From positions 7,680-52,426 of the forward strand of contig PLNN01000037.1 of the NCBI GenBank assembly GCA_003142795.1: a stretch of 44,747 bases of DNA. The letters are read 5' to 3'. The notes under the pieces were generated by a model. That model worked only from the letters and a program-made list of their open reading frames with translations. It made no database searches and was not told the DNA's origin. Made by a program: the position numbers and the translations under genes. Origin of the DNA: Candidatus Omnitrophota bacterium (GTDB taxonomy: Bacteria > Omnitrophota > Gorgyraeia > 2-01-FULL-45-10). Below are positions 1 to 44,747 of the stretch, piece after piece (the first letter of the stretch is position 1; each line of letters begins with the position of its first letter).

Positions 1-201
1 GTCGGATATTTCAGTTTTTCCGGGAATCTTGATTTCTGCATAACGATACGGACCATCCTGATAAAAGGCAAGACCGCATATATCCAGGCGGGCGGAGGAA
101 TAGTAGCCGATTCTATACCAGAGAAAGAATACGAAGAGACGATGAACAAGGCCAGAGCGCTCCTGCGGGCTATTGAAATGACGGAAGGGGGATTAGAATG
201 A
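1..201 (+). CDS. trpE: Anthranilate synthase component I, C-terminal fragment (5' truncated by window)
   Basis: Frame 1 from base 1 reads [66 protein letters not shown]; typical TrpE/chorismate-binding C-terminus; ATGA overlap with trpG. Confidence 0.9.
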
Positions 202-761
202 TCCTCATGATAGATAATTACGATTCGTTCACTTACAACCTCGTCCAGTATCTGGGCGAACTTGGCGCCGAACTGGAAGTTTACCGTAATGACGAGATCA
301 CGATCGACAAGATACGTAATATGAAACCGGAAAAGATAGTCATTTCCCCGGGGCCCGGCGAGCCGAAAGACGCCGGCATATCCGAGGATGTCATTCGCGC
401 TTTCGGGAAAACTACGCCCATACTCGGCGTATGCCTCGGCCATCAGGCGATCGGTGAAGTGTTCGGCGGCAAGATAATCCTGGCTAAAAGGCTGATGCAC
501 GGAAAGACCTCGCTTATACATCACGATGGTAAAAAAATATTTAAAGGTTTGACTAATCCCTTCGAGGCGACGCGGTACCATTCTCTTCTCGTAGAAAGAA
601 AAAGTCTGCCGGCTGCGTTAAAGATAACGGCCGAAACTGACGATAAAGAGATAATGGGGCTGGAGCACAAAGTTTATCCCATATATGGCGTTCAGTTCCA
701 TCCGGAATCGATATTGACGCTGGAAGGCAAAAAGATATTAAAGAATTTTTTGGAGTTATAA
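198..761 (+). CDS. trpG: Anthranilate synthase component II (glutamine amidotransferase)
   Basis: [37 protein letters not shown] motifs. Confidence 0.95.
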
Positions 762-765
762 CGGC

Positions 766-1776
766 GTGATAAGGGAAGCGATCGAGAAAACGAAGAAAAG
801 AATTGACCTGACCGGCGCGGAAATGCGTGCGGCTTTCAATGAGATAATGTCGGGTAAGGCGGCGATCGACGATACAAAAGAATTTCTTGATGCCCTGCGC
901 GCGAAGGGCGAAACCGTCGAAGAGATAACGGCGGCGGCAAAAGTAATGAGGGAAAAGGCCATACGTATTCATGGGGATGGCCCGGCATTGATAGATACCT
1001 GCGGCACGGGCGGCACAGGACTTAATACTTTCAATATATCTACGACAGCCGCGTTTGTCGCAGCTGGCTGCGGTATAAAAGTGGCGAAGCACGGCAACAG
1101 ATCTGCGTCATGCCAATGTGGTTCGGCTGATGTCCTGGAGGCGCTCGGCGTAAAAATTGATATACCACCGGAGCGGGTGGCTGGATCTATTGAAAAAGTC
1201 GGGATAGGATTCATGTTTGCGCCTTCATTTCACACTGCGATGAAACATGCGATTTCAGCCCGCAAAGAATTGACAGGGCGGACGATCTTTAATATCCTTG
1301 GGCCGCTTTCGAATCCGGCTAACGCCGCATATCAGGTGATAGGCGTATATGATGCTAAATTGACGGAGACTCTGGCGGGAGTTCTTAAAAATCTGGGCTT
1401 GACACGAGCTTTTGTAGTGCATGGCATGGACGGCCTGGATGAGATAACGATCGCGGACAGAACAAAAGTTACAGAACTTAAAGACGGCAAGCTTGCGACT
1501 TATTTTGTATCTCCTGAAGATTTTGGCGTCAAGAAAGCGCGTCTTGATGATCTATCGGGCGGCAGTGCAAAAGAGAACGCCGGGATCATGACGTCTATTC
1601 TGAAGGGCGAGCAAGGCCCCCGGCGTGATTGCGTATTGATGAACGCAAGCGCTGCTATTGTCTGTGCGGGGCTTTCCAAAGATTTCAGGGCCGGGATGGA
1701 ATTGGCCGCCGAATCTGTAGACTCAGGGAAAGCGTTTGATAAATTATCGGCCCTTATAGAGATGACAAACAGATGA
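766..1776 (+). CDS. trpD: Anthranilate phosphoribosyltransferase (GTG start)
   Basis: DTCGTGGTGLNTFNISTTAAFVAAGCGIKVAKHGNRSASCQCGSADVLEALG; genomic context. Confidence 0.95.
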   Translation: MIREAIEKTKKRIDLTGAEMRAAFNEIMSGKAAIDDTKEFLDALRAKGETVEEITAAAKVMREKAIRIHGDGPALIDTCGTGGTGLNTFNISTTAAFVAAGCGIKVAKHGNRSASCQCGSADVLEALGVKIDIPPERVAGSIEKVGIGFMFAPSFHTAMKHAISARKELTGRTIFNILGPLSNPANAAYQVIGVYDAKLTETLAGVLKNLGLTRAFVVHGMDGLDEITIADRTKVTELKDGKLATYFVSPEDFGVKKARLDDLSGGSAKENAGIMTSILKGEQGPRRDCVLMNASAAIVCAGLSKDFRAGMELAAESVDSGKAFDKLSALIEMTNR

Positions 1777-2549
1777 TACTTTCACGCATAATAGAAGAGA
1801 AAAAACGTAACATAGAGGAAGCGAAGAAGATAAAGCCTCTGGATGACCTTATCCGGGAAGCAAAGAACATTTACGTCAAAAGCTCATTCAGGAAAAACAT
1901 ATCGCGGCCGCATCATATGAACTTGATCGCCGAGATAAAGAAGGCGTCGCCTTCCCGGGGCATATTAAGGGGAGATTTTAATCCCTCAAAGATCGCTGCG
2001 ACATACCAGGCGAACGGTGCGGGCGCCATATCCGTTCTTACCGACGAGCGGTTCTTTGAAGGAAGGCTTGAATATATAAAAAAGGTAAAGGAAAGCGTCT
2101 CCCTGCCGGTACTAAGGAAAGATTTTATTATTGACGAATATCAGGTATATGAATCGGTCGCGGCTGGGGCCGATGCCATTCTTCTGATAGCGGATCTGTT
2201 AGCGGTCAATGAATTGAAGGCCTTCTATGATCTCGCAGCCTCATTAGGCCTCGATGTTTTGATGGAGGCCCATAATGAGGAAGATATCGAGAAGGTGCTT
2301 ACGACCGATGCAGCCATAATAGGTATCAATAACAGGGACCTCCATTCTTTTAAGGTGGATCTTGGCACTACGCAGAAACTGGTCCGTCTGCTGCCGCCGA
2401 ATAAGATCAAAGTTTCGGAGAGCGGCATAAGGAGCTATGAGGAAGTGATGTTCTTGAAGTCACTCGGCGTAAATGCGGTCCTGATAGGCGAGGCGTTCAT
2501 GGAGGCTGACGATATTGCTTCAAAGATGCGCGAGATAATGAGATACTGA
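1773..2549 (+). CDS. trpC: Indole-3-glycerol phosphate synthase
   Basis: LIAEIKKASPSRGILR, VLRKDFIIDEYQVYES, IGINNRDLHSFKVDL, SESGI; 4-nt overlap with trpD. Confidence 0.95.
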   Translation: MILSRIIEEKKRNIEEAKKIKPLDDLIREAKNIYVKSSFRKNISRPHHMNLIAEIKKASPSRGILRGDFNPSKIAATYQANGAGAISVLTDERFFEGRLEYIKKVKESVSLPVLRKDFIIDEYQVYESVAAGADAILLIADLLAVNELKAFYDLAASLGLDVLMEAHNEEDIEKVLTTDAAIIGINNRDLHSFKVDLGTTQKLVRLLPPNKIKVSESGIRSYEEVMFLKSLGVNAVLIGEAFMEADDIASKMREIMRY

Positions 2550-3169
2550 TGACGAAGATAAAAATTTGCGGGATAACGAATAAGATAGACGCTATAGCGG
2601 CGGCGTCACTCGGCGTGGATATGCTGGGATTTGTCTTTTATAAAAATTCCAAAAGATATGTGGACCCGATGACTGTCGAAGACATCGCAAACGAGCTGCC
2701 TCCGTATATTGCAAAGGTCGGCGTATTTGTCGATGAAACAAAAGAGAAGGTCATAGAAATAGTGCAGAATGCAACGCTTGATATTCTGCAATTCCACGGT
2801 AGTGAAACGCCGGATTATTGCGCTTATTTCAGGACAAAATATAAAGTGATGAAAGCGTTCCGGCTCAAAAATAAAAAAGACCTGGAAAAAGTTAACGATT
2901 ACGATACGGACTTTTATCTATTCGATACTCACAAGACCGATTCGATCGGCGGCACGGGCGAGACCTTCGATTGGAAGATATTGAAGGACTTTGAGGTTCT
3001 GAGGCCTGTGATACTCTCCGGCGGGCTTAATCCCGGGAATGTCGGCCGTGCTATACAGGAGATCGTGCCTTACGGCGTAGATGTTTCGACCGGCGTCGAA
3101 AGATCGCCGGGCAAAAAAGACCCGGGGTTGATGAAAAAATTTGTCGAAAATATAAGGAAACTTGACTGA
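2549..3169 (+). CDS. trpF: Phosphoribosylanthranilate isomerase
   Basis: [49 protein letters not shown]. Confidence 0.95.
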
Positions 3170-4344
3170 TGAAACCCGATAAAAAAGGCTATTTCGACGG
3201 TTTCGGCGGGAAGTTCGTGCCCGAAACGCTGATGGTTGCCCTGGCCGAGCTCGAGAAAGAATATTTCGCGGCCAAAAAAGATAAATTATTCCGTAGAGAG
3301 TTTGCAGCGATCCTGAAAAATTATGCGGGCAGGCCTACTTTATTATATTACGCGAAACGCCTGACCGAAAAACTGGGCGGCGCCAAAATTTATCTGAAGA
3401 GAGAAGATCTTTTACATACGGGGGCGCATAAGATAAATAACACGCTGGGGCAGGGACTTCTGGCGCTCCGGATGAAGAAGCCGCGCCTGATCGCGGAGAC
3501 CGGGGCAGGCCAGCACGGCGTAGCGACAGCGACAGTGGCGGCATTGTTCGGCCTGAAATGCGAAATATTCATGGGCGAAGAAGATATACGCCGCCAGGCA
3601 ATAAACGTATTTAAGATGAAGATACTGGGCGCTAAAGTCACTCCCGTCTCTTCCGGGTCAAAGACCTTAAAAGACGCGATGAACGAAGCCATAAGGGATT
3701 GGGTGACAAATGTCGCCAGCACATATTATGTCATAGGCTCGGTGGCAGGGCCGCATCCGTACCCGATGATGGTGAGGGACTTTCAGTCTGTGATCGGCAG
3801 GGAGGCGAGACGCCAGATGCTTGCGGCTGAAGGCAGGCTACCGGACCATGTCGTTGCGTGCGTAGGCGGCGGATCGAATGCGATGGGCATCTTCTATTCG
3901 TTCCTGAAAGATAAAACAGTAGGCCTTATCGGCGTCGAAGCCGCGGGCCTTGGCTTGAATACGACTAAACACGCCGCGACTTTATGCAAAGGATCTGTCG
4001 GCATACTGCACGGCTCGAAGAGCTATCTTCTGCAGGATCCTGACGGACAGATCGAGATAGCGCATTCCATATCTGCGGGATTGGACTATCCGGGCGTCGG
4101 GCCTGAACATTCATATTTAAAAGAGATGGGACGCGCAAAATATGTTGCGGTCACCGATAAAGAGGCTCTTGAGGGATTCAAGATGCTGACAGAGCTCGAG
4201 GGCATAATACCCGCGCTTGAATCTTCGCACGCATTATATCATGCGGTAAAATTGGCAAAACGCCTGCCTAGGAACAAGATCATTCTCGTCAATCTTTCAG
4301 GCAGAGGCGATAAGGATATGGACATAGTGAGAGGCATTTTTTGA
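3169..4344 (+). CDS. trpB: Tryptophan synthase beta subunit
   Basis: [61 protein letters not shown]. Confidence 0.96.
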
Positions 4345-4372
4345 TGTATAATTTTCGGATAAGGTATGCTTC

Positions 4373-5188
4373 ATGAAAATAAATAGGCTTTTTTTCAGAA
4401 TGATCCCAGAGGGCAATGTCAAGGAAGCGATGAGGAGCCTGTATTACAGGCTTTATTATAATCGTAAGAGATCCAGAGAAAACGGGTTTTATGTTTATTA
4501 TAAAAAAGGCGTATTTGAGTATAGATTTAAAAATGATATTAGTTTTTTATCATGTGTCAAGGTCGAAGGCGAGCTCAAGCGGTCATTAAAGGGGTATGTA
4601 AGGAACCATGAAATAAAAAGCGGCGAAGTTGTGATCGATTGCGGCGCCGATGTGGGAGAGTTCACTTTATATGCCGCCAAAAAAGTAGGCGGGTCAGGAA
4701 GAGTGGTGGCTTTCGAGCCCGATCTATTGATGTACGACAAATTGAAGCTTAACATACAGCTGAACAGGCTTGATAATGTGACGATAGTCAATAAAGGAGT
4801 TTGGAGCAATAAGACGGTATTGAAGTTCATCAACGCGGAAAAAAAATTTATCGAGGCAGAAAGCGACCCGAAGCCGGTTTTAACGGACGATAATGATATG
4901 ACCGGCATATCCGTTGTGAGCCTGGACGAAGAGTTAAAGAGTCTCGGCGTAGATAAAATCGATTTTATAAAGAGGGACGTCGAGGGGTCTGAAATAGAGG
5001 CGGTAACGGGAGCCGAAGATATCTTGAAAAATAATAATCCCGACCTGGCCATCGCCTCATATCATGAAATAGGCGGCGAAAAGACATGCATTAAATTAGA
5101 AGAGATGCTCCGCGGCTTGGGGTATACGGCGGAAACATCGTATCCTCAGCACCTTACGACATACGCGAGCAAAAGGGGACGGGCATGA
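4373..5188 (+). CDS. FkbM-family methyltransferase
   Basis: VVIDCGADVGEFTLYAAKKVGGSGRVVAFEPDLLMYDKLKLNIQLNRLDNVTIVNKGVWS...IDFIKRDVEGSEIEAV: SAM-binding fold and FkbM pattern. Confidence 0.8.
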   Translation: MKINRLFFRMIPEGNVKEAMRSLYYRLYYNRKRSRENGFYVYYKKGVFEYRFKNDISFLSCVKVEGELKRSLKGYVRNHEIKSGEVVIDCGADVGEFTLYAAKKVGGSGRVVAFEPDLLMYDKLKLNIQLNRLDNVTIVNKGVWSNKTVLKFINAEKKFIEAESDPKPVLTDDNDMTGISVVSLDEELKSLGVDKIDFIKRDVEGSEIEAVTGAEDILKNNNPDLAIASYHEIGGEKTCIKLEEMLRGLGYTAETSYPQHLTTYASKRGRA

Positions 5189-5574
5189 AAATTAAACCGG
5201 ATTTGCAATTCTCGGTGTTGTGCGACGATGTGAGGCGGGAGGAGAACGGGAAGTTCATCCTTATTGGACTATTCGAGGCGATAAACGCGAAAAAATTCCC
5301 CGCGACGCATCAGATGCTTTTTGTAGTGAATAGATGGTGTAAGGGCGAAGGCACATTCACACAAAAGATACGCATCGTCAATACGATAGATAAATCTAAT
5401 GTATTTCAGACGGATGATCAGGCATTTGAACTTCCCGATATAGACAGGCACCATACGCTTATATCGAGATTCAATAACCTGCTCTTCCCAAACCCCGGGA
5501 AATATTGGATCGAGGTCTTCCTGGATAATGAGCTCGTCCTGAATTATCCGATCATATTAAAGGAATTGAAATGA
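5185..5574 (+). CDS. DUF6941-like protein of unknown function
   Basis: 129-aa ORF, LQFSVLCDDVRREENGKFILIGLFEAINAKKFPATHQ; 4-nt overlaps with both neighbours. Family name is from recollection of the motif. Confidence 0.6.
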   Translation: MKIKPDLQFSVLCDDVRREENGKFILIGLFEAINAKKFPATHQMLFVVNRWCKGEGTFTQKIRIVNTIDKSNVFQTDDQAFELPDIDRHHTLISRFNNLLFPNPGKYWIEVFLDNELVLNYPIILKELK

Positions 5575-6362
5575 ATAGAATAGATAAAAAATTTAAGGCA
5601 TTGAAAAAATACGGCGCCAAGGCGTTCATCGCTTATATTACCGCAGGCGATCCTGATCTTTCAACTACGGAGAACATTGTCCTGGCGCTCGAGAGTTCGG
5701 GCGCCGATATAATAGAGCTCGGCATACCGTTCTCGGATCCTATGGCCGATGGACCGACCATACAGGCTGCCTCATACCGGGCGCTCCGGAATAAAGTTAA
5801 TTTAAAAAAGATATTCAAAATGGTCGTTCATCTGAGAAGGATAACCGATATCCCGCTGGTTTTCATGACATACTACAATCCGGTCTTTAAATACGGGCTC
5901 ACATCTTTCTTCAGATCATGTGCCGCTTGCGGTGTGGACGGGGTGATCATCCCGGACCTGCCGTATGAGGAGGCGAAAGAACTGATCGCCCTGGGCAAAA
6001 AACATGAGGTCGCGACGATATTCCTGGCGGCGCCTACTTCCACGCGAGAGCGGATAAAACATATCGCGAAGGTTTCGACAGGTTTTATTTACTACGTTTC
6101 TTTGACGGGCGTGACCGGCGCGCGGTCTAAATTGCCGCCGGAAGTTATTGCGAATGTCAAAGCCATAAAAAAATTGACGGATAAGCCTGTTGCCGTCGGT
6201 TTCGGCATATCGAACCCCGGACAGGCAAAAGATATAGCGAAAGTTTCGGATGGCATTATAGTCGGAAGCGCCATAGTCAGGATAATAGGCGAAAAGAAGA
6301 GGATGATTCCGCGAATCTCGAATTTCGCGAAACAAATGGCCACAGCGATACATGGGATATAA
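5571..6362 (+). CDS. trpA: Tryptophan synthase alpha subunit
   Basis: AYITAGDPDLSTT, IIELGIPFSDPMADGPTIQAAS, GVDGVIIPDLPYEEA, PVAVGFGIS. Confidence 0.95.
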   Translation: MNRIDKKFKALKKYGAKAFIAYITAGDPDLSTTENIVLALESSGADIIELGIPFSDPMADGPTIQAASYRALRNKVNLKKIFKMVVHLRRITDIPLVFMTYYNPVFKYGLTSFFRSCAACGVDGVIIPDLPYEEAKELIALGKKHEVATIFLAAPTSTRERIKHIAKVSTGFIYYVSLTGVTGARSKLPPEVIANVKAIKKLTDKPVAVGFGISNPGQAKDIAKVSDGIIVGSAIVRIIGEKKRMIPRISNFAKQMATAIHGI

Positions 6363-6466
6363 AAGTCACAATGTGTACGCCGTAGTTCTGGTCGGCGGAA
6401 AGGGCAAGGAAATTTGTTCCAAGAGATAATGTTTTAGTTGTGGCAAACAAGGCTACGGAAAGATAA
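6352..6466 (+). pseudogene. Possible remnant of a sugar nucleotidyltransferase (mannose-1-P guanylyltransferase-like)
   Basis: ATG at 6352 reads MGYKSHNVYAVVLVGGKGKEICSKR* (compare VILAGGxGxR of nucleotidyltransferases); the +1 frame continues as RDNVLVVANKATER*, like an internal NVxVVTNK segment of the family. Confidence 0.4.
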
Positions 6467-6476
6467 TTAAAATTAT

Positions 6477-6905
6477 ATGAAGCTACTAGGGCTTGACGTT
6501 GGAACAAAAAGAATAGGCGCTGCGCTGAGCGATGAACTTATGATCACGGCCCAGGGGATAGATACTATCTATAGGCAGGACCTGCAGCGCGACCTCGATC
6601 TTATAAATGGCCTGGTCAAGGCGAATAACGTCACGGAAGTGGTGGTTGGCCTTCCTCTTAATATGGACGGAAGCTACAGCGCTAAAACCAAAGAAGTGGT
6701 GGAGTTCGCGGGCAACCTTGCCAGGGTCGTCCAGATCCCGGTCAAGACATGGGACGAGCGCCTTACAACGGTTCAGGCCGAAAGGGTGCTTCTCGAAGCC
6801 GATATGAGCAGGGCAAAGCGGAAAAAAGTCACCGATAAGCTCGCGGCCCAGATGATATTGCAGAGCTATATGGACTCGCGAAAGAAAGGTCAGGACAATG
6901 TATAA
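6477..6905 (+). CDS. ruvX: Putative pre-16S rRNA nuclease / RuvX (YqgF family)
   Basis: MKLLGLDVGTKRIGAALSDEL, EVVVGLPLNMDGSYS, WDERLTTVQAE. Confidence 0.92.
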   Translation: MKLLGLDVGTKRIGAALSDELMITAQGIDTIYRQDLQRDLDLINGLVKANNVTEVVVGLPLNMDGSYSAKTKEVVEFAGNLARVVQIPVKTWDERLTTVQAERVLLEADMSRAKRKKVTDKLAAQMILQSYMDSRKKGQDNV

Positions 6906-8163
6906 GATAGATTCGTTGGCCAACGGATTGAAGATAGTGTCGGAACCGATGAACCACATGGAATCCGTTGCCATAGGTATATGGATAAGGGCAGGCGGAA
7001 GATATGAGAGCCCCAAGAATAGCGGCATAAGCCATATCCTGGAGCATCTCCTGTTCAAAGGGACTAAAACGCGGGACATGACGACGATAAAGCAGGAGAT
7101 AGAGGGGCGGGGCGGCAGCTTCAACGGTTTTACCGCAGAAGACCATACCTGTTATCTGGTCAAGCTTTTAGCGAAGGATCTTGAGCTGGGTATAGATATA
7201 TTGAGCGACATGGTCCTCAACCCGCGTCTCGACGAAGAAGAGCTGAAAAAAGAGAAGAGCGTCATCATCGAAGAGATAAACATGTATAAGGATATGCCGT
7301 CTCACCATGTCCACGAAGTGCTTGCGGAGATGATGTGGCCCGGCCAGCCGCTCGGCATGCCGCTTGCTGGCACCGTAGACTCTGTAAATGCCATTACCAG
7401 AGATCAGGTCGCTATGTATAAAGAGGGCCATTACAATCCGCGCAACATGGTTGTTGTATGCGCGGGAAAGGCCAAAGAAGATATCGTTGCAAAATTAGCA
7501 GGCAAATACCTGGCAGGCGTAAAAGGAGAAAGCGCCTCCGGATTCGAAGGCGCAAAAATAGCCAGAAAAGGCCCTTATTTGAAACTCATGACAAAAGAGA
7601 CGGAGCAGACCCACGTTGCCCTAGGTCTTCACACGATAGACAGGTTCCATCCGGATAAATACGCGTTGAGCCTCCTGAACGTGATCATGGGCGCGAATAT
7701 GTCATCCAGGCTATTTCATATAGTAAGAGATGAGATGGCTTTATGTTACGAGATCGCGTCGAGTGTAAGAAAATACGAAGATTGTGGCGCGTTCGTAGTT
7801 TCGGCAGGGGTCGATCATCAAAAATTATCGAAGGCGCTCGAAGTTATATTGCGGGAGATCGGAAGGATGAAAAAAGAACCCGTGTCAAAAGAAGAATTGC
7901 GCCGCGCAAAAGAGTATTATAAGGGCCAGCTGCTCTTTGCGCTCGAGGACACGATGAGCCACATGCTGTGGCTGGGCGAGAAGGTTACGTGCGGAGAAAA
8001 AGATTTCAGCGCCAAATCGATACTTGGCGGTATCGAAGCTGTTACGGTAGAGGATCTGATGAGGATCTCAAAGGAGACGTTCTTGAACGAAAACCTCAAT
8101 CTTGCGGTGATAAGCCCAATTAAAGAGGATAAAACTATTAGGGAGGCATTTCATCTATCATGA
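6898..8163 (+). CDS. M16-family zinc metallopeptidase
   Basis: SGISHILEHLLFKGTKTR (HxxEH) plus downstream E; NMVVVCAGK; full-length M16 pattern. Confidence 0.92.
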   Translation: MYKIDSLANGLKIVSEPMNHMESVAIGIWIRAGGRYESPKNSGISHILEHLLFKGTKTRDMTTIKQEIEGRGGSFNGFTAEDHTCYLVKLLAKDLELGIDILSDMVLNPRLDEEELKKEKSVIIEEINMYKDMPSHHVHEVLAEMMWPGQPLGMPLAGTVDSVNAITRDQVAMYKEGHYNPRNMVVVCAGKAKEDIVAKLAGKYLAGVKGESASGFEGAKIARKGPYLKLMTKETEQTHVALGLHTIDRFHPDKYALSLLNVIMGANMSSRLFHIVRDEMALCYEIASSVRKYEDCGAFVVSAGVDHQKLSKALEVILREIGRMKKEPVSKEELRRAKEYYKGQLLFALEDTMSHMLWLGEKVTCGEKDFSAKSILGGIEAVTVEDLMRISKETFLNENLNLAVISPIKEDKTIREAFHLS

Positions 8164-9212
8164 AGGGCTCAATAAAACTCTTTGAGGTATTCGGCATATC
8201 GATCAATATCCATGTCACCTTCTTCCTCCTGCTTCTTTTAGTCCTGTCCGGCGGTATCAAATGGGTATTCCTTGTAATAGCCGTTTTCTTTTTTGTAACG
8301 ATTCATGAACTATGCCACAGCCTGATGGCCAAGCGTTTTGGCATAACGGTGCGTGAGATAACGCTCTTTCCCATAGGCGGCATATCGTCTATGACGAAGA
8401 TGCCTGAAAAGCCGAGCCAGGAGTTTTTCATATCTATTGCCGGGCCTTTATCCAATATTGCCGTCATCGTTATTTTATTTTATCCGATGAAGTATTTGGT
8501 GGGCGACGAGGTTCTCTTCCATCCGCTTTCCACTATGACGTGGAAACTTACGTTCGCATACGTTTATTGGATCAATCTCATGCTGGCCGGCTTTAATCTG
8601 CTGCCGGCTTTTCCCATGGACGGGGGGAGGATCCTGCGCGCGATACTTGCCGTGAAATTAGGATATCAAAAAGCGACAAAGATAGCCGTAACTTTCGGGC
8701 ACCTCTTTGCGCTCGCATTCGCGTATTTCGGTATAGTGAGGTTCAATATCATCCTGATCGTAATAGCTATATTCATATACACTGCCGCGTCGAATGAAGA
8801 AGCGCAGGTCGACGTAAAAGAAGCCTTGAAAAAATTCAGGGTTCGCGATATACTGCCCCGCGATCTCATTACCCTGCCGAGCGACACGACCCTTGCCAAG
8901 GTCCTTGAACTGATATTTCATTCGCACCAGGAGGATTTCCCTGTGATGGACGGAGGAGAGATGGTAGGTTTTCTTACGCGGCAGGATATAATGATAAATA
9001 TCCACAATTTCGGTATGGAGAAGCAGGTCGGGGACGTGATGCGAAAGAGTTTTCCCAAAGTAAAAGAGACGGATCCCCTCACGAAGGCCCAGGCCCTAAT
9101 GCATGAACGCCAGATGGGCGCTTTGCCCGTTATGAAGGATGACAAAGTAGTAGGCGTGATAACTTTAGAGGATATAGGAAGAGTTTACGCTATGGTGTCT
9201 CAAAAAGCATAA
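8160..9212 (+). CDS. Site-2 protease family (M50) membrane metalloprotease with CBS domains
   Basis: TIHELCHSLMA (HExxH), NLLPAFPMDGGRILRA, two C-terminal CBS-like repeats. Confidence 0.9.
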   Translation: MKGSIKLFEVFGISINIHVTFFLLLLLVLSGGIKWVFLVIAVFFFVTIHELCHSLMAKRFGITVREITLFPIGGISSMTKMPEKPSQEFFISIAGPLSNIAVIVILFYPMKYLVGDEVLFHPLSTMTWKLTFAYVYWINLMLAGFNLLPAFPMDGGRILRAILAVKLGYQKATKIAVTFGHLFALAFAYFGIVRFNIILIVIAIFIYTAASNEEAQVDVKEALKKFRVRDILPRDLITLPSDTTLAKVLELIFHSHQEDFPVMDGGEMVGFLTRQDIMINIHNFGMEKQVGDVMRKSFPKVKETDPLTKAQALMHERQMGALPVMKDDKVVGVITLEDIGRVYAMVSQKA

Positions 9213-9230
9213 TTAAAATGGAGGCGTTGT

Positions 9231-9872
9231 ATGTCCAAGATCTTGATCGCTCCCAGCATATTATCGGCCGATTTCTCGAAACTGGGCCAGGAGATAAAAG
9301 ATGTCGAAAAATGCGGGGCGGATTGGATCCACATAGATGTTATGGACGGCCATTTCGTGCCGAACATTACCATAGGGCCGGTCGTCGTAAAATCGATACG
9401 ACCTGTTACGAAATTGCCGCTCGATGTCCACTTGATGATAAAAGAGCCCCAGAAATACGTGGAGAGTTTCGTAAAAGCCGGGGCTGACATAATTACATTT
9501 CACATAGAAGCCGACGGAGATCCAAAAGAGACCATACGGCTAATAAAATATTTTAAAAAGAAAGTCGGCGTCTCGGTCAGGCCTAAGACGGACGCCTCGA
9601 AACTTCAGGGCATACTGCCGATGGTAGATATGATCCTTGTAATGACCGTGGAGCCGGGGTTCGGCGGCCAGGCATTCATGGGCGATTGTCTGCCGAAGAT
9701 AGAGGAGATACGGAAGATATTTAAAAAAGATATAGAGGTGGACGGCGGCGTGAATGAGATGACTGCGCAGGAAGTGATAGTCAAGGGGGCGAACGTCATC
9801 GTTGCGGGCACGTCAATATTCGGGACAAAAAATTACGCGGAAGCGATAAAAAAAATACGAGGAGGGATATAG
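9231..9872 (+). CDS. rpe: Ribulose-phosphate 3-epimerase
   Basis: IAPSILSADFSKLGQEI, HIDVMDGHFVPNITIGP, DVHLMI, VEPGFGGQAF, DGGVN. Confidence 0.95.
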   Translation: MSKILIAPSILSADFSKLGQEIKDVEKCGADWIHIDVMDGHFVPNITIGPVVVKSIRPVTKLPLDVHLMIKEPQKYVESFVKAGADIITFHIEADGDPKETIRLIKYFKKKVGVSVRPKTDASKLQGILPMVDMILVMTVEPGFGGQAFMGDCLPKIEEIRKIFKKDIEVDGGVNEMTAQEVIVKGANVIVAGTSIFGTKNYAEAIKKIRGGI

Positions 9873-11300
9873 ATGGGCGGTGTAAAGTTCGGGACTGACG
9901 GCTGGAGGGCCGTGATAAGCGAAGATTTTACGTTCGACAATGTGAAAATTGTAGCTCAGTCGATGGCGGAATATATTAAAAGTGACCAGGGCCCGGCTTC
10001 CAGGGTCAAGGACAAAAGGATCGTAATAGGCTATGACACGAGGTTTCTCTCCGAGAAATATGCCGAACTTGTTGCCTGTGTCCTGGCCGCTAACGGAATA
10101 AAAGTTATTTTATCCAGTCGTTCTACTCCTACGCCTTCAGTGAGTTTTGCGATAAAAGACAGAGGCCTTTTCGGCGGCGTAATGATCACAGCGAGCCATA
10201 ATCCCGCAAGATACAACGGTATTAAATTCAAAGCTTACTACGGCGGATCCGCAGGCCTGGAGGTCACTAAAGCATTCGAATCTTATTTAGGCAAGACCGA
10301 GATAAGATATATGACGCTCGACGAAGCAAAGTCTAAAGATATGATAGTAATGGAAAATATCGTCCCGGAGCATCTCGATTTTGTGAAGAAATATGCGAAT
10401 ATAAAGCTGCTTAAGAACGCGCGTCTTAAGGTACTGGTCGACTCGATGTACGGGACGGGCAATAATTACATACCCGAGCTTCTCAAAGGCGGGAAATGCA
10501 AGGTAGATATCATCCATAACGAAAATAATCCTGGATTCGGAGGGATCAATCCGGAACCGATAATGCCGAATTTAAAAGAGTTGGCGGAAAAAGTGAAGAA
10601 GGGCAAGTACGACATCGGTATAGCTACGGACGGGGACGCAGACAGGCTCGGCATAGCTTTGCCTAACGGAAAGCTCCTGACCGGCCACAAGATCATGACG
10701 CTGTTACTTCTGCATCTTCTTGAAGACAGGGGGATGAAGGGCGGAGTGGTCCAGACGCTTTGCGGAACGGACCTCATAAACAAGATAGCCAGAAAATATG
10801 GTCTTAAGACATATGAAACGCCGGTTGGTTTTAAATATATCGGCGAGATAATGATCAAAGAGGATATACTGGTCGGCGGAGAAGAGACCGGCGGGGTCGC
10901 GTTCAAGGGATACATACCGGAACGGGACGGCATTCTCTCCGGGCTTCTTATGCTCGAGATGATGGCTATGAGAAAAAAGAAGATGCTTGATATCTTAAAA
11001 AGCATCGATAAAGAATACGGCACGTACGAATACCGCAGGCTCGATGTTAAATATCCGGACGACAAAAAAGCTAAATTGATGGAACTTTTGAAGGCCGACC
11101 CGCCGAAAGAAGTCCTTGGCAGGAAGGTCGTCGATATTAACAAACTCGACGGTTATAAATTCATTTGCGATGATTCCTCGTGGCTCATGCTGAGGCTTTC
11201 GGGCACTGAGCCTATATTGAGGGTCTACGCCGAGGCGTCGAGCGAAAAGAAGGCGCTTGCGATCTTAGAGTTCGGGAAAAAATTAGCATATAGCATATAG
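9873..11300 (+). CDS. Phosphoglucomutase/phosphomannomutase family protein
   Basis: [54 protein letters not shown]. Confidence 0.93.
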
Positions 11301-11305
11301 GAAAA

Positions 11306-13099
11306 ATGGACAAACCTTTAATACGTAATTTTTCGATCATAGCTCATATCGACCACGGCAAGTCAACGCTCGCCGATAGAATTCTCCAGTTCACCGGAGC
11401 GATAAGCGAGAGGGAGTTCCATGACCAGCTTCTCGACGACATGGACCTTGAACGCGAGCGCGGCATAACGATAAAAGCGAGCGCCGTCAGGATAAATTTT
11501 AAATCGAAAGACGGCAACACTTACGAATTAAACCTCATCGATACTCCCGGCCACGTCGATTTTACATATGAGGTATCGAAATCGATAGGCGCGTGCGAGG
11601 GGGCTCTCCTCGTAGTAGACGCCGCGCAGGGAGTCGAGGCCCAGACGGTAGCTAACCTGTATCTTGCCATGGAACATAACCTTATAATAATACCCGTTAT
11701 AAACAAGATCGATCTTGCAAACGCCCAGATAGACAGGGTAAGACATGAGATATCCGATATCCTCGGCCTGGATAAGGAGAATATACTTCTGGCCAGCGCG
11801 AAACAGGGCATCGGCACGCAGGAGATACTCGAGGCCGTAGTCGAGAGGATACCGCCGCCTAAAGGCGAGAGGACAAACCCGCTACAGGCGCTCATATTCG
11901 ATTCGAAATTCGATACATATAAAGGCGTGATCATATTGGTCAGGCTCATGAACGGCGTTATACGGAAGAAGATGAAGATAATGGCCATGGCGAATAACCA
12001 GGTATATGAAGTGCTGGAAGTCGGCGTATTCAATCCTAGGGAACACCAGGTCGATGAGCTTTCCTGCGGCGAGGTAGGATATATAGCCTGTAATATGAGG
12101 GATTCGAAAGAGGTCTCCGTAGGAGATACCATAACGGATGCGGAAAATCCCGCGCTTCAGCCTTTGCCCGGTTATAAAAAAGTGCACCCTATGGTCTTCA
12201 GCGGCTTCTATCCCGCGAACAGCGCAGACTTTTCGGTGCTGAAAGAAGCCATCGATAAACTGCGGCTGTCAGACGCGTCGTTTGTATTCGAGCCGGAGAA
12301 ATCGGCATCGCTTGGAATGGGGTTCCGGTGCGGCTTTCTCGGGCTGCTTCATATGGAGATAGTGGAAGAGAGGCTTGAGCGTGAATATGACCTGAATCTT
12401 GTGGTGACAACGCCGAGCGTAATATACAGGATCATGAAGAAAAACGGAGAGATCGTCGAGGTCGATAATCCGATGAAGCTCCCGACCGCAGGTGATGTCG
12501 ATGAAGTCGAAGAGCCTTATGTCAGGGCATATATAATCACACCGAAGGAATCCATAGGCAACATACTGGAGCTTTCAGAATCGAGGCGCGGCTCATATGT
12601 CTCAACCGACTATCTGGACGAGAACAGGGCGCAGATCACTTACGACATTCCTCTGTCGGAAATAATAGTCGATTTTTACGACAGGATAAAGTCCGTAACA
12701 AAAGGCTATGGTTCGCTCGATTACGAATTGCTCGATTACAGGCCGACCACGATAGTGAAGCTCGATATTTTAATAAACGGCGAAGTTTATGACGCGTTCT
12801 CTTCGATAGTGTTCAAGGACAAGGCTTACGCAAAAGGCAAAGCAATAATAGAAAAATTAAAAGATACTATACCGCGCCATCTTTTCCAGATAATCTTGCA
12901 GGCCTCGATAGGCGGACAGGTGATAGCGCGTGAAACGATCAAGTCCGTAGGCAAGAATGTCACGGCTAAATGTTATGGCGGCGACATAACAAGAAAAAGA
13001 AAACTGTGGGAAAAACAGAAGGCCGGTAAAAAACGAATGAAGCAATTCGGCAAGATCGATATCCCCCAGGAAGCGTTCTTCGCCGCGTTGAAAGCTTAA
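11306..13099 (+). CDS. lepA: Elongation factor 4 (LepA GTPase)
   Basis: [40 protein letters not shown]; 597 aa; LepA C-terminal [20 protein letters not shown]. Confidence 0.97.
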
Positions 13100-13119
13100 A
13101 AAGAAAAGGAAAATAGACG

Positions 13120-13698
13120 ATGGATATCAAACCGAAATCTCAGGTTAGGGAATGGACAGAATCGATCATCATAGCGCTTGTGCTCGCGCTTATCATAAGG
13201 ACGTTCATAGTCCAGGCATTCAAAATACCGTCGGGCTCGATGATACCGACTTTTAAGATAGGCGACAGAATATTCGTTAACAAATTCCTTTACGGCGCCA
13301 AGGTCCCTTTTACCGACTTCAGGTTTCCCTCGGTCAGGGAGCCGAAGCGCGGCGACATAATAGTTTTTATTTCGCCTGAAGACGGCAAGAAAGATTTTGT
13401 AAAAAGGTTGATAGCAGTCGGAGGAGAGACGGTTGAGATCAGGGATAGGCGGATCTATATAAACGGCAAGGTTGTAGATGAACCGGTGTCTGTGCGCGCC
13501 GTTGACTATATTAACGAAGGCCCTTACGGGCAGGAGGGACAGGTCGTCAAAGTCCCGAAGGACTCATATTATGCCCTTGGCGATAATACGTCGAGCTCGC
13601 GCGATTCCCGCTATTGGGGATTTGTGCCGAAAAAAAATGTTTTGGGCAAAGTGATATTTATTTACTGGCCTTTATACAGGATGAAGATAACAAAGTAA
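13120..13698 (+). CDS. lepB: Signal peptidase I
   Basis: FKIPSGSMIPTFKIGDRIFVNK, KDFVKRLIAVGGE, LGDNTSSSRDSRYWGFV. Confidence 0.95.
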   Translation: MDIKPKSQVREWTESIIIALVLALIIRTFIVQAFKIPSGSMIPTFKIGDRIFVNKFLYGAKVPFTDFRFPSVREPKRGDIIVFISPEDGKKDFVKRLIAVGGETVEIRDRRIYINGKVVDEPVSVRAVDYINEGPYGQEGQVVKVPKDSYYALGDNTSSSRDSRYWGFVPKKNVLGKVIFIYWPLYRMKITK

Positions 13699-13709
13699 GG
13701 AGGCTTTGA

Positions 13710-14264
13710 GTGAACCTAGCGAACAGGATATCGGTTGCCAGGATAATACTTATTCCGTTTTTTATAGCCGCGATCGTCTATTCAAGGATGGATATAGCCC
13801 TCGTTCTATTTATACTGGCAATAATTTCCGACGGAGCCGACGGCCTCATAGCCAGGGCGCTGAAACAGAAGACAGAACTTGGGACGATACTCGATCCGAT
13901 GGCGGACAAGCTTCTCCTGATAAGCGCGTATATATGCCTTAGCTTAGCGAATAACATTCCTGCCCATTTAAAGCTTCCTGCATATGTCCCGATAATCGTG
14001 ATCTCGAGGGATGCGTTAATAGTCTTGGGGTCGGTGACGATATATTTCATAAAGGGAAACCTGAAGATCTCACCCAGCGTCAGCGGCAAGATAACGACTT
14101 TTTTTCAAATGATCACTATAGTGTCGATCCTTGTGAAGTTCGAGCAGTCCTTTATAATATGGAATATCACCGTGTTGCTTACTGTGATATCAGGGATCGA
14201 CTATGTATTAAAAGGCAGCAGGCTTTTGAATGAAAACCATTCTGTAGTAAAGAAGGCGGCATAA
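13710..14264 (+). CDS. pgsA: CDP-diacylglycerol-glycerol-3-phosphate 3-phosphatidyltransferase
   Basis: NLANRISVARIILIPFF; SDGADGLIARALKQKTELGTILDPMADKLL (CDP-OH-P motif); GTG start. Confidence 0.93.
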   Translation: MNLANRISVARIILIPFFIAAIVYSRMDIALVLFILAIISDGADGLIARALKQKTELGTILDPMADKLLLISAYICLSLANNIPAHLKLPAYVPIIVISRDALIVLGSVTIYFIKGNLKISPSVSGKITTFFQMITIVSILVKFEQSFIIWNITVLLTVISGIDYVLKGSRLLNENHSVVKKAA

Positions 14265-14265
14265 A

Positions 14266-14889
14266 GTGGTCCCGTATCTGGCGCTTATACTTTCAGTTGT
14301 GTCGGCATACCTCATCGGTTCTTTCCCGACGAGTTTCATTTTCGCCAAGGTCCTGAAAGGAGTGGATATCCGTCAGGTCGGGAGCGGGAACGCCGGCGCT
14401 ACTAATGTCGTCAGGACCGTAGGCAAGATACCGGGGCTCATTACTCTAATAATAGATATCCTTAAAGGATTCCTGGTCGTAACTCTTGTAGCCGATTTTT
14501 TTTATTCATTCAACATAGATCTCGATTATAATTTTTATCGTGGCCTTATGGCGCTTACCGTGGTCTGCGGCCACATCTGGTCGGTCTTCTTAAAATTTAA
14601 AGGGGGCAAGGGGGTCGCGACCACAATAGGGGTAGGCGCCGCCCTGGCATGGCCGGTACTTTTACCGGTCATCGGCATATGGGTGCTGATCTTTGCCATG
14701 ACAAGTTATGTCTCTCTGGCGTCGATCATTGCTCTCATCTCTTTCCCGATATTTGCGGCCATTTTTAAATATCCTTTCTATACGGTACTTTTCAGCAGTA
14801 TTGTCTGTCTTATCAGCATATACAAACACAAGGACAATATGCGTAGGCTCTTGAAAGGCGAAGAGAGCAAAACTAAAATATTCCGTTAG
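14266..14889 (+). CDS. plsY: Glycerol-3-phosphate acyltransferase PlsY
   Basis: YLIGSFPTSFIFAKVLKGVDIRQVGSGNAGATNVVRTVG, GHIWSVFLKFKGGKGVATTIG. Confidence 0.95.
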   Translation: MVPYLALILSVVSAYLIGSFPTSFIFAKVLKGVDIRQVGSGNAGATNVVRTVGKIPGLITLIIDILKGFLVVTLVADFFYSFNIDLDYNFYRGLMALTVVCGHIWSVFLKFKGGKGVATTIGVGAALAWPVLLPVIGIWVLIFAMTSYVSLASIIALISFPIFAAIFKYPFYTVLFSSIVCLISIYKHKDNMRRLLKGEESKTKIFR

Positions 14890-14915
14890 TATTTCAAAAA
14901 GTAAGATTTGCACTA

Positions 14916-14944
14916 TTGACGCTTGCTTGTTAGTCAGGTATACT
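14916..14944 (+). promoter_or_regulatory. Sigma-70-type promoter: TTGACG - 17 nt - TATACT
   Basis: Near-consensus -35 at 14916-14921 and -10 at 14939-14944, in an intergenic gap upstream of the 15027 ORF. Confidence 0.8.
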
Positions 14945-15026
14945 TTTTGTATAAGGAGTAAAGGACTATTTTTTTTTCAATAGTAATTAAAAAGTTTTAA
15001 AAAGTATTCCTAAGATAGAGGCGATT

Positions 15027-15398
15027 ATGAGAGAAATAATGTTTAAAGAGCTAACTGCGGGTAATTTAAGGAAGAAAGACACTGTCCTTAGAGAAGTCTT
15101 TGAGAAAGACGGAGTCGTCGCAAAGACAGAGAGGCGGTGCTTTTATTTTATTAAGGATGTTATGCAGGCCCCGGACGTCGAAGGCCTGCAGAAATGGCTG
15201 AATGAGCAAAATAAGGAGGGTACGCAGGAGAAGAGACATTTTCATATTATGAAGGAGCATAACGATTCAGCGGGTGAAGATAAGGTCATATGCAAGATCA
15301 CGGGAACGTTCTATGCCGTATTCAATAATACCGTTTACAGCATAGGGTTCCTGCATGCTTTTAAAGTCTGCTTTATGAGGGCGACTTTAGCACAATAA
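15027..15398 (+). CDS. Hypothetical protein (123 aa)
   Basis: Intact ORF downstream of a near-consensus promoter and followed by a small ORF with a strong ribosome-binding site. Confidence 0.7.
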   Translation: MREIMFKELTAGNLRKKDTVLREVFEKDGVVAKTERRCFYFIKDVMQAPDVEGLQKWLNEQNKEGTQEKRHFHIMKEHNDSAGEDKVICKITGTFYAVFNNTVYSIGFLHAFKVCFMRATLAQ

Positions 15399-15409
15399 GG
15401 AGGCAAGAT

Positions 15410-15568
15410 ATGCCGTATCTATCGACGAGAAGGTCGTATAACATTTTTGGCAGGAAGGTCTCAAGATATTTAAGTTATAAAAAAGCGAAAAAGATGTGTA
15501 ACGAGATAAACCGCGACATGGCCTTTTTCGAGTCAAGATATATAAAATCCAGGTCAAATCACGCCTGA
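15410..15568 (+). CDS. Small basic hypothetical protein (52 aa)
   Basis: AAGGAGGcaagat-ATG; MPYLSTRRSYNIFGRKVSRYLSYKKAKKMCNEINRDMAFFESRYIKSRSNHA*; followed by a terminator. Confidence 0.6.
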   Translation: MPYLSTRRSYNIFGRKVSRYLSYKKAKKMCNEINRDMAFFESRYIKSRSNHA

Positions 15569-15576
15569 GATTTTTA

Positions 15577-15629
15577 AAAGAGGGTTCCTAAATAGGGGGT
15601 TCTAAATAAAAAAGAACCCTCTTTTTTTA
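15577..15629 (+). terminator. Rho-independent terminator
   Basis: AGAGGGTTC ... GAACCCTCT followed by a T tract; a second GGGTTC copy sits in the loop. Confidence 0.85.
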
Positions 15630-15648
15630 TACCCTTCAGGCCCCCGCC

Positions 15649-15677
15649 TTGACAACCCAGCCTTTCTATGATATACT
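15649..15677 (+). promoter_or_regulatory. Sigma-70-type promoter: TTGACA - 17 nt - TATACT
   Basis: Perfect -35 and near-perfect -10, 25 nt before the cvpA-like start codon. Confidence 0.85.
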
Positions 15678-15701
15678 TTCAATTCCGCACAAAGGGTACT
15701 T

Positions 15702-16313
15702 ATGGAAATATTAAGCAAGGCAAACTGGGTCGATATTTTAGTCCTAATTATAATGTTTAGAATAAGTTACGTTGCTTTTTATGATGGCTTAAGCCACGAG
15801 ATATTCCCCTTGATAGCCATTATATGTTCTGCCGTGCTTAGCCTGCGGTATTATACCGATCTTGCCGTTTATTTATCGGAAAACCTATTACATCTACCTA
15901 TAGGATTAGCCGAATTTTTGAGCTTTACGGTTTTAATCGTTGGCATAGGTTTTATCTTTAAGCTAATAAGGGCTATGCTGGATAAGATAATAAAGGTGAC
16001 CTGGCACCCGATGGTGGAGAAGTTCGGCGGCCTTGTGGTGGGGATAGCGCGGGCATCTATAACGACGAGTATCGTTCTTATCATGATCGCGCTAGTCCCT
16101 CTGTCGTATCTTACCTGGTCTGTAAAGGAGAGATCGCTGACAGGCATGTATTTTTTGAAGATAGCGCCGGCCATATACGAGAAGGCCGCAGGATTCGTGC
16201 CGTCAATAAAGCCTGACACCAAGGATGGCGTTGTCAAGAACATCGTAAAAGATAAGGCGCCGCCTCAAAAGAAGAAAGAAAAAGTTCCCGAGTGGGAAAA
16301 GGCGCTTCATTAG
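15702..16313 (+). CDS. CvpA-family membrane protein
   Basis: NWVDILVLIIMFRISYVAFYDGLSHEIFPLIAII...FGGLVVGIARASITTSIVLIMI. Confidence 0.75.
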   Translation: MEILSKANWVDILVLIIMFRISYVAFYDGLSHEIFPLIAIICSAVLSLRYYTDLAVYLSENLLHLPIGLAEFLSFTVLIVGIGFIFKLIRAMLDKIIKVTWHPMVEKFGGLVVGIARASITTSIVLIMIALVPLSYLTWSVKERSLTGMYFLKIAPAIYEKAAGFVPSIKPDTKDGVVKNIVKDKAPPQKKKEKVPEWEKALH

Positions 16314-16424
16314 TAAGTTTCTTGATCTATCCAGCTAAAGAGCAGGTTAAGAAGTGAAGCAAATGCGCTGATGCAGTGTATTTGTAAGGTAATTTTTTTT
16401 CAAAAAAACCGGAAAGGGCATTAA

Positions 16425-17381
16425 ATGAAACTGGTCGATATCTATAAGACGGCTGTCAGGAAAGGAATGGCAAAAGATCCGCGGCCGCAGTCTGAGATAA
16501 AGAAAGAACTCGCAAAGATAGAAAAAGAATACCGTGCCCTGAAGGGAGCTGATAAGAAAGCCTTCGATAAAGAGAGGCTTACAAATCCTTATGCTGACAC
16601 CAGGATGCTGTACGGCGACCCGGATACCGAAGTAAAGACGATGGCTGTAGGCGTAGATATGGAAGGCCCGGAACTTCTGGTTATAGACAGGCTTAACGAT
16701 CGGGGAATAAATAAAGTGGATCTTGTCATGGCGCACCATCCGGAAGGAGGCGCGTGGGCGAGGTTTTACGATGTTATGGGTCTGCAGGTCTCGATGCTGG
16801 CCAGGCACGGCATACCGCGCGAGATCGGAAATGAGCTGTTAAAAGAGAGGATGGGCGAAGTTGAGAGGGCGATAGCGCCGGCAAATCATTTCAGGAGCGT
16901 TGATATAGCCAGGCTTCTAGACATTCCCTATATGTGTGTTCATACTCCGGCCGATAACCACGTAGCCGATTATTTGCAAAGGATATTTGATCGAAAAAAA
17001 CCGGTCAAGCTGTCGCAGGTTGTGGCCATTCTGAAGAATATACCCGAATACGCGGACGCAATGAAGAAAAATTCCGGTCCGAAAATACTGATAGGGGATC
17101 CGGACAAAAAAGCGGGTAAAATTTTTGTGGATATGACAGGCGGCACCGAAGGGCCCAAAAAAGTCTTCCCGCGCTTATCGCAGGCAGGCGTTGGCACCAT
17201 AGTCGGCATGCATTTGAGCGAAGAGCATTTCAAACTTGCCAAAGGCGAGCATATAAATGTAGTGATAGCGGGGCATATAGCAAGCGATACTCTCGGATTG
17301 AATCTGCTTCTGGATGAGATTGAAAAAACAGAGAAGCTGAAGATAGTCGATTGTTCGGGATTTGTAAGGATAAAAAGGTAA
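16425..17381 (+). CDS. NIF3-like (GTP cyclohydrolase I type 2-like) protein
   Basis: VDLVMAHHPEGG and VVIAGHIASDTLGLNLLLDEIEK; general NIF3-like layout. Confidence 0.6.
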   Translation: MKLVDIYKTAVRKGMAKDPRPQSEIKKELAKIEKEYRALKGADKKAFDKERLTNPYADTRMLYGDPDTEVKTMAVGVDMEGPELLVIDRLNDRGINKVDLVMAHHPEGGAWARFYDVMGLQVSMLARHGIPREIGNELLKERMGEVERAIAPANHFRSVDIARLLDIPYMCVHTPADNHVADYLQRIFDRKKPVKLSQVVAILKNIPEYADAMKKNSGPKILIGDPDKKAGKIFVDMTGGTEGPKKVFPRLSQAGVGTIVGMHLSEEHFKLAKGEHINVVIAGHIASDTLGLNLLLDEIEKTEKLKIVDCSGFVRIKR

Positions 17382-19130
17382 GTGGCAATACCAGACAGCA
17401 TAATAGACCAGGTGCGTGACAGGACGGATATAGTCGAAGTGATATCAGGCTACATACCGTTAAAAAAGATAGGGCGCAATTATAAAACGACGTGCCCTTT
17501 TCATAATGAAAAGACCCCGTCGTTCATCGTGAGTCCCGATAAACAGATATATCATTGCTTCGGATGCGGTGCCGGCGGGAACGTATTTTCGTTCCTGATG
17601 AAGCATGAGAACATAGAATTCCCGGAAGCGGTAGAGATGCTCGCTAAAAAGGCGGGCGTAATGTTACCGCATAGCGCAGGACGCAGGGATGAAGATTCTC
17701 TTGCCAGCCAGCTTTATAAAATAAACGAATTGGCTGCCCGGTTCTTCCAGGAGAGCCTGGCCAATAACGGTGCAGCCAGGGAATATCTTGCTTCGCGGGG
17801 AATAGGCGATGAAACGATGCGTAAGTTCAAGATCGGATACGCGCCGGATTCCTGGGAAGCGCTCATAATTTTTTTTAAGACTAAAGGCGTGAACCCTGCT
17901 ATTCTGGAAAAGGCAGGCCTCGTCATAGCCAACGATAAGGGGTCTCACTATGACAGGTTCCGTAAGCGGGCGATATTCCCGATAATCGACCTGAAGGACA
18001 GGATACTCGGTTTCGGAGCGCGTGTTCTTGACGCCAGCCTCCCGAAATACGTTAATTCACCGGAGACGCCGGTATATTCCAAGGGCAAGAACCTGTACGG
18101 CCTGAATTTCAGCAAAGAGAGCATAAAGAAAGAAGGCCATGTTTTAGTCGTCGAGGGTTATCTCGATTTTATTATCCCGTATCAGGCAGGCGTAAACAAT
18201 ATAATCGCGACTCTCGGGACCGCGCTGACGCTTGACCAGTTGAAATTGCTGAAACGTTATTCGAATACGGTCATAATGGTGTATGACCCGGACGAGGCCG
18301 GAGAAGCGGCCAGTTTGAGGAATCTGGACCTTTTTATAAGCGAAGATATGAATGTGTATGTAGCCGAACTGCCTGTCGGGTTCGATCCGGACGGGTACAT
18401 ACGAAAGTTCGGGACAGAAGAATTTTTAAAGCTTATAAAATCGAGCAAGAATATTTTCGATTATAAGATAGATAAATTGACCAAGCGTTTTAACATAAAT
18501 GCCATGAGCGGCAAAGCCAACATCGCTTCGGAGATGCTGCCGACCATATCGAGGATAAATAACGCCGTCTTGAGATCGGAACTGGTAAAGAAGCTGGCCG
18601 AAAAATTATCGGTGGATGAAGATTCGATCAGGCAGGAGCTTAAAAAAGTAAAGCCTGATTACAGCGAGCGCCGCTATGTTATAACTCCTGTTGAGGCGAA
18701 GAAAGACCCTCGCAGTGCGGAAATGGTGATACTCGCCCTTTCTCTTGAAGGATCGATCTTTGTCGAAAAGATAATAGAGGCGTTGAAGCCGGAAGAATTC
18801 AGGGATTCATCGGTAAGGGATGTGATGAGCGCCGTATTCACGCTGCATAAGGAGAATAAGAAGGCAACGCCGGCTCAACTCATAACGCTCATGGGGAATA
18901 ATAGCGATGCCGCTAATCTTATATCGGAGGCATCGGCCATCCTGGAAACCATGCCCGACAGGGAAAGGGCTTTGACAGACTGTGTCTTTCGAATGAAGAA
19001 AGATAATCTAAAAGAGAGGCTTAACGCGCTGCAGGGAGCCATAAAGGCTGCGTACGCGCAGAAAAACGAGGATCGCGTGAGAGAGCTGGTCGTGGAATAT
19101 AATAGCCTAGTTAAAGATGATAAGGTATGA
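17382..19130 (+). CDS. dnaG: DNA primase (GTG start)
   Basis: [30 protein letters not shown] zinc finger; [20 protein letters not shown] Toprim motifs. Confidence 0.96.
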
Positions 19131-20841
19131 ATCCGTGAAGAAAAAAACACGTAATATCAGTGAAAGAAAGACAATGCTTAGACGCAGGAGACGGAATATA
19201 TTTTTCAGGCGCAAATCTCTATTTAAAACTCCGCCTTTGAACATGAAGCCTAAAGAAGCTGAAACGGTCGATGAAAAAGAATTGCCCGGAAAAAAGAAAC
19301 GAAGGAAAGAGCTGACAGAGCTGATAGCCCTCGGGAAGGAAAAGGGCCACCTTACCTTTGAAGAGGTCAATAATATATTGCCGGTCGATATAGTATCTTC
19401 GGAAGAGATAGACGAGATACTGGGAATACTCGGCGAGGAGAATATCAAACTTGTCGACAGCGAAGAAGATCTTCTTAAGGAAGGCGCCGAAGAGGATGCC
19501 GTAGAGGAGAAGAAGGAAGAGCCTGTCGTCAAAGAAGAAGCCGTAAGGGTTACCCAGATAGATGACCCTGTCAAGATGTACTTAAGACAGATGGGCCAGA
19601 TAGCGCTACTTACCAGGAAAGAAGAGATAGAGATAGCCGAGCGTATAAAGGACGCGGAAGGCAAGTTCAGGGAAACCGTGTCCGGATTAAGGCTGTTAAA
19701 ATACAAAGCGCTGGAAGTAGCCGCCAAAATTTTAAATAAAGAGATAAATCCGGAAGAATTCTTAAATACCGATCCCAGGGTAAAGGGTACCAGGCTGAAG
19801 AGAAAGCTCCAGCGCCTGACGGTCAGCCTGAAAAATGCCAAGAGCGGCACCGGCATAGCCAAGGCCGTAACCGAGATGAACCTGGCAATGAGCGTGATCG
19901 ATGAGGCGGTGAAAAAGTGCGAGGAATATCTGGAAGAGGCCTCGAGGATAGACGCCAAGATAGCCAGGCTGCGAAAACAGAAGAACCGCACTGAGGTAAG
20001 CGCGCTTTTAAAAGAGAAGAAACGGATAGCGCGCGAATTCGGCGAGCCCATATCGGATATAAACGAACGTTTCAAGCTCATTAAAGCCGCGGAAGTGAAA
20101 TTCAACAAGGCAAAGAAGGTTCTTGTGGCCGCTAACCTGCGGCTTGTCGTGAGCATCGCGAAGAAATATACGAACAGGGGGCTTTCTTTCCTCGACCTGA
20201 TACAGGAAGGCAACATCGGGTTGATGAAGGCGGTCGATAAATTCGAATATAAACGCGGATATAAGTTTTCGACTTACGCTACATGGTGGATAAGACAGGC
20301 CATTACGCGTTCCATAGCCGACCAGTCGAGGACGATAAGGATCCCGGTCCACATGACCGAGACGATCAATAAGCTTATTAAGGTTTCGAGGGCGCTGGTA
20401 CAGCAGAACGGCAAGGAGCCGACGCCCGAAGAGATCGCTCACAAGATGAGAATGCCGGTCGATAAAGTCCGCGGCATACTAAAGATAGCGCAGGAACCAA
20501 TATCCCTCCAGACACCGATCGGTGATGAAGGAGATACCCATTTCGGGGATTTTATCGAAGATAAGCGCGCCGTGTCCCCGGCGAATGCCACGGCCTATTC
20601 CATGCTGAAGGAACAGATGGACGACGTCCTAAGCACTTTGACGGAACGCGAAAAGAAGGTCTTGCGCCTGCGTTTCGGCATCGGTGACGGCTACCCCAGG
20701 ACTCTAGAAGAGGTCGGCGCTGTTTTTAAAGTGACCAGGGAACGCGTCCGACAGATAGAGGCGAAGGCCCTGCGTAAACTCAGGCATCCTACCAGGTCCA
20801 GGAAACTCAAGAATTTCCTTGCGATAGGTAATGGTGATTAA
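19117..20841 (+). CDS. rpoD: RNA polymerase primary sigma factor (true start may lie slightly downstream)
   Basis: [117 protein letters not shown]. Confidence 0.96.
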
Positions 20842-23275
20842 TAAGATCCTGATCATTTCGGTCGTTCTCGTCCTTATTATTTCAGGCGGCATTGTCTACC
20901 TCGACCGGGTGGTCCTTCAGAAGAATGTAAGGACCGTTGTAATAGAAGGGTTAGAGAAGGCAACGGGTAAGACTGTTGTCGTCCAGTCCGTCAGGTTCAG
21001 CATCTTCAAAGGTCTGGTGCTGCGCGATATCATAATATCCGAAAATAATATAGCCCTTATCAACTCCAAAGAAGTTTCATGCTCATTCCTGATCCAGCCC
21101 CTTTTTAAAAAACAGATCATTATTCCGTCCATAACAATCAGGTCGCCGGAAATTTTCCTCGAGCGCAAACCCGATAATTCCATAAACCTTATCGAGCTAT
21201 TTACGAAAAATAATATTTCTAAAAACGGCTTTAATCTGGTCGTCCGGAAAATATCCATAAAGAACGCGAGCGTCAATTTTCATGATGCCACGCTCACCCC
21301 GCCATTCACTAAAAAGATCGACAAGTTCAACCTGAATGCGTATTTTGCGCTTCCCGCAAAGGTGCGTTTTGATTTCGGATTCGGCATCCCGGGCGATCCA
21401 TTGGTAAAGATAACCTCCAGCGGCGAATACGATATAATAAAAAAGGAATTTAGGGCTAATATGAACGTAAAAGATCTGCCTCCCGGCGAGCTAAAGCGCT
21501 ATTATGAAAAATTGGATTTTGCCATTCTCGAAGGCAGGTGCGATACGGCTGCAAATCTGATTTTAAAAGGCAATACCCTGATAGCTTACCTGAATAGCCA
21601 GGTTAAAGGGCTGGTCCTTTCAAAAGATAAGATGACGGCAAGGATGGATTCCGACATAAAGGCCGATGTAAAATACGGTTTTGACGATAAACAACTTACT
21701 TATTCCGGTAATGTTAGTACTCACGACTTGACGCTGGCAGGTATCGGGACTATAGATGAGATCAATAAGGTAGAAGGTGATTTTGCGTTTAACAATTCCG
21801 GGATATCGGCAGATAATATTACCGCCGAGATCCTGGATCTGCCGGTGAAGGCGAAGTTCGCGTTGACGGATTTTTCCAGCCCGGCTATCAAAACCGACAT
21901 AAGCGCGAATATAGACCTTGCTGAATTTCAAAATATCCTGAAAGATATGTTCGAAATAACTGTGCCCGCAGACTTGTCCGGCCGGGGGAAACTATACGTT
22001 GTTTTTGAGGACGCGTTCCCCCAGATGGATTCGCCGCATGTAGGCGGTTTTCTCGAAGTATCCGGGGCGAAGATAATATTCGATACCAAGGCCTCTGCGC
22101 TCGAAGAGCTTAAAGGAAAAATTAATTTTACGAACAATCAGGTGACATGGTCCGGCCTGAGCTTAAAATATCGCGGCACTTCTTACAGGACATCCGGGAT
22201 GCTTACAAATTTCAGCAGTCCCGGTGTGCAGCTGAAACTTTCTTCCAAAGACATTGCGCTGGAGTCGGTATTCGGCATAAACGACAAAGTGATCACATTC
22301 TCCAAATTGGCCGGCACTTATTTTGATTCAAAATTTTCACTCGAGGGAGAGGTCGACCTGTCGGACAAAACATCTACCCGGGTAAATCTTGATGGTACCG
22401 CAGATATCGATCTCGCCAGCCTGAAGGAGCCGTTAAAGAATTTTAAGGATAGCCTGGATAAGATAAAACCTTCAGGCGTTGTCCATTCGGAGTTCACTTT
22501 AAGAGGCCCTATAAATGATCTTAGATCCTGTGATATAGAAGCTAAGCTTTCAAGCGCATCGATCTCGCTTTATGATCTTAAGACTTCGGATATTTTTATG
22601 AACTACAGGCAGAAGAAGGGTATTGCCGAGATACCGTTCATGCATGCCAATTTGTACGGCGGTACAATGGACGTTACGGCAAAAATAGATCTGATCCCCA
22701 AAGATACGCCTTATTCCCTTACTACCGATATTAAAGATATGAAGATAGAACAGATGAAGCTTGATACGCCATTTAAAGACAAGAACATCGCGGGAACGAT
22801 ATACCTGAAGTCGAAATTTACCGGTTACTCGAATGATCTGTCAAGGTTATCCGGCTCGGGAATGATATCCGTTTCGAACGGAAAGCTGTGGCAGCTTAAT
22901 CTATTCCAGGGCCTCGGAGTTCTTCTTTTTACCAGCGATTTCTCGAATATAATATTCAAGGAAGGCATGTGCGATTTTGTAGTAGGGAATAAGGAATTCT
23001 ATACGGAAGCGGTGACATTAAAAAGCGATCTCGTTAATTTCTATGGGCCGGTGAAGATAGATTTCCACGATCCCGTCAAAACAATTAAATCCGAACTCAA
23101 GGTGGAGATTAAAGAAGGCGCGTTGGCAGCTGGCGCGAAAAAGAATATTACTACCGCTATAGGGAAGTATAGTTTTATAGAGATAGCAGGAACGCTCAAA
23201 GACCCGAAATATAAGCTCAAGGCGGATATGGATGGTATAATGGAAGACATTGCTGATAAATTCTTTGCGCAGTAA
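20831..23275 (+). CDS. AsmA-like / DUF748-type envelope protein
   Basis: N-terminal TM helix, long beta-rich ORF with AsmA-like C-terminal segment; 11-nt overlap with rpoD. Confidence 0.75.
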
Positions 23276-23281
23276 TAGCAT

Positions 23282-23356
23282 GCGCCTGTGGCCTAACGGA
23301 TAAGGCAATGGCCTCCGAAGCCATTCATGGCAGTTCGATTCTGCCCAGGCGCGCCA
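23282..23356 (+). tRNA. tRNA-Arg (anticodon CCG), CCA encoded
   Basis: Acceptor GCGCCTG/CAGGCGC; anticodon arm ATGGC-CTCCGAA-GCCAT; T arm GGCAG-TTCGATT-CTGCC; GCCA end. Confidence 0.95.
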
Positions 23357-23378
23357 GATTAAAAAACAGGAGGGATGC

Positions 23379-23531
23379 ATGAAGCTAAGCAGGAGAAGTG
23401 TAAAAGTATTCAAGATCAGGAACCGGAAAGGGTACGCTGCCGTTTATGCCAATAACCTTACCGAAGGCAAGCACCCTGACCAGGCATTTGCGCGCATGGA
23501 GAAGGCCGTCTGCAGGAAAGGCAAGAAATAA
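23379..23531 (+). CDS. Small basic hypothetical protein (50 aa)
   Basis: Ribosome-binding site AGGAGGG; MKLSRRSVKVFKIRNRKGYAAVYANNLTEGKHPDQAFARMEKAVCRKGKK*. Confidence 0.65.
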   Translation: MKLSRRSVKVFKIRNRKGYAAVYANNLTEGKHPDQAFARMEKAVCRKGKK

Positions 23532-23533
23532 TA

Positions 23534-25174
23534 GTGTTCCGGCTGAACGATAAATATAAGTTTTTAGTATTGATCGTTGCGGTGATCATTCTGCTCCTGC
23601 CTTTCGCAAAAAAACCGTTTCACATAGATGACACCGTTTTTTTATATTCCGCCAAACACATACTGACAAACCCTCTTAGACCGTACGGTTTTAATATGTC
23701 ATGGTCAGGCACCGTCAATCATGTCTGGACCGTCAATAAAAATCCGCCGTTGTGGCCGTATATGCTGGCGTTATTGATAAGGCTTTTCTCCGAACAGGAG
23801 ATGGCGTTGCATATGGCCTATATGATCTTTCCCGTCATTTCTATTCTGGCGGTATATTTTCTCGGACGCAGATTTGTAAAGGATCCATTCCTGCCTGCTG
23901 TGTTCCTTCTGGTGAGTCCGGCATTTTTTGTCTCTTCCACCAATCTTATGAGCGACCTTCCTCAGCTAGCATTTTATTTAAGCGCCATTCTGTTTTATAT
24001 GAAAGGGTTTGATGATAATAGATACGGTTATTTTGCCTTAGCCGGCCTTTTGGCAGGCTGCGCGGTTCTGTCGAAATACACGGCTTTTACCATTTTTTTA
24101 ATTTTTGTGTTTTATAATATGATATTTCAAAAAAGCTACAAAAGAGCGTGGCTGTCTTTCCTTATATCCACATTCATGATATTGCTGTGGGGGCTGCACG
24201 GCTTATATTTTTACGGCAGGCCGCATTTCTTGAATTTTTCAAATGCCCCGGTTTTCTGGAGAAATATCGACGTCAGCGGGTCCGTGTTTACGAATTTTAC
24301 GGAGCTGTTGATATTTTTAAGCGGGGTTTCTCTCTTTGGCTTCTTATTCCGGATCGATCTGTCGAAAGAAAATAAGAATATCGTGAGCGCAGTATCTGTC
24401 TTGATATTTACAGCTGCCGCCATCTTAACGGTATACGTGATAAGATCATATGCCGGAAGGATAGGGCTTTTCGATCCTGTATTCGTATTTTTATTTCTTA
24501 CCGGGACATTGTTCTTATTCAGGAATTGCATCATCTACTACCTGAAAAACAGGTACGATAAAATATTTCTTTTCCTTTTCAGCTGGTTTTTTGTAAACGC
24601 ATATATCGTAATATTTTTATTCGCCGTATCTGCCAGGTTCGTATTGATGGCGCTCCCGCCCATGGCGCTTTTGATCGCCTATGCTATGGGGAAGGAAGGG
24701 TTGATAGTAACGCAGAAGAGACGTTTATATACCGGCTGCATATTAATACTTGCCGTGTCTATCCTGGTCGCTCATTCAGACTATTGTCTCGCCGTATCCT
24801 ATAAAAGATTTGCCGATGCAACCAAAGAAAAGATGGGAGACAAGAAGGTCTATTTTACCGGGAACTGGGGGTTCCAGTATTATATGGAAAAGCGCGGTTT
24901 TTCTCCGCTTGATTACGAAAATGCTTCTTTGGAAGAGGGTGATATTATCATATCGCCTGTCTCAAATCCGGGCCTTTATACGGAAAAGATCGATGATGTC
25001 GCAAAGCTTATTGGGGCATACAAGGATGAGAATAAGGGGCTTTTCAGGGTAATGAGCAAGGCAGGCTTCTATTGCAGCGGTTTTGGCCCGCTTCCCTATG
25101 CTCCGGGAGCGCCTTTTGCCGAGGCGTATTTATATTATAATGTGACCAAACCATATAAGGGCAGATTGCTGTAA
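23534..25174 (+). CDS. Glycosyltransferase family 39-like membrane protein
   Basis: KPFHIDDTVFLYSAKHIL motif and many TM helices (ArnT/PMT-like). Confidence 0.75.
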   Translation: MFRLNDKYKFLVLIVAVIILLLPFAKKPFHIDDTVFLYSAKHILTNPLRPYGFNMSWSGTVNHVWTVNKNPPLWPYMLALLIRLFSEQEMALHMAYMIFPVISILAVYFLGRRFVKDPFLPAVFLLVSPAFFVSSTNLMSDLPQLAFYLSAILFYMKGFDDNRYGYFALAGLLAGCAVLSKYTAFTIFLIFVFYNMIFQKSYKRAWLSFLISTFMILLWGLHGLYFYGRPHFLNFSNAPVFWRNIDVSGSVFTNFTELLIFLSGVSLFGFLFRIDLSKENKNIVSAVSVLIFTAAAILTVYVIRSYAGRIGLFDPVFVFLFLTGTLFLFRNCIIYYLKNRYDKIFLFLFSWFFVNAYIVIFLFAVSARFVLMALPPMALLIAYAMGKEGLIVTQKRRLYTGCILILAVSILVAHSDYCLAVSYKRFADATKEKMGDKKVYFTGNWGFQYYMEKRGFSPLDYENASLEEGDIIISPVSNPGLYTEKIDDVAKLIGAYKDENKGLFRVMSKAGFYCSGFGPLPYAPGAPFAEAYLYYNVTKPYKGRLL

Positions 25175-25202
25175 AAATAGGACAGGGCATTCAAAATTCA
25201 TC

Positions 25203-25231
25203 TTTACACCCCCGCTGAAATCAGCTATAAT
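25203..25231 (+). promoter_or_regulatory. Promoter for tRNA-Met: TTTACA - 17 nt - TATAAT
   Basis: -35 at 25203-25208, -10 at 25226-25231, 27 nt before the tRNA. Confidence 0.75.
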
Positions 25232-25257
25232 AATTTTCTAATTTTTGCAGTAGCAAC

Positions 25258-25334
25258 GGGCCTATAGCTCAGCCTGGCAGAGCAGGAGACTCATAATCTC
25301 TTGGTCCAAGGTTCAAATCCTTGTGGGCCCACCA
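25258..25334 (+). tRNA. tRNA with CAT anticodon (Met; Ile2 not excluded)
   Basis: Acceptor GGGCCTA/TGGGCCC; anticodon loop CTCATAA; CCA encoded. Confidence 0.93.
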
Positions 25335-25392
25335 GTTTCAGTCAGTGCATTCAGAAGGATTTTTGGGCTTTGGCACAGGTAGGGCAGCTAGC

Positions 25393-25453
25393 TTCCCGCC
25401 CGGAGTTAGACAGGGGGCGGGACCCCGCCCCGAGTGAGACAAATGGCGGGGCA
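25393..25453 (+). repeat. GC-rich REP-like double hairpin, copy A
   Basis: ttcccgcccggagttagacagggggcgggaccccgccccgagtgagacaaatggcggggca; 56/61 identical to copy B by eye. Confidence 0.85.
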
Positions 25454-25495
25454 GTCGGTTAGAGCGTTGCGCTCACATCGCAAAGGTCACAGGTT
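25452..25495 (+). pseudogene. tRNA-Val(CAC) internal fragment
   Basis: Matches the D-arm to T-arm of the intact tRNA at 25583-25659 with one visible difference (gttAgagc vs gttGgagc); both acceptor halves missing. Confidence 0.85.
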
Positions 25496-25555
25496 TCCCG
25501 CCTGGAGCTGGACAGGGGGCGGGACCCCGCCCCGAGCGGGACAAATGGCGGGGCA
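25495..25555 (+). repeat. GC-rich REP-like double hairpin, copy B
   Basis: ttcccgcctggagctggacagggggcgggaccccgccccgagcgggacaaatggcggggca. Confidence 0.85.
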
Positions 25556-25582
25556 AGTCTTTTGAATTAGGATGGGATATTC

Positions 25583-25659
25583 GGACGCGTAGCTCAGTCG
25601 GTTGGAGCGTTGCGCTCACATCGCAAAGGTCACAGGTTCGAGTCCTGTCGCGTCCACCA
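25583..25659 (+). tRNA. tRNA-Val (anticodon CAC), CCA encoded
   Basis: Acceptor GGACGCG/CGCGTCC; anticodon arm TTGCG-CTCACAT-CGCAA; T arm ACAGG-TTCGAGT-CCTGT. Confidence 0.95.
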
Positions 25660-25690
25660 GTCTTAGTCAGCATTGAAGCAGAATTTATTC

Positions 25691-25732
25691 CTACGAAGTT
25701 TCATCAGGGCTTGAGAGGAGTAGCGAATCAGA
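25691..25732 (+). repeat. Dispersed ~42-nt repeat arm, related to the rnpB P12 insertion arms
   Basis: CTACGAAGTTTCATCAGGGCTTGAGAGGAGTAGCGAATCAGA aligns ungapped to rnpB CTACGAAGCTCCATTAGAGTTTAAGAGTAGTAGCGTAGTAGG, about 31/42 matches by hand. Confidence 0.55.
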
Positions 25733-26446
25733 ATGCAAAAACTCGAAGAACAGATAAAATTATTGGTCGAACTTCAGGGGCTGGACGCTCAAATCATAAA
25801 AATAGACAACACACTTGAATCGATACCGCATGTGATAAGAAAGATGGATGAAAATTTTAAGGGTGAGACAGCTGCTTTGAAAGCCCTTGAGGCCGGAGTA
25901 AAGGCGCTTGGGCTAAAACGAAAAGAAAAAGAAGGAGAGCTTGAAGCGAAAGAAGGGAATATAAAAAAATATCAATCGCAGCTTAACCAGGTTAAGACAA
26001 ATAAAGAATACACAGCGCTGCAGGAAGAGATAGGCAGGATCAAAGCGGATAATTCGCTGATAGAAGAAGATATAATAAAAATATTCGACCAGGTAGATGC
26101 CGAGAACAAGAAGATAGAGGCGGAAAAAGAACTGCTGAAACGCAAGGAGGCGGATATCGGCGTTGAGAAGAAGAAGCTGTCCGATGAGGCCGAACGTGCG
26201 AAGAAAGAAATGGAAGGCCTGAAATCTCAACGCTTGGCATTGACGGCCAGGATAGACAAGGATATTTTAAAGAAATATGAGCGCGTGCTTAAGAGCAAAG
26301 ACGGCCTTGCTGTCGTTCCGGTGATCAATGATTCGTGCCAGGGGTGTTTCAGGGTAATGCCGCCGCAGGTCATAAACGAAATAAAGATGAACGAAGGCCT
26401 GGTCTTTTGCGATAACTGCACAAGGATACTGTACGTTGAAGAATAG
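25733..26446 (+). CDS. Coiled-coil protein with C4 zinc ribbon
   Basis: Long coiled coil then DSCQGCFRVMPPQVINEIKMNEGLVFCDNCTRILY. Confidence 0.85.
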   Translation: MQKLEEQIKLLVELQGLDAQIIKIDNTLESIPHVIRKMDENFKGETAALKALEAGVKALGLKRKEKEGELEAKEGNIKKYQSQLNQVKTNKEYTALQEEIGRIKADNSLIEEDIIKIFDQVDAENKKIEAEKELLKRKEADIGVEKKKLSDEAERAKKEMEGLKSQRLALTARIDKDILKKYERVLKSKDGLAVVPVINDSCQGCFRVMPPQVINEIKMNEGLVFCDNCTRILYVEE

Positions 26447-26852
26447 CAAGATGTTCATATATTGCGACGGCGGCAGCCGCGGAAATCCCGGGCCTGCCGG
26501 CATAGGCGTCGTGATCCTGGACGCGAAGAAAAAGAAGCTAAAAGAACTTTGGAAATACATCGGCGAGACGACCAATAACATCGCCGAATATACCGCCCTC
26601 ATCCATGGATTGGAAGAAGCGGCGAATTTAAAAGCTGACGAGATAACGATCCACATGGATAGCGAGCTCGTCGTAAAGCAACTGTGCGGTGAATACAAAG
26701 TGAAGAATGCGAATATAAGGCCGCTTTTTGAAAAAGCGCTTGGTATTCTAAAAAAATTCCAGGCTTTCGAAGTGAAACATATAGGCCGGGAAAAGAATAA
26801 AGAAGCGGATAAGCTAGTAAATAGGGCTTTGAATTTATCGAGTTTGTTTTAA
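26436..26852 (+). CDS. RNase HI family protein (start could be ATG at 26451)
   Basis: FIYCDGGSRGNPGPAGIGVVI, NIAEYTALIHGLEEA, MDSELVVKQL, REKNKEADKLVN. Confidence 0.92.
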   Translation: MKNSKMFIYCDGGSRGNPGPAGIGVVILDAKKKKLKELWKYIGETTNNIAEYTALIHGLEEAANLKADEITIHMDSELVVKQLCGEYKVKNANIRPLFEKALGILKKFQAFEVKHIGREKNKEADKLVNRALNLSSLF

Positions 26853-27283
26853 GCGCAGACCGGGTGTTCGCCTGCCGTTTTAAACGTCGGGAGGAAAGTC
26901 CGGGCTCCACAGAGCAGCGTAGCGGTTAACGGCCGCCCGTCGAAAGACGAGGATAAGAGGACAGAGACGAGTCTACTTCGCTGCTACTCTAAAATCGTAA
27001 TGAAGCTACGTAGCACCAAGGTTTCCATGAAAAATGGGGCTTGCCGCTACGAAGCTCCATTAGAGTTTAAGAGTAGTAGCGTAGTAGGGTGAGACGACCA
27101 ATCTCTACGCGGAGCAAGACCAAATAGGTTCTGATCAAGGAGTTGCTCGCTCCTACTGGAAAACACGTCAGTATCAGAACGGGTAAGGTCGCTTGATCGC
27201 CGGAGTGATCCGGCGACCAGATAGATGAACGCCTCGTCCCGATCATATCGGGGCAAGACAGAACCCGGCTTACAGGTCTGCGG
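26853..27283 (+). ncRNA. rnpB: RNase P RNA, bacterial class A-like, with extended P12
   Basis: GGAGGAAAGTCCGGGCTCC, GCAAGACCAAATAGG, AGATAGATGAACG, GACAGAACCCGGCTTAC; P1 pairing CGCAGACC/GGTCTGCG. Confidence 0.93.
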
Positions 27284-27284
27284 T

Positions 27285-27319
27285 GAGGGGTGGTGAAATT
27301 TTACCACCCCTCATTTTTT
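27285..27319 (+). terminator. Rho-independent terminator of rnpB
   Basis: GAGGGGTGGT-gaaatttt-ACCACCCCTC-ATTTTTT. Confidence 0.93.
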
Positions 27320-27385
27320 ATGCGCAGAAATTTTTCGTCCTCAGCCTAAACCTAATCCTCGTTACGGTGAGCACAAGTTCACGCC

Positions 27386-27623
27386 ATCGCAAAAGATTTT
27401 GTTAACGGCCTGAATTTTTTCGCCGTGCGCTACGGTTTACGTTTCGCGAATTTGCAGGAATTCCTTCGGCCGCTGTTTAATTTTCGCTTTTCGCGAAAAT
27501 TATGCTAAACAGCGGCCTCAGTCAGTTCCTGCATTCGCTCAACGTAAATCCTTGCGCACCTACACCCATAACTCAGTAATGCCGAAAAAATTCTAATGGC
27601 CGTTCACAAAATCATTTTGCGAT
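27386..27623. repeat. Large (~238 bp) imperfect palindrome
   Basis: Nested complementary blocks: ATCGCAAAA/TTTTGCGAT, GATTTTGTTAACGGCC/GGCCGTTCACAAAATC, GAATTTTTTCG/CGAAAAAATTC, GTGCGC/GCGCAC, TTTACGTT/AACGTAAA, GCAGGAA/TTCCTGC, GGCCGCTGTTTA/TAAACAGCGGCC. Confidence 0.85.
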
Positions 27624-27673
27624 TTCTGTGCAATTCGTCCACATAGTTTTGAATCGGGTTTTATCCTATCCTC

Positions 27674-27925
27674 CTCAGAAAATTTTTTGCTTTCATGTTG
27701 AAGGATCCCCAGAGGCGTTTGTTCGATCAACTTCTCAGGAATGTGATGTGGCGATGTGGTGAGCAGGGCGTTAAAACTTGCGCGGCAGCGTCCGCGCAAG
27801 TTTTACCGAGCGAAAATTTTGGCATGGTCCAAAATTGAGCGTCCCTGCGAACCACTCGACACAGCACATTCTACCACCAGCGCACAACGCCGACAAGGGA
27901 ACCCTCTGGAATAGAAAAATTTTCC
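27674..27925. repeat. Structured dispersed element, copy 1 (branched stem with two internal hairpins)
   Basis: Outer arm GGAATGTGATGTGGCGATGTGGTGAGCAGGG pairs imperfectly with CCCTGCGAACCACTCGACACAGCACATTC; internal hairpins AAAACTTGCGCGG/CCGCGCAAGTTTT and AATTTTGG/CCAAAATT; second copy at window end. Confidence 0.8.
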
Positions 27926-27932
27926 CTACCGC

Positions 27933-27961
27933 TTGACAAGGAGTGGGGAGTAATGTATACT
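27933..27961 (+). promoter_or_regulatory. Sigma-70-type promoter for dcw cluster: TTGACA - 17 nt - TATACT
   Basis: -35 at 27933-27938 and -10 at 27956-27961, upstream of mraZ. Confidence 0.88.
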
Positions 27962-27970
27962 TTATACCAT

Positions 27971-28000
27971 GTCGTGGTGTAAAGTGGTTTAAAGTGGAGG
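27971..28000 (+). promoter_or_regulatory. Putative MraZ operator: three 10-nt direct repeats
   Basis: gtcGTGGTgT / AAAGTGGTTT / AAAGTGGAGG, immediately upstream of mraZ. Confidence 0.7.
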
Positions 28001-28009
28001 AGTGTCAGG

Positions 28010-28459
28010 ATGTTTTATGGTGAATATGAGCACACTATAGATAATAAGGGAAGGCTGATAATACCTTCCAAATTCCGGGAGTCCTTTAAGGAATACGATA
28101 TAACCAAATTATATATTACCAGAGGGCTCGACAAGTGTCTTTTTGTATTCACCGAGAACGAGTGGAAGACCCAGGAATCCAAATTCAAATCCATATCGTT
28201 CACAAAATCCGAGGCTAGAAAATTTAACAGGTTGTATTTTTCCGGCGCCAGCCAGCTTGAGTTCGACAGGCAGGGCAGGATACTCATCCCGAAATATCTG
28301 AAAGATTTCGCCGGCATAAAGAGGGATTGTATGATGATAGGCGTTTCGAACAGGATAGAAGTATGGTCCAAAGATATCTGGCAGGGATATTACAACAGTT
28401 CCAAAGATTCATTTGAAGAGATCGCAGAGAAGTTAATGACGCGGCAGGACGAAGAATAA
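28010..28459 (+). CDS. mraZ: Division/cell wall cluster transcriptional regulator MraZ
   Basis: MFYGEYEHTIDNKGRLIIPSKFRE, LEFDRQGRILIPKYLKDFAGI. Confidence 0.95.
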   Translation: MFYGEYEHTIDNKGRLIIPSKFRESFKEYDITKLYITRGLDKCLFVFTENEWKTQESKFKSISFTKSEARKFNRLYFSGASQLEFDRQGRILIPKYLKDFAGIKRDCMMIGVSNRIEVWSKDIWQGYYNSSKDSFEEIAEKLMTRQDEE

Positions 28460-28470
28460 GGAGGTGTATT

Positions 28471-28659
28471 ATGCCTAACAGTTTACGCAAATCAAATAGG
28501 GTAAGCAGGATCAGCGCGGTAAGTGCAAATACGCTTATCGAGAGGCTAAGGAAGACGCGTGCGCTCAGCTGTAATCCTTCCGATGTCGGGATGGACAGTT
28601 ATTTAGACTGGCTGGCCCGGTGCGGAAAAGCATATTTTTTGACAGGTAAAGTATCCTAA
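28471..28659 (+). CDS. Small hypothetical protein (62 aa) between mraZ and rsmH
   Basis: Ribosome-binding site AAGGAGGtgtatt-ATG; MPNSLRKSNRVSRISAVSANTLIERLRKTRALSCNPSDVGMDSYLDWLARCGKAYFLTGKVS. Confidence 0.65.
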   Translation: MPNSLRKSNRVSRISAVSANTLIERLRKTRALSCNPSDVGMDSYLDWLARCGKAYFLTGKVS

Positions 28660-28677
28660 TATAAAACGTAACAAAAT

Positions 28678-29577
28678 TTGGCAGGCAGGTCTTTTGTGCA
28701 TCAACCGGTAATGCTTAAAGAAGTCATAAGTTCTTTGAATTTAAAAGAAGGCGACATTATTTTGGACGCGACAGTAGGCGGCGGAGGTCACGCCAGGGCG
28801 ATACTTGACAAGATAGCGCCAAGTGGTAAACTTATTGGGATAGACGCGGATCCGGCGGCGATCGCCAGAGTCCATGAAAATCTCATGGATCTCGAAGGAT
28901 CTTTTAAGTTAATAAACGCGAATTTCAGGAATATAGATAGAGTTCTTTCGAAGGAAGGGGTCAAAACGATCAATGCAGCCTTGCTGGATGTAGGCATTTC
29001 TTCCTACCAGATAGAAGACGGCTCGCGAGGGTTCAGTATAAAAGAGAACGCGCGGCTGGACATGAGGATGGATCCGAGCATAGAAATAAGCGCTTACGAT
29101 GTCGTTAATAGATACAGAGAAAGCGACCTCTCGGACATAATATTGCGTTACGGCGAAGAGCGTTTTAATAAGAGGATAGCCAGGTTCATAGTTGATGCGC
29201 GGTCGCAAAAGCCTATAGAGACGACACACGAGTTGGCTGAAATAGTGCGCAGGGCTGTCGGGTCATGGGGCAAGAGGAGCAAGATCGATCCGGCAACAAG
29301 AACTTTTCAGGCGATACGCATAGCCGTCAATGATGAGCTGGGAGCGTTGGAGGAAGGATTAAAGAAGACAGTCTCCTGGCTGGATATAGGAAGCAGGATC
29401 GCGGTCATATCATTTCATTCGTTGGAAGACAGGATAGTAAAAAATTTGTTTAAAGGATATGCCGCTTTAGGAGTATTAAAAGTAATAACAAAGAAACCAA
29501 TTCGGCCGCAGGATGACGAGACCATGATGAATCCGCGTTCGCGGAGCGGCCGGTTAAGAGTTGCTGAAAGGATATAG
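28678..29577 (+). CDS. rsmH: 16S rRNA (cytosine1402-N4)-methyltransferase (TTG start)
   Basis: HQPVMLKEVI, DATVGGGGHARAIL, IGIDADPAAI, DVGISSYQIEDGSRGFS, FHSLEDRIVKNLF. Confidence 0.95.
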   Translation: MAGRSFVHQPVMLKEVISSLNLKEGDIILDATVGGGGHARAILDKIAPSGKLIGIDADPAAIARVHENLMDLEGSFKLINANFRNIDRVLSKEGVKTINAALLDVGISSYQIEDGSRGFSIKENARLDMRMDPSIEISAYDVVNRYRESDLSDIILRYGEERFNKRIARFIVDARSQKPIETTHELAEIVRRAVGSWGKRSKIDPATRTFQAIRIAVNDELGALEEGLKKTVSWLDIGSRIAVISFHSLEDRIVKNLFKGYAALGVLKVITKKPIRPQDDETMMNPRSRSGRLRVAERI

Positions 29578-29580
29578 ATA

Positions 29581-29967
29581 ATGAGGTTCTTTAGATCGAT
29601 ACTATTTGTAATGTTCATGACGCTGGCAGCATTGATATACGTGCACCAGCAGGTCGAGCTCGTCAAATTGAGCTATTCTATAGAATGTAAAGAGAAGAAG
29701 CTCAAAGATGTTCTTGACCACAGGGAAAGCCTGGGATATAATATCGACAACCTGGAATCTCCCGGCAGGCTGGAGCAGGTTTTGTTATCGCGCAAGATAG
29801 ATGTAGGATTTCCAAGAAGAGGTAATATCGTAGGCGCCACAAAACTTGCATCAGGAATGAGGAATGAAGATCGCATGCGCGCAACGTTCGCGGACAGGAA
29901 GATAAGTTTTCTGGGATTCCTGGACTTCTTCAGCCCAAGGGCAGAGGCACAGGCCAAAGAAAAATGA
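29581..29967 (+). CDS. FtsL-like division protein
   Basis: Short N-terminal TM then heptad-like segment, in the canonical ftsL position between rsmH and ftsI. Confidence 0.6.
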   Translation: MRFFRSILFVMFMTLAALIYVHQQVELVKLSYSIECKEKKLKDVLDHRESLGYNIDNLESPGRLEQVLLSRKIDVGFPRRGNIVGATKLASGMRNEDRMRATFADRKISFLGFLDFFSPRAEAQAKEK

Positions 29968-30042
29968 AACCTTCGGATCCGTCTTGGCCGAAGGATAATA
30001 AAGCTTAACACCGAAGTACGTTTTCGAGGGTTTTCGTAATCC

Positions 30043-31725
30043 GTGCATAGCGGAATCTTTAGGGCGCGGCAAATTGCCGTATTCGTCTGTTTTCTTCTCG
30101 CGTTATCTATCCTGATAATACGATTATTCTATCTGCAGGTCTTCCAGCATGAATTTTATTACAAATTAGCCAACGAACAGCATACCGTTTCCGCAGAGGT
30201 ACAATCCAAACGCGGCGCCATATTCGATTCTCATATGCGCGTTCTTGCCGTCAATCTTAACAGCGATTCCGTCTTTGCCAATCCGAGGGTTGTAAAGACC
30301 AAAAGGCTTGTCGCCAGAAAACTTTCTTCCATATTAAAAATAAGCGAGAATGTTATCCTTCAAAAACTTTCGCGCGATAAAGGCTTCCTGTGGATAAAGA
30401 GGAAGATCTCCGGCCAGGAATCATCGCAGATGAAAGACCTGAAGATCGACGGCATAGGGATCGTCAGGGAGTCGAAGAGGTTCTATCCCAACAGATCTTT
30501 AGCGTGTCACGTGCTCGGGACGGCCGACATCGATAATAAAGGTCTTGAAGGCCTGGAATTATATTACAATAAGTACCTGAAAGGCGAGAGCGGCTGGCTG
30601 ATATCGACGCAGGACGCGAAGCGAAAGATACTCGAATCCTATCAATACGAATTTATCCCCCCGAAGAACGGCTTCAACCTTGTGCTTACCATCGACGAAG
30701 TGATCCAGAATATAGCGGAACGCGAATTGTATACTATGTACAAGAAGTACAATGCCAAAGGCGCTTCGATAATAGTTATGGACCCCCGGTCAGGCGACAT
30801 CCTGGCGCTCGCCAATTTCCCTAATTATGACCTGAACGAGCTGACGAAAAGGCCTGTCGATGCCATCAGGGACAGGGCCATAAATGATTTTTTTGAACCG
30901 GGAAGCGTATTTAAGATAGTTACGGCCTCAGCTGCGCTGGATGCGGACGCAGTTAAACTTGATGATAAATTTGACTGTGAGAACGGTGCATGGAAAATAG
31001 GTAGAAGGACATTGCACGATCATAGTCCCTATGGTATCCTGACATTTAAAGAGATCATTGAAAAATCCAGTAATATCGGCACAGTGAAGGCAGCCAGCCG
31101 CCTGGGCCCGGCGAGGATGTATAAGTACATGAAGGCATTCGGTTTTTATGACAGATCCGGCGTCGATCTGCCCGGCGAGGTCGTAGGCATAAACAGGGAC
31201 CCTTCCAAGTGGTCAGGGACCAGCATGTATGCCATCCCGATGGGGCAGGAAGTGACGACGACTGCCATGCAGCTGGCATGCGCGATATCGGCGATCGCGA
31301 ATAACGGTTTTCTGGTGAAGCCGCGGATAGTGAAAGAGATCGTAGACGATAACGGTAAAGAGATAAGAGAACCTCCTCCCAGGGTCTTTAAGAAGGTGAT
31401 GACGCCTTTGACGGCAGTTAAGATGAGGAGCGTGTTGCTGGGCGTTGTCGAGGTCGGAACAGGAAAAAAGGCAAAGCCGGAAGATTATGACGCGGGAGGT
31501 AAGACCGGCACAGCCCAGAAGGTCGATCCGGGTGGCACCTACTCGCATAACAGGTTCGTCGCTTCGTTCATAGGTTTTGCGCCCGTCCAGAGGCCGATCC
31601 TCAGCGTTGTGGTGTGCATTGATGAGCCGCATCCTGTATATTACGGCGGAGATGTCGCCGCCCCTGTATTCAAAAATGTGGTGAATGAATCGATCAAATA
31701 TCTTACTGCGAAAGGCACCGTCTGA
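30043..31725 (+). CDS. ftsI: Penicillin-binding protein, FtsI/PBP2 type (GTG start)
   Basis: FEPGSVFKIVTA (SxxK), KSSNIG (SxN), GGKTGTAQKV (KTG). Confidence 0.93.
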   Translation: MHSGIFRARQIAVFVCFLLALSILIIRLFYLQVFQHEFYYKLANEQHTVSAEVQSKRGAIFDSHMRVLAVNLNSDSVFANPRVVKTKRLVARKLSSILKISENVILQKLSRDKGFLWIKRKISGQESSQMKDLKIDGIGIVRESKRFYPNRSLACHVLGTADIDNKGLEGLELYYNKYLKGESGWLISTQDAKRKILESYQYEFIPPKNGFNLVLTIDEVIQNIAERELYTMYKKYNAKGASIIVMDPRSGDILALANFPNYDLNELTKRPVDAIRDRAINDFFEPGSVFKIVTASAALDADAVKLDDKFDCENGAWKIGRRTLHDHSPYGILTFKEIIEKSSNIGTVKAASRLGPARMYKYMKAFGFYDRSGVDLPGEVVGINRDPSKWSGTSMYAIPMGQEVTTTAMQLACAISAIANNGFLVKPRIVKEIVDDNGKEIREPPPRVFKKVMTPLTAVKMRSVLLGVVEVGTGKKAKPEDYDAGGKTGTAQKVDPGGTYSHNRFVASFIGFAPVQRPILSVVVCIDEPHPVYYGGDVAAPVFKNVVNESIKYLTAKGTV

Positions 31726-33236
31726 TGCAGCTTAAAGATATTTTAAACGGAATAAAATTCAAAGCCAACGACCCCATCGATTGTATTGAAGTGAATAGAG
31801 TTGTGTGCGATTCACGCCTGGTGAAACCGGGAGATATGTTCATCGCGTTCAGGGGGTACGCAATGGACGGTGCGCGGTTCATCAATGACGCAGTCGCCAA
31901 CGGCGCGGCGATAATTTTGGCAGAGAAAGATTTCAGCGCGCCGGCGAATATAAAGAAGATATTGATCGACGATTCCAGGGCCGGGCTTCCCGTAATAGCC
32001 GGTAATTTTTATAGCCATCCTTCGCAAAAATTAAAAGTGATAGGGGTGACCGGCACTAACGGTAAGACTACAATAACTTACATAATTGAGAATATCCTGA
32101 AATGCGCCGGAAAAATATCGGGTGTCATCGGCACCATAAATTACAGGATAAAAGATAAGATCATTCCTGCCAGGAATACTACGCCGGGGCCTTTGGAATT
32201 GCAGGCGATGCTTGCCGAAATGGTCCGTCAGGATATCGGCTTTGCAGTAATGGAGGTGTCGAGCCATTCGCTGGACCAGCACAGGGTCGACGGCGTTCTC
32301 TTCGATGCGGCCATTTTAACCAATATAACGGGCGACCATCTCGATTATCATAAAACGATCGAGAACTATCTCAATGCGAAGGTAAAGATATTCGGCCATC
32401 TTAAGTCTGGCGGGACCGCCATATTGAATAATGATGACGAAAAGGTTGCGGCGATAAAACTGTCCCTTAATAAACAAGTCCTGACTTACGGGATAAAAGA
32501 GAATGCGGATATAACCTGCGAAGACCTGAAACTTTCATTGAACAATTCGAAGTTTACCGTGAAAACTCCGGCAGGCTCTTTTAAAGCGGATACGCGATTG
32601 ATAGGTTCGCACAATGTTTCGAATATGCTCGCGGCTATAGCGACTAGTTTCGCTCTCGGTATAGACCCGAAGGCAATAGAGAAAGGCGTATGCACAGCCG
32701 CGTTCGCGCCCGGAAGGCTCGAGCCGGTCGAAGGACCGCAGCCTTTTAAGGTCTTCGTGGATTACGCGCACACAGAAGATGCGCTTCGCAATGTTTTAGG
32801 TTTATTGAGGGCCGCGGCGGATTCGCGGATAATTACCGTTTTCGGATGCGGCGGCAACAGGGACCGGACAAAAAGACCGCTTATGGGCAAGGCCGCGTGC
32901 GAATTGTCGGATCGCGTCGTCGTAACATCCGATAATCCGCGTTTTGAAGAGCCGCGAGATATTATAAACGAGATAGAAGCCGGCATAAAAGGAAGGTTCT
33001 CGAATTACGATATAGTTATTGACAGGCGCCAGGCAATAGCCAGGGCGCTTGAGCTTGCCTCGGCAGGCGATTGCGTCTTGATCGCTGGTAAAGGCCACGA
33101 GGATTACCAGATCATAAAGGATAACGTGATGCCGTTCGATGACTGCGTAGTAGGGCGTGAAATATTGAGAAAGATGTTTAAGGATGAAAGTAGCGGAAAT
33201 AGTAAAAATAACACAAGGCAAGCTGCTATCAGGTAG
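31725..33236 (+). CDS. murE: UDP-MurNAc-tripeptide synthetase (meso-DAP type predicted)
   Basis: GVTGTNGKTTITY, EVSSHSLDQHRVDGV, TSDNPRFEEPRDII. Confidence 0.95.
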   Translation: MQLKDILNGIKFKANDPIDCIEVNRVVCDSRLVKPGDMFIAFRGYAMDGARFINDAVANGAAIILAEKDFSAPANIKKILIDDSRAGLPVIAGNFYSHPSQKLKVIGVTGTNGKTTITYIIENILKCAGKISGVIGTINYRIKDKIIPARNTTPGPLELQAMLAEMVRQDIGFAVMEVSSHSLDQHRVDGVLFDAAILTNITGDHLDYHKTIENYLNAKVKIFGHLKSGGTAILNNDDEKVAAIKLSLNKQVLTYGIKENADITCEDLKLSLNNSKFTVKTPAGSFKADTRLIGSHNVSNMLAAIATSFALGIDPKAIEKGVCTAAFAPGRLEPVEGPQPFKVFVDYAHTEDALRNVLGLLRAAADSRIITVFGCGGNRDRTKRPLMGKAACELSDRVVVTSDNPRFEEPRDIINEIEAGIKGRFSNYDIVIDRRQAIARALELASAGDCVLIAGKGHEDYQIIKDNVMPFDDCVVGREILRKMFKDESSGNSKNNTRQAAIR

Positions 33237-34551
33237 CCTTAATGCCGATATCGATACGTCAAAGATATTGACCGACTCGAGGACGGCTGCAAAGGGAAGC
33301 TTCTTCGTCGCGCTTACAGGGCCGAACTTTAACGGTAATAATTTTGTCGAATCGGCTTTCGAAAAAGGCGCTGTCGGTGCAATAATTACGAGGCGCGAAG
33401 CGTGCGGTTTGTGGCTCGGGAAGATAGTCATCCTTGTTAAGGATTCGACAAAGGCATTGCAGCAAATAGCCTCCGCGCATCGCAGAAAATTCAAGATACC
33501 GGTCATAGCCGTTACGGGCTCTAACGGCAAAACGACGGCCAAGGATATGATCGCTGCCTGTTTATCGAAAAAATACCGTGTCCTCAAGAACGAGGGGACG
33601 AAGAATAACCATATAGGCGTTCCTCAGACGCTTTTACAGTTAAAACCGGGCCATCAGGCCTGCGTTCTGGAGCTTGGTACAAATCATAAAGGCGAGATAA
33701 GGGATTTAAGCGCGATCGCCAGGCCGACCGTTGCGATCATTACGAATATAGGGCCGTCCCATCTCGAATCCCTGGGGGATCTCGATGGCGTATATGAGGC
33801 AAAAAAAGAGATATTGGATTTTCTCGATAAAAAAGGGACGATCGTCCTGAACGGCGACGATAAATATCTTTCGAGGATAAAAGGCGGCAGGCGCAAAATA
33901 GTGCGGTATGGATTTAAGGGATCGAACGCTTTTTACGCCGAAGGGTTATTGCCGCCGCGTAAGGGGCGCCTTACGTTTGTCGTGAATAAGAAGATGGTCT
34001 TTGAACTGAACATTGTCGGCCGGCATAATATTTATAACGCGCTTGCCGCGATAGCAGTCGCGGACCATTTCAAGATAAGTCACAAGCTGATAAGAGAAGC
34101 CCTTGTTGGATACAGGCCTGCCTCGAAAAGGCTCGACATCAAAAGAATAAACGGCATCGATATTATAGACGATTCATATAATTCAAATCCCCTGTCGATG
34201 ATGTGCGCGCTCGAAACGATAAAGCATTATCCGGCGAACGCCAGATGGGTCGTAGCCGGCGACATGCTTGAACTTGGCAGGGGAGCGGTTCGTTTTCATA
34301 GATCGATCGGCGAGGCAATAGCGAGATCCAATGTGGACGGCATACTGACATTCGGAGAATTCTCCAGGCATATCTTATCGCGCGCCCTGGAGTGCGGGAT
34401 GAAAAAAGAAAAATTGTGGCATTGCCCCGATCACGAAGCGATAACGGGCATATTGAAAAGGATCGTGAAAAAAGGCGATGTGGTGCTGCTCAAGGGGTCG
34501 CGTGGCATGAAGATGGAAGAAGTGTTGAATAAATTAAAAGGACAAAAATAA
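33184..34551 (+). CDS. murF: UDP-MurNAc-tripeptide-D-Ala-D-Ala ligase
   Basis: AVTGSNGKTTAKDMI, LKNEGTKNNHIGVPQTLL, IIDDSYNSNPLSM. Confidence 0.95.
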   Translation: MKVAEIVKITQGKLLSGSLNADIDTSKILTDSRTAAKGSFFVALTGPNFNGNNFVESAFEKGAVGAIITRREACGLWLGKIVILVKDSTKALQQIASAHRRKFKIPVIAVTGSNGKTTAKDMIAACLSKKYRVLKNEGTKNNHIGVPQTLLQLKPGHQACVLELGTNHKGEIRDLSAIARPTVAIITNIGPSHLESLGDLDGVYEAKKEILDFLDKKGTIVLNGDDKYLSRIKGGRRKIVRYGFKGSNAFYAEGLLPPRKGRLTFVVNKKMVFELNIVGRHNIYNALAAIAVADHFKISHKLIREALVGYRPASKRLDIKRINGIDIIDDSYNSNPLSMMCALETIKHYPANARWVVAGDMLELGRGAVRFHRSIGEAIARSNVDGILTFGEFSRHILSRALECGMKKEKLWHCPDHEAITGILKRIVKKGDVVLLKGSRGMKMEEVLNKLKGQK

Positions 34552-34554
34552 CAA

Positions 34555-35643
34555 ATGCTATATTATCTATTGTATCCATTACGTGATTTCTGGTTCGGGT
34601 TCAATGTATTTAAATATATAACTTTCCGCGCGGCCATGGCTAGTCTGACCGCATTCCTGATTTCAGTGATATTCGGGCCGGCCATTATAAACTGGCTTAA
34701 AAAGCTGAATTTCGGCCAGAATATAAGGCGGGATCACGTCGAATCGCTTTACGACCTTCATAAACATAAACAGGGGACCCCGACCATGGGCGGGGTGCTG
34801 ATAATACTTGCGATAGGCCTGTCCACACTCCTGTGGGCCGACATCGCAAATGTTTATGTCTTAATGACCTTGGCAGGATTCCTCTGGCTGGGGCTCGTCG
34901 GATTCACGGATGATTATATAAAAGTAGTAAAGAAAAGGAACCTGGGACTCACCCCGAAGATGAAATTGTTGGGCCAGGTCCTGCTGGGCGTGGTGACGGC
35001 GGTATATGTTATAACCTTTACGCCTATCCCGACGGCGCTCTCCATACCATTCGTTAAGAGCCTTGCGTTGAACCTCGGTATTTTTTATGTCCTTTTCGTT
35101 GTCCTGGTGCTGACAAGCTCAAGCAATGCCGTAAATCTTACCGATGGCCTGGACGGCCTTGCCATAGGCTGCACCCTGATCGTCGCTCTTACATTCTCGG
35201 TTTTAAGTTATATAACCGGTAACTTTAAATTTACCGAATATCTCAATATATTTTATTTGCCGGGGGCAGGCGAATTGGCGGTTTTTTGCACGGCAATGGT
35301 AGGTGCGGGACTCGGCTTCTTGTGGTTCAATTCTTACCCGGCCAACGTTTTCATGGGCGACACCGGCTCGCTTGCGTTGGGAGGCGGCATCGGCATGGTC
35401 GCCGTATTCATAAAGAAAGAGCTTCTCCTGTTCGTTGTGGGGGGCATATTCGTAGCAGAAGCGCTTTCTGTGGTGCTGCAGGTCATATGGTTCAAGACGA
35501 CGAAAAAGAGACTGTTCCTTATGTCGCCCATTCACCATCATTTTCAGCTTCTTGGCTGGGCGGAATCTAAGATAACGATAAGGTTCTGGATAATCGCCAT
35601 AGTAATGGCGTTGTTCAGTTTGGCGACCTTGAAATTACAATAG
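34555..35643 (+). CDS. mraY: Phospho-MurNAc-pentapeptide transferase
   Basis: HKQGTPTMGGVLII, NAVNLTDGLDGLAIGC, FMGDTGSLALGG, SPIHHHFQLLGW. Confidence 0.97.
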   Translation: MLYYLLYPLRDFWFGFNVFKYITFRAAMASLTAFLISVIFGPAIINWLKKLNFGQNIRRDHVESLYDLHKHKQGTPTMGGVLIILAIGLSTLLWADIANVYVLMTLAGFLWLGLVGFTDDYIKVVKKRNLGLTPKMKLLGQVLLGVVTAVYVITFTPIPTALSIPFVKSLALNLGIFYVLFVVLVLTSSSNAVNLTDGLDGLAIGCTLIVALTFSVLSYITGNFKFTEYLNIFYLPGAGELAVFCTAMVGAGLGFLWFNSYPANVFMGDTGSLALGGGIGMVAVFIKKELLLFVVGGIFVAEALSVVLQVIWFKTTKKRLFLMSPIHHHFQLLGWAESKITIRFWIIAIVMALFSLATLKLQ

Positions 35644-35650
35644 AGATCGC

Positions 35651-37021
35651 ATGGATGTAAAAGGCAAAAAGATCACGGTTGTGGGACTGGGGAATAGCGG
35701 TGTCAATGCCGCTATCCTGCTCAATAGTGCCGGCGCTCGAGTATGGGCCACGGATTCTTCCGATACGCCTTCTACAAAAAATATGCGTAAGACCCTGGAG
35801 GCTAAAGGCATCAAGGTCGAGACAGGCAGCCATTCCGAAAGTTTCGTTAAAGACAGCTCCCTCGTTGTCTTGAGCCCCGGAGTTGAGGACAGTTCAGAGC
35901 CTGTCAGGTGGGCCAATAGGTTCAAAATACCGATGATCGGTGAGATGGAGCTGGGCTGCAGGTTCTGCAAGGGCAATATAATCGCCATTACCGGCACAAA
36001 TGGTAAGAGCACAGTCACTACTCTCATAGGTGAGCTCTTAAAGAGCGGCGGCAAGGACACTGTCGTATGCGGGAATATCGGCAATTCTTTGTGCGGGGAA
36101 ATAAGCCGTATAAATAAAAATACATGGGTTGTCCTTGAGGTGAGCTCTTTCCAGCTTGAAAGGATAGAGAATTTTAAACCGCGCATAGCGCTCATACTTA
36201 ATATCAGGGACGATCATATGGATAGATACTCAAAATTCAGCGATTATTTTAACGCGAAGCTGAAGATATTCTCCAATCAGGACGGGGATGATACGCTTAT
36301 CCTTAATTACGACGCAAAAGAATTGCGAGGCCTGGAAGGCAAGGCGCGATCAAAAATTCTATTTTACAGCAGGCTTAAAAAAGCGAAGGGCGCGTATCTG
36401 AAAGATCAAAAGGTATATTGCTTATCCGGCGGTGAAGAGAAAGAGATATGCGCTGTGAATGACATACCCCTTAAAGGCCTGCACAATGTCGAGAATGTGC
36501 TTGCATCTGTGCTTGCAGCAGCGGTAGCCGGTGCCGAGCCAGGCCCGATGAAAGATGTAATAAAGAAATTTAAAGGGCTGTCCCACAGGTTTGAGACGGT
36601 AGCCATCATTGACGGCGTCGATTATATCGACGATTCCAAAGGCACGACGGTCGATTCCACTTACAGGGCGCTTGAATCGTGCGCGAAACCGGTAGTGCTG
36701 ATAGCCGGCGGCAAAGATAAGCATAGCGATTACAGCGCGGTGAAAGATATCGTAAAGAGAAAAGTCAAAGAGCTCGTGCTTATAGGCGAAGCTTCCGGCG
36801 CAATAAGAAAAGCGATCGGTGGCGCTGTCGCTACTCATCAGGCAAAAGACATGTTCGATGCCGTAAGGCTTGCCAGGGGCCTGGCCCAAAAAGACGATAT
36901 AGTGCTGCTGTCGCCCATGTGTTCCAGCTTTGACATGTTCAGCTCTTACAAAGAACGCGGCGAAGTGTTTAAAAAAGCTGTCGATTGCATAAAGGGATCC
37001 TGCCAGAAGGTTAAGATATGA
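35651..37021 (+). CDS. murD: UDP-MurNAc-L-alanine-D-glutamate ligase
   Basis: AITGTNGKSTVTTLIGELL, GNIGNSLCG, EVSSFQLE, DDSKGTTVDST. Confidence 0.95.
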   Translation: MDVKGKKITVVGLGNSGVNAAILLNSAGARVWATDSSDTPSTKNMRKTLEAKGIKVETGSHSESFVKDSSLVVLSPGVEDSSEPVRWANRFKIPMIGEMELGCRFCKGNIIAITGTNGKSTVTTLIGELLKSGGKDTVVCGNIGNSLCGEISRINKNTWVVLEVSSFQLERIENFKPRIALILNIRDDHMDRYSKFSDYFNAKLKIFSNQDGDDTLILNYDAKELRGLEGKARSKILFYSRLKKAKGAYLKDQKVYCLSGGEEKEICAVNDIPLKGLHNVENVLASVLAAAVAGAEPGPMKDVIKKFKGLSHRFETVAIIDGVDYIDDSKGTTVDSTYRALESCAKPVVLIAGGKDKHSDYSAVKDIVKRKVKELVLIGEASGAIRKAIGGAVATHQAKDMFDAVRLARGLAQKDDIVLLSPMCSSFDMFSSYKERGEVFKKAVDCIKGSCQKVKI

Positions 37022-38121
37022 TAGAGATGCGCGGGGTGAGGAGCTCGTTATTCCTGATCGTCACCATCCTTGTAGCGGTCGGGATAGTGATGATATATTC
37101 CGCGAGCGCGATATATGCCGACTCTTCCATGGGAGACAGCCTATATTATTTAAAAAGGCATCTCATATATCTTGCGGCGGGGGTCATCATGATGTTATTC
37201 GCGATGGCAATGGATATAAACAGGCTGAAGCCGCTCGCGAAGCCGATAGTATTTGCCACGATATTTTTGCTATTGCTCGTGCTCGTTCCGCACATAGGGC
37301 GCGTGACTGCAGGCGCGCGCCGGTGGTTCAAATTCGGGCCGATCAATTTCCAGCCATCTGAATTTGCCAAGATCGCGATCATCATATATATGGCAGATCT
37401 CGCGTCGAGAAAAGGGGCTGCGATGAAAAGTTTTATTCACGGTTACCTGCCGGCGGCCATTATTCTCGGCGCCGTTGTCGGGCTGGTGCTCCTGGAGCCC
37501 GACCTGGGCACGGCCATAACGATCTGTTTTATAGTCTTTATAATGTTGTTTGCCGGAGGCGCGAGGGTAACGTATATATGGGCGTCGCTGTTGGCCAGCA
37601 TCCCGGTATTGTACCTGCTTTTATTCAGGGTTTCTTACAGGCGTAAGCGCATGATGGCTTTCCTGAACCCATGGGCCGATAGGCGCGGGACAGGCTTTCA
37701 GATAATCCAGTCTTTTGTGGCCCTCGGGTCCGGCGGCGTGTTAGGCGTCGGCCTGGGACAATCGCGGCAAAAATTGTTTTACCTGCCGGCGTCTCACACA
37801 GATTTCATATTTTCGATAATCGGCGAAGAGCTGGGTTTTATAGGGACGGCATCCATAGTCATATTGTTCGGATTATTCGTGTGGCAGGGGATGAAGATAG
37901 TTTTCAGGGCCGCGAGCACGTTCGAGAGGCTTGTTAGTCTGGGCATAGTCTCATTGGTAGCGCTTGAGGCGATCATCAATATCGGCGTTACTGCGGGAGC
38001 GCTTCCTACGAAAGGATTGCCGCTTCCGTTCATAAGTTACGGCGGCAGCGGGCTGATATTTCATTTAATGGCGATAGGCTTTTTGCTGAACATCGCCAAG
38101 AATTGCGAGACGTGCCAATGA
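37018..38121 (+). CDS. ftsW: SEDS-family glycosyltransferase FtsW
   Basis: GVRSSLFLIVTILVAVGIVMIYSAS, FQPSEFAKIAI, LEPDLGTA, LPLPFISYGGSGLI. Confidence 0.95.
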   Translation: MIEMRGVRSSLFLIVTILVAVGIVMIYSASAIYADSSMGDSLYYLKRHLIYLAAGVIMMLFAMAMDINRLKPLAKPIVFATIFLLLLVLVPHIGRVTAGARRWFKFGPINFQPSEFAKIAIIIYMADLASRKGAAMKSFIHGYLPAAIILGAVVGLVLLEPDLGTAITICFIVFIMLFAGGARVTYIWASLLASIPVLYLLLFRVSYRRKRMMAFLNPWADRRGTGFQIIQSFVALGSGGVLGVGLGQSRQKLFYLPASHTDFIFSIIGEELGFIGTASIVILFGLFVWQGMKIVFRAASTFERLVSLGIVSLVALEAIINIGVTAGALPTKGLPLPFISYGGSGLIFHLMAIGFLLNIAKNCETCQ

Positions 38122-39233
38122 AAAGCGGAGCGAGAGTATTGATAGCTGCCGGCGGATCGGGTGGGCACATATTCCCGGCCATAGCGCTTGCGAATGCCCT
38201 GAAGTCCGGGAAAGCAGGCGAGGTGAGATTTGTCGGGAGCAATAAAGCGCTCGATAGAAGAATATTCGACAAGGAGAGCTTTCGCTACTACCTCCTGTCC
38301 GCTAATAAATTGCCGTACAAGGCATCATCAGGCCTTATCATATTTTTTGCAAAGCTGTTGCTAGATATCGTAAAGGCATTTTTCATAATAGTTTCTTACA
38401 GGCCCGGCGCGGTAGTGGGTTTCGGAGGCTATGTATCCTTTCCTGTAGTTTTTGTTTCGCACATTTTCAGGATACCGTGTGTGGTGCACGAGCAGAACGT
38501 CGTTCCCGGCAGGGCCAATAAATTTTTATTTAAGTATGCGAAAAGAATAGCGATCACTTTTGAAGAAACGAGAAAATTCCTCGCGCCTGCCGATATAAGC
38601 AAGGCAGTTTTGACCGGGAACCCGATAAGGCGGGAGATGTTCAAGGATGACCGGTCTTCCGGGATAACGAGATTCGGCCTTGATAAAAACAAATTTACGG
38701 TGCTTGTTATCGGCGGAAGCCAGGGCGCTCATTTTCTGAACAAGACTTTTGTGCAGGCAGTATCTTTATTGGACGAGAAACTGCGTTCGACGATGCAGGT
38801 GATACACCTGACGGGGGTAAAAGATTACGAATCGATGATGCGGTCGTATCAGCGGCTGGGGCCGTTCGAGCACAGGGTGCATTCATTCGTGGACAGGATG
38901 GAAGAGGCTTACAGCGCTTCGGACCTCATAGTAACGCGCTCCGGCGCATCTGCCTTATTCGAGATAGCCTTCTTCGGCCGCCCCATGATACTCGTTCCGT
39001 ACCCGTTCGCGGCAAGCCACCAGACAGAGAATGCGCGTGTATTCTCTAGAAAGGGCGCGGCGATAGAGATAGACGAAGGATCCCTGACGCCCGGCCTTTT
39101 CAAAGAGACGCTGACGGGCCTCTTAAATAATAGCAGCCGGCTGAAGAAACTCTCCGAAGAGGTAAGGCTCTTCAGTGCGCCGGAGGCATCGGAAAAGCTG
39201 GCAAGAGAGGTATTGGACCTTGAAGAAATATAA
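38118..39233 (+). CDS. murG: Lipid II synthase GlcNAc transferase; start taken at ATG 38118
   Basis: VLIAAGGSGGHIFPAIALAN, GFGGYVSFP, HEQNVVPGRANK, IGGSQGAHFLN, LVPYPFAASHQTENA. Confidence 0.95.
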   Translation: MKSGARVLIAAGGSGGHIFPAIALANALKSGKAGEVRFVGSNKALDRRIFDKESFRYYLLSANKLPYKASSGLIIFFAKLLLDIVKAFFIIVSYRPGAVVGFGGYVSFPVVFVSHIFRIPCVVHEQNVVPGRANKFLFKYAKRIAITFEETRKFLAPADISKAVLTGNPIRREMFKDDRSSGITRFGLDKNKFTVLVIGGSQGAHFLNKTFVQAVSLLDEKLRSTMQVIHLTGVKDYESMMRSYQRLGPFEHRVHSFVDRMEEAYSASDLIVTRSGASALFEIAFFGRPMILVPYPFAASHQTENARVFSRKGAAIEIDEGSLTPGLFKETLTGLLNNSSRLKKLSEEVRLFSAPEASEKLAREVLDLEEI

Positions 39234-41526
39234 TTCTATACTCGATAAAAAAAATATCCATTTTGTGGGCGTCGGCGGCATAGGGATGAGCGCTATAGCG
39301 CGCCTGCTTCTGGAGATGGGATATAATGTATCGGGTTCCGACGTGGAGTCGAACAATCTTACCGAGGCCTTAAGGTCGATGGGAGGCAGTATCTTTGAGG
39401 GGCACCGGTCGACAAATCTCTTGAAAGGCGCGGATGTCCTGGTCTATTCATCGTCGATATCCAAAAATAACCCGGAACTGAAAGAAGCGCGCAGGAGGAA
39501 TATAAGGATAGCTCACAGGGCCGAAGTGCTGGCCGATCTTTTCAATAAAAAGAAAGGGATAGCCGTTACAGGCACTCACGGGAAGACGACGACCACGTCC
39601 CTGATATCAGTGATGCTGAAAAATCTGGGCCTCGATCCCACGGTAGCCATCGGCGGGGAGGTCGATCATTTCCGCGGGAATTCGTCTCTCGGCAAGAGCC
39701 CGTATTTTGTGGCGGAGGCCGACGAGAGCGACAGCTCATTCCTTTATTTTAAACCTTATTATGCGGTAATAACCAATATCGAAGCCGAGCACCTGGACCA
39801 TTATTGCAGTTTGAATGATATAGAGAAGTCGTTCAACGCGTTCATCGGAAATGTTAAAAAAGGCGGCACTGTATTTTACAACGCGGATGATCCGATAACG
39901 CGAAAGATCATGGCAGATTTTCACGGGAAGCGCGCAAGCTTTGGCATGTCCGGGAAAGCGGATATATATCCGCGCGGCATAAAGATGGACGGGTTTAACA
40001 CGTCCTTTAAATGCGTCTATAAGAATAAAATGCTTGGGACCGTTAAGCTCAACATACCGGGCAATCATAATGTCATGAATGCGCTTGCGGCGATCCTCGT
40101 CGGATTGAATATGGAATTGAAGTTCAAAGAGATCAAGGATGCGATAAAAGATTTCACCGGCGCCAAGAGAAGATTCCAGTTAAGGGCTGACGCCGGCGGT
40201 GTCATGCTGATCGACGATTATGCCCATCATCCTACGGAGATAAAGGCTGTCCTCAAAGCATGTCGTAACTGGAAAAATAGGCGCCTTATAGTAGTGTTCC
40301 AGCCGCATCGTTATACCAGGACGAAGTTCCTGGCCGATGATTTCGGGAAGTGTTTTGACCTGGCGGATAAGCTGATATTGACGGATATATATGCGGCAAG
40401 CGAAAAACCGATCAAAGACGTCTCTATCAGGACTATTTATGATAAGGTCATGGCAAGCGGCCTTCGCGATGTCGAAATTATCCATAAAGACGATATCCCT
40501 GACCGGGTAATGGATATTACAAAAAGCGGGGATATGATAGTCGTTATGGGGGCCGGGGATATCAAGAAGGTGTCGGACAAGCTTTGTGAAAAACTTAAAG
40601 GAACGCGATCCGCAAAAAAAGATTATATAGAAGATCTGAAAAAAATGGTAAAGGGGAAGGTAAGGATAAATGAAAAATTATCCGCCCATACCTCTTTCAG
40701 GATAGGCGGTCCGGCCGATGTGTGGGTGGAGCCCGCAAACGCCTCCGATCTAAAAAAAGTCCTCGCATTCGTAAGAGAGCGCAGAATACCTTTTTTTATA
40801 ATAGGCAACGGCTCGAATCTTCTTGTGAACGATTGTGGATACAGGGGGGTCATGATCAGTCTCGCGTCGCCGTTTTTTAAAAAAATGAATTTGAAAGACC
40901 GGACCATAATTGTCGGTGGAGGCTATAGCCTTCCGCGGCTTGTGCGGGAAGCCTGTGAAAGATCTTTAAGCGGTCTCGAGTCGATGGTCGGCATCCCCGG
41001 TACCGTAGGAGGGTCGATCTACATGAATGCCGGCGGATATACAAATCCTATATTTAAGAATATGGACGATCTGGTCACGGCGCTCAAAGTCATGGATTAC
41101 AGCGGCAATATGAAAACGCTTAAAAAAGAGGAGATAGGTTTCGGATACAGGTTCTCCGATCTTGACGGTTATGTCATATTGGAAGCTAGCTTAAAGCTCG
41201 ATAAGGGAGATAGGGAGACTTTATTATCCAGCATCTCGCAGTTTTTAAAGATGAAAAAGGATAAGCAGGTGCTGGATATGCCAAGCGCCGGGTGCCTATT
41301 CAAAAATCCGCCGAATTTTCAGTTCACATGCGGACAGATGATCGACATGCTGGGCCTGAAAGGAAAACGTATCGGCGGCGCAGAGGTTTCGGAAAAACAC
41401 GCCAATTTTATAATAAATAGAGACAACGCGACGTGTAAAGATATCCTTGCGATGATAGATTTTATCAAAAACAAAGTTAAGGAAAATTACGACGTGACGT
41501 TAGGCCTGGAGGTAAAAATAATTTGA
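39220..41526 (+). CDS. murC/murB: MurC-MurB fusion: UDP-MurNAc-L-Ala ligase plus UDP-N-acetylenolpyruvoylglucosamine reductase; TTG 39220 is the likely start
   Basis: MurC: FVGVGGIGMSAIARLLLEMGYNVSGSD, VTGTHGKTTTTSLI, IDDYAHHPTEIKA. MurB: HTSFRIGGPADVW, IIGNGSNLLVND, MVGIPGTVGGSIYMNAGGY, EKHANFIIN. Single open frame. Confidence 0.93.
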   Translation: MKKYNSILDKKNIHFVGVGGIGMSAIARLLLEMGYNVSGSDVESNNLTEALRSMGGSIFEGHRSTNLLKGADVLVYSSSISKNNPELKEARRRNIRIAHRAEVLADLFNKKKGIAVTGTHGKTTTTSLISVMLKNLGLDPTVAIGGEVDHFRGNSSLGKSPYFVAEADESDSSFLYFKPYYAVITNIEAEHLDHYCSLNDIEKSFNAFIGNVKKGGTVFYNADDPITRKIMADFHGKRASFGMSGKADIYPRGIKMDGFNTSFKCVYKNKMLGTVKLNIPGNHNVMNALAAILVGLNMELKFKEIKDAIKDFTGAKRRFQLRADAGGVMLIDDYAHHPTEIKAVLKACRNWKNRRLIVVFQPHRYTRTKFLADDFGKCFDLADKLILTDIYAASEKPIKDVSIRTIYDKVMASGLRDVEIIHKDDIPDRVMDITKSGDMIVVMGAGDIKKVSDKLCEKLKGTRSAKKDYIEDLKKMVKGKVRINEKLSAHTSFRIGGPADVWVEPANASDLKKVLAFVRERRIPFFIIGNGSNLLVNDCGYRGVMISLASPFFKKMNLKDRTIIVGGGYSLPRLVREACERSLSGLESMVGIPGTVGGSIYMNAGGYTNPIFKNMDDLVTALKVMDYSGNMKTLKKEEIGFGYRFSDLDGYVILEASLKLDKGDRETLLSSISQFLKMKKDKQVLDMPSAGCLFKNPPNFQFTCGQMIDMLGLKGKRIGGAEVSEKHANFIINRDNATCKDILAMIDFIKNKVKENYDVTLGLEVKII

Positions 41527-42440
41527 AAACAGCAAGCTTCGGGAAGGTCGGAGTGCTGGCCGGCGGCCCGTCTAACGAGAGAGATATAAGTCTCAAATCC
41601 GGCAAGGCCGTTTACAACGCACTTATCAGTGAAGGTATTGATGCTATTTTTATCGACGTTTATGACAATATTCATGATATAATCAAAAACAATAAAATAG
41701 ACGTTGCGTTCATTGCGCTGCACGGTCGTTTCGGCGAAGACGGCACCGTTCAAAGGATACTGGAAAGCGCGGGCATACCATATACCGGATCCGGTCCGAA
41801 TGCGTCGAGAATAGCCCTGGATAAGATCGCGTCTAAAGAGATCTTTAAAACGAAGAATATCCCGACGCCCGAGTACGTCGTTCTTGAAAAAACTGATTTT
41901 AGCATAAAGGATACCGCAGGTCTCGGCCTGCCGTTAGTGGTGAAGCCGCAATTCGAAGGCTCATCCATAGGCCTTTCTGTGGTAAAAGAAGAGAAAGACC
42001 TCAAGTGGGCGATCGATAAAGCGTTCGAATTCGGGCCGAAGGCGCTCTTGGAAAAATATATTGAAGGAAGAGAGCTGACGGTGGGGATACTGGACGATAA
42101 AGCGCTCCCGGTTATCGAAATAGTGCCGAAAGGCCGTGTTTACGACTATAAGGCAAAATACATCGACCCCAATACTCAATATCTGGTCCCCGCGCCTATA
42201 AATGAAGACGCTTTTGTCCGGGCGAAAGAACTCGGCCTGAAGGCTCATGCAGGTCTGGGATGCCGGGGTTTTTCGAGGGTCGATATGATGATGGACAAGG
42301 ACGGCAATATCTTTGTCCTGGAAGTGAATACTATTCCCGGCATGACCGAACGAAGCCTTCTTCCGAAGGCGGCCTCAGCAATAGGGTTGAATTTCAGCAA
42401 GCTTTGTATTAAACTTATCGAGAACGCGCTTAAACATTAA
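41523..42440 (+). CDS. ddl: D-alanine-D-alanine ligase
   Basis: VLAGGPSNERDISLKSG, ALHGRFGEDGTVQ, PYTGSGPNASRIALDK, KPQFEGSSIGL, EVNTIPGMTERSLLP. Confidence 0.95.
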   Translation: MKTASFGKVGVLAGGPSNERDISLKSGKAVYNALISEGIDAIFIDVYDNIHDIIKNNKIDVAFIALHGRFGEDGTVQRILESAGIPYTGSGPNASRIALDKIASKEIFKTKNIPTPEYVVLEKTDFSIKDTAGLGLPLVVKPQFEGSSIGLSVVKEEKDLKWAIDKAFEFGPKALLEKYIEGRELTVGILDDKALPVIEIVPKGRVYDYKAKYIDPNTQYLVPAPINEDAFVRAKELGLKAHAGLGCRGFSRVDMMMDKDGNIFVLEVNTIPGMTERSLLPKAASAIGLNFSKLCIKLIENALKH

Positions 42441-42457
42441 ACAGAAGACGCGGAGTA

Positions 42458-43261
42458 ATGATGGCAAGACAGAAAAAAATAAAAAATATAAAATTCCCGG
42501 CGGCGATCAAAGATATGAAAGAAGCTTTTGTTAAAAGGCTAATCAATCTCATCGTTATTATAATATTTTTGGCCGTCTCTTTTCTCCTGGCGAAAGCCTA
42601 TCTCTACAGTTCCGATTATTTCAGACTGAGAAGCGTGGAGACAAAAGAAGCCTTTCTGGACCATAGATCGATTCTCATGATAAACAGCACTATCCTTAAT
42701 CAATACAAAGGAAAGAACGTATTTACCATAAATCTTAAATATATAGCCGCCGGACTTTGGCGCGCTTATCCTGACGCGAAAGATATCGTTGCAAAGATAG
42801 TCCTGCCGGACAAAATAATCGTGAATATGAAATTCAGGAAACCCGTCGCGCTTGTTAAAGGCGAAAAGCTTTATCCTATAGACGAAGAAGGGTTTGTCCT
42901 GCCAAGCGTTGATCCTGCGGCGCTCTCGAACCTTCCGCTCATAGACGGGGTCAGTATCAAATATGATGAGAGGCGCGGCAAAAAAAGTTCTTCGCGGAAC
43001 TTGCAGCTGGCGCTGGAGCTCCTGCGTGATATAAAAGAGTCCAGGTTCGCTATGGAGCACGCGGTAGGCAGCATAAACGCGCAGGACGGCAGGAATCTGG
43101 TATTCTACCTTAGGAGCGGGACGGAAATCCGCGTCGGATATGAGGATTTTATGGAAAGGCTCGAGACCTTAAGGCGCACATTGAAGGACCCGAGACTTGT
43201 TTTGGACAGAGTGGAATATATAGACCTGCGTTTTGGCGACGCTGTGATAGGTCCTAAATAA
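42458..43261 (+). CDS. ftsQ: FtsQ/DivIB-like protein with POTRA-like domain
   Basis: Single N-terminal TM, extracytoplasmic YFRLRSVETKEAF...GKNVFTINLKYIA...LPDKIIVNMKFRKPVA; position between ddl and ftsA. Confidence 0.75.
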   Translation: MMARQKKIKNIKFPAAIKDMKEAFVKRLINLIVIIIFLAVSFLLAKAYLYSSDYFRLRSVETKEAFLDHRSILMINSTILNQYKGKNVFTINLKYIAAGLWRAYPDAKDIVAKIVLPDKIIVNMKFRKPVALVKGEKLYPIDEEGFVLPSVDPAALSNLPLIDGVSIKYDERRGKKSSSRNLQLALELLRDIKESRFAMEHAVGSINAQDGRNLVFYLRSGTEIRVGYEDFMERLETLRRTLKDPRLVLDRVEYIDLRFGDAVIGPK

Positions 43262-43271
43262 GAGGTGTGAA

Positions 43272-44327
43272 TTGAAAAGGGCGACCATAATAACGGGTTT
43301 AGACATAGGCTCGTCGAAAGTTTCTGCCGTTGCGGCTGAGATCATGAAAGACGGCGGATTTACTATCCTGTCTCAGATCACTCAAGGTTCAAAAGGGATC
43401 TCTAAAGGATCGATCGTAAGCCTCAATGATGCCGTGGCGTCAGCCTCGGCCGTATTGGCAAAGCTTCATGAAAAAACATCCAGGGGCGCGGGCGATATAT
43501 ACGTCAGTATAAGCGGGGAGACGGTGAAGGGCGCCATATCCACAGGGATGATACCGTTGTCGCTGCGCGGCCGCGAGATAACCAGATCGGACATGGATAG
43601 ATGCGCTAATGTAGCGGGGACCATCCATCTTCCTTTTGACAGGGAGATAATACACAGGATCGTCCAGCGATATTCGGTAGATGACAAACCGTGGATAAAA
43701 ACACCTCTCGGGCTTTACGGTTCCAGGCTGGCGTGCGAAGTATATGTCATAACCGCCGATGCGAACCATATGCAGAATATCTATAAATGTATAAATAACG
43801 CGGGGTACGACCTGAAAGAGATCGTCTTTGCCGGCATGGCGGACGGCGCAGCGCTTTTGGACAAAGATGATAAAGGATCGCGCGTGCTTTTGCTCGATAT
43901 GGGAGCGTCGCTTACGGAAGTGTGCGTATTTTTAGAGGGAATATTGAGCGATCTGGAAATAGTCCCGATCGGCGCCGACAATATAAAAGATAATTTCAGG
44001 GATAGCGAGCAATTCGCCGGGTTGCTTTCGAAGATCAGCGCGAAGCGCCAAGCTTTTAATGTGAGCTCGGTGATCCTGACCGGCGGCGCGGCATTCATAG
44101 ATTCTCTGGTCGAGTTCATAGAAGAGAAGCTGTCCTGCAAAGTAAGCGTAGGTGTCACGAAGGATATAAAGGGCGATATATCGAGCATAGACAGCGTAAG
44201 GGTTACCACAGCCATCGGATTGGTCAAATACGCCTGCGAGAATCGCGCTCAAAAGTCCCGCGAGGCAAAGAACATTCCCCAGCGCATCTCCAGTGCGGTC
44301 GTGGAGCTATTCAATAATTACTTCTAG
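43272..44327 (+). CDS. ftsA: Cell division protein FtsA (short form)
   Basis: TGLDIGSSKVSAVAAE, LLLDMGASLTEV, VILTGGAAFIDSL, C-terminal amphipathic RISSAVVELFNNYF. Confidence 0.88.
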   Translation: MKRATIITGLDIGSSKVSAVAAEIMKDGGFTILSQITQGSKGISKGSIVSLNDAVASASAVLAKLHEKTSRGAGDIYVSISGETVKGAISTGMIPLSLRGREITRSDMDRCANVAGTIHLPFDREIIHRIVQRYSVDDKPWIKTPLGLYGSRLACEVYVITADANHMQNIYKCINNAGYDLKEIVFAGMADGAALLDKDDKGSRVLLLDMGASLTEVCVFLEGILSDLEIVPIGADNIKDNFRDSEQFAGLLSKISAKRQAFNVSSVILTGGAAFIDSLVEFIEEKLSCKVSVGVTKDIKGDISSIDSVRVTTAIGLVKYACENRAQKSREAKNIPQRISSAVVELFNNYF

Positions 44328-44394
44328 TGAAATTTTTTTGCCTTTCCCATAAACGGCCGCCAGGCCAGGGGCAACGCCAGATTTTGCCCCCCAT

Positions 44395-44624
44395 AAATTT
44401 TTACGGGTCCTGTCTCGGTGTGCCTTTCGGCGCTTATTTGGCCGAAGCGGGTTTACAATCTCGTGGGTAAAGCTAGGCGCGTATCTATGTGCCGCAGGAT
44501 TGCAGGACTTCCAGCGCCTCATAACCCGGTTAGCTTATATCGCAATCCTATGCGTGCGGCACCCCATCCGCTTCGGCCTTGTTTTTGCGCCTCAAGGCAT
44601 CACCTTCGCCACCCGTAAAAATTT
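44395..44624. repeat. Imperfect palindromic element (~230 bp) with 14-bp perfect terminal inverted repeats
   Basis: AAATTTTTACGGGT (44395-44408) / ACCCGTAAAAATTT (44611-44624); internal complementary blocks GGCCGAAGCGG/CCGCTTCGGCC, GTGCCGCA/TGCGGCAC, GGATTGC/GCAATCC. Confidence 0.85.
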
Positions 44625-44632
44625 CCATCTTG

Positions 44633-44747
44633 CTCAGTAAAATTTTTCGCTTTCTCGAGGAATGTGATGTGACGACGTGGTGAGCGGGGCGTGAAAACTT
44701 GCGAGGCAGCGTCCGAGCAAGTTTTCCGAGCGAAAATTTTGGCATGG
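44633..44747. repeat. Structured dispersed element, copy 2 (truncated by window end)
   Basis: CTCAGtAAAATTTTTCGCTTTC...GGAATGTGATGTGACGACGTGGTGAGCGGGGCG...AAAACTTGCGAGGCAGCGTCCGAGCAAGTTTTCCGAGCGAAAATTTTGGCATGG matches 27674-27827 apart from a ~40-nt block present only in copy 1. Confidence 0.85.

Follow-up and report, generated by a model that had tools for sequence, protein, structure and literature searches.

The window analysed here, a 44,747-nt stretch of a Candidatus Omnitrophota genome, holds two copies of a folded repeat, E1 (27740-27872 and 44661-44747), which is one dispersed family confined in GTDB exact-core matches to Omnitrophota. With some reservation, we consider E1 to be a non-autonomous dispersed mobile element, comparable to MITEs, REPs and YPAL, that is probably recognised as a folded single strand.

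The E1 fold and its surroundings in the window

E1 elements are about 150-270 nt in size and have no open reading frame inside. The conserved three-way core of copy 1 (27740-27872, with + as the folded strand) was matched by the covariance model R1 with 137.6 bits. Folding and alignment of the copies placed the two arms of its outer stem on the + strand, GAATGTGATGTGGCGATGTGGTGAGCAGGG at 27739-27768 (5') and CCCTGCGAACCACTCGACACAGCACATTC at 27843-27871 (3'), enclosing hairpin 1 (27772-27805, +; loop CAGCGT at 27786-27791) and hairpin 2 (27815-27836, +; loop CATGGT at 27823-27828). The outer stem also contains a tandem GA/GA (27761-27762 with 27849-27850, +), the GA of which was invariant in an alignment of copies (A1, see below). 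An earlier note on this DNA had described this stem, both hairpins and the tandem GA/GA, and each was found in the sequence where expected. Computed folding likewise reproduced the described fold, the copy 1 core (RNA) reaching -70.4 kcal/mol against a mean of -39.6 kcal/mol in dinucleotide shuffles (z -8.68; 0 of 200 as good).

Over the whole range 27674-27925 the + strand gave z-scores of -8.8 with DNA parameters and -6.9 with RNA parameters, and the - strand of copy 1 reached -99.2 kcal/mol (z -5.6, RNA parameters). When an extra outer layer is included, copy 1 occupies 27678-27924 (+), its AT-rich ends GAAAATTTTTT and AGAAAAATTTTC being mutually paired; a related layer (...ACAACGCCGAGAGGGGAACC...) was present at L014, L015 and L063. 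Rfam searches yielded no gathering-level match over E1; ten related loci searched at E ≤ 1 gave none either, and miRNA-type matches in the window were at chance level only.

Copy 2 (44661-44747, +; match G000:C60:52331-52426) is truncated where the contig stops at 44747; visible are the 5' arm of the outer stem, hairpin 1 and one half of hairpin 2. Its start had earlier been put at 44633; the element actually begins at 44661, and its left border motif, TAAAATTTTTCG, lies at 44638-44649 (+). The copy sits behind, and adjoins, an unrelated multibranched repeat, E2 (44395-44624, +; ends AAATTTTTACGGGT / ACCCGTAAAAATTT; fold z -6.7), which gave 17 matches in the source genome and occurs there at roughly twelve other places. 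Copy 1 is flanked on one side by the RNase P RNA gene (26852-27288) and on the other by the promoter of a gene at 28010 that looks mraZ-like from its sequence and context. Other features of this region include a long imperfect palindrome, GGCCGCTGTTTA ... TAAACAGCGGCC (27446-27542), located after the RNase P RNA gene and before E1, a near-consensus promoter, TTGACA-17-TATACT (27933-27961), which begins 9 nt behind copy 1, and GTGG repeats (27976-28002) that follow this promoter upstream of the gene at 28010.

Compensatory changes and the folded strand

Covariation across genome copies, which had been proposed as a check on the fold, was evident in A1, comprising 16 full E1 copies. Changes on both sides were found in 12 base pairs (35 cells), a result reached by 0 of 500 shuffles, and control alignments with partners slid by 1-3 columns gave 0-2 such pairs. 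The paired changes included AGGG/CCCT versus TCAGG/CCTGA, and one pair of hairpin 1 occurred as C-G, T-A and G-C. Unpaired stem substitutions in further copies, named earlier as an observation that would count against the fold, were absent, with 92.1% of the cells in the A1 stems paired even when GA positions were scored as unpaired.

A mismatch census was conducted on 58 distinct elements folded with Watson-Crick pairs only. On the + strand, 85 of 97 2x2 internal loops were GA/GA, and the 1x1 loops comprised 25 G.T versus 6 A.C; the latter asymmetry corresponds to p of about 9e-4 if the loops are treated as independent, which is an upper limit on its strength because the E1 copies are related. 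The GA/GA loops and the G.T excess show that the fold is maintained on the + strand; this mismatch pattern would look alike in RNA and in single-stranded DNA. Covariation, GA/GA loops and G.T excess together uphold the earlier proposal of selection on a folded nucleic acid, and on the same strand.

The GA/GA was retained while neighbouring pairs changed. Distant copies had other outer stems but kept GAGC..GGGCGT, CCGAGC..GCGTCC and GCGA, and the inner hairpins varied in sequence with the junction retained. Some species have an additional hairpin (CCGCTTCGCCGAGCGAAGCGAGGC) inserted at the tandem GA, with GAGC repeated on both sides, so that the GA/GA step joins three helices instead of two and becomes a GA-linked three-way step; GA steps look like sites for adding helices. 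The extra hairpin at the outer-stem tandem GA was 24 nt in MAG STD1_81 (L032, L035, L038 and L051).

The two window copies differ symmetrically in hairpin 1, as had been noticed earlier: copy 1 carries CGCG/CGCG (27781-27784 and 27793-27796), whereas hairpin 1 of copy 2 (44694-44725, +) reads AAAACTTGCGAGG-CAGCGT-CCGAGCAAGTTTT, i.e. CGAG/CGAG (44702-44705 and 44714-44717) around the same loop. The direction first given, from C to A, is probably reversed. CGAG/CGAG was found in 14 of the 16 A1 copies, and is therefore the common state from which the CGCG of copy 1 looks derived; it also occurred in all other species seen. CGCG/CGCG was found in source-genome copies L001, L004, L005, L008 and L010, and four of these CGCG copies also differ by a second paired change, from GG..CC to GA..TC. 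The best reading of CGCG is a single two-site change, from G.A and A.G to G-C and C-G, that was copied to several loci. Since it looks like one event and not like repeated independent selection, the difference is not the strong evidence on its own that it had been taken for. The earlier rejection of simple palindrome repair nonetheless holds for CGAG/CGAG, because repair from a template would not yield GA/GA.

Distribution, borders and orthologous insertion sites

The source genome (G000) is a MAG of 1.94 Mb in 70 contigs, in which 39 matches to the E1 region were retrieved; several share 92-96% identity across some 140 nt, and the near-identical copies lie at unrelated loci. At least 7 contigs begin or stop inside an E1 element and many copies contain a short N gap inside their hairpins; given that contig ends and N gaps fall in copies, this assembly undercounts E1. 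Among 85,462 GTDB species genomes, the exact core pattern TGTGRTGTGRCGAYGTGGTGARC was found in 22 contigs from six MAGs, all Candidatus Omnitrophota. R1 matched 39 of the 386 genomes of the phylum Omnitrophota, belonging to the same family and to other families of the class, with up to about 20 matches per genome (both strands counted), the weak matches in other families (E 1e-4 to 1e-7) resting on R1 and on motifs compared by eye. No E1 match was obtained in IMG/VR, phage or plasmid records, and a literature search on such repeats in Omnitrophota found nothing relevant.

Being short and non-coding with many dispersed copies, E1 resembles MITEs, as it does in its terminal inverted repeats: within the lineage of the source genome it ends in an inverted AT-rich border, TAAAATTTTTCG ... 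CGAAAAATTTTA. The motif CGAAAAATTTTA occurred 39 times in the source genome, versus 2 for the reversed control, and the border of G013 pairs as well (TAAAACTTT...AAAGTTTTA). Two further families, E3 (GGCGTAACTTTGTGGCC...) and E4 (GGGCAGATTGACCGGCAGGG...), found at L053, L055, L056 and L067, have the border TAAAATTTTTCG/CGAAAAATTTTA in common with E1. At L024, L026, L027 and L028, E1 halves were joined to other elements, which were E3-type where the sequence was read (L024/L067).

In the family of the source genome, E1 has a strong preference for the site immediately after a stop codon, its folded strand being antisense to the gene. The stop codon of the upstream gene was exactly the TAA of the border TAAAATTTTTCG for 12 source-genome copies, and 21 of 24 right-hand neighbour genes in that genome (called by a simple ORF rule) end towards E1 on the opposite strand. 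E1 elements between codirectional genes were antisense in 29 cases versus sense in 2 (f1 and the source genome), whereas outside this family the counts were 10 versus 8, with no orientation bias. Both window copies break the antisense rule, the surrounding genes being on the + strand. The left flanks of source-genome copies L011, L013, L023 and L058 contained a recurring inter-element spacer like CTGGGGAGTGAGCAGG, which resembles a ribosome-binding site.

Comparisons within the family (argG in 24 genomes, mfd in 22) demonstrated that the C-termini of both proteins lie at corresponding residues with or without a following element. The argG stop was followed by E1-type sequence in G000 and G130 and by unrelated elements with the same border in G392 and G370, whilst in most other genomes argH begins within about 0-30 nt of it. 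Behind the mfd stop, E1 was present in G000, a different element in G388 and none in most. A TAAAATTT-type insert was found exactly at the dnaK stop in G000 (as TAAAAATTTCG), G389, G392 and G130, a variant border (TAAAACTTTCCGC) in G013, and E1 six nt downstream of the stop in G328; the dnaK-dnaJ gap was nearly empty in G023, G007, G374, G288 and G370. For proS, such an insert was present in G000 only, with near-border sequence in a few others. These comparisons show that relatives either lack an insert at the orthologous site or carry a different folded element there, bounded by the same motif, and that the genes are not truncated. Either insertion is aimed at the stop position, or only such insertions survive. 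The presence of several elements at one stop may reflect core exchange after a single old insertion.

Proposed mode of spread and relation to known elements

The favoured reading is that E1 would spread as a folded single strand, probably of DNA, and that a trans-acting, structure-specific enzyme would recognise the fold. Owing to the terminal TAA of the border, insertion between a stop codon and the next gene would keep both reading frames intact, which may be why copies at stop codons survive in compact genomes; an effect on the mRNA 3' end, if any, would be secondary. This reading is favoured because E1 has no open reading frame, the flanks of Y1 genes are different, no target duplication was recognised and the + strand shows no promoter excess. 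Counting against it, no transposase or recombinase gene was found inside or beside the copies examined, and none of the loci read contained an ORF-bearing (autonomous) version. Neither the flanks read nor the orthologous sites compared, none of which was a near-identical empty site, contained a clear target-site duplication.

Several candidate mechanisms were rejected. RAYT-like Y1 genes were found in 12 of 14 genomes tested, including two in the source genome (L130 and L140), and were also present in genomes without an R1 match; as the mobiliser they were set aside since those of the source genome and of G023, G130 and G145 are flanked by other repeats. Omnitrophota RAYT-like Y1 genes (L130, L140, L132, L143 and L131) have their own GGGACA/GGGGACGG-type inverted repeats at their flanks. 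A TA duplication of the IS630/mariner type is not supported, as the base after the downstream border is usually C and not the third base of the stop codon. A border derived from a duplicated AAAATTTT target was ruled out by its paired changes (AAAACTTT/AAAGTTTT in G013).

That E1 is a structured RNA is considered unlikely; in this reading the + strand is transcribed, the folded RNA is predicted to act in cis or trans, and the repeats spread either through the usefulness of the RNA or with its fold as the mobile form. Such an RNA could account for the one-strand compensatory changes with G.U instead of A.C, and for the GA steps and conserved loops that recur in distant copies from further families within the class. 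However, single-stranded DNA would show the same G.T pairs, and none of the ten related loci matched Rfam. Promoter-like sites on the + strand upstream of E1 numbered 7 of 47, versus 5.5 in shuffles, with no excess of an own sigma-70 promoter; because of this, and because the folded strand is mostly antisense to the upstream gene in the source family, the folded strand is no less likely to be DNA than RNA.

It is less probable again that the - strand transcript serves as an mRNA 3'-end element, predicted to protect the upstream mRNA or to halt transcription in the manner of REP and YPAL hairpins. The position directly behind stops between codirectional genes and the stable - strand fold of copy 1 agree with this, but the mismatches favour the + strand (the - strand would carry A.C and TC/TC), no intrinsic-terminator-like site was called in the core, and the orientation bias is absent outside the source family. 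Improbable altogether is an ordinary MITE with terminal inverted repeats and mobilised by a DDE transposase, in which hairpin-templated repair keeps the palindromes perfect with no selection on the fold: its inverted borders, small size, lack of an open reading frame and many copies are those of E1, yet such repair gives Watson-Crick arms, which is at odds with GA/GA being kept as neighbouring pairs change, and the 25:6 strand asymmetry, the retained junction between differing inner hairpins and the want of a recognised target duplication also oppose it.

REP/REPIN and YPAL are the closest published elements to E1. REPs and REPINs are dispersed extragenic palindromes, often near the 3' ends of genes, that are moved in trans and occur as several types per genome (PMC2817692, PMC6006769). 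With their RAYT (TnpA-REP, Y1 HUH), they resemble E1 in being dispersed, structure-bearing and palindromic; a REP, however, is a single hairpin of 20-65 nt with a GT[AG]G foot, whereas E1 spans 130-270 nt, folds into a three-way junction and has AT-rich borders. Many source-genome copies have GTAG ahead of their - strand foot, but it is missing from those of other species, so that E1 lacks the REP foot as a family trait, and the repeats flanking the rayt genes of the genome are not E1. YPAL/RU-2 of Yersinia is palindromic, intergenic, about 168 bp long and co-transcribed with upstream genes, has filled and empty sites, internal inverted repeats and target duplications that vary from 3 to 26 bp, and forms a Yersinia/Erwinia sequence family (PMC2229807). 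Compared by description, neither a covarying GA junction nor a stop-codon border like those of E1 is reported for YPAL, which belongs to another phylum and with which no sequence match was seen. The bacterial MITEs RUP, Correia/NEMIS and ERIC are non-coding, with terminal inverted repeats, many copies and stable transcript folds (PMC2229807). They are simple stem-loops with TA duplications, in contrast to E1, where no such duplication was seen and a branched fold with compensatory change has a fixed strand and orientation.

The E1 ends, TAAAATTTTTCG / CGAAAAATTTTA, differ from the GTTRRRY/RYYYAAC ends of integron attC sites, which E1 does not have. Like E1 in the proposed reading, attC folds as a single strand, and the strand that folds is the template for the gene ending at the preceding stop codon. 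No cassette array or integrase was found near the E1 loci read.

More tentatively, and as a possibility rather than an expectation, E1 may represent a new class of folded-single-DNA-strand cassettes aimed at stops, in which the unrelated branched cores E1-E4 would use one border, insert at the same stops in different species and be swappable or extendable at GA steps. E1 copies account for numerous breaks between contigs and for short gaps within scaffolds of Omnitrophota assemblies. A dispersed repeat with a branched fold maintained by compensatory change on one strand, and with a single orientation at stop codons, would show that mobile elements recognised as single strands can go far beyond REP hairpins in complexity, and E1 makes it possible to test directly if mobility is guided by the fold or by the sequence.
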